Source of the DNA: Ornithinimicrobium pekingense DSM 21552 | Lineage (GTDB): Bacteria; Actinomycetota; Actinomycetes; Actinomycetales; Dermatophilaceae | DNA: 64,000 nt | Assembly (NCBI RefSeq): GCF_000421185.1 | Contig: NZ_ATWJ01000015.1 | Span: forward strand, 1 to 64,000 | Direction of reading: 5' to 3' | Shown here: positions 1-64,000 of the stretch, piece after piece | Layout of the letters: every line of letters begins with the position of its first letter | Position numbering within the stretch: position 1 is the first letter of the stretch | Translations under genes and position numbers: made by a program | Notes under the pieces: generated by a model | Told to the model about the DNA's origin: nothing | The model's input: the letters and a program-made list of their open reading frames with translations, nothing else | Database searches by the model: none

Positions 1-1345
1 TGACGCTCCTATGGTCCGTCAAGCGTTTGCCTGGTCGGGGTGGTGCTCGAGGAGCCGGTAGATGTCTCGGGCGACGTAACGCTTGAGGCAGCGTTTGATC
101 TCGCGTGGGGTCTTGCCCTCGGTGGTGCGGCGGGTGACGTATTCGCGGGTGTTGTCGTGGTGGCGGATTCGGGACAGCACGATGGTGTGCAGGGCACGGT
201 TGAGCTGTCGGTCGCCGTAGCGGTTGAGCCGGTGGCGGGTGGTGACCTGGCCGCTGTTGGCCGGGATCGGAGCTACGCCGGCGAGCATCGCGAAGGCCGC
301 CTCGGAGTGGATGCGGCCCGGGTGGGACCAGGCGCACAGCACCGTGGCAGCCACGATCGGTCCGACGCCTGGTTGGGCGAGCAGGTCGGGCCGCCAGGAT
401 CGGACGATGGCCAGGATCGCCTTCTCGTGCTCGGCCGCTTCCTGGGTCAGGGCCTGGGCGCGACGCGCCAGGGACCGCAGCGCGGTAACGGTGCTGAGGG
501 TCTCGACGTCCCAGCCGGCCTGGACACGCAACCGTGAGGCGATGAGGATCATGGCGGGCAGCTTGTGCCCGCGGAACCGGTCGCGGATCTGCTCGGGTGC
601 GGCGATGACCAGACTGAACACCTGACGTTGGGCGTCGGTGGAGGCCTGCACCGCCGAGCGTCGCGCGGCCAGCAGCACCGACAGTGCCTGCCGGTCACCA
701 CCGCCACGCGGAGTGCCCAACCGTGCCCGCGACAGCGCCTCCCTGGCTGCCCGGACCGCGTCCAACGGGTCGGACTTGGCTCCGTTGCGCCGGTGCGCAC
801 GTTCAGGACGGTCCAGCTCGACGACGATCTCCTCGCGGCTGGCCAGGTGGCGAGCCAGGCCGGCACCGTGGCCGCCGGTCCCCTCGATCGCCCACGCTCG
901 CAGGACCGCGTGCTCGTCGGCGAACTCGACCAGCCGGGCGTAACCGTCGGCGGTGGCCTCCACGGTGATCTCATCCAGCACACCACCGGTGCCGGCCTCG
1001 ACGATGGCGGCCGAGTGGGTGTGCACGTGGGTGTCGACGCCGATGATGACGTCGACGACCTCGCGCAGATCGGTCAGACTGGGCATTGCGTTCTCCTCCT
1101 TGCCGGAACGGGGACGTGGTTCCGGTCCGGGGCGGAGACTCGGCAGGACTGTGATGAGACACGTCCGGGCGCCGTCAACGCCAGGACGGTCAAGCTCCTG
1201 ATCAGGCCAGCTGCTCCGACCGGGCCGGGGCCGGCGACCACGAGCGGACATGTCACGCCGAAGGCACGAAGCCAGTCAGGCCAAGGGTCACGCTCGCGGC
1301 CACCAGCCACAGCCCATCACCATCAGGCTGCGAAGGGAATCCTCA
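1..1345 (-). mobile_element. IS110-family insertion sequence (boundaries approximate)
   Basis: The element is defined by its transposase at 19-1086. IS110 elements lack terminal inverted repeats, and I could not fix either end; only 18 bases lie between the transposase stop and the window edge, so the element probably extends left of base 1. The right end is placed loosely before the orphan reading frame that starts near 1381. An 11-bp direct repeat CAGTCAGGCCA occurs at 1273-1283 and 1346-1356 and may be related to the right boundary, but that is a guess. Confidence 0.55.
19..1086 (-). CDS. IS110-family transposase (DEDD recombinase)
   Basis: A 355-residue DNA recombinase that moves the surrounding insertion sequence. 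The N-terminal RuvC-like DEDD domain opens with IGVDTHVHTHSA (first Asp near residue 18), continues with AIEGTG (Glu) and has the acidic pair in KSDPLDAVRAAR. The C-terminal Transposase_20 domain has QPGVGPIVAATVL followed by AFAMLAGVAPIPANSGQ, where the family's catalytic serine lies, and then NRYGDRQLNRAL. The start at 1086 is preceded by a strong GGAGG; an upstream in-frame GTG at 1251 would add 55 low-complexity residues with no ribosome site. Length and motifs are intact, so the gene is probably active. It is the strongest sign of mobility in the left 5 kb. Confidence 0.92.
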   Translation of the reverse strand: MPSLTDLREVVDVIIGVDTHVHTHSAAIVEAGTGGVLDEITVEATADGYARLVEFADEHAVLRAWAIEGTGGHGAGLARHLASREEIVVELDRPERAHRRNGAKSDPLDAVRAAREALSRARLGTPRGGGDRQALSVLLAARRSAVQASTDAQRQVFSLVIAAPEQIRDRFRGHKLPAMILIASRLRVQAGWDVETLSTVTALRSLARRAQALTQEAAEHEKAILAIVRSWRPDLLAQPGVGPIVAATVLCAWSHPGRIHSEAAFAMLAGVAPIPANSGQVTTRHRLNRYGDRQLNRALHTIVLSRIRHHDNTREYVTRRTTEGKTPREIKRCLKRYVARDIYRLLEHHPDQANA

Positions 1346-1380
1346 CAGTCAGGCCATGGGGAGCGCGGGAGCACGGCCTG
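1087..1380. other. Noncoding IS110 leader region
   Basis: About 290 bases upstream of the transposase hold no convincing gene. Members of the IS110 group carry a long noncoding end on this side of the recombinase, and this end encodes the bridge RNA that selects donor and target DNA. The stretch is long enough for such an RNA, but I did not derive a fold. It also contains the first copy of the CAGTCAGGCCA direct repeat. Confidence 0.4.
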
Positions 1381-1635
1381 GTGTACGACCACTGGCGTGA
1401 CTTCACCATCCCGTGTCTGACGGACAACGGGTACAACCACGAGCCGCTACCGGCGCGAGAGGTGTACGTGGAGGGTCAGCTCGCGGGGACACCCAGCTAC
1501 TTCCTCAACCGTGACGTCGATGAGCAGATCCTGTCCGACGTGAGGTCAGGGCGGTGGACGTCGCTGCAGGACTTCTGGACCACCGTCTGCCCGTACGACC
1601 CGCCGGACGAGCTGCTCTACGGGCCGGAGGAGTAG
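1381..1635 (+). CDS. Small hypothetical protein or C-terminal gene fragment
   Basis: An 84-residue reading frame (GTG start) of varied composition that reads like real protein: VYDHWRDFTIPCLTDNGYNH near the N-terminus and PYDPPDELLYGPEE at the end. The frame stays open far upstream into the IS region, and the residues before 1381 (PWGAREHGL) could also be coding. It may therefore be the surviving 3' end of a gene disrupted by the insertion sequence. No good ribosome site precedes the GTG. I do not recognise the family. Base composition is less GC-rich than the chromosome further right, in keeping with the accessory character of this segment. Confidence 0.35.
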   Translation: MYDHWRDFTIPCLTDNGYNHEPLPAREVYVEGQLAGTPSYFLNRDVDEQILSDVRSGRWTSLQDFWTTVCPYDPPDELLYGPEE

Positions 1636-1748
1636 GGCAGGTCTGTGTCGCCGCATGGGTGGGATGCTCCTGGGCAAGGTGCGAATGGATGGTTGACCTG
1701 GAGCTATAGGGTGCAGTGACCGTTTCGAGGGCGAGAGGTCGGGTTGGC

Positions 1749-2885
1749 ATGGCTGGTGGGGGTATGGCGCGTGAGCCGGGGTGGCAGCGGCCGCTGGGGG
1801 TCGTGCTGGTCCTCGTGCTGGTGCTGGTCGCTGCGGGTGCGGCGTGGTGGGCGTCGCGGGCGACGATGACGTCGGCGGTCCCCGTGGACCAGCGTCAGGG
1901 GGCGGAGCAGATGGTGGTCTGGGGCGAGGCGTCTTCGGGGTCGGTGGGGCGGTCGTTGCCGTTGTCGACGACGTTGCGGCAGCCGGCGGTGCCGGTGGCG
2001 CAGAACACCCTGGCAGGTGTCGTGACGGGGGTCTCGCCAGGCGAGGTGGACCAGGGGGATGTCGTGTACGTCGTGGGCGACACGCCGGTGCGGGTCGTCG
2101 AGGCGGAGATCCCGTTCTGGCGTGACCTGGCCCGCGGGGTCAAGGGTGAAGACGTGGCCGCGCTGCAGCGACTCCTGGTTGCCGAGGGCCACCTGCAGGG
2201 TGAGGCGGACGGGGACTTCGGCACCGACACGGAGCGAGCGGTGCGTGCCTGGCAGGAGGAGCAGGAGCGGGAGCGGACAGGGCAGGTGCCGCTGGGGGAG
2301 CTGGTCGCGGTGCCGGACCTGCCGGCGGTGGTCCAGCTCGGTGAGGCCGTCGTGGTGGGCAAGACCCTCGGCGGGGGTGAGGACGCGGTCCTGGCGCCCA
2401 CCGGGCAGCGGGAGTTTGTCCTGGTCGTGACCCAGGACCAGGCACGCCTGATCCCGGCCGAGGCCACTGTGGAGATCACCTACGAGGACCACACGTGGGA
2501 GGCGGTGATCGCCGGGTCGCAGCTGGATGAGTTCGGGTCGACCACGTTCGAGCTCACCGCCCCCGACGGTGGCGAGGTCTGCGGCGAGGAGTGCGGTGCG
2601 CTGCCTAAAGATGCGCAGGTGACGTTGCGCTCGGAGGTGGTGATCGTGCCCCGGGTGGAGGGCACCACGGTGCCGGCCGCCGCGGTTCGCACCCGCGCCG
2701 ATGGCACTGCCTATGTCATCACACCGTCCGGCGAGGTCGACGTGACCATGGCCGGGTCCGGGCAGGGCCTCGTGGTGGTGAGGGGCATCGACCCCGGTAC
2801 CCGCGTGCAGGTTCTCGACGGCACCCCCAGCACCCAGCCGGTGCCCCTGCCCGGTGATGGCGCCGACTCCACCCAGGGTGGGTGA
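1749..2885 (+). CDS. Efflux adaptor (membrane fusion type) with peptidoglycan-binding domain
   Basis: A 378-residue single-pass protein. A hydrophobic segment near residues 13-37 (run of LVLVLVLVAAGAAWW) anchors it, leaving an outward-facing part. A PG_binding_1 domain follows near residues 118-170 (GVKGEDVAALQRLL, then GDFGTDTERAVRAWQ), and then a HlyD/MacA-like beta-barrel region ending with a conserved PGTRVQV-like segment. It is the first gene of a tight cluster with an ATPase (9 nt downstream) and a permease, so it probably serves as the extracytoplasmic adaptor of an export ABC system. ATG 1749 has AGAGG 10 nt upstream; GTG 1716 and ATG 1764 are alternatives. A TATAGG at 1705-1710 may be the -10 box. 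The substrate is unknown. Confidence 0.8.
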   Translation: MAGGGMAREPGWQRPLGVVLVLVLVLVAAGAAWWASRATMTSAVPVDQRQGAEQMVVWGEASSGSVGRSLPLSTTLRQPAVPVAQNTLAGVVTGVSPGEVDQGDVVYVVGDTPVRVVEAEIPFWRDLARGVKGEDVAALQRLLVAEGHLQGEADGDFGTDTERAVRAWQEEQERERTGQVPLGELVAVPDLPAVVQLGEAVVVGKTLGGGEDAVLAPTGQREFVLVVTQDQARLIPAEATVEITYEDHTWEAVIAGSQLDEFGSTTFELTAPDGGEVCGEECGALPKDAQVTLRSEVVIVPRVEGTTVPAAAVRTRADGTAYVITPSGEVDVTMAGSGQGLVVVRGIDPGTRVQVLDGTPSTQPVPLPGDGADSTQGG

Positions 2886-2894
2886 GCAGGGGTC

Positions 2895-3542
2895 ATGCTG
2901 GCGGTACGGGACCTGACCTTCGCCTACACCTGCGGTGGCGAGGAGCTCTTCGAGGGGCTTACTCACGTGTTCACTCCCGGCGCCGTCACCGCTGTGACCG
3001 GCCCTTCCGGGCGGGGCAAGTCCACCCTGCTGTACGTCCTGGGGCTCATGCTCACCCCGACCCGCGGCCAGGTGCTGCTGGGGGAGCGGGACGTGTCGAC
3101 GGCGGCCGACGCGACGCGCTCCCGGCTGCGCGCGCACCAGATCGGGTTCGTCTTCCAGGACTCCGCCCTCGACCCCACTCGCACGGTGCTGGACTCGGTC
3201 GTCGAACCGGCGCTCTACGCGGGCTGGTCCCTCGGCACTGCCCGGGCCCGGGGCCGGGAGCTGCTGGGCCAGCTCGGTGTGGGCGCCCGCGCGGAGCATC
3301 GACCGGGGGAGGTCTCCGGCGGGCAGGCCCAACGAGTCGCGGTGGCACGTGCCCTGGTCACCGACCCCGCGGTCGTCCTCGCCGACGAACCCACGGGCAA
3401 CCTGGACCGCGACAACGCCACGGGCGTCCTCGCGGCGCTGTCCGCGGCCGCAGGCACTGACGGCGGCACCGCCCGCACCGTGGTGGTGGCCACGCATGAC
3501 CCCTTCGTGCTCGAGCACGCCGACGAGGTCCTGGCCCTATGA
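2895..3542 (+). CDS. ABC transporter ATP-binding protein (MacB/LolD type)
   Basis: A 215-residue cytosolic ATPase that powers the adaptor-permease system around it. Walker A is GPSGRGKST (residues about 36-44; the usual GSGKS is GRGKS here), the Q-loop region is GFVFQDSALDPTRTV, the ABC signature is VSGGQAQRVAVARAL, Walker B is VVLADEPTGNLD and the switch histidine is in VVATHD. Length and motif order match the LolD/MacB/FtsE class, which pairs with four-TM permeases rather than importers. It starts 9 nt after the adaptor gene and ends 28 nt before the permease gene, consistent with one operon. Confidence 0.93.
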   Translation: MLAVRDLTFAYTCGGEELFEGLTHVFTPGAVTAVTGPSGRGKSTLLYVLGLMLTPTRGQVLLGERDVSTAADATRSRLRAHQIGFVFQDSALDPTRTVLDSVVEPALYAGWSLGTARARGRELLGQLGVGARAEHRPGEVSGGQAQRVAVARALVTDPAVVLADEPTGNLDRDNATGVLAALSAAAGTDGGTARTVVVATHDPFVLEHADEVLAL

Positions 3543-3570
3543 CGCCCACGACATCCGCAGGGAGCCGACG

Positions 3571-4671
3571 ATGAGGCCGTGGCTGCTGGTCCGGGAGGCG
3601 CTGGCCACGGCGTGGGCCACCAAGGTGCCCACGGTCCTGGTGCTGCTGCTCGTGGCGACCATGTGCGCGGCCACCATCGCCACCGTCGGGCGCACCGCGT
3701 CCGCCGAGCAGCAGCTGCTGGACCGGCTGGACTCGGCCGGCTCCCGCGTGCTGGTCGTCGCCGACGCCCGTGGCGACGGGCTCCTGACCCCGGCGGTGGT
3801 GGACCAAGCCATCGGCCTCTCCACCAGTGAACGGGGTGTCGGGACCCTCATCCCCGTGGACGTCGTCAACGGCGTCGTAGGCCAGGACGCGACGCGTGTT
3901 CCGGCGTGGGGTGTCCAGGGGGACCTGGCTGCGGTCGCAACCCTGACCGCCGGCCGCTGGCCTGGTCCGGGTGAGGCCATTGTCACCCAGGCCGCGATGG
4001 ACCGCCTGGGGATGGACCACCCGGTCGGCTGGGTCGCCCGGGCCTCCACCACTGTGGTCGACGACTGGTCCGTCGTCGGCTCCTTCACCCCCAGAGAACC
4101 GTTCGCCGACTACGCCACCGGCGTGCTGTACGTCGCGCCCGAGGAGCGGGCCCTGGACTCCTTGCACGTCGTGCTCACCACCGCCGACGCCGCGCAGGTC
4201 ACCCAGTCACAGGTGCTGCGGCTGATCGACCCACCGGCCCCGGACGCGCTGACCATTACCTCCCCGGTCTCCCTGGCCCAGCTGCAGGACCAGGTCACCG
4301 GCGACCTCGCGCTCTTCGGCCGCAGCCTGCTGCTCGGCGTCCTGGGCGCCGGTGCGCTGCTGGTGGCCATCGTCACCCTGGCCGACGTCCTCGTGCGCCG
4401 CGCCGACCTCGGCCGCCGCCGGGCACTGGGCGCCACGCGCACCGCCATCATCACCCTCGTCGTCCTGCGCACCCTCGTTCCGGCGCTGGCGGGCGCCGCC
4501 CTCGGCACCACCGCCGGCATCTTGCTCACCCAGCGGCTCGGAGCCGTCCCACCCTGGGAATTCACCACCGGCACCGCCACCCTCGCCCTTCTCGCGGCGG
4601 CCTGCGCGGCCGTCCCGCCCGCCCTCTACGCGGCCACCCGCGACCCGGTCCGCGTCCTACGCACACCGTGA
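3571..4671 (+). CDS. ABC transporter permease (FtsX/MacB family)
   Basis: A 366-residue membrane protein. One membrane helix lies near residues 18-38, an extracytoplasmic domain of about 200 residues follows, and three helices lie near residues 250-355 (LLLGVLGAGALLVAIVTL, LVPALAGAALGTTAGILL, TATLALLAAACAAVPP). The motif RRADLGRRRALGATR is typical of the FtsX/MacB cytosolic loop, and the end PVRVLRTP resembles the family's DPVRALR close. ATG 3571 has AGGGAG about 8 nt upstream. It forms the membrane channel of the system with the two upstream genes. A MacB-type exporter of a peptide, antibiotic or lipid is plausible, but no substrate can be read from sequence. Confidence 0.88.
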   Translation: MRPWLLVREALATAWATKVPTVLVLLLVATMCAATIATVGRTASAEQQLLDRLDSAGSRVLVVADARGDGLLTPAVVDQAIGLSTSERGVGTLIPVDVVNGVVGQDATRVPAWGVQGDLAAVATLTAGRWPGPGEAIVTQAAMDRLGMDHPVGWVARASTTVVDDWSVVGSFTPREPFADYATGVLYVAPEERALDSLHVVLTTADAAQVTQSQVLRLIDPPAPDALTITSPVSLAQLQDQVTGDLALFGRSLLLGVLGAGALLVAIVTLADVLVRRADLGRRRALGATRTAIITLVVLRTLVPALAGAALGTTAGILLTQRLGAVPPWEFTTGTATLALLAAACAAVPPALYAATRDPVRVLRTP

Positions 4672-4681
4672 GGTACCCATG

Positions 4682-5245
4682 ATGACGCGCTCGCTGCAGC
4701 TCACCTGCCTGGCTGCTGCATGCGTGGTAGCGGTCGTACTCGCAGGATGCACCGGTGCCGACGACCCGGCTTTGGACCAGCCGCCCGTCAGTGGGAACCG
4801 CGCCAACGCTGATGAGGACCTCCGATCCTGGATAGCTGCCATCGGAGCCTGCCTGACCGAGCGCGGGTTCCCCGCCGAGCCGGTGGACGAGGGCGAGGGG
4901 CTGCAGCTGCCCGAGATCAATGCTTCGCAGCAGCAGGGGTTCGACGCAGCCATGCAGGACTGCCGCGCGCAGCACGGCGAGGTCCCACCTGGCACGGCGC
5001 CGCTGAGCACCGAAGAGGTCGGTGCCTTCTACGAGCTCCTCGTCGAGCAGGCCGACTGTCTCACCAGAGCCGGGTTCCCTGTCCGCGTGCTGCCAAGTCG
5101 ACAGACCTGGGTGGCGGCCTACCAGGCCGGGGGTGAGGACGCCGTGCTTCCACTTGCGCCCGGCTCTGACGCCAACGCCGCCGAGGAGGCCTGTCCCTCG
5201 CCCACGGCACAAGACATCCACCAGCGGACCGTCGGCGGCTCCTGA
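4682..5245 (+). CDS. Putative secreted lipoprotein
   Basis: A 187-residue protein with a lipoprotein signal peptide: basic start, hydrophobic CLAAACVVAVVLAG and a lipobox LAGC, so it should be lipidated and exposed outside the membrane. The mature part is acidic and contains several cysteines spaced as in small secreted actinobacterial proteins (IGACLTERGFPA, MQDCRAQHG, EQADCLTRAGFPV, EEACPS), including an internal repeat of the form C-L-T-x-x-G-F-P. GTGAGG overlaps the permease stop and serves as ribosome site; ATG 4679 is an alternative start. It is the last gene of the efflux operon and may be an accessory or substrate-binding part. Function is not known. Confidence 0.75.
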   Translation: MTRSLQLTCLAAACVVAVVLAGCTGADDPALDQPPVSGNRANADEDLRSWIAAIGACLTERGFPAEPVDEGEGLQLPEINASQQQGFDAAMQDCRAQHGEVPPGTAPLSTEEVGAFYELLVEQADCLTRAGFPVRVLPSRQTWVAAYQAGGEDAVLPLAPGSDANAAEEACPSPTAQDIHQRTVGGS

Positions 5246-5427
5246 GCCGGTACGCTCACCTGCTCAAAGGCACAGCCATCGACACGTGCCTCGCCCCGGC
5301 ACAGCCCACCTCCGGCAGGTTCGAGGCCCACGTGAGGCCGAAGCCCATCCCGTCCACTGTTGCACGTATATTGCACGCGGGAGAGGTCGCCGACACGTTG
5401 TCGCAGGTCAAACGACGTTTCCCGCAG

Positions 5428-5500
<73 letters not shown>

Positions 5501-5537
5501 CGGCGGTCGCCAGTGTAGAGGGGCTGTCCCCGCCGAC

Positions 5538-5543
5538 TAGGAT
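5538..5543 (+). promoter_or_regulatory. -10 box of leaderless tyrA promoter
   Basis: TAGGAT lies 7 nt before ATG 5551, so transcription should start at or next to the A of the start codon. No Shine-Dalgarno sequence is present between it and the ATG. Confidence 0.6.
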
Positions 5544-5550
5544 CGCGGGC

Positions 5551-6705
5551 ATGCCAGGACGTCAGCTCGATGGGGCCACCGGGGCAGACGCCCCGCTGGC
5601 CGACCTGCGCGCCCAGATCGACGAGGTCGACGCCCAGCTCGTCGACCTGCTGGCCCGCCGGCTGGAGCTCGTCGGCGAGGTCGGCGAGGTCAAGGGGCGT
5701 CACGGGCTGCCGATCTACGCCCCCGAGCGCGAGAGCGCGATGATCGAGGCCAAGCGCGAGCTGGCCGTTGAGCAGGGGGTGCCTCCGGACCTGGTGGAGG
5801 ACGTCCTGCGCCGCCTCATGCGCGAGGCCTACGCGCACGAGAAGAACATGGGGTTCACCCGGCGCGCGCCGCGCCTGGGGCCGGTCGTGGTCGTGGGCGG
5901 GGGCGGGCGGATGGGCTCGCTCTTCGCGCGCATGCTGCGCCTGTCGGGGTATGAGGTGCGCGTGGTCGAGCGGGACGACACCGACGAGCAGGTGGCGCAG
6001 GCGGTCGCCGACGCGGGCATGGTCATGGTGTCCGTGCCCATCCACGACACCGTCGCGGTGATCCGCTCCCTGCCGCCGCTGCCCCACGACTGCCTGCTCG
6101 TCGACCTGACGTCGACCAAGAAGGCGGCCGTGGCCGCGATGCTCGAGGTCCATCCTGGCCCGGTGCTGGGCCTGCACCCGATGTTCGGCCCCGACGTGGA
6201 CAGCCTCGCCAAGCAGGTCGTGGCGGTGGTGCCCGGCCGCGCGCCGGAGGCCTCCTTCTGGCTGGTCGAGCAGATCCACCTGTGGGGCGCCCGGGTGCAC
6301 GAGATCTCGGCCGAGGACCACGACGACCTCATGGGCCTGATCCAGGCGCTGCGGCACTTCTCGACGTTCGTCTACGGGTGGCACCTGGCGCACGAGGACC
6401 ACGACCTCAGCGAGCTGCTCGCCCTGTCGTCGCCGATCTACCGCCTGGAGCTGGTGATGGTCGGCCGGCTCTTCGCCCAGGACGCCGAGCTCTACTACGA
6501 CATCATCACTGCCTCCCCGGACGTCGTGGCGCTCATCCAGCGCTACCAGACCCGCTACGCCCAGGCGTTCGAGCTGCTGCTGCGCGGCGACCGCGAGGAG
6601 TTCGTCGCCCGCTTCCGCGAGATCGGCGACTGGTTCGGCGGGCACGCCCAGTCCTTCCTCGCGGAGTCCCGCAGCCTGCTCGCCCACGCCGACACGACCC
6701 GGTGA
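5551..6705 (+). CDS. tyrA: Bifunctional chorismate mutase / prephenate dehydrogenase (T-protein)
   Basis: A 384-residue two-domain enzyme that turns chorismate into prephenate and then 4-hydroxyphenylpyruvate for tyrosine synthesis. Residues about 10-100 form an AroQ chorismate mutase (LRAQIDEVDAQLVDLLARRL, VPPDLVEDVLRRLMRE). Residues about 105-380 form the NAD-dependent dehydrogenase, with the Rossmann motif VVVGGGGRMGSLFARML and the catalytic segment LGLHPMFGPDV. Blocks such as IQALRHFSTFVYGWHLA and LLALSSPIYRLELVMVGRLF match E. coli TyrA closely as I remember it. Most actinobacterial prephenate dehydrogenases are monofunctional and more divergent, so lateral gain is possible. The gene sits 50 nt from tRNA-Arg. 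Confidence 0.95.
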   Translation: MPGRQLDGATGADAPLADLRAQIDEVDAQLVDLLARRLELVGEVGEVKGRHGLPIYAPERESAMIEAKRELAVEQGVPPDLVEDVLRRLMREAYAHEKNMGFTRRAPRLGPVVVVGGGGRMGSLFARMLRLSGYEVRVVERDDTDEQVAQAVADAGMVMVSVPIHDTVAVIRSLPPLPHDCLLVDLTSTKKAAVAAMLEVHPGPVLGLHPMFGPDVDSLAKQVVAVVPGRAPEASFWLVEQIHLWGARVHEISAEDHDDLMGLIQALRHFSTFVYGWHLAHEDHDLSELLALSSPIYRLELVMVGRLFAQDAELYYDIITASPDVVALIQRYQTRYAQAFELLLRGDREEFVARFREIGDWFGGHAQSFLAESRSLLAHADTTR

Positions 6706-6770
6706 CCAGACCCGCCGACCCCGGCGGGGCGATGTCGTCCGACCGGCCCCTCCCTGCGAAACTAGGGCCC

Positions 6771-8477
6771 GTGAACGACAAGGATCCCGCTGCGCTGCTC
6801 GCCGCCGTCGAACGGCTCCGGGACTCCGCCGACGCCGTCCACCTGCCGCTGGAGCTCGACGGGACCGAGGGCGCGCGCGGCTCCCGGCGCGAGCTGGTCC
6901 AGCAGCTCGACGACTACGTGCTGCCGCGGCTGCGCGCCCTCGACGCCCCGCTGCTCGCGGTCGTCGGAGGGTCGACCGGCGCGGGCAAGTCCACCCTGGT
7001 CAACTCGGTCGTCGGCGACGAGGTGACCCGCACCGGCGTCATCCGTCCGACGACCCGCGCCTCGGTCCTGGTCCACCACGAGCAGGACACGCGCTGGTTC
7101 ACCGACAAGCGCGTGCTCCCGGGCCTGGCCCGGGTCGCCGGCGTCGGGGAGGGCGGCGCGGCCGACGACCCCGGCTCGGTGCGGCTGGTCCCCACCAGCT
7201 CCCTGCCCGCCGGGCTCGCGCTGCTCGACGCCCCCGACATCGACTCTGTCGTCAAGGCCAACCGCTCGCTGTCGCGCCAGCTGCTCGCCGCCGCCGACCT
7301 CTGGCTCTTCGTCACCACGGCCGCCCGGTATGCCGACGCCGTCCCGTGGGACCTGCTGCGCGAGGCCTCCGAGCGAGGCACCTCGGTGGCGATCGTCCTC
7401 AACCGGGTGCCTCCGGAGGCGCTCGAGCAGGTCCGTCTGCACCTGGCCTCGATGCTGCGTGAGCAGGGCCTGGGCCAGGCGCCGATCTTCACGGTGCTCG
7501 AGGTCGACCTCAACCGCGGCATGATCCCGGTCAAGCACGTCGAACGGCTGCGCAGCTGGCTGCAGTCGCTGGCCCGGGACGCCCGCGCCCGCTCGGTGGT
7601 CATCCGGCGCACGCTGTCCGGCACCCTCGGCTCCCTCGACGGCCGGGCGGTCGGCGTCGCCGACGCCGTGGCCGCGCAGGCGGCCGCGTTCGCCGAGCTC
7701 GAGCAGGCGCCGCGCACGGCATACGCCGCCGCTCTCGAGGGGGTCTCGCAGGGCGTGCAGGACGGCTCCCTGCTCCGCGGCGAGGTGCTCGCGCGCTGGC
7801 AGGAGCTGGTCGGGACGGGCGAGTTCCTCCGGTCGGTCGAGGCCGGCATCGGCCGGCTGCGCGACCGCGTGGCGGCCTACTTCACCGGCCGGCAGGTCAG
7901 CTCGGAGCCGCTCGGTGACGCCATCCAGACCGGCGCCGCGGCGCTGATCACCTCGCACGGCCAGGTGGCCGCGAGCACCGCCACCCGCTCCTGGAAGACG
8001 CTGCCGGGTGGGGCGGAGCTGGTGCGCGAGCACCCCGGGCTGGGCAAGGCCTCCCCGGACCTGACCGAGCGCGTCGAGCGGCTCATCCGCGACTGGCAGG
8101 GCGAGGTCCTGGACCTGGTGCGCGAGGAAGCCGGCTCGCGGCGGGCGACGGCCCGCTACCTGGCCTTCGGCGTCAACGGGTTCGCGGTGCTGCTCATGAT
8201 CGTGGTGTTCAGCATGACGGCCGGCCTGACCGGTGGGGAGATCGCGATCGCCGGCGGCTCGGCCGTGCTGGCGCAGCGGCTGCTCGAGGCGGTCTTCGGC
8301 GACCAGGCGGTGCGGTCCATGGCGACCAAGGCGAGGAAGGCGCTGCTCGGGCACGTCGAGCGGCTCTACGAGGACGAGCGGGCGCGCTTCGAGCGCGTCC
8401 TGGAGGAGGTGGCCGTGCGCGAGCACGCGGCCGAGGAGCTGCGGGCGGCCGCGGCAGGCGTGGAGGCGGCCCGGTGA
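6771..8477 (+). CDS. Dynamin-like/Era-type membrane GTPase, first of a pair
   Basis: A 568-residue GTPase. The P-loop is GGSTGAGKSTLVN (about residues 64-76), the G3 aspartate lies in LALLDAPDID, and a G4-like motif is VLNRVPPEAL. A long helical middle and end follow, with a hydrophobic segment near residues 470-500 (YLAFGVNGFAVLLMIVVF and GEIAIAGGSAVLA). This recalls actinobacterial two-gene dynamin-like systems that act on membranes. GTG 6771 lies 7 nt after GAAACT, compatible with a leaderless start; ATG 6732 is an alternative. The stop overlaps the start of the next GTPase by 4 nt, so the two are translationally coupled and probably work as a heteromer. The cellular role is unknown. Confidence 0.8.
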   Translation: MNDKDPAALLAAVERLRDSADAVHLPLELDGTEGARGSRRELVQQLDDYVLPRLRALDAPLLAVVGGSTGAGKSTLVNSVVGDEVTRTGVIRPTTRASVLVHHEQDTRWFTDKRVLPGLARVAGVGEGGAADDPGSVRLVPTSSLPAGLALLDAPDIDSVVKANRSLSRQLLAAADLWLFVTTAARYADAVPWDLLREASERGTSVAIVLNRVPPEALEQVRLHLASMLREQGLGQAPIFTVLEVDLNRGMIPVKHVERLRSWLQSLARDARARSVVIRRTLSGTLGSLDGRAVGVADAVAAQAAAFAELEQAPRTAYAAALEGVSQGVQDGSLLRGEVLARWQELVGTGEFLRSVEAGIGRLRDRVAAYFTGRQVSSEPLGDAIQTGAAALITSHGQVAASTATRSWKTLPGGAELVREHPGLGKASPDLTERVERLIRDWQGEVLDLVREEAGSRRATARYLAFGVNGFAVLLMIVVFSMTAGLTGGEIAIAGGSAVLAQRLLEAVFGDQAVRSMATKARKALLGHVERLYEDERARFERVLEEVAVREHAAEELRAAAAGVEAAR

Positions 8478-10123
8478 TCGGGCGTCGACGCAGTCCCGGG
8501 CGGGGCGCGGGTATGGTGCCGCTCACCGAGCGCGCGGAGCGTCTGCGCTCTGCGCTGGACGTCGGAGGTGACGAGCTCGACCCCGGTGCCGTCGCCCAGG
8601 CCCGCGGGGTCGTGCAGCGGGTGCAGGAGCGCTGGGCGCTCAAGGGTGGCCGGACCGTGGTGGCGCTCGCCGGATCCACCGGGTCGGGCAAGTCCAGCCT
8701 GTTCAACGCCCTGGTAGGTCGGGAGGTCTCGACGATCAGCCCGCGCCGCCCCACCACCGCCGAGGCGTCGGCCGCCGTCTGGGGCGAGGAGCCCGCGGGC
8801 GAGCTGCTCGACTGGCTGGGCATCGGCGACCGGCACCAGGTGGTCGCCGACGGTGACGAGGGCGAGCTCGACGGTCTCGTGCTGGTCGACCTGCCGGACT
8901 TCGACTCCCGCGAGCTGCGGCACCGCGTCGAGGCCGACCGGGTGCTGGAGCGGGCGGACGTCTTCGTGTGGGTCGCCGACCCGCAGAAGTATGCCGACGC
9001 ACGGCTCCACGACGACTACCTGCAGCCGCTGCGCCACCACGACACCGTGATGCTCGTGGTGCTCAACCAGGTCGACCGGATCCGGGACAAGGACGACGTG
9101 CAGCAGGTCCGCGACGACCTGCGCCGGCTCGTGCAGGCCGACGGGGCGGGTGACCACGACGTCATCGTCACCTCCGCGCGCACGGGCGAGGGGCTGCAGG
9201 ACCTGCGCGCCCGGATCGCCACCGTGGTCAGCGCGCGCAACGCCGCCGAGGCCCGCCTCGTCGCCGACCTGCGCACCTCGGCCGACCGGGTGGGTGAGGG
9301 GGTGGCCCCGCAGACGCCCGTGCTCACCGAGGCCGCCGACGACCGGCTCCACGACGCCCTCAAGCAGGCCTCCGGCGTGCCGGTCGTGCTCGACGCGATC
9401 GAGCGCGACTACCTGCGCCAGGCCAACGCCCGCGCCGGCTGGCCGTTCACCCGGTGGATGTCCGCCCTGCGGCCCGACCCGCTCAAGCGGCTGCGCCTGG
9501 GGGACGACACCCCCGGCCCCGCCGGCATCGCGCCGTCCGACGTGCGGGCGGTGCTGGGCCGGTCGTCCCTGCCGTCGCCGACCCCGGCCGCCCGTGCCAA
9601 CGTGCAGCTGGCCTCCCGGCAGGTGGCCGAGGACGCCGGGACCGAGCTGCCGGTCCGCTGGCAGGAGGCCCTGGTGGAGGCCGCCAGCCCCACCGAGGAC
9701 AACCTCGCCGACGCCCTGGATCAGGCCGTCGTCAGCACGCCGCTGCGCACCCGTGCCCCCGTGTGGTGGTCGGTCCTGGGCGTCCTGCAGCTGGTCCTGG
9801 CCCTCCTCGCGGTCGCCGGCCTGCTGTGGCTCGCGCTCGTGGCCGTGCTCGGCTGGTTCGCCCTGCCGGTCGACGTGCCGTTCTGGGGGCCCGTGCCGAT
9901 CCCCCTCGCGCTGCTGGTCGGCGGTCTGGTCGCCGGCCTGCTGCTGGCCATGGTGGCCGCGGTGGCCGCCCGCGTCGGTGCCCGACGCCGCCGGCGCCAC
10001 GTCGAGGAGCTGCTGGACGACGCGATCGACGAGGTGTCCTACCAGCACGTCCGCAGGCCGGTCACGACGGTGCTCGACCGGCACGAGAAGACCCGCGAGC
10101 TGCTGGAGCGGGCGGGGGCCTGA
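8474..10123 (+). CDS. Era-type membrane GTPase, second of a pair
   Basis: A 549-residue GTPase coupled to the preceding one by a GTGA overlap. It shows P-loop AGSTGSGKSSLFNALVG (about residues 66-82), a switch-I threonine in SPRRPTTAEA, G3 in LVLVDLPDFDS, and G4 in VVLNQVDRI. Two strong membrane helices lie near residues 430-490 (SVLGVLQLVLALLAVAGLLW and PIPLALLVGGLVAGLLLAMV). The fold order, GTPase head, helical stalk and paired membrane segments, suits membrane remodelling or stress protection, but nothing here identifies the process. A terminator-like hairpin follows at 10160-10197. Confidence 0.82.
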   Translation: MIGRRRSPGRGAGMVPLTERAERLRSALDVGGDELDPGAVAQARGVVQRVQERWALKGGRTVVALAGSTGSGKSSLFNALVGREVSTISPRRPTTAEASAAVWGEEPAGELLDWLGIGDRHQVVADGDEGELDGLVLVDLPDFDSRELRHRVEADRVLERADVFVWVADPQKYADARLHDDYLQPLRHHDTVMLVVLNQVDRIRDKDDVQQVRDDLRRLVQADGAGDHDVIVTSARTGEGLQDLRARIATVVSARNAAEARLVADLRTSADRVGEGVAPQTPVLTEAADDRLHDALKQASGVPVVLDAIERDYLRQANARAGWPFTRWMSALRPDPLKRLRLGDDTPGPAGIAPSDVRAVLGRSSLPSPTPAARANVQLASRQVAEDAGTELPVRWQEALVEAASPTEDNLADALDQAVVSTPLRTRAPVWWSVLGVLQLVLALLAVAGLLWLALVAVLGWFALPVDVPFWGPVPIPLALLVGGLVAGLLLAMVAAVAARVGARRRRRHVEELLDDAIDEVSYQHVRRPVTTVLDRHEKTRELLERAGA

Positions 10124-10159
10124 AGGACCAGCACCACCGCACCGTCGTCCACATGGGTC

Positions 10160-10197
10160 GGGCCCGGATCCTCCTCGTCCACAGGAGGGCCCGGGCC
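10160..10197 (+). terminator. Hairpin after GTPase pair
   Basis: Inverted repeat with arms at 10160-10175 and 10183-10197 (GGCCCGG..CCTCCT against AGGAGGGCCCGGGCC, one bulge) and a 7-nt loop. No T tract follows, as is usual in actinobacteria. It would separate the GTPase operon from ssb. Confidence 0.5.
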
Positions 10198-10279
10198 TGT
10201 TCCGTCCCCGCCGCCAGCGTCCGACGATGGCTGGCACGAGGCCCCGTCACCGACGGGCACGACACAGGAGGGGAACACC

Positions 10280-10813
10280 ATGGTGGAGAGCAGGATGACG
10301 ATCACGGGCAACCTGACCCGTGACCCGCAGCTGCGGATCGGCAGCAGGACGGGCGACCCGTTCGCGGCGCTGGCCGTGGCGGTCAACAACCGCCGCCTGG
10401 ACAAGGAGAGCGGCCAGTGGGTCACGACCGGCACGACGTACTTCGACGTGCTGTGCTGGGGCGCCCTGGGCGCCAACGCCCTGCGCAGCTTCAGCAAGGG
10501 TGACCCGGTCATCGTCCACGGCAAGTTCCGGCTGCGGGAGTGGACCAGCGACACCGGCCCCCGGGTGAACCCGACGGTCGACGCCGACTCGATCGGGCCG
10601 GACCTGACGTTCGGCACCGCCGCGTTCAGCCGGGGCAGCTCGACGTACGGCCTCGACCGGGTGGAGGAGCACGACCCGGACCAGGACCCCTCGGGAGAGG
10701 ACGGCCTGGACGCCCTGGCGGACGAGGACGGGGTGGTCAGCGACGAGCAGGCGGCGGTCCTGGCCGCGCGGGGCGGGATGGCCGAGGACGTGGAGGACCG
10801 CGAGGCCGCCTGA
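10280..10813 (+). CDS. Single-stranded DNA-binding protein (paralogue type)
   Basis: A 177-residue OB-fold protein. The N-terminal 110 residues carry the SSB fold (TITGNLTRDPQLRI, TTYFDVLCWGALGANALRSF, KGDPVIVHGKFRLREW). The C-terminal third is acidic (VEEHDPDQDPSGEDGLDALA) but ends DREAA instead of the DDDIPF-type tip that recruits partner proteins in replicative SSB. This makes it more likely a secondary SSB, for example in competence, recombination or stress, than the essential copy. ATG 10280 has AGGAGGGG 7 nt upstream. It stands alone between two hairpin-bounded units. Confidence 0.85.
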   Translation: MVESRMTITGNLTRDPQLRIGSRTGDPFAALAVAVNNRRLDKESGQWVTTGTTYFDVLCWGALGANALRSFSKGDPVIVHGKFRLREWTSDTGPRVNPTVDADSIGPDLTFGTAAFSRGSSTYGLDRVEEHDPDQDPSGEDGLDALADEDGVVSDEQAAVLAARGGMAEDVEDREAA

Positions 10814-10968
10814 GGAAGCCGGGGACCCGGGCGGGCGTGCCCCTGCACCCACCCCGACCGTCCGCCCGGCGTCCCGTCCCCGGCGTCCCGCCGCCCGCCG
10901 CCGTCCACCGCCCGAGGCACCGCCCGGAGGCGGCCGCCGGCGATTCGGGCGCGGCGGCACTCGACGGA
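10814..10968. other. Intergenic spacer ssb-ettA
   Basis: About 155 bases of very GC-rich DNA rich in CCG/CCC runs. I see no gene and no convincing hairpin with a defined loop, only the ettA promoter at its right edge. Confidence 0.4.
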
Positions 10969-10974
10969 TACCCT
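10969..10974 (+). promoter_or_regulatory. -10 box of leaderless ettA promoter
   Basis: TACCCT is followed by 7 nt and then ATG 10982, with no ribosome site between, pointing to a leaderless transcript. Confidence 0.55.
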
Positions 10975-10981
10975 GGCGAGC

Positions 10982-12664
10982 ATGGCCGAATTCATCTACA
11001 CCATGACGCGCGCCCGCAAGGCGGTCGGCGACAAGGTGATCCTCGACGACGTCACGATGTCCTTCTACCCCGGCGCCAAGATCGGTGTGGTCGGGCCCAA
11101 CGGCGCCGGCAAGTCGACCATCCTCAAGATCATGGCCGGGCTCGACCAGCCCTCCAACGGCGAGGCCCGTCTCTCGCCCGGCTACAGCGTGGGCATCCTG
11201 CTGCAGGAGCCGCCGCTCAACGAGGACAAGACGGTCCTGGGCAACGTCGAGGAGGGCCTCGGCGAGATCAAGCGCAAGGTCGACCGGTTCAACGAGATCG
11301 GCGAGCTGATGTCGGAGCCCGACGCCGACTTCGAGGCGCTGATGGCCGAGATGGGCCAGCTGCAGGAGGAGATCGACCACGCCGACGCCTGGGACCTCGA
11401 CGCCCAGCTCGAGCAGGCGATGGACGCCCTGCGCTGCCCGCCCCCGGACGCCGACGTCACCGTCCTGTCCGGTGGTGAGCGCCGCCGCGTCGCGCTGTGC
11501 AAGCTGCTGCTGTCCAAGCCGGACCTGCTGCTCCTCGACGAGCCCACCAACCACCTGGACGCCGAGTCCGTGCAGTGGCTCGAGCAGCACCTCGCCGCCT
11601 ACCCCGGCGCCGTCCTGGCGGTGACGCACGACCGCTACTTCCTGGACAACGTGGCGCAGTGGATCGCCGAGGTCGACCGCGGCAAGCTCTACCCCTACGA
11701 GGGCAACTACTCCACCTACCTGGAGAAGAAGCGCGAGCGGCTGGCCATCGCCGGCAAGAAGGACGCCAAGCTCGCCAAGCGCCTGGAGAAGGAGCTGGAG
11801 TGGGTGCGCTCCAACCCCAAGGCCAAGCAGACCAAGAACAAGGCGCGCCTGGCCCGCTACGAGGAGATGGCCGCCGAGGCCGAGAAGACCCGCAAGCTGG
11901 ACTTCGAGGAGATCCAGATCCCGCCGGGTCCGCGCCTGGGCAACCAGGTCATCGAGGTCACCGACCTGCGCAAGGGTTTCGGTGACCGGGTCCTCATCGA
12001 CGGCCTGTCCTTCACGCTGCCCCGCAACGGCATCGTCGGCGTGATCGGCCCCAACGGGGTCGGCAAGACGACCCTCTTCAAGACGATCGTCGGCCTGGAG
12101 GACGCCGACGCCGGTGACGTCAAGATCGGTGACACGGTCAAGATCTCCTACGTCGACCAGTCGCGCGAGAACATCGACCCGGAGAAGTCCCTGTGGGAGG
12201 TCGTCTCCGACGGCAACGACTTCATCCAGGTCGGCAACGTCGAGATCCCCTCCCGCGCCTACGTCAGCCAGTTCGGCTTCAAGGGCCCCGACCAGCAGAA
12301 GAAGGCCGGCGTCCTCTCCGGCGGCGAGCGCAACCGTCTCAACCTCGCGCTGACCCTCAAGGAGGGCGGCAACCTGCTGCTGCTGGACGAGCCGACCAAC
12401 GACCTGGACGTCGAGACCCTCGGCAGCCTGGAGAACGCGCTGGAGAACTTCCCCGGCTGCGCCGTGGTCATCTCCCACGACCGGTGGTTCCTCGACCGCG
12501 TGGCCACGCACCTGCTGGCCTACGAGGGCGACGAGGAGAACCCCTCGAAGTGGTACTGGTTCGAGGGCAACTTCCAGGCCTACGAGGAGAACAAGGTCGA
12601 GCGCCTGGGCGCCGACGCCGCCCGGCCGCACCGGGTCACCTACCGCAAGCTGACCCGGGACTGA
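10982..12664 (+). CDS. ettA: Energy-dependent translational throttle protein EttA (ABC-F)
   Basis: A 560-residue cytosolic ABC-F ATPase with two nucleotide-binding domains that gates the ribosome at the first peptide bond according to energy level. Domain 1: Walker A GPNGAGKST, signature LSGGERRRVALCKLL, Walker B LLLLDEPTNHLD. Domain 2: GPNGVGKTT, LSGGERNRLNLAL, LLLLDEPTNDLD. The linker (residues about 240-320) has the charged helical P-site-tRNA interaction motif with SNPKAKQTKNKARLARYEEM, and the arm inserted in domain 1 is present. Length and the end VTYRKLTRD match EttA. It is a single-gene unit with its own promoter. Confidence 0.95.
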   Translation: MAEFIYTMTRARKAVGDKVILDDVTMSFYPGAKIGVVGPNGAGKSTILKIMAGLDQPSNGEARLSPGYSVGILLQEPPLNEDKTVLGNVEEGLGEIKRKVDRFNEIGELMSEPDADFEALMAEMGQLQEEIDHADAWDLDAQLEQAMDALRCPPPDADVTVLSGGERRRVALCKLLLSKPDLLLLDEPTNHLDAESVQWLEQHLAAYPGAVLAVTHDRYFLDNVAQWIAEVDRGKLYPYEGNYSTYLEKKRERLAIAGKKDAKLAKRLEKELEWVRSNPKAKQTKNKARLARYEEMAAEAEKTRKLDFEEIQIPPGPRLGNQVIEVTDLRKGFGDRVLIDGLSFTLPRNGIVGVIGPNGVGKTTLFKTIVGLEDADAGDVKIGDTVKISYVDQSRENIDPEKSLWEVVSDGNDFIQVGNVEIPSRAYVSQFGFKGPDQQKKAGVLSGGERNRLNLALTLKEGGNLLLLDEPTNDLDVETLGSLENALENFPGCAVVISHDRWFLDRVATHLLAYEGDEENPSKWYWFEGNFQAYEENKVERLGADAARPHRVTYRKLTRD

Positions 12665-12709
12665 CCCCCGCTCCGGCGCCCGGCAGCCACCCGCCGGACC
12701 GCACCGCGC

Positions 12710-13648
12710 GTGCCACGTCGACGCAGGCCCCAGCCCCCGCTCCCTCCCCGGGACGGGCTGGGGCCTGCGCGCGTCCGGATGCCGGTGCTGCCGCCAGGCC
12801 GGCAGCCGCGCACGGTCGTCGACTTCCTCGTGGGGGTGACCGGGGACGCCGACGGGGTATGGCGCCGCGTCCGGGCGGGGGAGGTGCTCCTCGCCGACGG
12901 CACCCGGGTGGACGCGGCCACGTCCTACCGGCCCGGCGGCGCGGCATACCTCTACCGCGACCTGCCCGAGGAGGTCGCGGTGCCGGGGGAGCTCACGGTC
13001 CTGCTGCACGACCGGCGGACGGGGCTGCTCGCCGTCGACAAGCCACCCTTCCTGGCGACGATGCCGCGCGGTGCGCACGTCGCGCAGACCGCGCTGGTGC
13101 GGCTGCGGCGCGAGCTGGACCTGCCCGAGCTGGCCCCTGCGCACCGGCTCGACCGCCTCACCAGCGGCGTGCTCCTGCTGACGACCCGGCGCGAGGTGCG
13201 GGGCGCCTACCAGCGGATGGTCCAGCGCGGCGGGCTCGCCAAGACCTACGAGGCGCTCGCGCCGCTGCCCGACGGGCTCGACCTGCCGGTGCTCGTCCGC
13301 AACCGGGTCGTCAAGCACCGCGGCGAGCTGCAGGCTGCGGTCGTGCCGGGGGAGCCGAACGCCGAGACCCTCGTCGAGCTGGTCGAGGTCGTCCGGCCGG
13401 GGCTGGGGCGTTACCGCCTGACGCCCACGACGGGACAGACCCACCAGCTCCGGGTGCACCTGGCGGGGCTGGGGGTGCCGATCCAGGGCGACCCGCTCTA
13501 CCCGACGGTGCGCGAGGTGGCCCCCGGTGACTTCTCCACGCCGCTGCAGCTGCTGGCCGCGCGGGTGCGGTTCACCGACCCGGTCAGCGGGGCCGAGCGG
13601 CTCGTCGTCTCCCGGCGCACGTTGCCGGTCGACGGCACGGCCTCCTAG
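12710..13648 (+). CDS. RluA-family pseudouridine synthase
   Basis: A 312-residue RNA-modifying enzyme that converts uridine to pseudouridine in rRNA or tRNA. The catalytic aspartate is in HRLDRLTSGVLLL (about residues 146-158); other family blocks are LLAVDKPPFLATMPRGA, AKTYEA, TGQTHQLRVHLAGLGVPI and GDPLYP. A short S4-like segment precedes it (VWRRVRAGEVLLADG). The N-terminal PPLPPRDGLGPARVR matches what I remember of actinobacterial homologues and supports GTG 12710, although this places the ettA terminator hairpin inside the coding region; ATG 12779 would avoid it. The stop overlaps that of a small convergent gene by 4 nt. Confidence 0.88.
   Translation: MPRRRRPQPPLPPRDGLGPARVRMPVLPPGRQPRTVVDFLVGVTGDADGVWRRVRAGEVLLADGTRVDAATSYRPGGAAYLYRDLPEEVAVPGELTVLLHDRRTGLLAVDKPPFLATMPRGAHVAQTALVRLRRELDLPELAPAHRLDRLTSGVLLLTTRREVRGAYQRMVQRGGLAKTYEALAPLPDGLDLPVLVRNRVVKHRGELQAAVVPGEPNAETLVELVEVVRPGLGRYRLTPTTGQTHQLRVHLAGLGVPIQGDPLYPTVREVAPGDFSTPLQLLAARVRFTDPVSGAERLVVSRRTLPVDGTAS
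12723..12768 (+). terminator. ettA terminator hairpin inside the next gene's 5' end
   Basis: Perfect 14-bp stem: arms 12723-12736 and 12755-12768, loop of 18 nt, no T tract. It lies 59 nt after the ettA stop but also inside the first codons of the pseudouridine synthase frame if that gene starts at 12710. Confidence 0.6.
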
Positions 13649-13854
13649 CGGCGTGCTCTCGTGGAGCGGCCACCACCGAGCAGCCCCAGGACGGGGGACC
13701 CTGCCCCGAGGAGGAAGCCGAAGTCGTACCAGTTGCCGCTGCGGGCCACGTCGTAGACCGGGAAGCGGCCCCACGCGTCGAAGACGTGCGCGATGAGCAC
13801 CACCCAGGCGGTGATGCCGTTCCAGATGCCCCACAGCGCGTCCTGCCACCACAT
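13645..13854 (-). CDS. Small conserved membrane protein (69 aa)
   Basis: A short protein rich in tryptophan: MWWQDALWGIWNGITAWVVL, then IAHVFDAWGRFPVYDVARS, GNWYDFGFLLGAGSP and a basic tail. Two hydrophobic segments (about residues 4-25 and 44-60) suggest a two-pass membrane protein. AGGGAGG lies about 9 nt before ATG 13854, and the conserved-looking NWYDFGFLLGAG resembles small uncharacterised proteins of other actinobacteria. Its stop overlaps the stop of the convergent pseudouridine synthase gene. Function unknown. Confidence 0.75.
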   Translation of the reverse strand: MWWQDALWGIWNGITAWVVLIAHVFDAWGRFPVYDVARSGNWYDFGFLLGAGSPVLGLLGGGRSTRARR

Positions 13855-13887
13855 AGCGACGCCTCCCTGCTAGCCGTTCGCCACTAC

Positions 13888-13893
13888 TAGATT
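13888..13893 (+). promoter_or_regulatory. -10 box, leaderless promoter of MBL-fold gene
   Basis: TAGATT ends 7 nt before ATG 13901; no ribosome site lies between. The 46-bp divergent spacer must also hold the promoter of the small membrane protein gene. Confidence 0.55.
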
Positions 13894-13900
13894 GGCACGT

Positions 13901-14734
13901 ATGCGCGGCGATGACGAGACCTGGCGCTCGTGCGCCACCTGCGGCGTGGAGAACGACACCGACCAGCACACGTGCGCCATCTGCGCCGACGAGCGGCAGT
14001 ACGTGCCTCGCGACGGGCAGCGCTGGACCACCCTCGGCGAGCGGGCCGCCGAGGGCTGCTCGGTCGAGGTCACGCAGGTGGAGCCCGACTGCTTCGCCCT
14101 GCACGCCACGCCCCGGGTCGACATCGGCCAGCGCGCCATGCTCGTGCGCACCCCCGGCGGCAACCTGCTGTGGGAGGTGCCGGGCTACCTCGACGACGCG
14201 GCGCGCGAGAAGGTGGCCGGGCTGGGTGGCGTGGCCGCCGTCATGGCGAGCCATCCGCACATGTACGGCTGCCAGCTGGAGTGGGCACGCGCCTTCGGCG
14301 CCCCGGTCTACGTCTCGGAGGCCGACCGCGGATGGGTGCGCCGCCGGGGCGAGGACGGCGAGATCGTCTCCTGGTCCGAGCCGTTCGAGGTGCTACCGGG
14401 CATCCGCACGTGCCAACCCGGAGGACACTTCCCGGGCAGCGCCGTCGCCGTCTGGGACGCGGGGGCCGGGGGCCGTGGCGTGCTGCTGGCCGGGGACACG
14501 TGCAAGGCGGTGCCCGACCCCGGGTGGGTGACGTTCATGCGCTCCTTCCCCAACCTCATCCCCCTGTCGGCGGCCGTCGTCACGCGGGTCGCCGACAGCA
14601 TCGCCGCGCTGACCTTCGACCGGCTCTACGACAACTTCGGCGAGCAGGTCCCGGTCGGGGCCCGCGACGTCGTGCTCCGCTCGGCGCGCAGGTATGCCGA
14701 GTGGGTCCGGGGCGACCACGACGACCTGACGTGA
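13901..14734 (+). CDS. MBL-fold hydrolase with N-terminal zinc ribbon
   Basis: A 277-residue protein. Residues about 11-31 form a treble-clef or ribbon motif (SCATCGVENDTDQHTCAICA: two CxxC pairs). The rest is a metallo-beta-lactamase fold: metal-binding segment MASHPHMYGC, GGHFPGSAVAVWDAG and VLLAGDTCK. The first metal motif is HPHMYG rather than the standard HxHxDH, as in divergent MBL proteins often found in actinobacteria. Substrate is unknown. The start ATG 13901 is chosen because of the -10 box; an upstream TTG at 13892 is unlikely. Confidence 0.75.
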   Translation: MRGDDETWRSCATCGVENDTDQHTCAICADERQYVPRDGQRWTTLGERAAEGCSVEVTQVEPDCFALHATPRVDIGQRAMLVRTPGGNLLWEVPGYLDDAAREKVAGLGGVAAVMASHPHMYGCQLEWARAFGAPVYVSEADRGWVRRRGEDGEIVSWSEPFEVLPGIRTCQPGGHFPGSAVAVWDAGAGGRGVLLAGDTCKAVPDPGWVTFMRSFPNLIPLSAAVVTRVADSIAALTFDRLYDNFGEQVPVGARDVVLRSARRYAEWVRGDHDDLT

Positions 14735-14750
14735 CGTCGGGGAGGCGGGC

Positions 14751-14756
14751 TACGGT
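14751..14756 (+). promoter_or_regulatory. -10 box, leaderless promoter of VOC gene
   Basis: TACGGT ends 6 nt before ATG 14763 with no ribosome site. Confidence 0.5.
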
Positions 14757-14762
14757 CGGAGC

Positions 14763-15485
14763 ATGCGCCTGGAGAACATCGTCATGCAGGCCCGCGACCC
14801 TCAAGCGACCGGCCGCTTCTGGTCGGCGGCCCTGGCTCTGGTCGACGGGCGGCCGGCCTTCGAGGGTGACTACGAGGGGCGGCTGACGTTCGGCGAGGAC
14901 GCATGGCTCGACATCTGCATCGAGCCGGTCCCGGACCCGCCCCCGCCGGGCTGGCGGCTGCATCTCGACCTCGCGGGAGGCGCCGACCAGGAGGCGGTCG
15001 TGCAGCGGCTGCTGGCCCTGGGCGCGAGCCGGCTCGACATCGGCCAGGGCGCGGTGCCCTGGGTGGTGCTCGCCGACCCGGACGGCAACCCCTTCTGCGT
15101 GATGGAGGAGCGGGAGGTCTACCGCGACACCGGCCCGGTCGCAGCGCTGCCGCTCGACAGCGCCGACCCGGAGCGCGACGGTCGGCTGTATGCCGCGTTG
15201 ACCGGCTGGGTGCCTGCGCCCGGGGTCGCGCCGGTCACCCTGCGCCACCCGAGCCTGCGCGGCCCGCTGCTGGAGCTGTGCGAGGAGCCGGAGCCCAAGC
15301 GGCGCCAGAACCGCACCCACCTCGACGTCCGCCCCGAGGCGGGGGGACCCGACCAGGAGGCGCTCGTCGGGCTGGCGCTCGAGCTGGGGGCGACACGGTC
15401 GACCGAGCCGTGGGCCGCGGGGCACTCGTGGGTGGTGCTGCACGACGTGTCCGGCAACGAGCTCTGCATCCTCGCCGACGAGTAG
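14763..15485 (+). CDS. Two-domain VOC (glyoxalase-like) protein
   Basis: A 240-residue protein made of two vicinal-oxygen-chelate repeats. Repeat 1 starts MRLENIVMQARDPQATGRFW and ends VPWVVLADPDGNPFCVM; repeat 2 covers about residues 130-240 and ends SWVVLHDVSGNELCIL. The paired WVVL-D-GN-C blocks show internal duplication. Family members are metal-dependent lyases, dioxygenases or resistance proteins; this subtype (Glyoxalase_6-like) mostly has no assigned function. It probably forms its own transcript. Confidence 0.78.
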   Translation: MRLENIVMQARDPQATGRFWSAALALVDGRPAFEGDYEGRLTFGEDAWLDICIEPVPDPPPPGWRLHLDLAGGADQEAVVQRLLALGASRLDIGQGAVPWVVLADPDGNPFCVMEEREVYRDTGPVAALPLDSADPERDGRLYAALTGWVPAPGVAPVTLRHPSLRGPLLELCEEPEPKRRQNRTHLDVRPEAGGPDQEALVGLALELGATRSTEPWAAGHSWVVLHDVSGNELCILADE

Positions 15486-15515
15486 CGGGGTCAGCTCAGG
15501 TCGGGCGCCAGGGCC

Positions 15516-16469
15516 TCAGTCCTTGAGGCGGACCATGCCCTCCTGGGCGACGGTGGCCAGCAGGCGGCCGTCGTGGGCGAACATGTGGCCCAGCCCGAGA
15601 CCGCGCCCGGAGCGTGCCGAGGGGGAGGACTGGGTGTAGAGCAGCCACTGGTCGGCGCGCGCCGGGCGGTGGAACCACATGGCGTGGTCCAGGCTGGCCG
15701 GCCGCAGCCGCGGGTCGCCCCAGCCGACGCCGTGGCGGCGCAGGATCGGCTCGAGCAGCACATAGTCGGAGGCGTAGGCGAGGACGGCCGCGTGCAGCAG
15801 GTCGTCGTCGGGCATCTCCCGCTCCACGCGCATCCAGACCGACTGCTCACCCGCCCCGGGCTCGGCCGGCCCGAGCAGCAGCGGCTCGGCGTGGCGCAGG
15901 TCGATGGCGTTGCGCTCGGCGCGGTGACGTGCGGCGGGATGGTCGATCCGGCTGAGGATGTCACGGTCGGAGCGCAGCGTGTCGGGGTCGGGCACCGACG
16001 GCATGGGCAGGTCGTGCTCCAGGCCGTCCGCCAGCTCCTGGAAGGAGGCCGTCAGCGACAGCAGGATCCGCCCCTCCTGCAGGGCGTGGACGCGCCGCGC
16101 GGAGAAGCTGCGTCCGTCGCGCATGCGCTCCACGACGAACTGGATCGGACGCCGGGCGTCACCGGGGCGCAGGAAGTAGGCGTGCAGGGAGTGGATGTGG
16201 CGCTGCTGCGGCTCGGCGTCGCTGCCGTCGTCCACGGGCGTCACCGTGCGGCCGGCCGCCATCACCGCCTGCGCGAGGACCTGACCGCCGAAGACGCGGC
16301 CGTGGGGCTGGGGCTGGCTGCGACCGAGGAAGACGTCACCCTCGGAGGCGCCGAGGTCGGCGGCCAGCCCCTCGGGTGCCACGGCGCGGATGGTGGTGGA
16401 GCCCTCCCACGTCAGGTCCAGGACGTCGAGGAGGTCGTCGATGGGGTCGGTCAGGGAGCCGTCGGTCAC
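15516..16469 (-). CDS. tesB: Acyl-CoA thioesterase II
   Basis: A 317-residue double-hotdog thioesterase that hydrolyses medium- and long-chain acyl-CoA in the cytosol. Characteristic blocks: GRVFGGQVLAQAVMAAGRTV near residue 57, LHAYFLRPGDARRPI, RMRDGRSFSARRVHALQ, DYVLLEPILRRHG and PASLDHAMWFHRPARADQWL with the catalytic Asp of the family, then GRGLGLGHMFAHDGRLLATV. The start is GTG 16469. The 93 bp upstream to lutC contain only short GACGCGTC-centred direct repeats and no gene. Confidence 0.92.
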   Translation of the reverse strand: MTDGSLTDPIDDLLDVLDLTWEGSTTIRAVAPEGLAADLGASEGDVFLGRSQPQPHGRVFGGQVLAQAVMAAGRTVTPVDDGSDAEPQQRHIHSLHAYFLRPGDARRPIQFVVERMRDGRSFSARRVHALQEGRILLSLTASFQELADGLEHDLPMPSVPDPDTLRSDRDILSRIDHPAARHRAERNAIDLRHAEPLLLGPAEPGAGEQSVWMRVEREMPDDDLLHAAVLAYASDYVLLEPILRRHGVGWGDPRLRPASLDHAMWFHRPARADQWLLYTQSSPSARSGRGLGLGHMFAHDGRLLATVAQEGMVRLKD

Positions 16470-16562
16470 GGGAGCAGCGTAACCGCCGCGTGGCTCCGCG
16501 CCCGCGCCTGCGGCGCACCCCCGCTGCGTGCGTGAGGTGACGACGCGTCGGGTGGCGACGCG

Positions 16563-17195
16563 TCAGGTGACGACGACCACGTCCAGGGTCCGTGGCCCGT
16601 GGACCCCCTCGACCCGGTTGAGCTCGATGTCGCTCGTGGCGCTGGGTCCGCTGATCCAGGTCAGCGGCCGGGTGGGGTCGAGGAGCGTGACCGCGGCGGG
16701 AACGTCGTGGACGACCTGGTCGGCCCGCACGACGCAGACGTGCTGGTCGGGCACGAGGGTCAGGGCGCGCCTGCCCTGGTCCGCCGCGTGGTCGAGCACG
16801 ATCGTGCCGGTGGTGGCGATGCCGACGCGGGCCGCGGTGACCACGGCGTCCAGCCCGTCCAGGTCGGCCGGGGTGAGGCCGTCGTCGGCGACCACGCGCA
16901 CCTCGCCCCCGAGCCCGGAGACCCAGGACGCGTCGAGCCCGTCGGGCACGACCACCGAGCGGGCCCCACGGCGGGCGAGGGCGTCGGCGACCGCCCCGGC
17001 CACCCCGCCGGGGTCGCAGCGCACGACGGTCGCGCGGTAGTCGGCGACGTTCTCGGCGAACAGCTCCAGCGTCTCGTGGTCGCTGCCGGCGGCGGCCTGG
17101 ATGACCGGCGGCTCCCCGCGTGCACCCAGCGGCGTGCTCACGTCGGCGGTGGCGGCGCGCAACCGGCCCAGGATCTCCTCGCGTGCCCCGCTCAC
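16563..17195 (-). CDS. lutC: Lactate utilization protein LutC (LUD domain)
   Basis: A 210-residue LUD-domain protein, third member of the LutABC L-lactate dehydrogenase complex. Blocks RGARSVVVPDGLDASWV, DAVVTAARVGIATTGTIVLD, RALTLVPDQHVCVVRADQVV and WISGPSATSDIELNRVEGVHGPRTL (split by me) are diagnostic: the ISGPSATSDIE segment is the LUD hallmark. Its GTG start overlaps the lutB stop (GTGA), showing coupling within the operon. Confidence 0.93.
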   Translation of the reverse strand: MSGAREEILGRLRAATADVSTPLGARGEPPVIQAAAGSDHETLELFAENVADYRATVVRCDPGGVAGAVADALARRGARSVVVPDGLDASWVSGLGGEVRVVADDGLTPADLDGLDAVVTAARVGIATTGTIVLDHAADQGRRALTLVPDQHVCVVRADQVVHDVPAAVTLLDPTRPLTWISGPSATSDIELNRVEGVHGPRTLDVVVVT

Positions 17196-18799
17196 GTGTC
17201 CTCCCGGTCCTCGTCACGGTGGGTCCGCCTCCACCACTGGCGGAAGGTCTCCCTCGGCGGTGTCGGCACGTCGCGGGCCTGGGCCCAGGCGCCCAGCCCG
17301 GGCACGTTGCGGACCGTGCGGTCCCCGAGCAGCCGGCCCCCGAGCGTGGCGGCCCGCTGGGCGGCCTCGAGGCGGCGGTGGTCGCCGAACGTCCACGCGG
17401 CGGCCTTCATGCCCAGCGCCTCGGGCGAGCGGCCGGAGGCCTCGTCCACCACCTGGGTGCGCAGGTGCACTAGCAGGGAGGGGATGTCGATCCGCACCGG
17501 GCAGGCCTCGAAGCACGCGCCGCACAACGAGGAGGCGTAGGGCAGCGACTTGTCGACGTCGCTGGCCGTCCCGCGCAGCTGCGGGTTGAGCACCGCACCG
17601 ATCGGCCCGGGGTAGACCGACCCGTAGGCGTGGCCGCCGGCCCGCTCGTAGACCGGGCACACGTTGAGGCACGCCGAGCAGCGGATGCAGCGCAGCGCGT
17701 CGCGGCCGACGGGGTCGGACAGCACGTGGCTGCGGCCGTTGTCGACCAGCACCACGTGCACGTCCTGCGGGCCGTCGCCGTCGTGCACCCCGGTCCACAT
17801 CGAGGTGTAGGGGTTCATCCGCTCGCCGGTGCTGGACCGCGGCAGCAGCTGGAGCATGGTGCCGAGGTCGGCGAAGGTGGGCAGCACCTTCTCCACCCCG
17901 ACCACCGAGATGAGGGTCTCGGGCAGGGTCAGGCACATGCGTCCGTTGCCCTCGGACTCGACGACGACCAGCGTCCCCGTCTCGGCGATCGCGAAGTTGG
18001 CGCCGGAGACCGCGACGCGGGCCCGCATGAACTTCTCGCGCAGGTGCAGGCGCGCGGCCTCGGCGAGCCGGGCGGGCTCGTCGCTGAGGTCGGCGGGGGC
18101 CGGGCGGCCCACGTCACCCATCTCGCGCAGGAAGATCTCGCGGATCTCGGCCCGGTTGCGGTGGATCGCGGGCACCAGGATGTGGCTGGGACGGTCGTGG
18201 CCCAGCTGCACGATGAGCTCGGCCAGGTCGGTCTCCCACGCGTGGATCCCCGCCGCCTCGAGCGCCTCGTTGAGCTCGATCTCCTGGGTCGCCATCGACT
18301 TGACCTTGACCACCTCCTCGGCGTCGCGGTCACGCACCAGGCCGACGACGATGGCGTTGGCCTCCTCGGCGTCCCGCGCCCAGTGCACGGTGGCCCCGCG
18401 CGCGGTGAGGTTGTCCTCCAGCTGCTCGAGATAGTCGGGCAGGTGGTGCAGGGCCTCGTCCTTGGCCTCGGCCCCCGCGACCCGCAGCTCCTCCCACGCG
18501 TCGACCTCGGCGACGACGGCAGCACGCTTGGCGCGGATGGTCGCGGTCGCGTGCGCCAGGTTGCGCCGCTGCTGGGTGTTGGCCAGCGCGGCCCGGGCGG
18601 CCGTCTGGAAGGACGGCATACCCAGGAAGGTCTCGGAGGTGCGCTGCAGCGGCCCGGAGCTGTCCGGGCCGCCGCCCGCCGCAGGCTCGCCGAGGCCGTC
18701 GGCGCGCCGGGCGCCGTCGGGGTATGCCGTGGGGCCCCCGCCGACGTCACCCGTCGGGGGAGCGCCGGGACGGCCGGGGGCGGGCTGGGGTCCGGTCAT
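17192..18799 (-). CDS. lutB: Lactate utilization iron-sulfur protein LutB
   Basis: A 535-residue LUD plus ferredoxin-type protein of the L-lactate oxidation complex. The LUD part includes VKVKSMATQEIELNEALEAA and VAVSGANFAIAETGTLVVVE. The [4Fe-4S] cysteines are in CIRCSACLNVCPVYERAGGH and LCGACFEACPVRIDIP. The first 60 residues are a Gly/Pro-rich extension (APGRPGAPPTGDVGGGPTAY) not usual for LutB; a start at 18619 (MPSFQTAARAAL) would remove it. ATG 18799 is preferred because it overlaps the lutA stop (ATGA), as do the other junctions in this operon. Confidence 0.92.
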   Translation of the reverse strand: MTGPQPAPGRPGAPPTGDVGGGPTAYPDGARRADGLGEPAAGGGPDSSGPLQRTSETFLGMPSFQTAARAALANTQQRRNLAHATATIRAKRAAVVAEVDAWEELRVAGAEAKDEALHHLPDYLEQLEDNLTARGATVHWARDAEEANAIVVGLVRDRDAEEVVKVKSMATQEIELNEALEAAGIHAWETDLAELIVQLGHDRPSHILVPAIHRNRAEIREIFLREMGDVGRPAPADLSDEPARLAEAARLHLREKFMRARVAVSGANFAIAETGTLVVVESEGNGRMCLTLPETLISVVGVEKVLPTFADLGTMLQLLPRSSTGERMNPYTSMWTGVHDGDGPQDVHVVLVDNGRSHVLSDPVGRDALRCIRCSACLNVCPVYERAGGHAYGSVYPGPIGAVLNPQLRGTASDVDKSLPYASSLCGACFEACPVRIDIPSLLVHLRTQVVDEASGRSPEALGMKAAAWTFGDHRRLEAAQRAATLGGRLLGDRTVRNVPGLGAWAQARDVPTPPRETFRQWWRRTHRDEDREDT

Positions 18800-19548
18800 G
18801 CCGGGACCTCCTCGGTCGAGGCGAGGATCTGGGCCAGGTGCAGCGTGCGGACGCCGGAGCGCTGGCGGTCGAGGATGCCGCCGATGTGCGCCAGGCAGGA
18901 GTTGTCGCCGGCGACCACCACCTCGGCACCGGTCTCGCGCACGTGCCGGGCCTTGTCGGCTCCCATGGCGATGGAGGTGTCGGCGTTCTTCACCGCGAAG
19001 GTGCCGCCGAAGCCGCAGCACTCCGCGGCCGAGGGGAGCTCGACGAGGTCGATGCCGCGCACCTGGCGCAGCAGCTGCAGCGGCTTGTCGCCGACGTGGA
19101 GCATCCGCAGGGAGTGGCACGTGGGGTGGTAGGTGACGCGGTGGGGGAAGTAGGCGCCGACGTCGGTGACCCCGAGCACGTCGACGAGGAACTCCGACAG
19201 CTCGTAGGTCCGCGCCGCCGACGCCTCCGCCGCGGCCTCCAGGGCGGTGTCCCCGGCCCGACGCGCCAGGGCGGCGTGCTGCTCGCGGACCGAGCCGACG
19301 CACGACCCAGAGGGGGCCACCACGTAGTCGTAGGGGCCGAAGACGTCGGCGTAGCGGCGCACGAGCGGCGTGGCCTCGTCGGCATACCCGGTGTTGGTGA
19401 ACATCTGCCCGCAGCAGGTCTGCTCCCGGGGGAAGACCACCCGGCAGCCCAGGCGCTCGAGCAGCAGCACGGTGGCCCGCGGCGCCTCGGGCCACATCGT
19501 GTCGTTGAAGCACGTGGCGAACAGCGCGACGGTCGGTCCGGTCGTCAT
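18796..19548 (-). CDS. lutA: Lactate utilization protein LutA (cysteine-rich Fe-S)
   Basis: A 250-residue protein with two CCG domains that bind an Fe-S cluster: FPREQTCCGQMFTNTGYADE near residue 40 and SAAECCGFGGTFAVKNADTS near residue 170, with conserved partner cysteines in ATCFNDTM and YHPTCHSLRML. With LutB and LutC it oxidises L-lactate to pyruvate at the membrane. First gene of the operon; AAGGAGAGG lies 5 nt before ATG 19548. A TAGAGT on the minus strand (19593-19598) is a candidate -10 box. No regulator of the GntR/LutR type is adjacent. Confidence 0.94.
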   Translation of the reverse strand: MTTGPTVALFATCFNDTMWPEAPRATVLLLERLGCRVVFPREQTCCGQMFTNTGYADEATPLVRRYADVFGPYDYVVAPSGSCVGSVREQHAALARRAGDTALEAAAEASAARTYELSEFLVDVLGVTDVGAYFPHRVTYHPTCHSLRMLHVGDKPLQLLRQVRGIDLVELPSAAECCGFGGTFAVKNADTSIAMGADKARHVRETGAEVVVAGDNSCLAHIGGILDRQRSGVRTLHLAQILASTEEVPA

Positions 19549-19607
19549 CGTTCCTCTCCTTACCGCGCAGCGGGGCCCCGTGGCTGCGGCTCACTCTAGT
19601 GCGTGGG

Positions 19608-19613
19608 GACAAT
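19608..19613 (+). promoter_or_regulatory. -10 box, leaderless promoter of thioesterase gene
   Basis: GACAAT ends 7 nt before ATG 19621. This decides the start over upstream GTG 19603 and ATG 19612. Confidence 0.5.
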
Positions 19614-19620
19614 GGGCCGC

Positions 19621-20118
19621 ATGAGTTCTGCCACCCTGCCGCAGGTGCCCGCCGCCGCGGGCGTCTACCCGATCACCGTGCGGTGGTCGGACATGGACGC
19701 CTACGCCCACGTCAACAACGTGCAGTACCTGCGTTTCTTCGAGGAGGCACGGGTCTACGCGTTCAAGGACTGGTTCGGGCAGGACCGTGACCTCATCGAC
19801 GAGGGGATGCTCGTCGTCTCGCAGGCCATCGACTACCTCGTGCCGATGGAGTACGCCTACGCCCCCGCCCGGGTCGCGGTGTGGTGCACCGGCAACGGGG
19901 CGGCCTCCTTCGACCTCGGGTATGCGGTCGCCGGGCCGGAGGGGGACGACACCGTCTACGCGCGGGGCCGGGTCACGCTGGTCGCCTACGACCTGGCGGG
20001 GCAGCGGCCGCGCCGGCTGGGCGACGCCGAGCGCGAGGCGCTCGCCCGGGTGTCGGGCCCGGCCCCGCGCCTGCGCGGGGACCGCGAGGCCGCCCGCCGC
20101 GAGGGGGCCCACGCGTGA
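19621..20118 (+). CDS. Hotdog-fold acyl-CoA thioesterase (YbgC/4HBT type)
   Basis: A 165-residue 4-hydroxybenzoyl-CoA thioesterase family protein. The active-site block VRWSDMDAYAHVNNVQYLRF (residues about 20-39) has the conserved Asp and the H-V-N-N turn, followed by FFEEARVYAF. Length is usual for the family. Substrate is probably a short acyl-CoA. The stop overlaps the next gene's GTG by 4 nt, so the two are co-translated. The divergent neighbour is lutA. Confidence 0.88.
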   Translation: MSSATLPQVPAAAGVYPITVRWSDMDAYAHVNNVQYLRFFEEARVYAFKDWFGQDRDLIDEGMLVVSQAIDYLVPMEYAYAPARVAVWCTGNGAASFDLGYAVAGPEGDDTVYARGRVTLVAYDLAGQRPRRLGDAEREALARVSGPAPRLRGDREAARREGAHA

Positions 20119-20786
20119 GCGGCCAGGTCGGCGACCGGCACGCCACCCTGACCTTCGCCGACGTCGAGTCGCTCGTCGACCTGTCGACCTACGTCGGGCG
20201 CGCCCGGGCGTACGACACGGGGGGCGCCATCCGGCTGCAGGCCGTCGGCGCGGTGCTGGCGGCCTGGGTCTGCGTGCTCCCGGGGCGTGACCTGGTCGGC
20301 TCCGGGACCGTCCTGGGCCTGCGCACCATGCCGCTGGCGGGCGAGCACCGCCTCGACGCCACCGTCCCGCTGTCCGGGCTCACCGACCGCTTCGCCCGGC
20401 GGGGGGTGACCGCCGACACGAGCACGGTGCTGACCGTCCCGCCGACGACGGTCTCCCCGCCGTGGGGCGGTGTCACGCCGCCCCGCAGCGGATGGGCGCC
20501 CGTGGGGCAGCTGGGCTCGGCGGCCCTGCTGGAGGCCGCCCGGCGCGGTGTCGCGGAGGTCGCCGAGGGGACCCCCGGGTCGGCCGGCGCGCCCGCGGTC
20601 GCCGCCCTGCGCGCCCGCGTGTGGGGCCGGCTGCTCGACCACGACGTCCCGGCCGGGGCCGGGCTCGCGGCGCTGGCCCTGGGGTTCGCGCGTGAGGGGG
20701 GCCAGCACAGCCTCGTCGCGACGGTGCACCGCGCCGGGCCGTGGACCCGCGTCAGCCTGCCGGCCGGTCACATCCTCTGCCGCTGA
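20115..20786 (+). CDS. Conserved hypothetical protein coupled to thioesterase
   Basis: A 223-residue protein starting in a GTGA overlap with the thioesterase gene. It begins ATLTFADVESLVDLSTYVGR and includes AIRLQAVGAVLAAWVCVL and GTVLGLRTMPLAG, then a central VPPTTVSPPWGGVTPPRSGW and a helical end. No signal peptide or membrane helix is evident. Coupling to an acyl-CoA thioesterase suggests a shared process, but I do not recognise the family and assign no function. Confidence 0.7.
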   Translation: MSGQVGDRHATLTFADVESLVDLSTYVGRARAYDTGGAIRLQAVGAVLAAWVCVLPGRDLVGSGTVLGLRTMPLAGEHRLDATVPLSGLTDRFARRGVTADTSTVLTVPPTTVSPPWGGVTPPRSGWAPVGQLGSAALLEAARRGVAEVAEGTPGSAGAPAVAALRARVWGRLLDHDVPAGAGLAALALGFAREGGQHSLVATVHRAGPWTRVSLPAGHILCR

Positions 20787-20806
20787 GGGGGGGCCTTACC
20801 GCAGCG

Positions 20807-21337
20807 TCACGGCGACCGTCGCGGGCGCTGGCTGGTGTCGGGGTGCAGGGCCACGAAGAGCGACCACGGCTCGGCCTCCGGGTCGCGCGGGCGGTCGTGG
20901 AACTCCTGGACCAGCTCCCACAGCCGGGCGCGCAGCTCCTCCAGCTCGGCCGCGGGCAGCCGCAGCCCGAGCCGGGTCAGGTCCCGGTCGGGCTCCGGGA
21001 CGGTGGCGATCTCGGCGAGGAAGGCCTCGAGCAGCGAGCTGGCGCCCACGGGGGTGCTCATGTACCACGACCTGCCCGTGGACCGGTAGGGGATCTCGCG
21101 AGCACCGCGCCGCCCGCGGCGGGGCTCCAGAGCCTCCAGGAAGCCGGTGTCGACCAGGGTGCGCACGTGGTGCAGCGCCGTCGCGGGGTTGAGCCCGAGG
21201 GCCTCGGCGATCTCGCGGTTGGTGAGGGGCTCGTCGAGGGTGAGCCGCAGGATCCGCAGGCGCAGCCCGGAGGCCAGTGCCCGGGCCTCGGCGTCGGTGG
21301 CCTCGCGCCGGACGCCGACCTGCTCCGGAGACGTCAT
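20807..21337 (-). CDS. ArsR-like winged-helix transcriptional regulator
   Basis: A 176-residue DNA-binding regulator. The winged helix is at residues about 18-95: SGLRLRILRLTLDEPLTNRE, IAEALGLNPATALHHVRTLV (recognition helix) and TGFLEALEPRRGRRGAREIP. A C-terminal helical part (LLEAFLAEIATVPEPDRDL) probably binds effector or dimerises; no metal-binding cysteine motif is seen, so it is not a metal sensor of the classical ArsR type. It is divergent from the MFS gene and the 9-bp-arm palindrome at 21357-21380 lies between them, which it probably binds to repress both directions. Confidence 0.85.
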   Translation of the reverse strand: MTSPEQVGVRREATDAEARALASGLRLRILRLTLDEPLTNREIAEALGLNPATALHHVRTLVDTGFLEALEPRRGRRGAREIPYRSTGRSWYMSTPVGASSLLEAFLAEIATVPEPDRDLTRLGLRLPAAELEELRARLWELVQEFHDRPRDPEAEPWSLFVALHPDTSQRPRRSP

Positions 21338-21356
21338 GCCGGAAGTCTGGCACAGA

Positions 21357-21380
21357 AGTGATTGACAAACCTCAATCACT
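21357..21380. promoter_or_regulatory. Palindromic operator between arsR-like gene and MFS gene
   Basis: Perfect inverted repeat AGTGATTGA-N6-TCAATCACT. It overlaps the -35 box TTGACA of the MFS promoter and lies just upstream of the regulator start, the expected place for a repressor site controlling both genes. Confidence 0.75.
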
Positions 21381-21391
21381 GGGCGCACGAT
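21363..21391 (+). promoter_or_regulatory. MFS gene promoter (TTGACA-17-CACGAT)
   Basis: Consensus -35 TTGACA (21363-21368), 17-nt spacer and -10 CACGAT (21386-21391), which ends 6 nt before GTG 21398; the transcript is probably leaderless. Confidence 0.7.
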
Positions 21392-21397
21392 GCTCCG

Positions 21398-22714
21398 GTG
21401 ACCACCGAGGCGGCAGCCGCCGCGCCCCGCCAGAGCCTGTTCCGCCACCACGACTTCCGTCAGCTGTGGATGGGGGACACCGTCTCGGTCTTCGGTATGC
21501 AGTTCGTCGGCCTCGCGATGCCGCTGCTCGCGGTGCAGGTGCTCGGGGCGAGCGCCTTCGAGATGGGTCTGCTGGCGACGCTGGAGTCGCTGGCGTTCCT
21601 GCTCATCAGCCTGCCGGCCGGGGCGTGGGTCGACCGCTGGCGCAAGAAGCGGGTGCTCGTCGCCGGTGACCTGCTGCGCGCCGCGCTGCTGCTCACCGTG
21701 CCGCTCGCCTGGCTGCTCGACGTGCTGACGATGGGGCAGCTGCTGGTGGTGGCCTTCGCGGTCGGCTGCATCACCGTCTTCTTCGACGTGGCCAACCAGT
21801 CCTACCTGCCCGAGATCGTCGACGGCGCCGCCATCGGCGAGGGCAACGCCAAGCTGCAGGCCAGCCAGCAGACGGCGATCGTGGTCGGCCCGGCCGCCGC
21901 CGGGGCGCTCGTGCGCGTGGTCGGCTCGCCGCTGACCATCGCCGTGACGTCGGTGTGCATGGCGCTGTCCTCGCTGTTCGTCAGCCGCATCCGGCACCGC
22001 GAGCAGACGCCCGACCCGGCCGCCCGCCGCCCTCTGGCCACCGAGGTCAAGGAGGGTATGGCGTTCGTGCTCGGGCACCCGTTGCTGCGGCGGATCGTGG
22101 CCTGCACCGGGCTGTCCAACCTGGCCAGCTCGGCGGTCTTCGCCCTGTTCGTGCTCTACGCCGTGCGCACGCTGGGCCTCTCGGAGACCACGCTGGGCCT
22201 GGTGATGTCGGCCGGCGCCGTCGGGGGCCTGCTGGGCGCGGTCACGGCCGACCGGACCGCGCGCCTCGTGGGGGAGGGCCGGGTCATCCCGCTGGCGGCG
22301 GTCGTCGGAGGGGCGGCGATGGTCGCCGTCCCGCTGGCGTCGGTGCTGCCGCCGCTGCCTACCCTCCTCGTCGGGCAGGTGGTCGCCTGGTGGGGCGTGG
22401 TCACCTACAACATCGCCCAGGTCAGCTTCCGTCAGCGGCTGTGTCCCAGGCCCCTGCTGGGGCGGATGAACGCCTCGATCCGCTTCCTGGTCTGGGGTCC
22501 CATGCCGGTCGGCGCGTTCCTCGGCGGCCTCCTGGGCCGGGACCCCGCGACCGCCGGGAGCCTCGAGGTGCTCGCCCTGGGCCTCGTCCCGACGATGTGG
22601 GTCTTCTCCGTCCTGGGGCTGGCGGCCGCGCTGCCCGTGCTGCTCTCCCCGCTGGTCGGCATGCGGCAGCTGCCCCGCTCGCTCGACGCGCTCGCCGAGG
22701 AGGGCAGGCGGTGA
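21398..22714 (+). CDS. MFS transporter (drug/metabolite exporter type)
   Basis: A 438-residue polytopic protein of about 12 helices. It starts RHHDFRQLWMGDTVSVFGMQ, as in MFS_3/EntS-like exporters, with helices such as FVGLAMPLLAVQVLG and FLLISLPAGAWVDRWRKKRV (the loop 2-3 motif D-R-W-R-K-K-R). Later segments are LGLVMSAGAVGGLLGAVTAD and PVGAFLGGLLGRDPATAG. Under the control of the divergent ArsR-like repressor, it is likely an inducible exporter of a toxic small molecule. GTG 21398 is set by the promoter spacing. Confidence 0.85.
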   Translation: MTTEAAAAAPRQSLFRHHDFRQLWMGDTVSVFGMQFVGLAMPLLAVQVLGASAFEMGLLATLESLAFLLISLPAGAWVDRWRKKRVLVAGDLLRAALLLTVPLAWLLDVLTMGQLLVVAFAVGCITVFFDVANQSYLPEIVDGAAIGEGNAKLQASQQTAIVVGPAAAGALVRVVGSPLTIAVTSVCMALSSLFVSRIRHREQTPDPAARRPLATEVKEGMAFVLGHPLLRRIVACTGLSNLASSAVFALFVLYAVRTLGLSETTLGLVMSAGAVGGLLGAVTADRTARLVGEGRVIPLAAVVGGAAMVAVPLASVLPPLPTLLVGQVVAWWGVVTYNIAQVSFRQRLCPRPLLGRMNASIRFLVWGPMPVGAFLGGLLGRDPATAGSLEVLALGLVPTMWVFSVLGLAAALPVLLSPLVGMRQLPRSLDALAEEGRR

Positions 22715-22719
22715 GGCGC

Positions 22720-22725
22720 TAGCCT
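22720..22725 (+). promoter_or_regulatory. -10 box, leaderless promoter of CNNM gene
   Basis: TAGCCT ends 7 nt before GTG 22733; no ribosome site lies between. Confidence 0.55.
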
Positions 22726-22732
22726 GGCGAGG

Positions 22733-24052
22733 GTGGACTCGTCGATCCTGGTCAACGCCGGTCTCGTCCTGCTGTTCGTGCTGGTCGGCGGCGTCTTCGC
22801 GGCCACCGAGATGGCCATCGTCTCGCTGCGGCAGTCCCAGGTCGACGACCTCGCCCAGGCCGGACCGCGCGGGCGCCGCATCGCGGCCCTCGTCCGCGAC
22901 CCCAACCGGTTCCTCTCGGCGGTGCAGGTCGGCGTCACGGTGGCCGGGTTCTTCTCCTCCGCCTTCGGCGGGGCCACGCTGGCGCCCTCCCTGGCCCGGC
23001 TGATGCAGTCCTGGGGGGTGGCGGACGGGCTGGCCGACAGCCTCGCCCTGGTCCTGATGACGCTGCTCATCGCCTACCTGTCGCTGGTGCTGGGCGAGCT
23101 GGTGCCCAAGCGGCTGGCCATGCAGCGGGCGCGGGCCTTCACGGCGGTGCTGGCGCCGCCGCTCGGGGTCCTCTCCGTCGTGCTCAAGCCGGTCATCTGG
23201 CTGCTGTCGGCGTCCACGAACCTCGTCGTGCGGCTGCTCGGCGGCGACCCGGAGGCGGCCGGGGAGGAGATGTCGCTGGAGGAGGTGCGCCGGATCATCG
23301 AGGACAACCGCGAGCTGCGCCCCTACCCGCGCCAGATCCTGCGGGACGTGCTGCGGGCCGGCGAGCACCGGCTCCAGGACGTGCTCACGCCCCGCACCGA
23401 CGTGCAGTTCCTCCCGGCGTCCAGCACGCTGCTGGAGGTGGAGCAGACGGTGCGCGAGTCCTCCTTCTCCCGCTTCCCGGTCATCGGTGCCTCCGCCGAC
23501 GACGTGCTCGGCGTGGTCCACGTCCGCGACCTGCTGGGCGTGCCGCACGACCAGCGCGCCGGCCGGCGGGTGTCCGACGTGACCCGGCCGGTCACGGCAT
23601 ACCCGCCCACCAAGCCGGTGCTCGCCGCCCTCGCGGAGATGCGCGAGGAGCAGCAGCACCTGGCGATCGTCGTGGACGAGCACGGCGGCACCGACGGCAT
23701 CGTGACGATCGAGGACCTCGTCGAGGAGCTCGTGGGCGAGATCTACGACGAGTACGACACCGGCCGCAACCCCGAGGACGTCACCGTGCGCTCGGGCTCC
23801 GGGCTGTCGGTCTCCGGCGGCCTCAACGTCGACGAGCTGGCCGACATGCTCGACGTGGTGATCGAGCCCGGCGCCTACGAGACGGTCGGCGGGCTGGTCA
23901 TGGCGCTCCTGGGCCGCGTGGCCGAGGTCGGTGACAGCGTGGAGGCCGCCGGCCTGGTCCTCACGGTCGAGGAGGTCGACAGCTACCGCGTCGTGCGCGT
24001 CGGCGTGCGGCGCACGCCCGGGGCGCCGGCGGACGGGCCCGACGCCGGCTGA
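22733..24052 (+). CDS. CNNM/CBS-domain transporter (hemolysin C / CorC family)
   Basis: A 439-residue membrane protein related to Mg2+/Co2+ efflux or homeostasis proteins. N-terminal CNNM domain with about four helices (LVNAGLVLLFVLVGGVFAAT, VGVTVAGFFSSAFGGATLAP, LMTLLIAYLSLVLGELVPKR with the family's GELVPK motif). Two CBS repeats follow near residues 215-340 (LTPRTDVQFLP, FSRFPVI, HLAIVVDEHGGTDGIVTIED), then a CorC_HlyC domain to the end. The stop is 2 nt from the convergent glucosidase stop. Confidence 0.9.
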   Translation: MDSSILVNAGLVLLFVLVGGVFAATEMAIVSLRQSQVDDLAQAGPRGRRIAALVRDPNRFLSAVQVGVTVAGFFSSAFGGATLAPSLARLMQSWGVADGLADSLALVLMTLLIAYLSLVLGELVPKRLAMQRARAFTAVLAPPLGVLSVVLKPVIWLLSASTNLVVRLLGGDPEAAGEEMSLEEVRRIIEDNRELRPYPRQILRDVLRAGEHRLQDVLTPRTDVQFLPASSTLLEVEQTVRESSFSRFPVIGASADDVLGVVHVRDLLGVPHDQRAGRRVSDVTRPVTAYPPTKPVLAALAEMREEQQHLAIVVDEHGGTDGIVTIEDLVEELVGEIYDEYDTGRNPEDVTVRSGSGLSVSGGLNVDELADMLDVVIEPGAYETVGGLVMALLGRVAEVGDSVEAAGLVLTVEEVDSYRVVRVGVRRTPGAPADGPDAG

Positions 24053-24054
24053 CG

Positions 24055-25782
24055 TCAGGCCAGCCAGACCGTCACGTCCTGCGGCACCCGACCGCCCTCC
24101 AGCCGGCCGCTGGCGACCAGCACCTCGAGGCCGTCGGGCAGCGACACCGGGTCGTGGCCCAGGTTGGCCAGCACCGTGACGGGGCGCCCCCCGTCGCCGG
24201 TCGTGCGCAGGGCCAGCACCGACGGGTCATGACCGGGCAGCCACTCCAGGGTGCCGTCGCCGAGGCGGTGCTCGCGACGCAGACGCAGCAGCGTGCGGTA
24301 GAGCTCCAGGGTCGAGCCGGGCACCCCCTCCTGCCGGTCCGCGGCCAGCGGGCCGTAGACCAGCGGCTGGGGCAGCCAGCTGCGGTCCTGGGCGGAGAAG
24401 CCGTAGGCCGGCGCCCCCGCCACCCACGGGATCGGCACCCGGCAGCCGTCCCGACCGGTCTCCTCGCCGGCGGTGCGCCGGAAGGCCGGGTCCTGGCGCA
24501 CGGCGTGGGGCAGCGCCGTGTGGTCGGGCAGCCCGAGCTCCTCGCCGTTGTAGAGGTAGGCGCTGCCGGGTAGCGCCAGCATGAGCGCGGTCGCCGCGCG
24601 TGCCCGGCGCAGGCCGAGGACGGCGTTGGGCTGGGGGTCGTCCGCGGCGATGCCGTTGGGCCGGCGGGTCCCCGGGGGCAGGCCGAGCCGGGTGGCGTGC
24701 CGCACGACGTCGTGGTTGGACAGCACCCAGGTCGTCGGTGCGCCCACGCCGGCGGCCGTCGCGAGCGACTCGTCGACGACGTCGCGCAGGTCCTCGGCGC
24801 GCCAGGCGGTGTCCAGGAAGTGGAAGTTGAACGCCTGGTGCATCTCGTCGGGGCGCACGTAGCGCATGGTGCGCTCCAGGCTGGGCAGCCACGCCTCGGC
24901 GCACAGGATGCGGTCGGCGGCCGGGTCACCGGTCTCGTTGTAGGACTCCAGGACCTGCCGCCAGCCGCGGTAGATCTCGTGGACCTCCTCCTGGTCCCAC
25001 ATCGGGCCCAGGTTGGCGTGCGCGGACTCGTCGTCACCGCCGCCGGCCATCACCGCCTTCTCCTCCCAGTCGGGCAGACCCTCGGCCTTGACCAGGGAGT
25101 GGGCCACGTCGACGCGGAACCCGTCGACGCCCCGGTCGAGCCAGAAGCGCAGGATGTCGTGGAACTCCCGCACGACCTCGGGGTTGCGCCAGTCGAGGTC
25201 GGGCTGCTTGCTGTCGAAGAGGTGCAGGTACCACTGGCCCGGGCTCCCGTCGGGCTCGGTGACCCTGGTCCACGCGGAGCCGCCGAAGACCGAGCGCCAG
25301 TTGTTGGGCGGCCGGTCACCGTCGGGACCGGCGCCGTCGCGGAAGACGTAGCGGCCGCGAGCCGCGGACCCGGCCGGCGAGGCCAACGCCTCGCGGAACC
25401 AGGCGTGCTCGTCGCTGGTGTGGTTGGGGACGAGGTCGACGATGACGCGCAGGCCGAGCTCGTGCGCCCGGGCGAGGAGCTCGTCGGCGTCCGCCAGGGT
25501 GCCGAAGACGGGGTCGACGGCGCGGTAGTCGGCGACGTCATACCCCGCGTCGGCCATGGGGGAGAGGTAGAACGGGCTGATCCAGATCGCGTCGACGCCG
25601 AGGCCGGCGAGGTAGGGCAGCCGCGAGGTGATGCCGGCCAGGTCGCCCACGCCGTCGCCGTCGCTGTCGGCGAAGCTGCGGGGGTAGACCTGGTAGATCA
25701 CCGCGTGGCGCCACCATGCGGCGTCGGCGCGCGCGGCGGCGGGGGAGGAGGCGGGCGAGGTCGTGGGCGGGACGGCAGTCAC
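24055..25782 (-). CDS. GH13 alpha-glucosidase / oligo-1,6-glucosidase type
   Basis: A 575-residue glycoside hydrolase acting on alpha-glucosides, probably cytosolic because no signal peptide is seen. GH13 regions: VIYQVYPRSFADSDGDGVGD, VIVDLVPNHTSDEH, DGFRVDVAHSLVK (nucleophile Asp), ILCAEAWLP (acid/base Glu) and WVLSNHDVVRHATRL (third Asp). The length fits the GH13_30-type alpha-glucosidases of actinobacteria. It lies 47 nt after glbO on the same strand. Together with malQ nearby it suggests maltodextrin or trehalose-related metabolism; substrate preference cannot be read. Confidence 0.9.
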   Translation of the reverse strand: MTAVPPTTSPASSPAAARADAAWWRHAVIYQVYPRSFADSDGDGVGDLAGITSRLPYLAGLGVDAIWISPFYLSPMADAGYDVADYRAVDPVFGTLADADELLARAHELGLRVIVDLVPNHTSDEHAWFREALASPAGSAARGRYVFRDGAGPDGDRPPNNWRSVFGGSAWTRVTEPDGSPGQWYLHLFDSKQPDLDWRNPEVVREFHDILRFWLDRGVDGFRVDVAHSLVKAEGLPDWEEKAVMAGGGDDESAHANLGPMWDQEEVHEIYRGWRQVLESYNETGDPAADRILCAEAWLPSLERTMRYVRPDEMHQAFNFHFLDTAWRAEDLRDVVDESLATAAGVGAPTTWVLSNHDVVRHATRLGLPPGTRRPNGIAADDPQPNAVLGLRRARAATALMLALPGSAYLYNGEELGLPDHTALPHAVRQDPAFRRTAGEETGRDGCRVPIPWVAGAPAYGFSAQDRSWLPQPLVYGPLAADRQEGVPGSTLELYRTLLRLRREHRLGDGTLEWLPGHDPSVLALRTTGDGGRPVTVLANLGHDPVSLPDGLEVLVASGRLEGGRVPQDVTVWLA

Positions 25783-25829
25783 GGGGGACCAGGGTATGCG
25801 GTGCGCGCCCCTGCTCCGAGCCGCGCCGG

Positions 25830-26255
25830 TCAGTCCTCCAGCGCGTTGACCATCGCCTGGGCGGCGCGGTTCATGTAGTCGCGCATGAGGTGCTCGTCCA
25901 TCGGCCCGAGCTGGTCACGGATGCTGTCGATGGCGGCGTGCATGTGCTGCAGCCAACGGTCGCGCTGGGCCGGGGTGACCTTGAAGGGGACGTGGCGCAT
26001 CCGCAGGCGCGGATGGCCGCGCGTCTCCTGGTAGGTGGTCGGGCCGCCCCAGTACTGCTCGAGGAAGAGCAGCAGCCGTTCCTCGGCCGGCCCGAGGTCC
26101 TCCTCGGGGTAGAGGTCGCGCAGCGGCGGGTCGTCGGAAACGCCCCGGTAGAACTCGGCGACGAGCCGGCGGAAGGTCTCGTGGCCACCGACACGCTCGT
26201 AGAAGGTCGGCACCGGGGAGACCGGCGGGGACACGGTGTGGTCGGGCTGGGTCAC
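25830..26255 (-). CDS. glbO: Group II truncated hemoglobin (trHbO)
   Basis: A 141-residue 2-on-2 globin. Typical features: FYERVGGHETFRRLVAEFYR (A-B helices with the B10 region), LLLFLEQYWGGP, the proximal-His segment RMRHVPFKVTP and the conserved Trp G8 in QRDRWLQHM. It binds heme and handles oxygen, NO or peroxide redox chemistry. It starts 12 nt after the stop of the large ectodomain protein and may share its transcript. Confidence 0.93.
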   Translation of the reverse strand: MTQPDHTVSPPVSPVPTFYERVGGHETFRRLVAEFYRGVSDDPPLRDLYPEEDLGPAEERLLLFLEQYWGGPTTYQETRGHPRLRMRHVPFKVTPAQRDRWLQHMHAAIDSIRDQLGPMDEHLMRDYMNRAAQAMVNALED

Positions 26256-26267
26256 CGCCCCAGTGTC

Positions 26268-28895
26268 TCAGGTGCTCCCCGGCGCTCCGTCCTCACCGCC
26301 ACGCACGCGGACCTCGACGGCGAAGCCCTCCTCGTAGCCCTCCACGACCAGCTCGAACGGCTGCCCGGGGACGCCGGCGGTGCGCGTGCCCTCGACCCGC
26401 AGGTCGGTGACGACCGGCGCGGCGGTCCACGAGCTCCACCAGCCGTCGGGCAGCCACACCGCCGGGCGCCCGCCCTCCAGCACGCGGACCCTGCCCCGTC
26501 CCTCGGTCGACAGGCGCAGCCACGTGCGGCTGCTCAGGTCCTCCTCGATCCGCAGCCGTCCCTCGTCGTCGAGGTCCTCGGCCGTCCAGCGGCCCACGAC
26601 CACGGTGCTGCCGCCGGCCGCGGCCAGGGGGTCGGGAAGCGGCTCCCCGGGAGCGGCGAAGACGCCCATGGGCGGTGCGGCCGCGAAGTCGAAGTCCTCG
26701 TGGGCCACGGGCTCGTAGGCCAGCAGGGTGCTGGGGGGCGTCGGGCCGGGCGCCGCGGGGACCGTCACCGCCACGACTCCCGTGCCGGTGCCCGCGCGGA
26801 TGTTGCGGGTGCTGGCACCGGCGCGCAGCAGCTGCTCGCCCGGGCGCCAGACACCCTCGTCGAAGGCGTCGGGCACGGAACGGACCATCGACAGCTCCGC
26901 CGCACCGCGCGTCGTGGCGACGTGCGGTGCGACCGCGCCCCACCCCTCCGGTGCGGGTCGCGCGGGGGAGCCCACGAGGATGAAGCGCCGGCCGGGCCGC
27001 AGGCCCGGGTCGGCCAGCGCGTGCGGGACGCCGTCGTTGGGCACCTGCCACGCCGTAGCGAGCCGGTGACCACCCACCCACTCCGGGACGTCGCGGTCCG
27101 GCGGCGCGTCGGTGACCGGCAGCGGGAGGGTGTCCTCCTGCACGAGGCTCGCCCCGCTGACCTGCACCTGCCACGACCGGGCTGCCAGGGTGGTCGACAC
27201 CGTGACGGTGGCCACGCGGGACTGCCCGGCAGCGGGCCGCAGGCGGTCGGGCAGGAGGAGCTCACGGGCCCGGCCCGGCCGGTAGACGAGCCAGCGGCCG
27301 TCGCGCAGCTCGGGGTCGGCCGTGCGCCAGGCGTCCGGCGGCGGGGGGTCCTGCGGGGCAGCACCGTCGGGTATGCCGTCACCCCCGGAGTCCTCGTGCT
27401 CGCAGGCACCGTCGAGGGGGACCACGGCGGCCTCGCCGTCGTCGGTGACGACGGTGTCGTCGACCTGCACGGTGATCCCGCCGGCCGCCCCGGCCCAGAC
27501 GGTGAGGGTCGTGTCCGGACCGACCCGGACGCGGCGGTGGTGGACCGTCCGGCTCTGCACCTGGTAGGCGGGGCTGGTGCCGTCGAGCACCAGGGTGCCC
27601 GCCCCGACCACCGGACGGGCCGGCCGTGCCACGTCGACGGGGGTGGGGCCGGCACCCACCTCGGTGTAGGTCGCCAACAGCGCCCGCCCGCGCGTCGGCA
27701 CGTCACCGGACCAGGCCACCAGCACGGTCGACAGCCCGCGGCCGGTGCCGGGGGGAAGGGGCACGAGCCGCTCCACCGCCGGCTCCCCGCCCGTGCCGGC
27801 GCAGGCCAGCACGGCCGACTCGCCGCCGGTCATCAGCCGTGCCGCCGGGGGGTGCAGACGGGGGTCGTCCACCGGTAGGTCGCACCACAGGGCCGCGAAC
27901 ACGGCCTCCCCCGAGCGTGGCCGGGTGTCGACCCGCAGCGGGGCGGTGGCCTGGGCGAGGTTGACCGGGACGACCTGCAGCAGGCGCAGCCCCTCCAGGT
28001 CGACCGGCGGGGCGCCGTCGGGGCCCAGGGCCCAGCCACGCTCCGCGAGGTCACCCCCTGCCGTGGGCAACGAGGTGCCGTCGACCAGCGCCAGCCTCCG
28101 GCCCCCCGCGTCCGCGTCGGCGGCGGGCAGATCGGGGACGGGGTCGCCCAGCGCGGAGGCCCACACCACCAGACCCAGCGCCACCGCGCCCGCGAGCACC
28201 CGCCACGTCCACGGCCGGTGGGCCAGGCGGGCGGCCTCGGTGCGCGCCCGGGCCAGGGGGGCGGGTGGTCCGGCGGCAGGCGTGCCTCCGTCGCGCAGGG
28301 GGTCCGGCCCAGGGCCGGGGGAGGGCGAGGTGAGCTCGGTCAGGACGGTGGTGACGACCTCGTCGGCGGGGCGGGAGTGCCGGTCGGCCAGGGCCGCCAG
28401 GGCGGCCTCGAGGCCGGACGACCGCGGCACCATCCGGGCGACCACGGTGCGGTCGACGTGCAGCGCGTCCGCGACCCTGCTGGCGGGCCAGCCCTCGGCG
28501 CGTCTGAGCACGGTGGCCGCCCGGGCCCTGGGGCGCAGGCTCGCCAGGACGTCCCCGGCGTCCGGGTCGGTCAGCCCCGCGACCGCCTCGAGCTCGGGTC
28601 GGCGCCAGGAGGGTGCACGGTGCAGGTAGGCGCGGGTGAGCAGCTGCACGAGCTGGGCGCGGTCCGCAGAGGCCGGGGCGGAGCGCAGGACCTCGACGAC
28701 GAGGCGGTCGGCCGCGGCCTCCTGGCCGGTGAGCATGAGGGCGGTGCGGCGCAGGGCCGGCGCATGGCGACGCACCGCCTCCGGCAGGCCCGGGGCAGGG
28801 CCGCTGGGCTGGAGCCCGACCACCTCCCCAGTCTGCCAGCGCGGCAGAGCCCGGGCGAGGGTCTCGCCGAGCACCCCTCCCGGACGACTGCGCAC
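26268..28895 (-). CDS. Sigma-like/transmembrane/giant ectodomain fusion protein, paralogue 1
   Basis: An 875-residue protein of unknown function. Residues about 35-170 resemble a degenerate SigE-family sigma factor (HAPALRRTALMLTGQEAAAD aligns with the region-2 start of the sigma at 33.2-33.7 kb; DVLASLRPRARAATVLRRAE aligns with its region-4 start). A Pro/Gly linker, one membrane helix (about 231-249, WRVLAGAVALGLVVWASALG) and a predicted extracellular part of about 620 residues follow. This shares motif series with its two upstream paralogues: FAALWCDLP, VQVDDTVVTDDG, ADPELRDGRWLV, GHRLATAWQVP, HEDFDF, STEGRGRVRVLEGG and DGWWSSWTA. The GTG start is uncertain; AGGAGG sits 13 nt upstream inside a small hairpin. 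Confidence 0.75.
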   Translation of the reverse strand: MRSRPGGVLGETLARALPRWQTGEVVGLQPSGPAPGLPEAVRRHAPALRRTALMLTGQEAAADRLVVEVLRSAPASADRAQLVQLLTRAYLHRAPSWRRPELEAVAGLTDPDAGDVLASLRPRARAATVLRRAEGWPASRVADALHVDRTVVARMVPRSSGLEAALAALADRHSRPADEVVTTVLTELTSPSPGPGPDPLRDGGTPAAGPPAPLARARTEAARLAHRPWTWRVLAGAVALGLVVWASALGDPVPDLPAADADAGGRRLALVDGTSLPTAGGDLAERGWALGPDGAPPVDLEGLRLLQVVPVNLAQATAPLRVDTRPRSGEAVFAALWCDLPVDDPRLHPPAARLMTGGESAVLACAGTGGEPAVERLVPLPPGTGRGLSTVLVAWSGDVPTRGRALLATYTEVGAGPTPVDVARPARPVVGAGTLVLDGTSPAYQVQSRTVHHRRVRVGPDTTLTVWAGAAGGITVQVDDTVVTDDGEAAVVPLDGACEHEDSGGDGIPDGAAPQDPPPPDAWRTADPELRDGRWLVYRPGRARELLLPDRLRPAAGQSRVATVTVSTTLAARSWQVQVSGASLVQEDTLPLPVTDAPPDRDVPEWVGGHRLATAWQVPNDGVPHALADPGLRPGRRFILVGSPARPAPEGWGAVAPHVATTRGAAELSMVRSVPDAFDEGVWRPGEQLLRAGASTRNIRAGTGTGVVAVTVPAAPGPTPPSTLLAYEPVAHEDFDFAAAPPMGVFAAPGEPLPDPLAAAGGSTVVVGRWTAEDLDDEGRLRIEEDLSSRTWLRLSTEGRGRVRVLEGGRPAVWLPDGWWSSWTAAPVVTDLRVEGTRTAGVPGQPFELVVEGYEEGFAVEVRVRGGEDGAPGST

Positions 28896-28945
28896 GCCGG
28901 GAGGAACGCCTCCTCGGTCGGCGGCGGGCTCAGCGGCTCACCGGG

Positions 28946-31318
28946 TCACTGCGTCAGCAGCTCGACCGTGAGGTCCTCGTAGCCCTCGACCTCGAGCGTG
29001 ATGTCGATCTCCGGGCGGGTGTAGCCGCCCGAGTAGGACAGCTCCAGCTCGGACGTCACCGCCTCGGCCGTCCAGCTGGACCACCACCCCTCGGAGCCGT
29101 AGAGGGCGTCGGCCGGCTGGCCCTCCACGAGGAAGCGGACGCGTCCCTTGCCCTCGCTGGTCACCCGGGCGGCGACGGCCACCCCGTGCGTCACCGGCAC
29201 GGTCACGTGCCCGTCCTCGAGGTCGTCCAGGTCGACGACCGCCTGGACCTGCCACCCCAGCAGGTCCGGCCATCGACTGTGCGGGTCCAGCTCCGGCTCG
29301 GCGCCGGCCGGCCGGGCCCCGGGCGGGATCCCGGCCGTCGCGAAGTCGAACTCCTCGTAGGGGACCGGGGCGTAGGCGAGCACGGTGGCGGGAGGGTGCC
29401 CGGGGGAGGCTGGGGCGGCGACCGTGAGGGGGCCCGGCCCCGTCACCGGCTCGAACCAGGGATGCCGCAGCTCACGCACCGCGGCTTCCACGCCGTCCTG
29501 GAGCCACAGCGTCACCGGACGCTCACCCAGGCTGGCCAGCCCCTCGCCCCAGCCGTACCACCGGTGGGGGTCCACCTCGCGCGTGACCATCACCACGAGC
29601 TCCTCGGCGACCAGGGGGTCGTCGGGCAGGAGCTCGTGCACCTGCCCGTCGGAGGGCACCTGCCACTGCCCGACCAGCCGATGCCCGAGGGCGTGCCGCG
29701 GCGCGCTCGGCTCGGCGACGGCGGCCACCGGCCCCGTGTCGAGCTCCCCGGCGGCGGCCCCGCTGAGGGCGACCTGCCACAGGTCCCCGATGTTCTCGGT
29801 GACGACCTCCACGGCGACGGTGCGGCGCTCGCCAGGAGCCGGACGCACCTGCTGCGGCAGCTCGAAGGTGCGCACCTGGCCGGGCGCGGGCACCAGCCAG
29901 CGGCCGTCCCTCAGGTCGGGCTGCTGGGTGGTCCAGCTGCCGTAGTCACGCGGGTCGGTCAGGACCGGCTCCGACCCCTCGAGCTGAGCGGCGGACAGGT
30001 CCTCGATCATCGCGGTCATCGAGGCGACGTCACCGTCGTCGGTCACCGGCACCCCGTCGACCAGGACCGACAGGGCGCCCGTGCGTCCCGCCCAGACCCG
30101 GACCGTGCTGTCGTGCCCGACGACGGTGGCCTGGGCCAGCCGGCGGCCGCCGAAGGCGGAGGGGTGGCTCTGCGAGACGTCCAGGACGTGGCTGCCCGCG
30201 TCCACCGGCGGGGGGTCGGCCTGGCTCCCGCGGGCGGCCGGTGCCTGGCCGTGGTCGGACTCGGCGTAGACACCGAGCACCGCGCCGCCCCTGCCGGGGA
30301 TGTCCCCGTCGAGCCGCAGCACGCCCACCCCGTCCAGCGGCAGGGCGACGACCTGGGTGACGGGGGGTGACCCCTCACGTCCGGCGCACGGCAGGTCCAC
30401 CTCGGCGTCGCCGAGCGAGATGGTCCCGGAGGGCACGCGCAGGTGGGCGTCCTGCGCCGGCGGCATGTCGCACCAGAGCACCCCGAACGAGGCGAAGCCC
30501 AGCCCCGAGGAGGAGGGCAGGTCGACCGTCGCCGACCGCCGCCCGTCGTCGAGGACGACGGTCTCCCGCAGGTGCAGCCCCATCGGGGAGCGTGGGGGTG
30601 CACCCTCGTCGTCCAGGCGCCAGCCCGCCTCGGTGAGGTCGGTCCCGGCACGGACCGTCCCGGCTCCGTCGACCCCGGCCGCGTCCGCAGGGGAGCCGCC
30701 GTCGGGCCGGTCCGTCACGGCATACCCCCCGAGCACCGCGACCGCGACGCCGGCGGCGACCGCCCAGGTCCGCAGGCGGCCTCCCGACGGGGCGGTCCTG
30801 GTCAGCTCGTCGGCGAGCCGCCCGTCCAGCGCGGTCTCCAGGTCCGCACCGGTGAGCGCGTGCTGGTCGGCCAGCCCGGCCAGGGCCAGCTCGAGACCGG
30901 GGACCCGGGGGACCAGCCCGCTGACCCGGCGGACGGGGACGCCTACGGCGGCGGCGGTCCGCTCCTCGTCCCATCCCTCCAGCAGCCGCAGGGCGGTGGC
31001 CGCCCGGTCCCTGGGCCGCAGGCTCGCCAGGACGTCGCCGGCGTCGCCGCCGGTCACGCGCACGCCGTCCGTGCGCCTGGGTGCGGAGCGCAGGTAGAGA
31101 CGGACGAGGGTGCGGCGCAGCCGGTCCTCCGTCGCGCTCCTCGGGTCCGCGGTGCCCACGGCGCCACCACGGGCCCCCTCGACCGCCAGGGTGCGCGCCA
31201 CCAGCCCGGTGGCCTGCTCCGTGTCGGCCGTCAGCACGGCGGCGAGGCGGTGCAGCCCGGCGCCGTGGGCAGGCACGAGCGCGGACGCGCTCGCCCCTGC
31301 CCCCGACGTCGTCGTCAT
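28946..31318 (-). CDS. Sigma-like/transmembrane/giant ectodomain fusion protein, paralogue 2
   Basis: A 790-residue protein of unknown function. Residues 15-175 resemble an ECF sigma factor in order: HGAGLHRLAAVLTADTEQAT (region-2-like), RLRRTLVRLYLRSAPRR, then DVLASLRPRDRAATALRLLE and ERTAAAVGVPVRRVSGLVPR (region-4 helix-turn-helix position). One membrane helix is near 183-201 (RTWAVAAGVAVAVLGGYAVT). The 585-residue ectodomain carries GWRLDDEGAPP, VLWCDMPP, VLVDGVPVTDDGDV, QPDLRDGRWLV, GHRLVGQWQVPSDG, PYEEFDF, TSEGKGRVRFLVEG and EGWWSSWTAE, and ends EVEGYEDLTVELLTQ. ATG 31318 is 22 nt after the upstream gene; the longer frame lacks a start signal. Confidence 0.77.
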   Translation of the reverse strand: MTTTSGAGASASALVPAHGAGLHRLAAVLTADTEQATGLVARTLAVEGARGGAVGTADPRSATEDRLRRTLVRLYLRSAPRRTDGVRVTGGDAGDVLASLRPRDRAATALRLLEGWDEERTAAAVGVPVRRVSGLVPRVPGLELALAGLADQHALTGADLETALDGRLADELTRTAPSGGRLRTWAVAAGVAVAVLGGYAVTDRPDGGSPADAAGVDGAGTVRAGTDLTEAGWRLDDEGAPPRSPMGLHLRETVVLDDGRRSATVDLPSSSGLGFASFGVLWCDMPPAQDAHLRVPSGTISLGDAEVDLPCAGREGSPPVTQVVALPLDGVGVLRLDGDIPGRGGAVLGVYAESDHGQAPAARGSQADPPPVDAGSHVLDVSQSHPSAFGGRRLAQATVVGHDSTVRVWAGRTGALSVLVDGVPVTDDGDVASMTAMIEDLSAAQLEGSEPVLTDPRDYGSWTTQQPDLRDGRWLVPAPGQVRTFELPQQVRPAPGERRTVAVEVVTENIGDLWQVALSGAAAGELDTGPVAAVAEPSAPRHALGHRLVGQWQVPSDGQVHELLPDDPLVAEELVVMVTREVDPHRWYGWGEGLASLGERPVTLWLQDGVEAAVRELRHPWFEPVTGPGPLTVAAPASPGHPPATVLAYAPVPYEEFDFATAGIPPGARPAGAEPELDPHSRWPDLLGWQVQAVVDLDDLEDGHVTVPVTHGVAVAARVTSEGKGRVRFLVEGQPADALYGSEGWWSSWTAEAVTSELELSYSGGYTRPEIDITLEVEGYEDLTVELLTQ

Positions 31319-31340
31319 ACGGCCATCGTGCCACCGGGAC

Positions 31341-33233
31341 TCACTCCGGGACCACCACCAGCACCTCGGCCTCCACGGCGCCACCGGGGTAGCCGTCGAC
31401 CTCGAGCGTCAGCTCACCGCCGTCGGAGGGGGCCTGCACCCAGGCCACCGGCACGGAGGTGACCCGGTCGTCGGTCCAGGAGGTCCACCAGCCGTCCTGG
31501 TCGACGCCCCACCCCTCGGCGGGGGAGCCGTCCACCAGCAGGCGGACCCGTCCGACGCCCTCGGTCGTCAGCCGGACCCCGACCGTGTCCGGAGGCAGCG
31601 TCACCTCGGTCACGGTGCCGTCGGTCAGCCCCGCCGGGTCGAGCCGGTGGCCGACCGTGACCTCGCCGCGCACGGCAGCCAGAGGGTCCCAGCCCTGGGG
31701 CGCCTCGGCGGCCGCCTCGAAGTCGAACTCCTCGAAGGGGACGGGCACGTAGGCGGCGACGAGCGCGATGCCCCCCTCCGGGTCGGCCGGAACCGCGACC
31801 CGCACCTCGGAGCCCGGGGTGACGACCGTGCCGTCGTAGCCCGCCGCCTCGGCCACGGGGTAGAGGGCCTCCTGGGTCCGCGCGGAGCAGACCCGCTCGA
31901 GGGTCTCCTCGTCCACCGTGACCCGCCCGGTCGCGACCACCCCGCCGTCCCGCGCGACGCCGGGGCACCGCAGGGCCCAGGTGGCCTCCGCACCGTCCTG
32001 CCCCAGCTCGTCGGGGAGCTCGAGCCGGTTGGCGACGCCGGTGCGGGGGACCTGCCACGTCGCCACGAGACGGTGCCCGGCATACCACTGCGGCATCTCG
32101 GAAGTGGCGCCCGTCGAGGGGGCGGTGGGCGCCACGGCAGCGGGCTCGGACCCGGTGGCCAGGACGGCGACCTGCCAGTGCTGCTCACCGGCGCGGGGGA
32201 CGACCGTGACGGTCACGGTGCGGGTCTCGCCCGGCCCGGGCAGCACCTCCTCCGGCAGGGCGAGCGTGCGCCGCTGGCCGGCGGTGAAGGCGTCCCAGAC
32301 GCCGTCCCGCAGCTCGGGGTCGGCCTCCTGCCAGGCGTCGCCGCCCACGGCGCCGCTGTCACCGTCGTCGGTCACCCGCACCCCGTCGACGTCGACCTGC
32401 AGGCCCCCGGGCACGCCGCGCCACAGCTCCAGCGAGCTGTCGCTGGTCAGCGTCACCGTGGCCGCGCGGGCACCACCGTGGACGGTCCCGTCGCCGGCGG
32501 CGCTGCCCGGGTCGAGCACCACCGCGTCCGGGCCGTGGGCAGGCGGCGTCAGCGGGGGGTCGGGCCACCCCGGGAAGTCGTACTCCGCGGAGGAGGCCTC
32601 GCGGTAGATCCCGAGCACGGCCTCGCCGTCACCGGGCACGTCGCCCCGCCACGTCGGCGCGAGGGTCACCTCGCCCGGAGGGAGCGGCACGGGTGTGACC
32701 GTGACCTGGGACGGGTCGTCCTCGGGCAGGCAGGGCACCTCGACCGTCGGCCCGGCAGGGGTCCGCAGCCGCAGGGAGGGCGGTGTGATGGCGGAGTCGT
32801 CTGGCCCGACCTCGCACCAGAGCACGGCGAAACGCTGGGAGCCGTCGGACGTCGCGCCGCCCGGCCCCGGCAGGGTCAGGTCGTCGGCGCCGCCGTAGGG
32901 CACCGGGACCGTCTCCAGCAGCAGCAGTCCGTCCGCCTGCTCCGGCGGCGTGCCGTCGTCCAGCACCCACCCCCGCTCCACGGCCGAGCCGGTGCCCTCC
33001 GCGGGCGGCGCCGGCGTGGGGTCGTCACCGGTGAGCAGCTGCATACCTGCCGCCCCGACGACCACGGCGGCCGCGGCGGCCACGGCGCCGCGCGACGCCC
33101 CGGCCTGACGGCGGCGGGACCGCTCCTCGCGCAGGTCGCGCAGCAGGTCGGTCGGTGACGGCGCCGGGTGGCTGTCGGCCGTCTCGTGCAGCGTGCGGCG
33201 CAGGTCCTCGACGGTGCGGGTCGTGGGTGTCAT
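31341..33233 (-). CDS. Putative membrane anti-sigma factor with giant ectodomain
   Basis: A 630-residue single-pass protein coupled to the sigma gene by an ATGA overlap. The cytosolic N-terminus of about 45 residues (VEDLRRTLHETADSHPAP, then DLLRDLREERSRRRQAG) looks like the short sigma-binding tails encoded after SigE-family sigma genes. A membrane helix at about 48-65 (GAVAAAAAVVVGAAGMQLL) is followed by about 565 extracellular residues with the motif series of the two paralogues: RGWVLDDGTPPEQADGL, FAVLWCEVG, VDVDGVRVTDDGD, ADPELRDGVWDA, GHRLVATWQVP, PFEEFDF, TTEGVGRVRLLVDG and DGWWTSWTDD. By position it should restrain the sigma factor and sense an outside signal. Inference only. Confidence 0.78.
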   Translation of the reverse strand: MTPTTRTVEDLRRTLHETADSHPAPSPTDLLRDLREERSRRRQAGASRGAVAAAAAVVVGAAGMQLLTGDDPTPAPPAEGTGSAVERGWVLDDGTPPEQADGLLLLETVPVPYGGADDLTLPGPGGATSDGSQRFAVLWCEVGPDDSAITPPSLRLRTPAGPTVEVPCLPEDDPSQVTVTPVPLPPGEVTLAPTWRGDVPGDGEAVLGIYREASSAEYDFPGWPDPPLTPPAHGPDAVVLDPGSAAGDGTVHGGARAATVTLTSDSSLELWRGVPGGLQVDVDGVRVTDDGDSGAVGGDAWQEADPELRDGVWDAFTAGQRRTLALPEEVLPGPGETRTVTVTVVPRAGEQHWQVAVLATGSEPAAVAPTAPSTGATSEMPQWYAGHRLVATWQVPRTGVANRLELPDELGQDGAEATWALRCPGVARDGGVVATGRVTVDEETLERVCSARTQEALYPVAEAAGYDGTVVTPGSEVRVAVPADPEGGIALVAAYVPVPFEEFDFEAAAEAPQGWDPLAAVRGEVTVGHRLDPAGLTDGTVTEVTLPPDTVGVRLTTEGVGRVRLLVDGSPAEGWGVDQDGWWTSWTDDRVTSVPVAWVQAPSDGGELTLEVDGYPGGAVEAEVLVVVPE

Positions 33234-33742
33234 GCCAGGCGCCCCTTTCCCCCGGCGACGACGTCGTCGAGGTGCTCGCTCACGCGGAGCGCGGCCAGCG
33301 CCCGCGAGTGGTGGGACTTCACGGTGCCGACGGCCAGGCCCAGCGTGCGGGCGGTGTCGGCCTCGGTGAGGTCGTGGAAGTAGCGCAGCACCACGACGGC
33401 GCGCTGCTGCGGCGGGAGTGCACGGACGGCGTCGGCGAGGGTCAGGCTCGTCTCGAGGTCGGCTCCCTGGCGGGTGTCCGCCTGCTCGGGCAGCTCCTCC
33501 GTGGGCCGCTCGCCGTGCCACCGGCGCCGGCGCTGCGTCAGGAACTCGCGCACGACGATCGTCCTGACGTAGGCCACCCTGTCGCCGGTCACCCTGCCCC
33601 AGGAGCGCCACGCCTTGAGCAGGGCCTCCTGCAGCAGGTCGCGTGCCGTGTGCGGGTCACCCGTGAGCAGCACCGCGGTGCGGTGCAGCGTGGGCGTGCT
33701 GGCGAGGACGAACTCCTCGAACGCCGGTCCCTGACCTCTCAT
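33230..33742 (-). CDS. SigE-family ECF RNA polymerase sigma factor
   Basis: A 170-residue sigma factor of the actinobacterial SigE family. Region 2 spans about residues 8-75 (FEEFVLASTPTLHRTAVLLT, DLLQEALLKAWRSWGRV, YVRTIVVREFLTQRRRRW). Region 4 spans about 105-155 (AVRALPPQQRAVVVLRYFHD, then TEADTARTLGLAVGTVKSHH). It should direct transcription in response to an extracellular cue relayed by the coupled membrane protein. TAGGAGG lies 6 nt before ATG 33742. A candidate ECF-type promoter (33763-33790) suggests autoregulation. All genes down to glbO could belong to its transcript. Confidence 0.92.
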   Translation of the reverse strand: MRGQGPAFEEFVLASTPTLHRTAVLLTGDPHTARDLLQEALLKAWRSWGRVTGDRVAYVRTIVVREFLTQRRRRWHGERPTEELPEQADTRQGADLETSLTLADAVRALPPQQRAVVVLRYFHDLTEADTARTLGLAVGTVKSHHSRALAALRVSEHLDDVVAGGKGRLA

Positions 33743-33762
33743 CGGCCACCTCCTACCTAGTC

Positions 33763-33790
33763 GACGACCCGGGGCGGACGGACGGTTGTC
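33763..33790 (-). promoter_or_regulatory. Candidate ECF-type promoter of sigma gene
   Basis: On the minus strand GACAACC (33784-33790) is followed by 17 nt and CGTC (33763-33766). AACC and CGTC with 16-17 nt between is the usual form of ECF sigma target promoters. The ribosome site AGGAGG (33749-33754) and ATG follow at once. Confidence 0.45.
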
Positions 33791-33811
33791 ACGGCCCGGC
33801 AGGTCGTGGGC

Positions 33812-34726
33812 TCAGGCCTGCGTGCCCCCGTAGGGCAGGACGGCCGGGCCGCGCACACCCTCCTGGTCGAAGGCCTCCTTGGCGCGCTCGCGGATCTCCC
33901 GGGGTATGGCGTACTGCTCGCCCGGACGGGTCTTGGCGAAGATGCGCAGCGTCATCGTCCCGCCGCTGACCGACTCGACACCGGCGACGGTGGGGGGCTC
34001 GATGAGCTTGTCGGCCCAGGCCGGGTCCTCGGCGACCTCGGTCACCACGCGCTGCAGGATCGGCAGCACCCGCCGGGGGTCCTCGGCGTAGGACACCTGC
34101 AGGTCGACCGTCGCGACGGCCCACCCCTGGCTCTTGTTGCCGATGCGGATGATCTCGCCGTTGCGGATGAACCACACGACGCCGCTGGCGTCCCGGAGCC
34201 GGGTGACCCGCAGGGTCACCTCCTCGACCGTGCCGGTCGCCTCGCCGGTGTCGATGACGTCGCCGACGCCGTACTGGTCCTCGATGATCATCATGATCCC
34301 GGACAGGAAGTCCTTGACCAGCGACTGCGCGCCGAAGCCGAGCGCGATGCCGCCGATGCCGGCGGAGGTGAGCAGGGGGGCGAGCGGCATACCGAGCTCG
34401 GCCATCACCGTCAGCAGCGTGACGGTCGCGATGACGAAGGTGGCGACGCTGCGCAGCAGGGAGCCCATCGTCAGGGCACGCTGGCGTCGGCGGGCGAGGT
34501 TGGCGCCGGTGGCCCGGTCCATGACCTTCTCGATGCTGCTGCGCTCGTGCTCGTCGGCGCGCTCGACCGCGCGCTCGGTGACGGTGCGGATCGACCGGTT
34601 GACGAGCCAGCGGACGACCACGGCGGCGAGGAGGATGAGCACGATGCGCAGCGGCGCACCGGCCAGCCAGTCGACGGTGTTCTCCCAGGTGTCGAAGGGC
34701 GGGGGGAGCATCTGCATGGCCCCCAT
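33812..34726 (-). CDS. Mechanosensitive channel of small conductance (MscS)
   Basis: A 304-residue MscS channel that releases solutes on osmotic downshock. Three helices are near residues 18-150 (PLRIVLILLAAVVVRWLV, SVATFVIATVTLLTVMAELG and the pore helix TSAGIGGIALGFGAQSLVKD). The pore-to-beta domain block is DFLSGIMMIIEDQYGVGDVI, followed by GTVEEVTLRVTRLRD and the C-terminal alpha/beta domain with KTRPGEQYAIPREIRERAKE. Three in-frame ATGs lie close together; 34726 is used, and 34717 is possible. It precedes the sigma gene by 69 bp on the same strand. Confidence 0.92.
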   Translation of the reverse strand: MGAMQMLPPPFDTWENTVDWLAGAPLRIVLILLAAVVVRWLVNRSIRTVTERAVERADEHERSSIEKVMDRATGANLARRRQRALTMGSLLRSVATFVIATVTLLTVMAELGMPLAPLLTSAGIGGIALGFGAQSLVKDFLSGIMMIIEDQYGVGDVIDTGEATGTVEEVTLRVTRLRDASGVVWFIRNGEIIRIGNKSQGWAVATVDLQVSYAEDPRRVLPILQRVVTEVAEDPAWADKLIEPPTVAGVESVSGGTMTLRIFAKTRPGEQYAIPREIRERAKEAFDQEGVRGPAVLPYGGTQA

Positions 34727-34876
34727 TGAACAGGGTGGTGCGCCGGCCGGACCGCCGGGCACCCAGGCCGCCGGCCTGCCGGGCCTCGCCTGCGTGTGGT
34801 GGCCGGAGGCGGTCGCCGGGCCTGAGAGACTATGGGCTGCACCCGCCACCCCCGCTGCACCTGAGAGGTCGACCTA

Positions 34877-37006
34877 GTGACCGAGCTGACCCCCCGCCTG
34901 ACCGAGCTGGCCCACGCCTACGGCGTGGCCACCGAGTTCTGGGACTGGCAGGGCCGCCACGTGCAGGTGTCCGCGGAGACGGTCCTGTCCGTCCTCGCCG
35001 CCCTCGGCGTCGACGCCGGCACGGAGGCGGCGGCCGCGACGGCGCTGCAGGAGCTCGAGCTGGCGCCGTGGCGCCGTGTCCTGCCGCCCGTGGTGGTGAC
35101 GGTCGAGGGCACCGCCCCCGAGGTCCCGGTGCACGTCGCCGCGGGGACGGTGTTCACGGCCCGGCTGGTGCTGGAGGAGGGAACCACCCGCGTGGTGGAG
35201 GTCGACCCCTCCGCGCTGCCCGAGACGCGGGAGGTGGACGGGGCCGCCGTCGAGCGGGTGCTGGTGGACGTGGGCTCCGACCTGCCGCTGGGCTGGCACC
35301 GGCTGGAGGTGCGTGCCGGAGAGGACACCGCGCGGATGCCGCTCGTCGTCACCCCGGCCGCGATCTCGCTGCCCGAGTCGCTGGCCGCCCCCGGCTCGCA
35401 GACCTGGGGCCTGATGACGCAGCTCTACGCCATGCGCTCGGCGGACTCGTGGGGCATCGGCGACCTCGCCGACCTCGGCGACGCCGGCGCCTGGGCGGCC
35501 GGCATGGGGGCCGACTTCGTGCTGGTCAACCCGCTGCACGCCGCCGAGCCGGTGCCGCCGGTCGAGCCCTCGCCCTACCTGCCCACGAGCCGGCGCTTCG
35601 TCAGCCCGCTCTACATCCGCGTGGAGGACGTGCCGGAGGTGGCCTACCTGTCGGCGGCCGAGCGGCAGCTGATCGAGTGGCACGCCGACGACGCCAAGCG
35701 CTACCTCGACCTGGACTTCATCGAGCGCGACGCGGTCTGGATGGCCAAGGAGGCCGCGCTGCGGATGATCTTCCGCCAGCGGCGCTCGTTGCGGCGCACC
35801 CGCGCGTTCAACGCGTTCGTGGAGCGGGAGGGCCAGGGGCTGGTCGACTTCGCCACGTGGAGCGCGCTGTGCCACGTGCACGGCACCTGGTGGCGCTCGT
35901 GGCCCGAGGAGCTGCAGGACCCGCGCTCCTCGGCGGTGGAGACCTTCCGGGAGAAGAACGCCGAGGAGGTGGAGTTCCACCTGTGGCTGCAGTGGATCCT
36001 CGACGACCAGCTCGCCCGGGTGCAGCGCGACCTGCTGGACACGGGTATGTCGCTGGGCGTCATCTCCGACCTCGCGGTCGGCGTGCACCCCGACGGGTCG
36101 GACGCCTGGTCCCTGGGCGACGCGCTCGCCCGGGGCGTGACCGTGGGCGCACCCGCCGACCAGTACAACCAGGTCGGCCAGGACTGGAGCCAGCCGCCGT
36201 GGCGTCCCGACAAGCTGGCCGAGCTGGCCTACGGGCCCTACCGCGACATGGTGCGCGCGGCGCTGCGGGACAGCGGCGGCCTGCGCGTCGACCACGTCAT
36301 CGGCCTGTTCCGCCTGTGGTGGATCCCGGAGGGCATGAAGCCCTTCCAGGGCACCTACGTGCGCTACGACCACGACGCGATGATCGGCATCCTGCTGCTG
36401 GAGGCCCACCGCGCCGGTGCCGTGGTGGTGGGCGAGGACCTGGGCACGGTCGAGCCGTGGGTGCGCGACTACCTGAGCGGCCGCGGTGTCATGGGCACCT
36501 CGATCCTGTGGTTCGAGCGCGACTGGGAGGGCGACGGAGGACTGCTCGACCCCGAGGAGTGGCGCGAGCTGTGCCTGGCCACCGTGACCACCCACGACCT
36601 GCCCCCGACCGCGGGCTACCTGCAGGGGGTGCACGTCGAGCTGCGGCACCGCCTGGGCCTGCTGGACCGGACCCTGGAGGAGGAGCTGGCCGAGGACGGC
36701 CGCTCCCGTGACGAGGTCCTCCTGGACCTGCGCCGCCGCGGGCTGCTGCGCCCGGGGGCCAACGTCGCCCAGCAGGTGGAGGCGCTGCACGCCTTCCTGA
36801 CCAGGACGCCGGCCAAGATGATCGGCGTCAGCGTCAGCGACCTCGCGGGCGACCGCCGCGTCATCAACCAGCCCGGCACCGACGAGGAGTACCCCAACTG
36901 GCGCGTCCCGCTCGCCGGCCCCGACGGCAGCCGGGTGCTGCTCGAGGAGCTGTTCACCTGGCGCTCCGCCCGCCGCCTGGCGCGCGTGGTCAACCGCGGC
37001 GACTGA
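34877..37006 (+). CDS. malQ: 4-alpha-glucanotransferase (amylomaltase)
   Basis: A 709-residue GH77 enzyme that transfers alpha-1,4-glucan segments in maltodextrin or glycogen metabolism. The N-terminal 170 residues form the extension typical of actinobacterial and enteric MalQ. Catalytic blocks: WGIGDLADLGDAGAWAAGMG, SPYLPTSRRFVSPLYI, LRVDHVIGLFRLWWIPEGM (nucleophile Asp), VVVGEDLGTVEPWVR (acid/base Glu) and VTTHDLPPTAGYL (third Asp). GTG 34877 has GAGAGG 8 nt upstream. It is divergent from mscS. The array of 32-bp repeats begins 14 nt after the stop. Confidence 0.96.
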   Translation: MTELTPRLTELAHAYGVATEFWDWQGRHVQVSAETVLSVLAALGVDAGTEAAAATALQELELAPWRRVLPPVVVTVEGTAPEVPVHVAAGTVFTARLVLEEGTTRVVEVDPSALPETREVDGAAVERVLVDVGSDLPLGWHRLEVRAGEDTARMPLVVTPAAISLPESLAAPGSQTWGLMTQLYAMRSADSWGIGDLADLGDAGAWAAGMGADFVLVNPLHAAEPVPPVEPSPYLPTSRRFVSPLYIRVEDVPEVAYLSAAERQLIEWHADDAKRYLDLDFIERDAVWMAKEAALRMIFRQRRSLRRTRAFNAFVEREGQGLVDFATWSALCHVHGTWWRSWPEELQDPRSSAVETFREKNAEEVEFHLWLQWILDDQLARVQRDLLDTGMSLGVISDLAVGVHPDGSDAWSLGDALARGVTVGAPADQYNQVGQDWSQPPWRPDKLAELAYGPYRDMVRAALRDSGGLRVDHVIGLFRLWWIPEGMKPFQGTYVRYDHDAMIGILLLEAHRAGAVVVGEDLGTVEPWVRDYLSGRGVMGTSILWFERDWEGDGGLLDPEEWRELCLATVTTHDLPPTAGYLQGVHVELRHRLGLLDRTLEEELAEDGRSRDEVLLDLRRRGLLRPGANVAQQVEALHAFLTRTPAKMIGVSVSDLAGDRRVINQPGTDEEYPNWRVPLAGPDGSRVLLEELFTWRSARRLARVVNRGD

Positions 37007-37020
37007 CCCCCGCCCCCCTC

Positions 37021-37104
37021 CGACCGGGGACGTGGTGTGCCCGCCCCTTTCCCGACCGGGGACGTGGTGTGCGCACGTCTGCCGCGACCGGGGACGTGGT
37101 GTGG
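37021..37104 (+). repeat. 32-bp intergenic tandem repeat, locus A (3 units)
   Basis: The 20-bp core CGACCGGGGACGTGGTGTGC starts at 37021, 37053 and 37085, an exact 32-bp period; the last unit ends in G instead of C. The 12-nt remainder of each unit varies. It fills the gap between the convergent malQ and GNAT genes, with the core pointing towards the GNAT gene. Confidence 0.85.
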
Positions 37105-37126
37105 GCGCTAGCCGGTGGCGGGTGGC

Positions 37127-37741
37127 TCACAGGTCGAGGCGCATGACGACCCGGCGCGGCGTGGGGGCGGCGACCTGCCGCATACCCGCCGCCTCGAACA
37201 TCGGAACCGTCCCCACGTGCAGCTCCTCGTCGATGACGGCCGTCGTGGTGATCGGGTAGGCCTCGAGCGCGGAGGCGCCCCGGCCACGCGCGAAAGGGAC
37301 GGCGGCGAGAGCCAGCGCGCTGCCGATGCCGCGCCGGCGGTGCCCGGCGCGGACGAAGACGCAGGTGACGGCCCAGACCGACGGGTCTCGCCGGTCCTCG
37401 GTGCGGTCCTTCCACGGCACGGTGAAGACCCGCACGAGCCCCTGGTATGCCGTGCGCGGCTCGACCGCGCACCACCCCACGGGCTCGTCACCCGAGTAGG
37501 CGACGAGCCCGCTGGTCGCCGGCGCCGTCGGATCGCCGCACGAGGTCTGGTCGTGCCACCGGGAGGCGCGCTCCTCGGCGGGGAAGCTGCCGAACGCCTC
37601 GCCGCGCGCCAGCTTGTAGCGCTGGCAGAGGCACCTGCTGCCAGGACCTCTCGTGCCGAGGACGGCGTCGAGGTCCTCGCACGCCGCCTCGTTGGCGGGC
37701 ACGATCCGTAGCCGGTCCCCGGGGACGCCGACGGGGCTCAT
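37127..37741 (-). CDS. GNAT-family N-acetyltransferase
   Basis: A 204-residue acetyl-CoA-dependent acetyltransferase of unknown substrate. The acetyl-CoA site is WAVTCVFVRAGHRRRGIGSA, followed by LALAAVPFARGRGASALEAY; the C-terminal part has VGTVPMFEAAGMRQVAAPTP, as in GNATs annotated near antibiotic or stress genes. A cysteine-containing GPGSRCLCQRYK near residue 40 resembles the subgroup with two conserved cysteines. The start 37741 is fixed by a -10 box and because longer frames run into the repeats. The gene is flanked on both sides by 32-bp repeat arrays in opposite orientation. Confidence 0.88.
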   Translation of the reverse strand: MSPVGVPGDRLRIVPANEAACEDLDAVLGTRGPGSRCLCQRYKLARGEAFGSFPAEERASRWHDQTSCGDPTAPATSGLVAYSGDEPVGWCAVEPRTAYQGLVRVFTVPWKDRTEDRRDPSVWAVTCVFVRAGHRRRGIGSALALAAVPFARGRGASALEAYPITTTAVIDEELHVGTVPMFEAAGMRQVAAPTPRRVVMRLDL

Positions 37742-37747
37742 CCCTGC

Positions 37748-37753
37748 ACCGTA
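37748..37753 (-). promoter_or_regulatory. -10 box, leaderless promoter of GNAT gene
   Basis: TACGGT on the minus strand ends 6 nt before ATG 37741. Its outer base is shared with the first unit of repeat locus B. Confidence 0.5.
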
Positions 37754-37829
37754 CGTCCTCGGTCGCCCGGGGAGCGTGCATGCGACGTCGTCGGTCGCCC
37801 GGGGAGCGTGCACGCGACGTCGTCGGTGG
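37753..37829 (-). repeat. 32-bp intergenic tandem repeat, locus B (about 2.5 units)
   Basis: Read on the minus strand, cores of the type CGACCGAGGACGT or CGACCGACGACGT occur with starts on the plus strand at 37753, 37785 and 37817, again exactly 32 bp apart, third copy incomplete. Units differ from locus A in the remainder (GGGCGACC side, CGTGCATGCG). The array lies between the GNAT promoter and the pepN stop. Confidence 0.8.
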
Positions 37830-37836
37830 GGGAGGG

Positions 37837-40407
<2,571 letters not shown>

Positions 40408-40498
40408 GCAGGGCTCTCCTCGGGAGGTGAGGTCGGTCGGACGGGACCCGGCGCGGGTATGGGGTGGGCCGGGTCGGCCCCTGCCCGCCGCCGGGTGA

Positions 40499-40504
40499 CA
40501 CGAT
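40499..40504 (+). promoter_or_regulatory. -10 box, leaderless promoter
   Basis: CACGAT ends 6 nt before ATG 40511, the same hexamer and spacing as in the MFS promoter at 21386. Confidence 0.45.
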
Positions 40505-40510
40505 GGTGCC

Positions 40511-41152
40511 ATGACACAGACCACGGCACCTAGCCGCGACCGCGCCGAGATGTTCTTCGACCCCGTGTGCCCCTGGGCCTGGATGACCTCCCGCTGGATG
40601 ATGCAGGTGGAGCAGGTCCGCGACCTCGACGTCACGTGGTCGGTCATGAGCCTGTCGGTCCTCAACGAGCACCGCCACCTCGACGAGGGTTACCGCGAGA
40701 TGCTCGACCGCTCCTGGGGCCCCGTGCGTGTCATCGTCGCGGCCACCCAGGGCCTGGCCGAGGACGAGGCCAACCTCCTGCGCAAGCGGATGTACGACGC
40801 GTTCGGCCAGCGGATCCACCTGGACCACCGCGGCACCGAGCACCTGGACCAGATCATCGACGAGGTCGTCGACGAGCTGGGCCTGGACCCCGCCCTGAAG
40901 GAGGTCGCCGGCCGCGACGACGTGGACGAGGCGCTGCGGGCCAGCCACCAGCGGGCGATCGACCTCGTCGGCGACGACGTGGGCACCCCCGTCATCTCGG
41001 TCAACGACGTCGCCTTCTTCGGTCCGGTCGTGACGCCGGCACCCAAGGGCGAGGCCGCCGGGCGGCTGTGGGACGGCTGCGTCCTCGTCGCCGGCACACC
41101 CGGCTTCTACGAGCTGAAGCGCACGCGCGAGGCCCACCCCGACTTCAGCTGA
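40511..41152 (+). CDS. DsbA-fold protein of the Rv2466c (mycothiol-dependent nitroreductase) family
   Basis: A 213-residue thioredoxin/DsbA-fold protein. The active-site region is EMFFDPVCPWAWMTSRWMMQ near residues 13-32; the family motif CPWC appears as CPWA, so only the first cysteine is kept, as in many actinobacterial homologues I remember. Other blocks are DVTWSVMSLSVLNEHRHLDE and GDDVGTPVISVNDVAFFGPV with the cis-proline. Rv2466c uses mycothiol to reduce its substrates; a monothiol mechanism is likely here. 96 bp separate it from rpiB. Confidence 0.87.
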   Translation: MTQTTAPSRDRAEMFFDPVCPWAWMTSRWMMQVEQVRDLDVTWSVMSLSVLNEHRHLDEGYREMLDRSWGPVRVIVAATQGLAEDEANLLRKRMYDAFGQRIHLDHRGTEHLDQIIDEVVDELGLDPALKEVAGRDDVDEALRASHQRAIDLVGDDVGTPVISVNDVAFFGPVVTPAPKGEAAGRLWDGCVLVAGTPGFYELKRTREAHPDFS

Positions 41153-41248
41153 CCCCCGTGCCGGGGGCGGTCACCGGACCGGCCGTCCCCGGCCACCTCT
41201 CCGCCCAGCACCCGCACACCCCTTCCACACCACACAGGAGCCCGACCC

Positions 41249-41716
41249 ATGCGCGTCCACATCGGCGGCGACCACGCGTCCTACGAGCTGCAGCGCGACC
41301 TCGTCACGTGGCTCGGCCAGCAGGGGCACGAGGTCGTCGACCACGGCCCGCTCGACTACGACGCGCTCGACGACTACCCGGTCTTCGTGCTGCGCGCCGC
41401 CGAGGCCGTCGCCGCCGACCCGGACAGCCTCGGTGTCGTCCTGGGCGGCTCCGGCAACGGTGAGCAGATCGCGGCCAACAAGGTCGCGGGGGTGCGGGCC
41501 GCGCTGGCCTGGAAGCCCGAGCTGGCGAGCCTGGCCCGTGAGCACAACGACGCCCGCGTCGTGTCCGTCGGCGCCCGGATGCACTCGACGCAGGAGGCGC
41601 GCGAGATCGTCGAGGCGTTCCTGACGACGTCCTTCTCCGGGGACGAGCGCCACGCGCGCCGGATCGCCATGATCAGCGCCTACGAGTCGGACGGCACCCT
41701 CCCGCCTCTGGGCTGA
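41249..41716 (+). CDS. rpiB: Ribose-5-phosphate isomerase B
   Basis: A 155-residue sugar-phosphate isomerase of the LacAB/RpiB family that interconverts ribose 5-phosphate and ribulose 5-phosphate. It begins MRVHIGGDHASYELQRDL, and the active-site block is GVVLGGSGNGEQIAANKVAG; in actinobacterial RpiB the usual catalytic Cys of this loop is replaced by Ser, as seen here. REHNDARVVSVGARM and a C-terminal helix complete the fold. AGGAG lies 10 nt before ATG 41249. A strong hairpin follows. Confidence 0.94.
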   Translation: MRVHIGGDHASYELQRDLVTWLGQQGHEVVDHGPLDYDALDDYPVFVLRAAEAVAADPDSLGVVLGGSGNGEQIAANKVAGVRAALAWKPELASLAREHNDARVVSVGARMHSTQEAREIVEAFLTTSFSGDERHARRIAMISAYESDGTLPPLG

Positions 41717-41746
41717 ACGCCGGTGCGGCGGCTGCCGCGCAGCAGC

Positions 41747-41784
41747 GGACGGCCCCGTGCACGCTGTCGCGCACGGGGCCGTCC
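41747..41784. terminator. Bidirectional terminator hairpin
   Basis: Perfect 14-bp stem (41747-41760 with 41771-41784) and a 10-nt loop between convergent rpiB and the antitoxin-like gene. Confidence 0.8.
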
Positions 41785-41800
41785 GGGATGCTGGGCCGGC

Positions 41801-42046
41801 TCAGGCCTTGTCCGCCGGCGGCGTGCCGAAGTCGTCCTGCTGACCGTCCAGGCCGTCGAGGTGGTCCCGGGCGGCGTCGCCGCCCTTGTCGATGTGCTCG
41901 CCGTACTTGCCCCCTGTGCGCTCGTCGGCGAACTCCGTGCCCCGGTCGATGCCCTGGTCGATCCGGTCGGAGTGCTGGTCGACCGCGTCGGACACCTTGT
42001 CGTCGTGCTGACCGAGGGCGTCCTTGGCCTTGTCCATGAAACCCAT
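41801..42046 (-). CDS. MT0933-like small antitoxin-family protein
   Basis: An 81-residue highly charged protein: MGFMDKAKDALGQHDDKVSD, then AVDQHSDRIDQGIDRGTEFA and DERTGGKYGEHIDKGGDAAR. The pattern F-x-D-K-A-K-D followed by D-Q-G-I-D and T-x-x-K is that of the MT0933/Rv0909 family, annotated as antitoxins. No toxin gene is adjacent, so a general stress or DNA-associated role is as likely. AAGGAAGGA lies 7-8 nt before ATG 42046; longer frames are not supported. Confidence 0.8.
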   Translation of the reverse strand: MGFMDKAKDALGQHDDKVSDAVDQHSDRIDQGIDRGTEFADERTGGKYGEHIDKGGDAARDHLDGLDGQQDDFGTPPADKA

Positions 42047-42138
42047 GGTTCGGTCCTTCCTTCTCTCGGGACGGTCGCGATGGCGACCCGTACCCCTCCA
42101 CCCGAGCACGGCGGGGAGGGCCTGTCGACCCGAGCCGC

Positions 42139-42774
42139 TCAGTCGCCGAGCTGCCAGGTCACCTCGACCGTGGCCGTCACCTCGTGGTCGGCCGGGCCCA
42201 CGACAGGGCCGCCCGCCGCCGCCATGCGTGCCTCGGCGCGGGGGAACGGCTGGACGGGACCGTCCACGAGCTCGCGCACGTGGAGGACACCGACGACGGC
42301 CCGGCCCGCGAGCGCCGCATACTGCTCCGCCCTCCCGCGGGCGTCGTCGAAGGCCGCCTCCCGGGCCCGCCGGTCCAGCTCGGCGGTGTCCGCCAGCTCG
42401 GCCCGCAGACCGGTGACGCCGAGGGCGTCACCGACGACCTCGCCGAGTCGCCGGACGAGGTTGCCGGCCGCCGACGGGTCGGGGGCGCGCAGCTGCAGGG
42501 ACTGGTATGCGGTGTGCCCCACCTGGGTCCCCTGGTGGTCGTGCCGGGGGTGCACCCCCAGGCCGGAGGTGCGCAGGTCGACCCCGGGAAGGGCGTCGTG
42601 CGACGCCTGCGAGGCGCCGGTGAGGGCCTCGATCGCCTCGGCGACGCTGGCCCCGTGGCCCTCCAGCTGGAGGTCGAGCACCAGGGTGTCCGGCACGGCG
42701 CCGGCCCGCCCCGTGCCGATGACGACGACCGTGCCGGGGACGGCAGGCGGCTGAGGGAGGGTCTGGCTGGTCAT
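42139..42774 (-). CDS. SIMPL (DUF541) domain protein
   Basis: A 211-residue SIMPL-family protein. It starts after a short tail with GTVVVIGTGRAGAVPDTLVL, and includes VAEAIEALTGASQASHDALP, LRTSGLGVHPRHDH and AREAAFDDARGRAEQYAALA, all usual blocks. Bacterial members are often exported, but no signal peptide is seen here, so it is probably cytosolic. Function is unsettled (oxidative-stress related in some species). It ends 92 bp before the antitoxin-like gene. Confidence 0.85.
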   Translation of the reverse strand: MTSQTLPQPPAVPGTVVVIGTGRAGAVPDTLVLDLQLEGHGASVAEAIEALTGASQASHDALPGVDLRTSGLGVHPRHDHQGTQVGHTAYQSLQLRAPDPSAAGNLVRRLGEVVGDALGVTGLRAELADTAELDRRAREAAFDDARGRAEQYAALAGRAVVGVLHVRELVDGPVQPFPRAEARMAAAGGPVVGPADHEVTATVEVTWQLGD

Positions 42775-42802
42775 GCCCGGACACTACGCCCGGGGGAGGT
42801 GG

Positions 42803-42873
42803 AGCGGGTGACGGGAATCGAACCCGCGTAGCCAGTTTGGAAGACTGGGGCTCTACCATTGAGCTACACCCGC
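42803..42873 (-). tRNA. tRNA-Gly (anticodon TCC)
   Basis: A 71-nt cloverleaf with acceptor GCGGGTG/CACCCGC, D stem GCTC/GAGC, anticodon arm CAGTC-TTCCAAA type loop giving UCC, and T arm GCGGG-TTCGATT-CCCGT. Discriminator is U; CCA is not encoded. Confidence 0.95.
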
Positions 42874-42968
42874 ACGGCACTGCGACGGCCGCGGGTCCGG
42901 TGGTCCGGACTGCGCGACCGAGCCGATAGTCTATCCCTTCGGGGCAGGTGCTCGGCGCACCGGCCCTG

Positions 42969-43042
42969 CGGGGTATGGCGCAGCTTGGTAGCGCGTCCGC
43001 TTTGGGAGCGGAAGGCCGCCGGTTCGAATCCGGCTACCCCGA
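42969..43042 (+). tRNA. tRNA-Pro (anticodon TGG)
   Basis: A 74-nt cloverleaf with acceptor CGGGGTA/TACCCCG, anticodon arm TCCGC-TTTGGGA-GCGGA giving UGG, and T arm CCGG-TTCGAAT-CCGG with A as discriminator and an encoded CCA at 43043-43045. It lies 87 bp before tig, the common actinobacterial order. Confidence 0.95.
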
Positions 43043-43131
43043 CCACCTACCATGGTGAGACGACACCCGTCGTGCCCTCGAGCAGTCCTGCGTGCACGGC
43101 ATACCCCCAAGACCCCTCTGGAGCACCTGCA

Positions 43132-44523
43132 GTGAAGAGCGCTGTCGAGAACCTGACCCCGACCCGGGTCAAGCTGACCGTCGAGGTCCCCGCCGCCGAC
43201 CTCAAGCCCCGCCTGGACGCGGCCTACCGCACCATCGGCGCGCAGGTGCAGGTGCCCGGCTTCCGCAAGGGCAAGGTCCCCAACCGGATCATCGACCAGC
43301 GGTTCGGCCGTGGCGCCGTCGTGCAGGAGGCCATCAACGAGGCGCTGCCGGAGTACTACTCCCAGGCGATCGCCGAGCAGGAGCTCAAGCCGCTGGGCCA
43401 GCCCGAGGTCAACCTCACCCAGCTGCCCCTCGAGGACGGCCAGGACCTGACCTTCGAGGCCGAGATCGACGTCGTCCCGCCGTTCGAGCTGCCCGACTTC
43501 TCCGGGATCTCCGTCGAGGTCGACCCTGTCGCCGCCTCCGACGAGGACGTCGAGACCCGCATGGAGTCGCTGCGCGGCCGTTTCGCCACGCTCAAGCCGA
43601 TCACCCGCAAGGCCAAGACCGGCGACCACACCACGATCGACCTGTCCGCCAAGATCGGTGACGACGAGATCGACTCCGTCACCGGTGTCTCCTACGAGAT
43701 CGGCGCGGGCAACATGCTCGAGGGCCTCGACAAGGCGCTGCGCGGCACCAAGGCCGGGGAGACCGTCGAGTTCACCGCCCCGCTGGCCGGCGGCGACCGG
43801 GCGGGCGAGCAGGCCGACGTCACCGTCACGGTGCAGGCGGTGAAGGCTCGGGAGCTGCCCAAGCTCGACGACGAGTTCGCCCAGCTGGCCAGCCCGCACG
43901 ACACCCTGGAGGAGCTGCGCGAGGACCTGCGCAAGCAGGCTGAGCAGGCTGCGAAGTTCGAGCAGGGCATCACCGCCCGCGACAAGGTGCTCGACGCGAT
44001 GCTGGACATGGTCGAGATCCCCGTGCCGGAGAACCTCGTCGAGGCCGAGGTCCACCGTCACCTCGAGGGCGAGAGCCGCCTCGAGGACGACACCCACCGC
44101 GCCGAGGTCACGGAGTCCACGACCAAGGCGATGAAGACCCAGTTCCTGCTGGACGCGCTCGTCGAGCGTGACGGCGTCGAGGTCGACCAGGGCGAGCTCA
44201 TCGAGTACATCATGATGACCGCCCAGCAGTACGGCATGAACCCCCAGGAGTTCGCCCAGCAGATCGACCAGGGCGGCCAGGTGCCCGCGATGGTGGCCGA
44301 GGTCGGCCGCCGCAAGGCGCTGGCCTCCGTGCTCGAGGCGGCGACCGTCACCGACACCGACGGCAACGTCGTCGACCTCAACGAGATCGACCCCTCCGAG
44401 GAGGACGACGACGAGGGCGAGCTCGACGTCGACGAGCTCGACGAGTCCGACCTGCAGGACTCCGACGGTGAGACCGCCGAGCCGCAGAGCGGCGAGCAGG
44501 CGAGCGACGAGGCCAAGGCCTGA
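43132..44523 (+). CDS. tig: Trigger factor (ribosome-associated chaperone, PPIase)
   Basis: A 463-residue chaperone that binds nascent chains at the ribosome exit. The N-terminal ribosome-binding domain has VPGFRKGKVPNRIIDQRFG (the GFRxGKxP signature). The FKBP-type PPIase domain (about 150-245) includes TGVSYEIGAGNMLEGLDKAL, and the helical C-domain follows to about 415. The tail of about 45 residues is extremely acidic (DPSEEDDDEGELDVDELDES), as in many actinobacteria. GTG 43132 has GGAG 8 nt upstream. A 19-bp terminator follows. Confidence 0.97.
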   Translation: MKSAVENLTPTRVKLTVEVPAADLKPRLDAAYRTIGAQVQVPGFRKGKVPNRIIDQRFGRGAVVQEAINEALPEYYSQAIAEQELKPLGQPEVNLTQLPLEDGQDLTFEAEIDVVPPFELPDFSGISVEVDPVAASDEDVETRMESLRGRFATLKPITRKAKTGDHTTIDLSAKIGDDEIDSVTGVSYEIGAGNMLEGLDKALRGTKAGETVEFTAPLAGGDRAGEQADVTVTVQAVKARELPKLDDEFAQLASPHDTLEELREDLRKQAEQAAKFEQGITARDKVLDAMLDMVEIPVPENLVEAEVHRHLEGESRLEDDTHRAEVTESTTKAMKTQFLLDALVERDGVEVDQGELIEYIMMTAQQYGMNPQEFAQQIDQGGQVPAMVAEVGRRKALASVLEAATVTDTDGNVVDLNEIDPSEEDDDEGELDVDELDESDLQDSDGETAEPQSGEQASDEAKA

Positions 44524-44545
44524 CGCCAGCCTCCCTCAGACAGCA

Positions 44546-44587
44546 GGCGGCGGCCCTGCGACCCGGACGGGTCGCAGGGCCGCCGCC
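44546..44587. terminator. Strong bidirectional terminator after tig
   Basis: Perfect 19-bp stem (44546-44564 with 44569-44587) and a 4-nt GGAC loop, placed between the convergent tig and monooxygenase genes. Confidence 0.9.
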
Positions 44588-44613
44588 GTGTCCGCAGGCA
44601 TGTCGGGCGCGGG

Positions 44614-45882
44614 TCAGCGGCCGGCGGCCCGCCCGGCCGGCTCCCGCGTCAGCGGCACCGGCTCGAACATCGGCGGCAGCTCCTCCGGCGTCAGCGCCGT
44701 GGGGCCGTAGAGCCAGTCGGTGAAGGAGTAGTCGGTGGTCTCCCGCGCGCGCAGGAGCGTGTTGCGCACCTCGCGCTGCTCGCCGTCCAGGTGCCACAGC
44801 TCGCCCCACCTCCGGCTCGTGGCGAGCACCCGGGCGGTGTGCCGGGTACGCACGTCGCTGTAGGCACGCAGGACCGGCTCCCAGTCGATCGTGTCACCGG
44901 TGGCGCCGGCGGCCAGCTGCCGCTCGGCGTGGGCGCCGAGCACCCAGGCGTCCTCGATCGCCATGATCGCGCCCTGGGCGATGTACTGCAGCGGCGCGTG
45001 CGCGGAGTCGCCGAGCAGGACGACGCGGCCCGCGACCCAGTCGGGCAGCGGCTCGCGGTCGAACATCCGCCACCACCGGTCGCGCCACATCAGCGGCAGC
45101 CCGGCCTGGATGTTCTCGTGCATGCCGGCGAAGGCGGCGTCCAGCTCGTCGGGGGTGCCCCAGTCCTCCTCGCCGGCCAGTGCCTTGGGCGACTCGAAGA
45201 CCGCGACCTGGTTGAACATCTCGCCCTGGCGCAGCGGGTACTGCACGAAGTGGCAGCCCGGCCCGACGTAGACGACGACGCCGTCGGCCATCACGTCGAG
45301 CTCGGCGACCTGGTCGATCGGCACCGCGCCGCGGTAGGCGACGTAGTGGGAGCTGACCGGCTCGTCGTCGGCCAGCAGCCGGCGGGCGACCGACCGGATG
45401 CCGTCGGCGGCCACGACCAGCCGCGCCTCGTGCGACCCGCCGGCGGTGACGACCACGGCTCCGTCCTCGACGTCGTCGTAGCCGGTGACGCACGCGCCCG
45501 TCACGAGGTCGACCCCGGCCCGCTCGCAGGCGCGCAGCAGGGTGCCGTGCAGGTCGCTGCGGTGGATGACCATGTAGGGGTAGCCGTAGCGGCGCTCGAG
45601 GTCACGCAGGTCGAGCCGGGTCAGCACGGTGCCGTCCACCGCGTCCTTCATCACCATGTGGTCGGGCAGCACGCCCAGGCTCTTGACCTCCTCGAGCAGC
45701 CCGAGCTGGTCGAGGATGCGCGTGCAGTTGGGGGCGATCTGCAGTCCGGCGCCGACCTCGCCCAGCTCGGCGGCCTGCTCCAGCACCCGGACGCCCAGGC
45801 CGAGCTGGGTCAGCCGCAGCGCGGCGGCCAGGCCGCCGATGCCGCCGCCGACGACGACGACGTCCTTGTCCCGTGCGGTCAT
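44614..45882 (-). CDS. 3-hydroxybenzoate 6-monooxygenase (FAD-dependent)
   Basis: A 422-residue class A flavoprotein hydroxylase. FAD motifs: VVVVGGGIGGLAAALRLTQL (residues about 8-27), VVAADGIRS (DG motif) and VVLLGDSAHAPLQYIAQGAI (GD motif) followed by MAIEDAW. The DLRDLERRYGYPYMVIHRSD and GPGCHFVQYPLRQGEMFN blocks are as in 3-hydroxybenzoate 6-hydroxylases. It lies last in an operon whose other enzymes break down gentisate, so it most likely makes gentisate from 3-hydroxybenzoate; salicylate 5-type activity is the alternative. AAGGA lies 8 nt before ATG. Confidence 0.88.
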   Translation of the reverse strand: MTARDKDVVVVGGGIGGLAAALRLTQLGLGVRVLEQAAELGEVGAGLQIAPNCTRILDQLGLLEEVKSLGVLPDHMVMKDAVDGTVLTRLDLRDLERRYGYPYMVIHRSDLHGTLLRACERAGVDLVTGACVTGYDDVEDGAVVVTAGGSHEARLVVAADGIRSVARRLLADDEPVSSHYVAYRGAVPIDQVAELDVMADGVVVYVGPGCHFVQYPLRQGEMFNQVAVFESPKALAGEEDWGTPDELDAAFAGMHENIQAGLPLMWRDRWWRMFDREPLPDWVAGRVVLLGDSAHAPLQYIAQGAIMAIEDAWVLGAHAERQLAAGATGDTIDWEPVLRAYSDVRTRHTARVLATSRRWGELWHLDGEQREVRNTLLRARETTDYSFTDWLYGPTALTPEELPPMFEPVPLTREPAGRAAGR

Positions 45883-45907
45883 GTCTGGTCCTTGTCGTGG
45901 GGCGCCG

Positions 45908-46567
45908 TCACAGCCAGCGCGGCAGGGTCGGGACGGGCGAGCCGTCGGCGGTGGTGAGGCCGGCACCGTCGCCGCGGCCGGCCAGGTATGCGGCCACCTG
46001 GGCGGGCGGGCCGCTGACCTCGGGCGCGTGGTCGCCGGGGGTGCTGGCCCGCTTGGCGCGGATGTCCTCGGACAGGTCCTGCAGGAATCCCTCCGGCAGG
46101 TCGGCGAACTCAGTCCCGGTGCCCAGGTCGACGGCGTGCACCATGACCTCGCGGGCCCGCATCCACGGGACCTCGGTGGCGGGGACCGTGCGGCCCTGCG
46201 CGGTGCGGACCGGCCGCTGCCACTGCTCGTCGGTCAGCGCGTCCAGGTCCGCGGCGAGCGCGGCGGCGGAGGCGGCATACCACTCGCGCAGCTCGGGCAC
46301 CGGGCGCGTCGAGCCCGCCTCGATGTCGGCGTCGCGCTGGTCGGTCGAGGCGTACATCGGGGTCTCGACCCCGGTGCGCGCCCAGGTGGCCAGGTTGCGC
46401 AGCGCGTCGGCGTTGGCGGCGAGGTGGGCGAGCAGGTGGCGTCCGGTCCAGCCCTCGAGCCGGGTGGGGCCCAGCAGCGTCTCGTCGTCGGCCGCCGCCA
46501 GCGCGCGGTCGAGGATGTCGGTGCCCTGGTCCATCCAGGCGCGGGACCTCTCGGGGGACGGGGCCAT
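45908..46567 (-). CDS. Mycothiol-dependent maleylpyruvate isomerase (DinB-like)
   Basis: A 219-residue protein of the MDMPI family, isomerising maleylpyruvate to fumarylpyruvate with mycothiol as cofactor. Typical blocks: LEGWTGRHLLAHLAANADAL (His of the metal site), YASTDQRDADIEAG and VPWMRAREVMVHAVDLGTGT (second His), with the C-terminal half ending TLPRWL. ATG overlaps the upstream stop by one base (TGATG). Its presence shows that this gentisate route is the thiol-dependent branch adapted to actinobacteria. Confidence 0.9.
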   Translation of the reverse strand: MAPSPERSRAWMDQGTDILDRALAAADDETLLGPTRLEGWTGRHLLAHLAANADALRNLATWARTGVETPMYASTDQRDADIEAGSTRPVPELREWYAASAAALAADLDALTDEQWQRPVRTAQGRTVPATEVPWMRAREVMVHAVDLGTGTEFADLPEGFLQDLSEDIRAKRASTPGDHAPEVSGPPAQVAAYLAGRGDGAGLTTADGSPVPTLPRWL

Positions 46568-47445
46568 CAGACCGCGGCCCCCGCGGCGGAAACGGCCGCG
46601 ACGGCAGGGTCGCCGCCGTCCGCCACGACGAGGTTGTCGCAGCGACCCAGGCCCTCGACCTCCGTCACGACCCGCTGGCCGGGCCGGAGGTAGACGGCGG
46701 GCCTGCGGGCGTGGCCCACGCCTCCCGGGGTGCCGGTGGCGATGACGTCGCCGGGGCGCAGCGTCACCATCGTGGACAGGTAGGACACCAGGGCCACGGG
46801 GTCGAAGAGCAGGTCGCCGGTCGAGTCCTCCTGCATGACCTCGCCGTCGACGGTGGTGCGGACGGTGAGGGCGGGACGGGTGCCGCCGACCTCGTCGGGG
46901 GTGACCAGCCAGGGGCCCAGCGGCGTGGTCGCCTCCCAGTTCTTGCCCTGCAGCCACTCACGGGTGCGGAACTGCCAGTCGCGGCAGGTCACGTCGTTGA
47001 GAACGGCGAAACCGGCGATCGCGTCGGAGGCGGTGGCCTCGTCGGCGCGGCGCACCGTGCGGCCGATGACCACCGCGAGCTCGACCTCCCAGTCGAAGGC
47101 CTCGGTCTCCTCCGGACGGCGGATCTCGTCGCCCGCGCCGACCAGCGTGTCCGCCACCTTGGAGAACACCGTCGGGTAGTCCGGCAGGTCCCGTCCCATC
47201 TCCTGGATGTGGCCCCGGTAGTTGAGCCCGACGCAGAAGATCTTGCCGGGCCGGGTCACGACGGGGGCGTAGTCGACGCCGTCCAGCGGGACGTCCCGGC
47301 CGTCGACGGAGGCGGCGGCCTGCCAGTCCGGCCGCTCGAGCAGGGCGCCCACGTCGGCGGCGTCGAGGAGGGTCGCCGTGCCGGCGGCCTCGTCGATGCG
47401 GGCGGCGCGCGTGCCCTCGGGCGTGCGGACGGTGGCGAGCTTCAT
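46567..47445 (-). CDS. Fumarylpyruvate hydrolase (FAA hydrolase family)
   Basis: A 292-residue FAH-fold enzyme that splits fumarylpyruvate into fumarate and pyruvate. Core motifs: KIFCVGLNYRGHIQEMGRDL, TVFSKVADTLVGAGDEI, DWEVELAVVIGRTVRRAD (metal-binding Glu residues), VLNDVTCRDWQ and TLRPGDVIATGTPGGVGHAR. The start ATG 47445 overlaps the stop of the dioxygenase gene (ATGA). Confidence 0.92.
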   Translation of the reverse strand: MKLATVRTPEGTRAARIDEAAGTATLLDAADVGALLERPDWQAAASVDGRDVPLDGVDYAPVVTRPGKIFCVGLNYRGHIQEMGRDLPDYPTVFSKVADTLVGAGDEIRRPEETEAFDWEVELAVVIGRTVRRADEATASDAIAGFAVLNDVTCRDWQFRTREWLQGKNWEATTPLGPWLVTPDEVGGTRPALTVRTTVDGEVMQEDSTGDLLFDPVALVSYLSTMVTLRPGDVIATGTPGGVGHARRPAVYLRPGQRVVTEVEGLGRCDNLVVADGGDPAVAAVSAAGAAV

Positions 47446-48605
47446 CGGGTGGTCTCCATCCGGTAGAGGTCGAGCTTGTCGAAGATCGGGGTGTCGCTGA
47501 AGCGGAACAGGTCGAGGGCGCCGGAGTCGGAGTCGGAGGCGCTGGCCTCGGACCGGATCGACAGGGGCTGCCAGGACGGCACGACGAACATGTCGCCGCG
47601 CTGCACCGACCAGGAGTGCTCGCCGACCGTGACCCGGCCGGTGCCGTCGAAGACCTGGTAGACCGACGAGCCCACCTCGCGCACCGGCGCGGTCTCGGTG
47701 CCGGAGGCGATGCGGTGCATCTCGGTGCGGATCGTGGGCAGCACGTCGCGGGCGTTGGTGGGGTTGGTGAACCGGACGGCGGCGTGGCCGGGCTCGAGGA
47801 CCCCCGGGAAGCCCTCGGCCTCCAGGTCGAGCTGGTCGGCCAGCGCGGCGTCGGTGTCGGCCCAGCGGTAGCGCAGCAGCGGGCTGCCCGAGCTCTCGTC
47901 GAGCATCGACACGGGCCGCAGCCCGGGGTGGCCCCACAGCCGCTCGGCGCGGGAGCGCTCCGGCGTGGCGTGCTCGGCGTCGCTGATCTGGTCGCGCCCG
48001 AACTCGAAGAACTGCGCCTCGGTCGTGTACTGGAAGGGGATGTCCAGGCCGTCGATCCACGCCATCGGGCTGGTCGCGGCGTTGTGGTGGGCGTGCCAGT
48101 TCCAGCCTGCCTGCGGCAGGAAGTCGCCCCGGGTCATGGGGACGGGGTCCTCGCCCACGACGGTCCACACGCCCTCGCCCTCGACGACGAAGCGGAAGGC
48201 GTTCTGGGTGTGGCGGTGCTCGGGGGCGTCCTCACCGGGCATCAGGTACTGGATCGCCGCCCACAGCGTCGGCGTCGCGTAGGGCTTGCCCTCCAGGGAG
48301 GGGTTGGCCAGGGCGATGGCGCGGCGCTCACCGCCGCGGCCCACGGGCACGAGGTCGCCGGCCTGGCCGGCCAGCTCGAGCAGGTTCTGCCAGCGCCACA
48401 GGTGGGGGCTGGCCTTCGACCGCGGGTGGGGCGGCATGAGGTCGCCGATCTCGGTCCACAGCGGGACCAGCAGCTCCTTCTCGAAGTTGCGGTAGAGCAT
48501 GTCGAGCTCGGGGCTCGGGACCGGCTGGTCGGGGGCGTCGGTCGCGCGCACCTGGACGGGGGAGACCGGACGGGGGGCGTCGGGGTCCGCGATCTGGTCG
48601 GTCAT
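47442..48605 (-). CDS. Gentisate 1,2-dioxygenase
   Basis: A 387-residue bicupin ring-cleavage enzyme that opens gentisate to maleylpyruvate. N-terminal cupin: EHRHTQNAFRFVVEGEGVWT (metal His residues) and GWNWHAHHNAATSPMAWIDG. A second cupin is near 300-370 (YQVFDGTGRVTVGEHSWSVQ, RGDMFVVPSWQPLSI). LWRWQNLLELA and MPPHPRSKASPHLW are also family-typical. First gene of the four-gene catabolic operon, with AAGGAGAGAG before ATG 48605; divergent from the IclR regulator. Confidence 0.93.
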   Translation of the reverse strand: MTDQIADPDAPRPVSPVQVRATDAPDQPVPSPELDMLYRNFEKELLVPLWTEIGDLMPPHPRSKASPHLWRWQNLLELAGQAGDLVPVGRGGERRAIALANPSLEGKPYATPTLWAAIQYLMPGEDAPEHRHTQNAFRFVVEGEGVWTVVGEDPVPMTRGDFLPQAGWNWHAHHNAATSPMAWIDGLDIPFQYTTEAQFFEFGRDQISDAEHATPERSRAERLWGHPGLRPVSMLDESSGSPLLRYRWADTDAALADQLDLEAEGFPGVLEPGHAAVRFTNPTNARDVLPTIRTEMHRIASGTETAPVREVGSSVYQVFDGTGRVTVGEHSWSVQRGDMFVVPSWQPLSIRSEASASDSDSGALDLFRFSDTPIFDKLDLYRMETTR

Positions 48606-48693
48606 CGTCTCTCTCCTTGGGCTCTGCGGTCCCGCCACGGCGTCGGTGCGGTCCTCGTCGCCTCCACTCTGACGCGTTTTCTGCTGACGTCCC

Positions 48694-48699
48694 TAGAGT
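48694..48699 (+). promoter_or_regulatory. -10 box of IclR-family regulator gene
   Basis: TAGAGT ends 8 nt before ATG 48708. The same 100-bp divergent spacer must hold the catabolic operon promoter; two copies of TTCTGCT (one partial, at about 48679 and 48701) are possible operator halves. Confidence 0.45.
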
Positions 48700-48707
48700 G
48701 TTCTGCT

Positions 48708-49502
48708 ATGAAGAAGAAGCCGCCCTACGCGTTGTCCAGCGTCGACAACGCGCTGGTGCTGGCGACGGTGCTGCGCACCGAGGGCTCCCTGACGGTGACC
48801 GAGGCCGCCCGCCGGCTCGGGGTCGCGCCCTCCACCGCCCACCGGCTGCTGGCGATGCTCGTCTACCGCGACTTCGCGGTGCAGGACTCCTCGCGCCAGT
48901 ACCGTCCCGGGCCGGCCTTCTCCCTCGAGGAGCACCAGGGCCTGGGCACCGGGATGCTGCGCGAGCTGGCCACGCCGCACCTCGAGGCGCTCGCCAGCCG
49001 GACGGGGGAGTCGGTCAACCTCGTGGTCAGGGTCGGGGAGTTCGTCCACTTCATCGCTTCCTGGGAGAGCACCAAGCCGCTGCGCGTGGGCAGCCGCGAG
49101 GGTATGACGTTCCCGGCCCACCTGACCTCGGGCGGGCTCGTGCTGCTCTCCCAGCTCAGCGACGCCGAGCTGGCCGACCTCTACGCCGAGCAGCGCTGGG
49201 CCGGCCGCGAGGCCCAGCGTCCGGACCTGCTGCGGCTGCAGCGCGAGCTGGCCGGCGTGCGGCGCTCCGGGGTCGCGGTGCAGCGCAACCGCAGCGAGTC
49301 GGGGGTCAGCGCGGTCGGGCTGTCCCTCGGCGACACCGGCCTGACGCCGGCGGCGCTGTCGGTCTCGATGCCGACCCTGCGCTTCGACCCCACCGACCTG
49401 GAGCACTGGGTGGGCCAGCTGCGCCGGGCCGTGCACGACATCCGCGAGGTGCTGGAGCGCGAGCTGGCGGCCCGCTCGGGCGGAGCCTCCGCCGGGGGCT
49501 GA
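48708..49502 (+). CDS. IclR-family transcriptional regulator of the gentisate operon
   Basis: A 264-residue regulator. The N-terminal winged helix has SSVDNALVLATVLRTEGSLT and TEAARRLGVAPSTAHRLLAM (recognition helix), followed by the IclR effector domain (ESVNLVVRVGEFVHFIASWE, RVGSREGMTFPAHLTSGGLV and the C-terminal QRNRSESGVSAVGLSL with the usual V-S-A-V-x-V pattern). Divergent orientation from the operon argues for ligand-controlled regulation of it, with 3-hydroxybenzoate or gentisate as likely effector. Confidence 0.9.
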   Translation: MKKKPPYALSSVDNALVLATVLRTEGSLTVTEAARRLGVAPSTAHRLLAMLVYRDFAVQDSSRQYRPGPAFSLEEHQGLGTGMLRELATPHLEALASRTGESVNLVVRVGEFVHFIASWESTKPLRVGSREGMTFPAHLTSGGLVLLSQLSDAELADLYAEQRWAGREAQRPDLLRLQRELAGVRRSGVAVQRNRSESGVSAVGLSLGDTGLTPAALSVSMPTLRFDPTDLEHWVGQLRRAVHDIREVLERELAARSGGASAGG

Positions 49503-49625
49503 GCCACCCGTCTGTCCGAGCGAGGACGCGTGGTCCGTGGTGGACTGGCAGCGTCCGACGGCGGTGAGACCGTGCGCCACACGCGACGGCCCCTCCCGCC
49601 CCGCAGCGAAGGGAGATCCCAGGCG

Positions 49626-50183
49626 ATGACACCCGCCGACCCGCACGAGGAGCGCACGAGGCACGAGCGGAAGATGTACCTGGTCTTGGCCGCGATGATC
49701 ACCACCTCGACGGTGACGATGTTCCTGCTGACCTACACCAACGCCTGGACCTGGGCGCACATGAGGTTCAGCGAGGAGCGGGTCTACATGGCCCTCCTCA
49801 TGGGCTCGGCGATGGCCATCATCATGCTCGGCTTCATGTGGGGGATGATGTACAGGAACGTCACGGTCAACCTGGCGATCATCGCCGGGGCCGTCGTCCT
49901 GGGCCTCACCGCGCTGTGGCTGTCCCGCTCCCAGACCCTGGTGGACGACCAGGCGTACATGAACGGGATGATCCCGCACCACTCGATCGCGATCCTGACC
50001 AGCGAGCGGGCCGACATCGACGACGTGCGCGTGCGGCAGCTGGCCGACGAGATCATCGAGGCCCAGCGCAGGGAGATCGCCGAGATGACGTGGCTCGTGG
50101 ACGACATCGAGCGCAACGGCGTCGTCACCACCGACCAGGAGGCCGAGCAGCGACGGGTGCCCGAGCTGGGCACGTCTCCGTGA
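49626..50183 (+). CDS. DUF305-domain membrane protein
   Basis: A 185-residue protein with three membrane helices (YLVLAAMITTSTVTMFLLTY, MALLMGSAMAIIMLGFMWGM, VNLAIIAGAVVLGLTALWLS) and a C-terminal DUF305-type helical domain: DDQAYMNGMIPHHSIAILTS, then ADIDDVRVRQLADEIIEAQR. The M-I-P-H-H motif binds metal in related proteins and is linked to copper or oxidative stress. AAGGGAGA lies about 11 nt before ATG. The stop overlaps the K+ channel gene by 4 nt. Confidence 0.88.
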   Translation: MTPADPHEERTRHERKMYLVLAAMITTSTVTMFLLTYTNAWTWAHMRFSEERVYMALLMGSAMAIIMLGFMWGMMYRNVTVNLAIIAGAVVLGLTALWLSRSQTLVDDQAYMNGMIPHHSIAILTSERADIDDVRVRQLADEIIEAQRREIAEMTWLVDDIERNGVVTTDQEAEQRRVPELGTSP

Positions 50184-51058
50184 GCCTGGTCGCCGCCACG
50201 GTCCTGACGGCGGGCGGGGTGCTCGTCATCCTCGTGGGCCTGTGGGACATGTTCCACACCCTGCTCCACCCCACCGGGCAGGGTCGCCTGAGCACCTGGG
50301 TGCTGGCCGGTGCCTGGCGGCTCTCACGGGTGACGGGGCACCGGGTCGGGTCGGCCGTGGGACCGGCCGCCATGGTCGCGGTGATCCTGCTCTGGGTGGC
50401 GCTGCAGGTCCTGGGCTGGGCGATGGTCTACCTGCCGCACGTGCCGGACGGGTTCACCTACGGCTCCGGGGTGGACCCCGCCCTCTACCCCGACGTCGTC
50501 GAGTCCGCCTACGTCTCGGCGGTGACGCTGACCACGCTCGGCTACGGCGACGTGGTCGCGACCCAGCCGTGGATCCGGGCTGCCAGCCCGCTGCAGGCGC
50601 TCACGGGGTTCGCCCTGCTGACGGCGGGCCTGACGTGGTTCACCCAGATCTACCCACCTCTGTCCCGGCGGCGCGCCCTGGCCCTCGAGCTCAAGGGCAT
50701 GGCCGAGACCGACCTGGCCGACGACCTCGAGGCGGACCCGGCGGTGGCGACCCGAGCGCTGGACACCCTCGCCGCCGAGGTGGGCAAGGTGCGGATCGAC
50801 TTCGCCCAGCACAGCGAGGGGTTCTACTTCCAGGAGAGCGACCCGGACCTGTCGCTCGCGCGGCAGGTCGGCTACCTCCTGACGCTGCGGGACGCCGCGC
50901 TCGCCTCGTCCGATGCGCTGGTGCGGGGGAGCGGGGGGCGGTTGTCGCTGGCCGTCGAGCAGCTCAGCTCGGTCCTGGACGAGAACTTCCTCCACCGCGG
51001 CGGCGAGCCGGCCGAGGTCTTCACCGCCTACGCCACCGAGCACGGCGACGGGCCGTAG
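50180..51058 (+). CDS. Two-TM-type potassium channel family protein
   Basis: A 292-residue membrane protein. Helices are near residues 2-22, 55-80 and 135-155, with the selectivity filter in VTLTTLGYGDVVATQPW (TLGYGD) between the last two. The C-terminal 125 residues are soluble and helical (ALELKGMAETDLADDLEADP, then VRIDFAQHSEGFYFQE). It starts in a GTGA overlap with the DUF305 gene, so both products may work together in the membrane. Confidence 0.85.
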   Translation: MSLVAATVLTAGGVLVILVGLWDMFHTLLHPTGQGRLSTWVLAGAWRLSRVTGHRVGSAVGPAAMVAVILLWVALQVLGWAMVYLPHVPDGFTYGSGVDPALYPDVVESAYVSAVTLTTLGYGDVVATQPWIRAASPLQALTGFALLTAGLTWFTQIYPPLSRRRALALELKGMAETDLADDLEADPAVATRALDTLAAEVGKVRIDFAQHSEGFYFQESDPDLSLARQVGYLLTLRDAALASSDALVRGSGGRLSLAVEQLSSVLDENFLHRGGEPAEVFTAYATEHGDGP

Positions 51059-51106
51059 CCACTCGGGCCGGCCCGGCGCCGGCCCGCCAGACGAAAGGAG
51101 CCCCTC

Positions 51107-51619
51107 GTGTGGTTCGACTCCTGGTCCGCGGTCCTGCGGATTGTCCTCGTCGGCGCCGCGTCCTACGCGGCGCTGGTGCTGCTGCTGCGGCTGGTGGGCA
51201 AACGCCTCCTGGCCAAGCTCAACGCCTTCGACCTGGTCGTGACTGTCGCGCTGGGCTCGGTGCTCGCGACCGCCGTGCTGAGCAAGGACGTCCGCTACGT
51301 CGACGCCGTGGCGGGGATGGCGCTGCTGGTCGCCGCGCAGTGGGTGGTGACGCGGGTGACCACCTGGCTGCCGGGCGGTCGCTGGTTCGTCAACGCCGAG
51401 CCCACCCTGGTCGTCGCCCGCGGGGAGGTGCTCGAGCACGCGCTGACGCGGGCCCGGCTGACCCGCGGCGAGGTGCTGCAGGCCGTCCGCTCCTCCGGTC
51501 AGGGCGGCCTGCAGGACGTCGCGGCCGTGGTCCTCGAGCCGGACGGGACCCTCAGCGTCGTCACCCGGTCCTCGGCCGGTGACGAGCGGGCGCTGGCCGA
51601 GGTGCCCGGGTGGGCCTGA
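51107..51619 (+). CDS. DUF421 (YetF-like) membrane protein
   Basis: A 170-residue protein with three N-terminal helices (LRIVLVGAASYAALVLLLRL, FDLVVTVALGSVLATAVLSK, AVAGMALLVAAQWVVTRVTT) and a soluble DUF421 domain carrying GRWFVNAEPTLVVARGEVLE, ARLTRGEVLQAVRSSG and AAVVLEPDGTLSVV. The GKRLLAKLNAFDLVVTVALG block is the family signature. AAAGGAG is 8 nt before GTG 51107. It follows the K+ channel by 48 bp, possibly the same transcript. Function is unknown. Confidence 0.9.
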   Translation: MWFDSWSAVLRIVLVGAASYAALVLLLRLVGKRLLAKLNAFDLVVTVALGSVLATAVLSKDVRYVDAVAGMALLVAAQWVVTRVTTWLPGGRWFVNAEPTLVVARGEVLEHALTRARLTRGEVLQAVRSSGQGGLQDVAAVVLEPDGTLSVVTRSSAGDERALAEVPGWA

Positions 51620-51656
51620 GCCGGCTCGCGTCCGGGTGACGGGGTGGCGGGCGTGC

Positions 51657-52589
51657 TCAGCCTGGCACGGACGAGCGCGCCCGCGTCACGACCGCCGGCC
51701 GGGCCGACCGCTGCTCGTGCAGCGCCAGCGCGGCCACGGTGACCAGGACGACCGCCATCCCGAGCCACTGGGTCGGGCTGGGGCGGACGCCGAAGGCCGC
51801 GACGCCCACCAGGGCCGCCGTGAGCGGGAAGGCCAGCTCGGCCAGGGTGGCGCGGGAGGCGGGGGTCCGGCCGAGCGCCAGGTAGTAGAGGACCATTGCC
51901 GCCAGGCCCGGGAGCAGCGCCAGCGCCGCGATCGACGGCAGCGCCGACGGCGGCACCGCCAGCGGTGTCGAGGTGGACGCGGCGAGGACCGCGAGCGTGA
52001 CCAGCCCGACGGTGAAGCGCAGTGCGACGAGGTCACGGAAGCGCAGCTCGGCGCTCGCGGCCCGTCCCAGCACGGTGCCGGCCGCCCACAGCGACGCCGC
52101 GCCGAGCGCCAGCAGGGCCGCCTGCGCGCCGGCCACCGTCACCCCGAGCGGGTCGGCGAAGGTGAGCAGCCACGCCCCGACGAGGGCGGGCAGCAGGAAC
52201 GCCGCATACCGGGGCCGTAGCCGCTCGCCCAGCAGCACGGCGGCGAGCGCGAGGGCCACCAGGGGCTGGAGCTTCTGCAGGACCTGGGGCGTGATCGGGT
52301 CGCCGAGCCGGAAGGCCGTCGTGAAGAGCACGGTGGCCAGGGCCGAGGAGCCGGCACCGATGACCAGCACGGCGGCCCGGGTGCGCCACGAGGAGACCAG
52401 GAGGCGGCGGACGGCCGGTGCCAGCCAGGGGCTGACCAGCACCACAAGCAGCAGGTGCTCCCAGAAGACGATCGCCAGCGAGGGCAGCTCCCGTGCGAGC
52501 GGGTCGCGCCACAGCGCGGACAGGCCCCAGAACGAGGCCGCCAGGGCGACCATCCACGTGCGGTCCGTCCCGACCCTGGCTGCGCTCAC
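51657..52589 (-). CDS. EamA/DMT-family transporter
   Basis: A 310-residue polytopic protein with about ten helices in two EamA repeats: repeat 1 begins RTWMVALAASFWGLSALWRD and includes ALATVLFTTAFRLGDPITPQ; repeat 2 begins GAQAALLALGAASLWAAGTV and ends WLGMAVVLVTVAALALHEQR. Such proteins export amino acids or metabolites. The GTG start at 52589 is divergent from clpP1. Confidence 0.87.
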   Translation of the reverse strand: MSAARVGTDRTWMVALAASFWGLSALWRDPLARELPSLAIVFWEHLLLVVLVSPWLAPAVRRLLVSSWRTRAAVLVIGAGSSALATVLFTTAFRLGDPITPQVLQKLQPLVALALAAVLLGERLRPRYAAFLLPALVGAWLLTFADPLGVTVAGAQAALLALGAASLWAAGTVLGRAASAELRFRDLVALRFTVGLVTLAVLAASTSTPLAVPPSALPSIAALALLPGLAAMVLYYLALGRTPASRATLAELAFPLTAALVGVAAFGVRPSPTQWLGMAVVLVTVAALALHEQRSARPAVVTRARSSVPG

Positions 52590-52657
52590 GTCGTCAGCCT
52601 CTCACGGGCGAGGGGCCGGGCCTGGCGGGTATGCCGTGCCCGCGCCGCGACCGGCTG

Positions 52658-52716
52658 CGCTCAGGGCGAACACGCACCGGGTGCGGGAGTGTCGCCCCGC
52701 GAGCGGGCGTTAGGGT
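52658..52716 (+). promoter_or_regulatory. clpP1P2 promoter with ClgR-like box
   Basis: CGCTCAGGGCGAAC (52658-52671) fits the core of the published corynebacterial ClgR motif (CGCYNANRGCGWWS). A -10 box TAGGGT is at 52711-52716, giving a 5' leader of about 70 nt before ATG 52795. ClgR activates clp genes in several actinobacteria. Confidence 0.5.
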
Positions 52717-52794
52717 CACTGACAGGCTTCGCCAACGACCGTCGCGCCACCACCGACCGGGTGGCGCGCGGCATACCAGGAACGAGGACGACAC

Positions 52795-53406
52795 ATGACG
52801 AACGGGACCGAGAACCGCCCGACCATGGCCGAGCGCCCGGTCGCCGGTCTTGACGACCAGATCTACAACCGGCTCCTCAAGGAGCGGATCATCTTCCTCG
52901 GGTCGGACGTGCGCGACGACAACGCCAACGCGATCTGCGCCCAGCTGCTCCTGCTGTCCGCGGAGGACCCCGAGAGCGACATCTGGCTCTACATCAACTC
53001 CCCGGGCGGCTCCGTGACCGCCGGCATGGCGATCTACGACACGATGAAGTGGGTGCCCAACGACGTCGCCACCGTGGCGATGGGCCTGGCCGCGTCGATG
53101 GGCCAGTTCCTGCTCTCGGCCGGCACGCAGGGCAAGCGCTACGCCACCCCGCACGCCCGCGTCATGATGCACCAGCCCTCCGGCGGCATCGGCGGTACCG
53201 CCTCGGACATCAAGATCCAGGCCGAGCAGATGCTGCACATCAAGAAGCAGATGGCCGAGCTCATCGCCGAGCACACCGGCCAGAGCGTCGAGCAGATCGA
53301 GAAGGACTCCGACCGCGACCGCTGGTTCACCGCGCAGGAGGCCAAGGAGTACGGCTTCGTCGACCACGTCTTCGAGTCCTCCGCCGACGCCTCCACCGAC
53401 CGCTGA
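52795..53406 (+). CDS. clpP1: ATP-dependent Clp protease proteolytic subunit ClpP1
   Basis: A 203-residue serine peptidase subunit. Core motifs: [57 protein letters not shown] (catalytic Ser), [19 protein letters not shown] (catalytic His) and [18 protein letters not shown]. In actinobacteria ClpP1 and ClpP2 form a mixed tetradecamer that works with ClpX or ClpC. It lies 36 bp before clpP2. Confidence 0.97.
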
Positions 53407-53442
53407 CCGGCCCGCGACGAGACGACGAAGAGAAGAGCTGAC

Positions 53443-54123
53443 ATGAACCTCAACCCCTCTGCCGCCTGGATGGGTGCGACCCCCGCGGGCGGCCGTGCCC
53501 CGGCCGGCCCCTCCAGCCGCTACATCCTGCCGCAGTTCGAGGAGCGCACCTCCTACGGGATGAAGCGCCAGGACCCCTACACCAAGCTGTTCGAGGACCG
53601 CATCATCTTCCTCGGCGTGCAGGTGGACGACGCCTCGGCCGACGACATCATCGCCCAGCTGATCGTGCTGGAGAGCCAGGACCCGGACCGGGACATCCTG
53701 ATGTACATCAACAGCCCCGGCGGCTCGTTCACGGCGCTGACCGCGATCTACGACACCATGCAGTACATCAAGCCCGACGTGCAGACGTTCGTCATCGGCC
53801 AGGCGGCCTCCGCCGCCGCCGTGCTGCTCGCGGCCGGCGCCAAGGGCAAGCGGTTCGCCCTGCCCAACGCGCGGGTGCTCATCCACCAGCCGGCCCTCAT
53901 GGGCGGTGACTACGGCCAGGCCTCCGACATCGAGATTCAGGCCAATGAGGTGCTGCGCATGCGCAGCTGGCTGGAGGAGACCTGGGCCAAGCACTCGGGC
54001 AAGACGGTCGAGGAGGTCCAGAAGGACATCGAGCGCGACAAGATCCTCACTGCCGCCGAGGCCAAGGAGTACGGTCTGGTCGACGAGGTGCTCGCCTCGC
54101 GCAAGGCGTCCCTGGACGACTGA
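53443..54123 (+). CDS. clpP2: ATP-dependent Clp protease proteolytic subunit ClpP2
   Basis: A 226-residue partner of ClpP1 with a longer N-terminus ([20 protein letters not shown]). Core motifs: [59 protein letters not shown] (catalytic Ser), [20 protein letters not shown] (His) and [19 protein letters not shown]. Purine-rich leader GAAGAGAAGAG precedes ATG 53443. Unusually, clpX is not next: a membrane protein gene intervenes. Confidence 0.97.
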
Positions 54124-54200
54124 CGCTCAGAGCCGGTCTGATCCGGCCGACGAGACGCCGTGCCCCGCCGGGGTGCGGCGTCTCGTGCGTCGGCCCCCGG

Positions 54201-54206
54201 TAGGGT
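54201..54206 (+). promoter_or_regulatory. -10 box, leaderless promoter
   Basis: TAGGGT ends 8 nt before GTG 54215. Confidence 0.45.
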
Positions 54207-54214
54207 GCGGCCCC

Positions 54215-55783
54215 GTGACCCGAGTGCTGCACTGGACGACGCGGGGTCTGGCGCTCCTGCTGGCCGCCGTCGCGGTCGTGGCGCTGGTCGCGCCCCGCAA
54301 CACCTGGTTCGTCCTTCCCGCCGTGACCGTGTGGGTCGTCACGGCGGCCGTGGTGCTGCTCCCGCTGGCCGGCCGACGCGCACGGAGCCGGGTGGCGGAG
54401 GCCGTCGCCCGACGGCCGGCGGCGGCGGTCGGCCGGGGCACCGCCGTCGCCGGGCTCGTCGTGGTGGCGCACCTGCCGCTGGCGCTCATCGACTTCGGCT
54501 GGGACGCGCGCCAGGTCTACTGGGGGGCCGAGCTGCTGGCCGCCGACGAGGAGCTGGCCGGGTCCCGGGTCGAGTACTTCGCGAAGTACCCCAACAACAT
54601 CCCGCTCCTGGCGATGCTGTCGGCCGCCGCGAAGGTCGGGTCCTGGGCCGGGCTGTCCCCCCTCGCCGGGATGCTGGTCGCGCAGACCGTCGGCCTGCTC
54701 GTCGTCGTCTGGTGCCTGGGGTCGACGCTGGTCCGGCTCGACCGCCCCGGCGCGGTCTGGCCGGTCCAGGCCCTGGCGACCGTGCTCCTGGGGCTGAACC
54801 CCCAGGTCGCCATCCCCTACGCGGACCTGCCGACCGCGACGTTCGTGGCGGTCGCGCTGTGGGCGGGGGCGCGTGCCTGGAGGGGTGGCGGCCGGGGCTG
54901 GTGGGCCCTGGCCGCCGTCGGCCTCGTGCTCGCCGTCAGCCTCAAGCCGTATGCCGTCGCCCTCGCGCTGGGAGCGCTCGCCCTGGTGCCCGGGCTCGCC
55001 GCACGGCGCGGGCGGCTGGCCGCGACGGTGACGGTCGCCGGTGCCGCCGCCGCGCTGGCCGTCGGGGTGCTCGCCGTGCACGCCGTGTCCGCCCGGGTCA
55101 CCGGCCTGCCCGAGGAGCGGCTCGTGCAGGTCCAGCACCCCTACCCGGTGGAGCACTTCCTGGCGATGGGGACCTACGACTCGCAGGACCCCTCACCGAC
55201 CCGCGTCTACGGCGGCTGGAACTGGGAGCACGCCTCCGCGATGAAGCACGAGCGGGACCAGCAGGTCCGCCGCGAGATCTCCCGGGACAAGATCGTGGCC
55301 CAGGTGAGCGAGCGTGGTGTGCTCGGCAACCTCGCCTTCGTCGCCCAGAAGGTCGCCTGGACCTGGGGCGACGGCACCTTCTGGGCCCACGGGGAGGGGC
55401 AGGACGCGGCCCGGCCCGGCCTGCTGCCGGGCGCTCTCGGCCAGGTGCAGCAGTGGTTCGTCGGCAGCGGCGAGCCCTACCGGCAGCACACCGCCGGGGT
55501 GCTGCAGGGGGTGTGGGTGGCCACGCTGCTGCTGACGGCGGCCGGCCTGTGGCGCGCCCCGGCCTCTCCGTGGGTCGCCACGTGCGCCCTCACGCTCGTC
55601 GTGCTGACGGCATACCTGGGCGTGTTCGAGACGCGCCCCCGCTACCTCGTCGCGCTGCTGCCCGTGCTGCTGGTGCTGGCGGGACTGACGGCCGGACGGG
55701 CCTGTTGCGCTGAGAGCGGACAGTACGCAACACGCCTCGGCCCTGAGCGCAAAACAGTGGGCGCCGACGGCCCGGCAAGGTAG
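54215..55783 (+). CDS. Polytopic membrane protein, possible GT-C type glycosyltransferase
   Basis: A 522-residue protein with about ten helices. The first loop after helix 3 has DFGWDARQVYWGAELLAADE and VEYFAKYPNNIPLLAML, recalling the acidic first loop and Y-P-N-N segment of GT-C mannosyl/arabinosyl-transferase-like proteins that use lipid-linked sugars. Helices such as LVVVAHLPLALIDFG and AAVGLVLAVSLKPYAVALAL (the S-L-K-P-Y block is common in such proteins) follow, and the end FETRPRYLVALLPVLLVLAG is also typical. The substrate is unknown. Its last 25 codons run through the clpX promoter region. It interrupts the usual clpP2-clpX neighbourhood. Confidence 0.7.
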   Translation: MTRVLHWTTRGLALLLAAVAVVALVAPRNTWFVLPAVTVWVVTAAVVLLPLAGRRARSRVAEAVARRPAAAVGRGTAVAGLVVVAHLPLALIDFGWDARQVYWGAELLAADEELAGSRVEYFAKYPNNIPLLAMLSAAAKVGSWAGLSPLAGMLVAQTVGLLVVVWCLGSTLVRLDRPGAVWPVQALATVLLGLNPQVAIPYADLPTATFVAVALWAGARAWRGGGRGWWALAAVGLVLAVSLKPYAVALALGALALVPGLAARRGRLAATVTVAGAAAALAVGVLAVHAVSARVTGLPEERLVQVQHPYPVEHFLAMGTYDSQDPSPTRVYGGWNWEHASAMKHERDQQVRREISRDKIVAQVSERGVLGNLAFVAQKVAWTWGDGTFWAHGEGQDAARPGLLPGALGQVQQWFVGSGEPYRQHTAGVLQGVWVATLLLTAAGLWRAPASPWVATCALTLVVLTAYLGVFETRPRYLVALLPVLLVLAGLTAGRACCAESGQYATRLGPERKTVGADGPAR

Positions 55784-55786
55784 CGT
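55703..55786 (+). promoter_or_regulatory. clpX promoter region with ClgR-like box
   Basis: CGCTGAGAGCG (55708-55718) matches the first 11 positions of the ClgR core and lies in the palindrome TGTTGCG..CGCAACA (55703-55709, 55726-55732). A -10 box TAGCGT (55781-55786) contains the stop codon of the upstream gene. The leader to GTG 55862 is about 70 nt, as for clpP1. Confidence 0.45.
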
Positions 55787-55861
55787 CGGGGCAAGGACGG
55801 GCGACGTGACGCCAGACCGGGCAGTCGCCGCCCACCGCGCGCAACCGAAGGGAACTCTCGA

Positions 55862-57136
55862 GTGGCACGTATGGGTGAGAGCAGCGACCTGCTCAAGTGC
55901 TCCTTCTGCGGAAAGAGCCAGAAGCAGGTCAAGAAGCTGATCGCCGGACCCGGCGTGTACATCTGCGACGAGTGCATCGACCTGTGCAACGAGATCATCG
56001 AGGAGGAGCTGGCCGAGTCCTCCGACCTCGGTCTGGGCCAGCTGCCCAAGCCGCGCGAGATCTTCGACTTCCTCCAGCAGTACGTCGTGGGCCAGGACCC
56101 GGCCAAGCGCGCGCTCGCGGTGGCGGTCTACAACCACTACAAGCGGATCCAGGCGGGGGAGAACCGGGTCGGCGAGGACGCGGTCGAGATCGCCAAGTCC
56201 AACATCCTGCTCATCGGCCCGACCGGTTGCGGCAAGACCTACCTGGCCCAGACCCTGGCCAAGATGCTCAACGTCCCCTTCGCGATCGCCGACGCGACGG
56301 CGCTGACCGAGGCGGGCTACGTCGGCGAGGACGTCGAGAACATCCTGCTCAAGCTCATCCAGGCCGCCGACTTCGACGTCAAGAAGGCCGAGACGGGCAT
56401 CATCTACATCGACGAGATCGACAAGATCGCACGCAAGAGCGAGAACCCCTCGATCACCCGTGACGTCTCCGGCGAGGGCGTGCAGCAGGCGCTGCTGAAG
56501 ATCCTCGAGGGCACGGTGGCCAGCGTCCCGCCGCAGGGCGGCCGCAAGCACCCGCACCAGGAGTTCATCCAGATCGACACCGGCAACGTGCTGTTCATCG
56601 TGGGCGGGGCCTTCGCGGGTATGGAGAAGCTCATCGAGGCGCGCTCGGGCAAGCAGGGCCTGGGCTTCGGCGCCGAGCTCAAGGCCGCCAAGGACGCCGG
56701 GGAGCACTTCAGCGACGTGCTGCCCGAGGACCTGATGAAGTTCGGGCTCATCCCGGAGTTCATCGGCCGGCTGCCCGTGATCACCACCGTCGCCCCGCTC
56801 GACCGCGACGCCCTGGTCAACATCCTCACCGAGCCGCGCAACGCTCTCATCAAGCAGTACCAGCGGATGTTCGAGATCGACGGCGTGGAGCTGGAGTTCG
56901 CCGACGACGCGCTCGAGGCCATCGCCGACCAGGCGCTGCTGCGCGGCACCGGTGCCCGCGGCCTGCGCGCCATCCTCGAGGAGGTGCTGCTGCCGGTGAT
57001 GTTCGACGTCCCCTCCGACGACGAGATCGCCAAGGTGGTCATCACCCGAGACGTCGTGCAGCAGAACGTCAACCCCACGATCGTCCGGCGCGACGTGCCC
57101 CCGCGCAAGCGCCAGCAGCGCAAGGAGAGCGCCTGA
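55862..57136 (+). CDS. clpX: ATP-dependent Clp protease ATP-binding subunit ClpX
   Basis: A 424-residue AAA+ unfoldase feeding ClpP1P2. N-terminal zinc finger: [18 protein letters not shown] and [13 protein letters not shown] (four Cys). AAA+ motifs: Walker [17 protein letters not shown], the pore loop [15 protein letters not shown], Walker [15 protein letters not shown], and the RKH loop [17 protein letters not shown]. Sensor-2 is in [22 protein letters not shown] is 9 nt before GTG 55862. Confidence 0.97.
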
Positions 57137-57167
57137 GGTTCCTCGCCGGTCGGGCTCGCGCCCGTCG

Positions 57168-57704
57168 TCAGTCGCGACCCAGCCGCTGCACGTAGAGCAC
57201 GAGGCAGCCGGCCACCAGGGCCAGGCCCACGATGCCCGGCACCGCGCCGCCCTCGCCGGTGGCGACGGCCTGCAGCAGGCCGGCGACACCCCATACCCCC
57301 GTGGTGACCGCGGCTACCACCCCGGTGCGCACCGCCCAGCGGCGTCGCACCGACGCGGGGAGGGGGGCCTGGGCCGGGACGGACGCCGCGAGCGCCGCGC
57401 CCACGTGCACCAGCAGCAGCCCCAGGGCCGCGGGCAGCAGCGCCCAGTGCCAGCCGCCGTCCACGCCGGCCCACCACGAGGCCGCGGCGAACACCAGGAA
57501 CAGGCCGGGCATGAGCGTGTGCGGCTGCAGCACCACGAGCCCGCCGAAGACCGTGAGCAGGGCCCACGCCGCGGGGTTGCCGCCTCCGGCCAGCGCGAGC
57601 GCGAGCGTGAAGAGCAGGGCCCCGGCCAGGCTCGAGAGGCGCACCGCGAGGTGGTCGTGGCTGGCGGAGCGCACGTCGACCCACAGGTCGACCAGGTCCC
57701 TCAC
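57168..57704 (-). CDS. Membrane protein at the end of the MoxR operon
   Basis: A 178-residue protein with about five hydrophobic segments (LAGALLFTLALALAGG, AAWALLTVFGGLVVLQPHTL, ALLPAALGLLLVHVGAALAA, TGVVAAVTTGVWGVAGLLQA, VGLALVAGCLVLYVQRL). GTG 57704 overlaps the DUF58 stop (GTGA). I do not recognise a family. As last gene of the MoxR/DUF58 operon it may belong to the same membrane assembly. Confidence 0.75.
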   Translation of the reverse strand: MRDLVDLWVDVRSASHDHLAVRLSSLAGALLFTLALALAGGGNPAAWALLTVFGGLVVLQPHTLMPGLFLVFAAASWWAGVDGGWHWALLPAALGLLLVHVGAALAASVPAQAPLPASVRRRWAVRTGVVAAVTTGVWGVAGLLQAVATGEGGAVPGIVGLALVAGCLVLYVQRLGRD

Positions 57705-59074
57705 GACAGCCTCCCGGCCGCGCGGCCGCGCCGACCGAGCCGGCGCAGCACCACGTCCAGGCTGCCGGGCCCGAGCCACGGCACGACCGGCACGCCCTGC
57801 GCCTGGATCGCGCGGATCTCGCGGTCCCGCTCGAGCATCCGGATCCGCCAGGCCGCCCGGGCCAGCGCGTCACGCTCCGCGCTGGGGGCGACGGTGCCGT
57901 CCTGGCTGTCGACGAGCGCGTCCACGACCACGACCGACAGCCCGCGTCGGGCCAGGACGGCCGCCTGCACGAGGGCGTCGGGGGACACGAGCGCCGAGAC
58001 CATCACGACCAGGGTGCCCTCGTCGACGCCGAGGTGGACCCGCCTGGGGTCGGTCTCCTCGGTCGCCGCGGGCACGATCCGGCACAGCGTGTCCAGGATG
58101 CGCACCCCGTGCCGCCGGCCCGTCCCGACGGGCACGGTCAACGGGGTGCGGGCCGACAGCACGCGCAGGCTGACCCGGTCGCCCTGCTGCAGGAAGTGCT
58201 CGGCCACCGCGGCCGCCGCCCGCACGGAGCGGTCCAGGGAGCTGGGCCGTCCGCGGACGCCGCCGGAGGAGCCCAGGTCGTAGTGGGCGTCGACCAGCAC
58301 CGCCACGTGGGTGTCCTGGTCGGCGTAGCTGGCCGTGACGTAGAGCTGACCGTCCCCGCGGGTGGACCGTGGCCAGTGGATGCGCCGGAGCCGGTCGCCG
58401 ACCTGGAACGGGCGCAGCGTCGCGAACTCCGTGCCCTCACCGGGCCGGGCGGAACGGTGCGTCCCCACGAGCCCGCGCGGCCGCGGTGCCGGCGCCCGTG
58501 TGTCGAAGACCGTCGGCTGGGGCAGGGTGCGCAGGCCCAGGGCCGCCTCGCTGACCGGCCCCCACCGGTAGGACCCCCACGCGCCCACCGCGGCCAGCTG
58601 CATGGGCCCGACCCGGCGCACACCCCACCGGGTGGCGCGCACGCCGACCACCAGCCGCCACGTGCCGGCCGCAGGAGGGCCCTGCGCGTCGACCACGGCG
58701 CTCGTGTGCGACACCGGCAGTCCGTCGGCGTCGTCCACGCGCCGGGTGCGCTCGGTGGGCACGCCCTCGACGTAGGGGGCGGGGGACAGGGCGGCGGCCA
58801 GGATCTCGGCGCCCGCGACCGCCTGCACGTCGGCGACGGCCAGGGCCTGCTCGCCCTCGCGCACCTGGGCGTGCGACAACCCCACGGTGCGCGTCGGCAG
58901 CTCCCGCGGCCGCGTGACGACGCTCCAGACCAGCACGACGGCGATCGGGGCGACGAGCACCAGCAGGTCGGGGCGGCGCCAGAGCAGCGCCACGGGCACG
59001 GCGCCCAGGACCAGGACCAGGGAGCGCACGAGGGCAGGGGTGGCCTGCCAGCGGTCGGCGCGGGCGGTGCTCAT
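57701..59074 (-). CDS. DUF58-domain protein
   Basis: A 457-residue protein with two N-terminal helices (RSLVLVLGAVPVALLW and LLVLVAPIAVVLVWSVV) and the DUF58 block FATLRPFQVGDRLRRIHWPR near residue 225, followed by a vWA-like domain (HVAVLVDAHYDLGSS). DUF58 proteins pair with MoxR AAA+ ATPases; the moxR gene ends 34 bp upstream. Role: an assembly or stress-related complex, unproven here. Confidence 0.9.
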   Translation of the reverse strand: MSTARADRWQATPALVRSLVLVLGAVPVALLWRRPDLLVLVAPIAVVLVWSVVTRPRELPTRTVGLSHAQVREGEQALAVADVQAVAGAEILAAALSPAPYVEGVPTERTRRVDDADGLPVSHTSAVVDAQGPPAAGTWRLVVGVRATRWGVRRVGPMQLAAVGAWGSYRWGPVSEAALGLRTLPQPTVFDTRAPAPRPRGLVGTHRSARPGEGTEFATLRPFQVGDRLRRIHWPRSTRGDGQLYVTASYADQDTHVAVLVDAHYDLGSSGGVRGRPSSLDRSVRAAAAVAEHFLQQGDRVSLRVLSARTPLTVPVGTGRRHGVRILDTLCRIVPAATEETDPRRVHLGVDEGTLVVMVSALVSPDALVQAAVLARRGLSVVVVDALVDSQDGTVAPSAERDALARAAWRIRMLERDREIRAIQAQGVPVVPWLGPGSLDVVLRRLGRRGRAAGRLS

Positions 59075-59108
59075 GAGCGGTCCGTCGGTGAGATGTGGTC
59101 GGGGGCGG

Positions 59109-60125
59109 TCAGTCGACGGCCACGGTCGAGGCGCCGGTGCGTGCACCCGGGACGGGCACCTGGCCCAGGGCCGCCTCGACGACGGCGGCGCCACCGGTGT
59201 CCGACATCCACAGCTCGGGCTTGATCGAGATCCGGTGGTCCAGCACCGCGTGCGCCACGGCCTTGACGTCCTCGGGGGTGACGTAGTCGCGGCCGGCGAT
59301 CACGGCATACGCCCGCGCGGTGAGCATCAGGGCCAGGGAGCCGCGCGGCGAGGCGCCGATGAGCGCGGCACGGTGCCGACGGGTCGCGGCGGCAAGCTCG
59401 ACGCAGTAGCGAGAGATGTCGTCCTCGACGGGCACGGTCTCGACGGCCCGCTGCATCGCGGCCAGCCCCTCGGCGTCGGTCACCGCCGTGAGGTGCTGGT
59501 CCTCCTGCTGGCGCGCGACACGGCGGCGCAGCACGTCCCACTCCTCCTCGGCGGTGGGGTAGCCGAAGGAGACGCGCATGAGGAAACGGTCCAGCTGGGC
59601 CTCGGGCAGGGGGTAGGTCCCCTCGTACTCCACCGGGTTGGCGGTGGCCAGCACGTGGAAGGGCTGGGGGAGGGGGAAGGTCTGGCCCTCGACGGTGACC
59701 TGGTGCTCCTGCATCGCCTCGAGCAGGGCCGACTGCGTCTTGGGCGGGGTGCGGTTGATCTCGTCCGCGAGCAGCAGCCCGGTGAACAGCGGCCCGGGGC
59801 GGAAGACGAACTCGCCGCGCCGCTGGTCGAAGACGAAGGACCCGGTGAGGTCGGAGGGCAGCAGGTCGGGGGTGAACTGCGCGCGGGTGAAGTCCAGGCC
59901 GAGGGTCTGGGCGAAGGACCGCGCCGCGAGGGTCTTGCCCAGGCCCGGGAAGTCCTCCAGGAGGACGTGACCGCGGGCCAGCACGGCGGTCAGCACGAGG
60001 GTCAGCGCCTCGCGCTTGCCGACGACGGCCTGCTCGACCCGGTCGAGCACCTCGGTGGCGCGGCGGGACACCTCGGCGACGTCCGGCGTGGCGGCCGCCG
60101 CCGGGGGCGGCATCTGGGTGGTCAC
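59109..60125 (-). CDS. MoxR-family AAA+ ATPase
   Basis: A 338-residue chaperone-like ATPase. Walker A: LLEDFPGLGKTLAARSFA; the inserted loop has FTPDLLPSDLTGSFVFDQRR; Walker B: LLADEINRTPPKTQSALLEA (the MoxR ADEINRxPPKxQ signature); then EAQLDRFLMRVSFGYP (arginine finger) and IGASPRGSLALMLTARAYAV. GTG 60125 overlaps the upstream stop (GTGA). Works with the DUF58 protein of the same operon. Confidence 0.95.
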   Translation of the reverse strand: MTTQMPPPAAAATPDVAEVSRRATEVLDRVEQAVVGKREALTLVLTAVLARGHVLLEDFPGLGKTLAARSFAQTLGLDFTRAQFTPDLLPSDLTGSFVFDQRRGEFVFRPGPLFTGLLLADEINRTPPKTQSALLEAMQEHQVTVEGQTFPLPQPFHVLATANPVEYEGTYPLPEAQLDRFLMRVSFGYPTAEEEWDVLRRRVARQQEDQHLTAVTDAEGLAAMQRAVETVPVEDDISRYCVELAAATRRHRAALIGASPRGSLALMLTARAYAVIAGRDYVTPEDVKAVAHAVLDHRISIKPELWMSDTGGAAVVEAALGQVPVPGARTGASTVAVD

Positions 60126-60697
60126 AGCTTCTCGATCCCTTCGATGGCGGTCTGCAGCGACGTCCGGCTGCGCTTGCGGGTGTCGGTGGGCGGGGTGGTC
60201 AGGTAGCGCCACAGGTGGGGGTCGACCACCTGCCGGGCACGCTCGGGCTCGGTGTCGAGGTCGACCTGGTGGTGGGCCCGCAGCCGTTCGGCCGCCAGCT
60301 CGCGCAGGACCAGGTAGATCTCGTCGGTGCGGTCGTCCCGCTCGATGGCGTCGCGCAGGTCGCGGCGCAGCCGCACGAGCCGGTAGTCCAGCGCCGACGG
60401 GGGCGCTGCCTCCGCCCTCGGGGTCGAGACCCAGAAGGCGCGCTCCGCGTCGTGCCCGGTCCCGCTGACGGCCCACGGCACCAGGGCGAGGACGAGGGCG
60501 CCGAGCAGCACGGCCGCCACGGCCTCCGGCACGGAGTAGCGCAGCGAGCCGACGTAGAAGAGCAGCCCTCCCAGGAGCAGCACGAAGCCGGCCACCGGCA
60601 GGACCGAGCCGCGGGGGTTGCCGGGCCCGCGTGCTCCCTGCGCGGCACGGAGCAGCTCGTCCCGGCGCGAGGTGCGGCGGGCACGCAGGAAGGTCAC
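60122..60697 (-). CDS. Uncharacterised membrane protein of the MoxR operon
   Basis: A 191-residue protein: a basic N-terminus (TFLRARRTSRRDELLRAAQG), two helices (VLPVAGFVLLLGGLLFYVGS and VAAVLLGALVLALVPWAVSG) and a soluble C-terminal domain of about 100 residues (YRLVRLRRDLRDAIERDDRT, then RQVVDPHLWRYLTT). GTG 60697 overlaps the stop of the DUF4129 gene; the stop overlaps the moxR start. The position corresponds to small partners often found beside moxR in actinobacteria. Confidence 0.78.
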   Translation of the reverse strand: MTFLRARRTSRRDELLRAAQGARGPGNPRGSVLPVAGFVLLLGGLLFYVGSLRYSVPEAVAAVLLGALVLALVPWAVSGTGHDAERAFWVSTPRAEAAPPSALDYRLVRLRRDLRDAIERDDRTDEIYLVLRELAAERLRAHHQVDLDTEPERARQVVDPHLWRYLTTPPTDTRKRSRTSLQTAIEGIEKL

Positions 60698-61437
60698 CGG
60701 GCGCCACCCCCGTCGGCCTTCTCGTGCTCGGCCGCACCCTCGGCCTGCTGCTGCTCGTGCTCCTGGGCGCGCCGGCGCAGGTCGACGTGGATCCGCTCCA
60801 GCGCGTCCACCGCGACGGTGCGCTGCTCCTCCGAGACCGGGTGGCGGGAGAAGCGTGCCTCGCGGTAGACCTCCGACAGGGTGGCGATCGCGACCGGGTC
60901 GACGTCCCAGCGGCCCAGCACCCGCTGTGTCAGCTCGGCGGCGGTCTCCGAACGGTCCTGCGCGAGCCCCGACCGGTGGACCGCGTCCTCCAGGGCCACC
61001 CAGCACGCCACGACCCCGTTGCGAGGGTCGCCCTCGGACAGCGCCTGGTAGCGGACCTCGTCGCTCGTGGCCTCCAGCAGGGTGACGAGCTCCTCCTCCT
61101 CGGCCGCCTCGCGCCGCTCCAGTCCCTCCAGCCGCTGCCGGCCCAGCCAGCGGACGACCACGAGGATCGTGGTGAGCAGGGCCATGAGCCACAGGGCCAG
61201 GGCCAGGTTGAACGACCACTGGGTGACCCGCTCGTCGCCGCCCTGCTCCTCGGGCGGCTGCGTCGCCGGCTCGCCGGTGAGGTCGAAGGTGGGGCTCTGG
61301 GCACGGGGATCGCCGAAGCTGCCCTGGGGCGCGCTCACCAGCGGCGTGCCGTTGCCGGCGCTCCACAGCAGGAGCACGAGCAGCACCACCGTGGTCACGA
61401 CGGCCACGACGACCGTCGACCGGCTGCCCCTGTGCAT
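60694..61437 (-). CDS. DUF4129-domain membrane protein
   Basis: A 247-residue protein with two helices (STVVVAVVTTVVLLVLLLW near the N-terminus and LALALWLMALLTTILVVVRW near residue 80) and a C-terminal DUF4129 domain (RNGVVACWVALEDAVHRSGL, then ETAAELTQRVLGRW), as in transglutaminase-linked and MoxR-linked proteins. ATG 61437 is chosen over GTG 61446 because TAGGGT lies 7 nt upstream. First gene of the five-gene operon. Confidence 0.87.
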   Translation of the reverse strand: MHRGSRSTVVVAVVTTVVLLVLLLWSAGNGTPLVSAPQGSFGDPRAQSPTFDLTGEPATQPPEEQGGDERVTQWSFNLALALWLMALLTTILVVVRWLGRQRLEGLERREAAEEEELVTLLEATSDEVRYQALSEGDPRNGVVACWVALEDAVHRSGLAQDRSETAAELTQRVLGRWDVDPVAIATLSEVYREARFSRHPVSEEQRTVAVDALERIHVDLRRRAQEHEQQQAEGAAEHEKADGGGAR

Positions 61438-61444
61438 GCGGCCC

Positions 61445-61450
61445 ACCCTA
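61445..61450 (-). promoter_or_regulatory. -10 box, leaderless promoter of the MoxR operon
   Basis: TAGGGT on the minus strand ends 7 nt before ATG 61437. The first repeat unit of locus C begins 6 nt further upstream, so the -35 region lies inside the repeat array. Confidence 0.55.
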
Positions 61451-61455
61451 TGTCG

Positions 61456-61641
61456 CGACCGAGGACGCGGTGTGCGCGCCCGCAGGCCGACCGAGGACGT
61501 GGTGCGCGCGCCCGCAGCCCGACCGAGGACGTGGTGCGCCCGCCCGCAGGCCGACCGAGGACGTGGTGCGCCCGCCCGCAGCCCGACCGAGGACGTGGTG
61601 CGCGCGCCCGCAGCCCGACCGAGGACGTGGTGCGCCCGCCC
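61456..61641 (+). repeat. 32-bp intergenic tandem repeat, locus C (6 units)
   Basis: Units starting with CGACCGAGGACG begin at 61456, 61488, 61520, 61552, 61584 and 61616, an exact 32-bp period. The second part of each unit alternates between GCGCGCGCCCGCAG and GCGCCCGCCCGCAG types. The array fills the space between the MoxR operon promoter and the valS stop. Confidence 0.92.
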
Positions 61642-61648
61642 TACGAGG

Positions 61649-64000
61649 TCAGGCGGGGGCGTCCTCCAGCACCAGCGCGACGTCGCGGACGGCCAGCTCG
61701 CCGGCGTCCTCGAACGCCACGTCCCCGGTGACCTTGCCCGCGGCCCGCAGGTCGCCGAGCGCCGCGCGGACGCGACCGGTCTCGGCGGACGGTCCTGCGA
61801 CGGTCGCCGCCGAGATCTCGGTGCGCATCTTGACCTTGGCCTCCGACTTCGCGCGGCGCAGCCCGGCGAGCGCCTGACCCACGGTGCCCAGCAGGGCGGG
61901 GTCCGCGCCGTCGACCGCGCCGGCGAGCTCGTCCACGGTCGGCCAGGGCTGGGTGTGCACCGAGGAGCTCTCCTCGTGCCACCACGACCAGACCTCCTCG
62001 GTCGCGAAGGTCAGGACCGGGGCCAGCAGGCGCAACTGGACCGATAGCGCCAGCTGCAGCGCGGCGCGGGCGGACAGCGTCGCGGCCGAGACGTCGGTCG
62101 CGCCGTCGCCCTCGGCGGAGCCGTAGGCCCGCTCCTTGACCAGCTCGAGGTAGTCGTCGCAGAAGGCCCAGAAGAAGGACTCGGTCGCGTCGAGCGCCGT
62201 GGAGTAGTCGTAGCCCTCGTAGGAGCTGGTCGCCCGCTCCACCACCGCAGTTAGGCCCGCCAGCATCGAGCGGTCGATCGGCTCGGTCACCAGCGCCGCC
62301 GGGTCCGCCCCCTCGGGCAGCTCGCCGAAGCTCAGCGCGAACTTGCTGGCGTTGAGCAGCTTGATCGCCAGCCGCCGCCCGACCTTGACCTGGTTGGGGT
62401 CGTCGATGGTGTCCACGCCCGGGCGCGCGGCAGCGGCCCAGTAGCGCACCGCGTCGGTGCCGTGCTGCTCCAGCATGCCCAGGGGCGTCGTCGCGTTGCC
62501 CTTGGACTTGGACATCTTCTTGCGGTCGGGGTCGAGGATCCACCCGTTGACGTAGGCGTCGGTCCAGGGCAGCGACCCGTGCTCGAGGTGGGCGCGCACC
62601 ACGGTCGCGAACAGCCAGGTGCGGATGATGTCGTGCCCCTGCGGACGCATGTCGAAGGGGAAGACCTTGGCGAACAGCTCGCGGTCGTTGCCGCGCTCCC
62701 CGTCCGGCGCTCCCGCCACCGGCCAGCCGGCAGCGATCTGCGGGCTGAGCGAGGACGTCGCCCAGGTGTCCATGATGTCCGGGTCGCCGGTGAAACCACC
62801 CGGCCGGTCGCGCTGGTCCTCGGTGTAGCCCTCGGGCACGTCGGACATCGGGTCGACCGGCAGCCGCGACTCGTCGGGCACGAGCACGGTGTCGTGGTCG
62901 ACCTCGCCGTCGGCGTCCACGGCATACCAGACCGGGATCTGGACACCGAAGAAGCGCTGCCGGCTGACCAGCCAGTCACCGTTGAGCCCCTCGACCCAGT
63001 TGCGGTAGCGGCTGCGCATGAAGGAGGGGTGGAACTCCAGCTCGTCGCCGCGTCCCAGCAGCTCGGCGCGAAGATCGCCGTCCTTGCCGCCGTTGCGGAT
63101 GAACCACTGCCGGCTGGTGACGATCTCCAGCGGCTTGTCGCCCTTCTCGAAGAAGTTGGCCTTGCGCTGGGTCTCCTGCGGCTCGCCGTCCAGGTCGCCG
63201 CTCTCGCGCAGCGCGGCCACGACCGCCTCGCGCGCCGAGTGCGTCGTCCTCCCCGCCAGCTGCTCGGCGTACAGCTGCTCGCCCGGGCCGCCCGCGATCC
63301 ACCCGGGCACCTCGCCCTGCAGGCGGCCGCTGCGGGTGATGACCGAGCGGGTCGGCAGGGACAGCTCGCGCCACCACTGCACGTCGGTCATGTCGCCGAA
63401 GGTGCAGCACATCGCGATGCCCGCGCCCTTGTCCATCTCGGCCAGGGGGTGGGCCAGGACCGGCACCTCGACCCCGAACAGCGGTGAGGTGACGGTGGTC
63501 CCGAAGAGGTGCTGGTAGCGCTCGTCGTCGGGGTGGGCGACCAGGGCCACGACCGAGCAGATCAGCTCGGGCCGGGTCGTCTCGACATGCACGACGCCCT
63601 GCCCGTCGGTGCGGTGGTAGGCCACCCGGTGGTAGGCGCCGGGGTAGTCGCGTGCCTCGAGCTCGGCCTGCGCCACAGCCGTCTGGAAGGTGACGTCCCA
63701 CAGCCCCGGAGCCTCAGCGGAGTAGGCCTCGCCGCGGGCGAGGTTGCGCAGGAACGCCTGCTGGGCGACGGCGCGGGAGCGGTCGTCGATGGTGCGGTAC
63801 TGGACGTTCCAGTCCAGGGAGAGCGCGAGCCGGCGGAAGGTGTCCTCGAAGGCCTGCTCGTCGATGACCGTGAGCTCCTCGCAGAGCTCGATGAAGTTGG
63901 CGCGGCTGATCGGCACCTGGTGGGCGGCCTTGCTGCTCCTGCCGTCCCCGCCGCGCTGCGGCACGACGAACGCCGGGTCGTAGGGCAGCGTCGCGTCACC
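61649..64000 (-). CDS. valS: Valine--tRNA ligase, archaeal-type (5' end outside window)
   Basis: The last 783 residues of ValRS; the frame is open to the window edge, so the start and HIGH motif are outside. Seen: editing domain blocks (VVHVETTRPELICSVVALVA, DMTDVQWWRELSLPTRSV), the catalytic PDIMDTWATSSLSPQIAAGW, FPFDMRPQGHDIIRTWLFAT and KKMSKSKGN. The MDTWATSSL and RPQGHDIIRTW forms belong to the archaeal-like ValRS subtype, not the E. coli type (DVLDTWFSSAL). No long C-terminal coiled coil is present, as expected for this subtype; the protein ends VRDVALVLEDAPA, 8 bp from repeat locus C. Confidence 0.95.
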   Translation of the reverse strand, partial: GDATLPYDPAFVVPQRGGDGRSSKAAHQVPISRANFIELCEELTVIDEQAFEDTFRRLALSLDWNVQYRTIDDRSRAVAQQAFLRNLARGEAYSAEAPGLWDVTFQTAVAQAELEARDYPGAYHRVAYHRTDGQGVVHVETTRPELICSVVALVAHPDDERYQHLFGTTVTSPLFGVEVPVLAHPLAEMDKGAGIAMCCTFGDMTDVQWWRELSLPTRSVITRSGRLQGEVPGWIAGGPGEQLYAEQLAGRTTHSAREAVVAALRESGDLDGEPQETQRKANFFEKGDKPLEIVTSRQWFIRNGGKDGDLRAELLGRGDELEFHPSFMRSRYRNWVEGLNGDWLVSRQRFFGVQIPVWYAVDADGEVDHDTVLVPDESRLPVDPMSDVPEGYTEDQRDRPGGFTGDPDIMDTWATSSLSPQIAAGWPVAGAPDGERGNDRELFAKVFPFDMRPQGHDIIRTWLFATVVRAHLEHGSLPWTDAYVNGWILDPDRKKMSKSKGNATTPLGMLEQHGTDAVRYWAAAARPGVDTIDDPNQVKVGRRLAIKLLNASKFALSFGELPEGADPAALVTEPIDRSMLAGLTAVVERATSSYEGYDYSTALDATESFFWAFCDDYLELVKERAYGSAEGDGATDVSAATLSARAALQLALSVQLRLLAPVLTFATEEVWSWWHEESSSVHTQPWPTVDELAGAVDGADPALLGTVGQALAGLRRAKSEAKVKMRTEISAATVAGPSAETGRVRAALGDLRAAGKVTGDVAFEDAGELAVRDVALVLEDAPA

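Follow-up and report, generated by a model that had tools for sequence, protein, structure and literature searches.

What do three large membrane proteins do when they are encoded beside a single sigma factor gene? The question is raised by positions 26268-33742 of the window, the 64,000-nt stretch of Ornithinimicrobium pekingense DSM 21552 (NZ_ATWJ01000015.1) that was analysed, where four minus-strand genes encode a sigma factor and the proteins A, B and C. The first-pass annotation had read the three proteins as receptors of one kind, with short anti-sigma-like tails and one common ectodomain, feeding or competing for one sigma factor. Its gene layout is real: the ATGA overlap between sigma (33742-33230) and A (33233-31341) is present, and A and B are separated by 22 nt, as had been noted. 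Genes for alpha-glucan metabolism (malQ, amylase) lie nearby; they were not counted as evidence on ectodomain function. The features of the sigma gene and A are as follows.

33763..33791, minus strand: ECF-type promoter motif upstream of sigma, TGACAACC-N15-GTCGTC (conserved motif and pattern searches)
33230..33742, minus strand: SigE-family ECF sigma factor, 170 aa, intact (TIGR02983 and Pfam)
31341..33233, minus strand: A, anti-sigma-like single-pass membrane protein, 630 aa, with an ATGA overlap with sigma (hydropathy, relatives)
33093..33233, minus strand: cytosolic tail of A (residues 1-47), candidate sigma-binding segment (conserved pattern)
31344..33029, minus strand: ectodomain of A (34% identity to B, E 4e-50)

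The sigma gene belongs to the SigE family, in agreement with the earlier assignment; it matches TIGR02983 with an E-value of 6.7e-52 and 175.6 bits (curated cut-off 141.55), and both Pfam sigma regions, 2 and 4, exceed their cut-offs. Its ECF-type promoter motif recurs with identical spacing at 6 of the 10 sigma loci inspected (two genera). The pattern TGACAACC-N14-16-GTCG has 1-2 matches per genome in six genomes that carry sigma and A, always including their own sigma gene, and 0-1 matches in three genomes with B only; when two mismatches are allowed, the count rises to at least 40-75 per genome. The regulon search suggests only that the sigma factor regulates itself.

A has the features of a membrane anti-sigma factor: its gene overlaps that of the sigma factor, and a single transmembrane helix (approximately residues 48-67) separates a cytosolic N-terminal tail of 47 residues from an outer part of about 560 residues (~562), much as first described. 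The tail's DLRxxL...AP.P..LL pattern is found in all seven aligned A-type proteins, and the adjacency and order of sigma and A are also found in relatives. When compared to Pfam and NCBIfam at E-values up to 1, the window's A matched no family and no described anti-sigma domain; among the A-type members, the sole match to profile models was a weak one to FG-GAP (E 0.035) in one of seven. Together with the ATGA overlap and the promoter found in 6 of 10 upstream regions, the gene order supports the proposed sigma/anti-sigma pair with a long ectodomain for sigma and A, which are one unit behind the ECF-type promoter motif. Judged from these features, the best explanation is an ordinary membrane-controlled pair with an enlarged ectodomain and putative inhibition of sigma by A. 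Its intact sigma, ATGA-overlapping partner and ECF-type promoter resemble those of known SigE-family (TIGR02983) pairs; it differs from them in that A matches no Pfam or NCBIfam model, and A's ectodomain is about twice as long as those of sigma-adjoining A-like proteins of 351 and 361 aa in two other genera (L048, L112). Further, by its sequence alone the tail looks like a pair of short helices flanking a linker rich in proline, a likeness to CnrY, which is described as clamping its sigma factor by two helices superimposable on PhyR-NepR (PMC4598750).

B and C are organized differently.

28946..31318, minus strand: B, pseudo-sigma domain, transmembrane helix and ectodomain, 790 aa (profiles, AlphaFold2 model)
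30824..31318, minus strand: pseudo-sigma domain of B, residues 1-165 (TIGR02983, AlphaFold2, Foldseek, residue loss)
30710..30769, minus strand: transmembrane helix of B, approximately residues 184-203 (hydropathy)
28949..30709, minus strand: ectodomain of B, mostly beta-strand in the model (sequence comparison, AlphaFold2)
31319..31333, minus strand: extended -10 leaderless-type promoter motif of B, TGGCACGATGGCCGT before ATG (17 upstream regions)
26268..28823, minus strand: C, pseudo-sigma domain, transmembrane helix and ectodomain, 851 aa with a revised start (875 aa from 28895)
28296..28823, minus strand: pseudo-sigma domain of C (NF006623, PF22029)
28824..28838, minus strand: extended -10 leaderless-type promoter motif of C, TGGCAGACTGGGGAG before GTG (pattern search)

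The extended -10 motif directly upstream of GTG 28823 makes this codon the most probable start of C (851 aa), which widens the gap between B and C from the earlier 50 nt to 122 nt. Across 17 B upstream regions, the motif of B keeps G at -14 (16/17), A at -11 (16/17) and T at -7 (17/17). Both motifs are putatively active promoters, and because B and C each have one of their own, the four genes need not form one operon.

The ectodomain is common to all three proteins, as first annotated, with identities of 34% between A and B (E 4e-50), 34% between A and C (E 1e-45) and 35% between B and C at full length (E 2e-83); in the ectodomain tree, a single branch with support of 99/97 parts A from B. Profile searches matched no known family or fold, and a Foldseek search with the whole B model (mean pLDDT 77.6) gave three matches at E-values up to 0.001, none with a good probability or TM-score.

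The inner parts do not follow the annotation, which gave B and C a short anti-sigma-like tail only. A SigE-family match spans approximately residues 6-131 of B and 32-156 of C (875-aa numbering), and the helical inner domain of B extends to about residue 175 in the AlphaFold2 model. The matches lie far below the TIGR02983 cut-off of 141.55 bits (B, E 8.7e-5 and 22.5 bits; C, 16.1 bits). C also matches the PhyR-family model NF006623 (E 3.1e-6) and PF22029 PhyR_sigma2 (E 1.4e-3), both below curated cut-offs. All 15 aligned B/C-type proteins weakly match TIGR02983 (best E 4.5e-6) and seven of them match NF006623 (best 3.1e-6), and among solved structures the B/C family profile finds PhyR first (9cb6, E 2.1e-6) and SigE next (3.8e-6), followed by further sigma and PhyR entries. 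The predicted fold of B's inner domain is sigma/PhyR-like: residues 1-180 are modelled with a pLDDT of 84.2 and a pTM of 0.81, and Foldseek assigns a probability of 1.00 to SigG1, PhyR-NepR (4qic, E 0.013) and SigW-RsiW, at weak E-values (best 0.012, none at or below 0.001). With such an N-domain, B and C were rejected as plain anti-sigma receptors like A. An HMM of seven A tails found no convincing match among 16 B-type proteins (best E 0.0082 in one, next 0.29), which leaves a retained anti-sigma tail in B unsupported, and none of 15 B/C-type members matched the Pfam zinc-finger anti-sigma domain at E-values up to 0.1; a three-row A profile does extend across the tail in some B proteins.

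A sigma-like domain, a transmembrane helix and a further part in one chain are also described for ECF48, ECF52, ECF53 and IutY (ECF243), with an outer domain in ECF52 (PMC8999054, PMC5826349). B and C could accordingly be membrane-tethered sigma factors that become active after proteolytic release, like ECF52/ECF53 or IutY; their domain order is the one given for these proteins in the same sources, and nearly intact fused forms do exist (L105, and L167 in another family). Yet SCO4117 (ECF52) and IutY act as sigma factors, whereas B and C are strongly degenerate and lack intact sigma regions 2 and 4; a zinc finger and a carbohydrate-binding domain belong to ECF52, whereas B and C are closest to the SigE-family model. 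The residue table covers 17 of the genus's 22 B-type copies, leaving out four broken copies and the open second copy of G013. Q38, W45, W48, Y58, W75, Q113, T140, K142 and R153 are lost from all 17, including the region-2.2 Q and both W, and D35, G139 and S143 are each present in one; L19, A23, L26, A33, L36, R73, R114 and L119 are kept in every copy. By the alignment and the model, the residues with which a sigma factor would be expected to touch polymerase and promoter are gone from the domain, but its fold is kept. With these residues lost, scores of 22.5 and 16.1 bits and a variable recognition helix, tethered sigma factors are a very improbable reading.

The degenerate domain is nevertheless under purifying selection, according to its substitution rates: dN/dS is 0.23-0.58 in the pseudo-sigma domain versus 0.28-0.51 in the ectodomain (15 pairs with ectodomain identity above 60%), although in pairs with L026 the domain's 0.51-0.58 exceeds the ectodomain's 0.42-0.47. 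Mean pairwise identity is 51.5% for the domain versus 44.8% for the ectodomain. It is therefore hard to believe that B and C are remnants of a fused sigma receptor undergoing decay. Five of the 22 copies do look broken (the second copies of G001 and G025, and those of G004, G017 and G021), where assembly errors are possible, but 17 are open, dN/dS lies well below 1, the promoter motifs are conserved, and additional copies occur at other loci (L013, L015, L025). The domain might also be a mere structural anchor, the ectodomains doing the work of B and C, perhaps by pairing with A as co-receptors or ligand buffers. This would fit an ectodomain family shared with A and a cytosolic domain stripped of function-bearing residues, but it is rather unlikely for a domain that is under purifying selection and conserved at least as much as the ectodomain, and A is absent from most genomes with B.

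Within the genus, B-type proteins occur in 17 of 31 genomes. Sigma and A are absent from 13 of these 17 and present in four, two of them apparently broken (frameshifted or with a stop, in G006 and G013). Thus B is not merely a further receptor of this sigma factor, and the tail of A cannot be its general partner. The first-pass annotation had named homologues generally lacking the sigma gene as evidence against itself, and for B this is the common state (13/17). With a pseudo-sigma domain at the inner end of B and C, and sigma and A absent or broken in 15 of 17 genomes, its picture of three receptors that feed a single sigma factor, or compete for it, is unsupported as stated. The same distribution would suit one-component, ToxR-like membrane transcription factors that use a repurposed helix-turn-helix independently of sigma, and weak helix-turn-helix matches exist (HTH_23, E 1.1e-4 in C; 8 of 15 members at E up to 0.1). 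But the recognition helix ranks with the more variable segments (1.57 bits), whereas sigma4.1 is the most conserved (0.84), and an insertion adjoins the helix, which leaves such a role improbable.

Overall, we favour, with a probability of roughly 0.4, that B and C are membrane-anchored sigma mimics, derived from a sigma/anti-sigma fusion, that target anti-sigma tails in the way PhyR targets NepR; the signal, partner and direction of the switch are those we infer. The ectodomain would sense an envelope or extracellular signal of the class that A would sense too, and sensing would expose or hide the pseudo-sigma domain. The domain would then bind the tail of A where A is present, and other SigE-type anti-sigma tails elsewhere, thereby freeing the true sigma factor; the whole would amount to PhyR-type sigma mimicry carried out by a transmembrane protein. 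Such mimicry has been described in Alphaproteobacteria for PhyR, a protein without a membrane part that carries a C-terminal receiver domain in its place (PMC4598750). B resembles the PhyR-NepR-EcfG system in profile and fold, with a sigma-like domain not used as a sigma factor; in contrast, B and C have a transmembrane helix and a large ectodomain, and no Pfam receiver domain was found in B/C-type proteins. Their likeness to PhyR may be one of convergent loss. If they do act like PhyR from the membrane, sigma control would gain a one-protein switch from outside to inside.

B and C most likely descend from the fusion of a SigE-family sigma factor with an A-type receptor, as judged from sequence comparisons. 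Sigma-transmembrane-ectodomain fusions, some with an almost intact sigma part and others heavily degenerate, occur in five further genera of this family, a series within one bacterial family that shows how such a part could evolve. For example, L105 joins a SigE domain (134 bits) in frame with an entire A-type protein (40%, 367 columns, E 6e-53), although its contig is short, its genome is 79% complete and a sequence error may have joined two genes; in L101, the stretch from residue 147 to 465 aligns with the A protein of L048 (E 3e-9). Of the 22 B-type copies in the genus, 12 are included in the sigma/pseudo-sigma tree. An AU test grouping B with the malQ-locus sigmas first gave p = 0.023, with L105 kept outside despite grouping among those sigmas; with L105 inside, p was 0.194, and 0.52 when g121 was added, so that the test does not reject an origin of the B domain within the local sigma lineage. 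The tested pseudo-sigmas are likewise compatible with a single origin (p = 0.275), and the tree allows more than one candidate for the sigma factor from which the B domain arose.

A broader proposal, more tentative than the reading of B and C itself, is that transmembrane sigma mimics form a new receptor class, whose ectodomain would control a pseudo-sigma domain able to pull anti-sigma factors off true sigma factors, and which would have arisen repeatedly in Actinobacteria when adjacent sigma and anti-sigma genes fused and sigma activity was then lost. Automatic annotation can overlook such pseudo-sigma domains: the scores of B and C fall well short of the sigma cut-offs, and A-type ectodomains drew no matches in profile searches. 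In an order-wide search of 396 genomes with the whole B profile, the matches listed outside the genus covered the N-domain part alone, and L043 and L044 were fusions among those read; divergent ectodomains could be missed, since just two candidates were scored per genome. Two other fusion types, used as queries across the class (394 and 296 genomes), gave chiefly sigma-part matches; one of nine long open frames read from these searches is a fusion (L167), and its sigma part looks intact.

The two halves of the ectodomain align by hhalign with an E-value of 0.024, and internal duplication is not claimed. The 351-aa A-like protein (L048) has weak collinear matches to the second half (E 0.005-0.007), which are suggestive of a relationship between the two.

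The four genes of the system lie on the minus strand:

33742-33230, minus strand: sigma, a complete SigE-family ECF factor
33233-31341, minus strand: A, the anti-sigma-like protein, with a tail (about 47 residues), a single transmembrane (TM) helix and an outer part of about 562 residues
31318-28946, minus strand: B, with a pseudo-sigma domain, TM segment and ectodomain
28823-26268 by the revised start (28895 in the longest open frame), minus strand: C, with a pseudo-sigma domain, TM segment and ectodomain

The window's A has no match in Pfam or NCBIfam. Its ectodomain is common to B and C (34% identity each), which resemble one another from end to end (35% identity, E 2e-83). Moreover, the N-termini of B and C align with the window's sigma protein, at 29% identity over 144 columns and 32% over 118 columns, respectively (E ~3e-4 in both cases).

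These N-terminal domains are degenerate sigma domains. The SigE-family model TIGR02983 recognizes every one of the 15 family members aligned (best 4.5e-6), a PhyR anti-anti-sigma model 7 of them (best 3.1e-6); for the window's B and C, every score falls short of its curated cut-off. Searched against solved structures, the family profile ranks PhyR first (E 2.1e-6) and M. tuberculosis SigE second (3.8e-6), with SigL and several other PhyR entries further down. AlphaFold2 gives a good model for residues 1-180 of B (pLDDT 84.2, pTM 0.81), and Foldseek pairs it with SigG1, PhyR-NepR and SigW-RsiW at probability 1.00 with weak E-values (0.012-0.17).

In an alignment of 10 SigE-family sigmas and 17 B-type N-domains, where a residue was counted as sigma-typical if present in at least 9 of the 10 sigmas, those found in none of the B domains include Q38, W45, W48, Y58, W75, Q113, T140, K142 and R153 (at W48, 14 of them have a gap), while D35, G139 and S143 each persist in one. 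The linker columns P80, T81, E82 and L84 are gaps in all 17, and about six residues are inserted C-terminal of the recognition helix. We take the lost residues to be contacts to polymerase and promoter in ECF sigmas. L19, A23, L26, A33, L36, R73, R114 and L119 are retained throughout. Given these losses, it is very unlikely that B and C are tethered sigma factors that are still active.

Across all 15 pairs whose ectodomains are more than 60% identical, the pseudo-sigma domain shows dN/dS values of 0.23-0.58 and the ectodomain 0.28-0.51; the eight of these pairs that reach 70% keep the pseudo-sigma domain within 0.23-0.43. With dN/dS in this range, the reading of B and C as relics is highly improbable. 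The pseudo-sigma domain evolves faster than the ectodomain in pairs involving one locus (L026), and mean identity over all pairs is 51.5% for the pseudo-sigma domain versus 44.8% for the ectodomain. Variability is lowest in sigma4.1 (0.84 bits), the most conserved segment; the recognition helix is among the higher segments (1.57 bits, near the ectodomain mean), and the juxtamembrane helix is higher still (1.73 bits). Together, the lost residues, purifying dN/dS and variable recognition helix suggest that the pseudo-sigma domain is preserved for a role other than promoter reading. That B and C act as ToxR-like regulators is unlikely.

Our leading interpretation, at a probability of roughly 40%, casts B and C as sigma mimics anchored in the membrane; their ectodomains would gate binding of the pseudo-sigma domain to anti-sigma tails. 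The precedent for sigma mimicry is PhyR (PMC4598750). Sigma-TM fusions have been described (ECF48/52/53 and IutY; PMC8999054 and PMC5826349); no description of a membrane-anchored pseudo-sigma receptor was found in the largely open-access literature searched.

The distribution is the weak point of the mimic interpretation. Among 31 genomes of the genus (named relatives, Serinicoccus and Ornithinimicrobium), 17 carry B-type proteins (22 copies) and 9 carry A-type proteins, with sigma adjoining in 8 and the contig ending there in the ninth (G023); 4 have both types, 5 only A and 9 neither. Thus, 13 of the 17 B-bearing genomes are without sigma and A, and in two of the four with both types these genes look broken; in such genomes B must have some other partner. 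The two broken cases count slightly against the mimic interpretation. Each of the 13 has 6-13 matches to the window's sigma. It is fairly unlikely that B and C are co-receptors without cytosolic function. In the two broken cases the B-type genes are open: G006 (L026) has frameshifts in sigma/A, and in G013 (L014) sigma contains a stop and A changes frame; either decay or sequence error may be the cause.

The A copies whose flanks can be read, and 19 of the 22 B copies, share a locus flanked by malQ/mscS-like genes on one side and globin/amylase genes on the other; the remaining three B copies lie elsewhere (L013, L015 and L025). Judged from sequence, matching surroundings in other genera of the family hold sigma and a smaller A-like protein of 351-361 aa (L048 and L112), or sigma with an A-like match beside it (L102), and the locus is therefore probably home to a sigma/anti-sigma pair of long standing. 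A single branch (99/97) separates A from B in the 25-row ectodomain tree, making B an old paralogue. The B of G006 (L026:8893-11229) has a pseudo-sigma domain clustering with that of G026 (100/99), whereas its ectodomain clusters with B-only genomes (100/99); this conflict points to domain shuffling, perhaps fitting the inner domain to a partner. The locus also occurs on QEUR01000019.1 (L049), which is apparently mislabelled as an Acidobacteria MAG.

Of 10 sigma loci inspected, six (five within the genus, one in another genus) carry the motif TGACAACC-N15-GTCGTC directly ahead of sigma. With N14-16, it has 0-2 matches per genome in nine genomes, including the genome's own sigma in all six with sigma and A. 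The full motif occurs in none of 18 B/C upstream regions, and one (L015) meets a looser screen. An extended -10-like element recurs in 16 of 17 regions upstream of B, six bases from the start codon; position -14 is G in 16, position -11 is A in 16 and position -7 is T in all 17. In the window, a pattern search for TGNSANNNTGN5RTG gives five matches versus 1.2 expected (five were reached in 1 of 100 shuffles), each placed exactly at the start of a gene (those of globin, C and B, plus two unrelated ones):

26253-26270, TGNSANNNTG-N5-RTG site
28821-28838, TGNSANNNTG-N5-RTG site
31316-31333, TGNSANNNTG-N5-RTG site
40496-40513, TGNSANNNTG-N5-RTG site
52587-52604, TGNSANNNTG-N5-RTG site

The start of C was moved to 28823 because of the match there. 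The motif has the look of a leaderless promoter type that is ordinary for this organism, and B and C could then be made independently of sigma.

Fusions elsewhere were surveyed by a family-wide pseudo-sigma profile search (177 of 186 genomes match, largely through sigma genes), an order-wide search and reading of 19 chosen loci. Five more genera of the family have a sigma-like domain, TM segment and outer domain:

g121: L101 (second copy of only 286 aa) and L103, two tandem copies each
g28: L044, L106 and L108
g33: L043
g40: L107
g6: L105

TIGR02983 scores are graded, from 176-184 bits for free sigmas through 134 (L105), 88 (L043), 73 (L044), 61 (L107) and 41-46 (L101 and L103) to 22 for B and 16 for C. 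In L105, a sigma that is nearly intact is fused to a complete A-type protein (40% identical to the A of L112, E 6e-53), on a short contig where the joined frames may be an error. In another family, one of nine long frames read (L167) is a fusion with an intact-looking sigma.

The sigma/pseudo-sigma tree includes 12 B domains, which form a single clade (100/98) adjoining g121 (93/96, not starred), and L105 groups with the malQ-locus sigma of g143 (99/96). Neither a single origin of pseudo-sigmas (p 0.275) nor a clade of B and malQ-locus sigmas (p 0.194) is rejected; an apparent rejection of the latter at p 0.023 was discarded, as L105 had been placed outside. The tandem receptors of g121 (L101, L103 and L104) are at an unrelated locus, with the matching pieces of L104 spread over several open frames. 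The g28 fusions are a separate type adjoining a groEL-like gene, and in L106 a free SigE-family sigma gene lies directly downstream.
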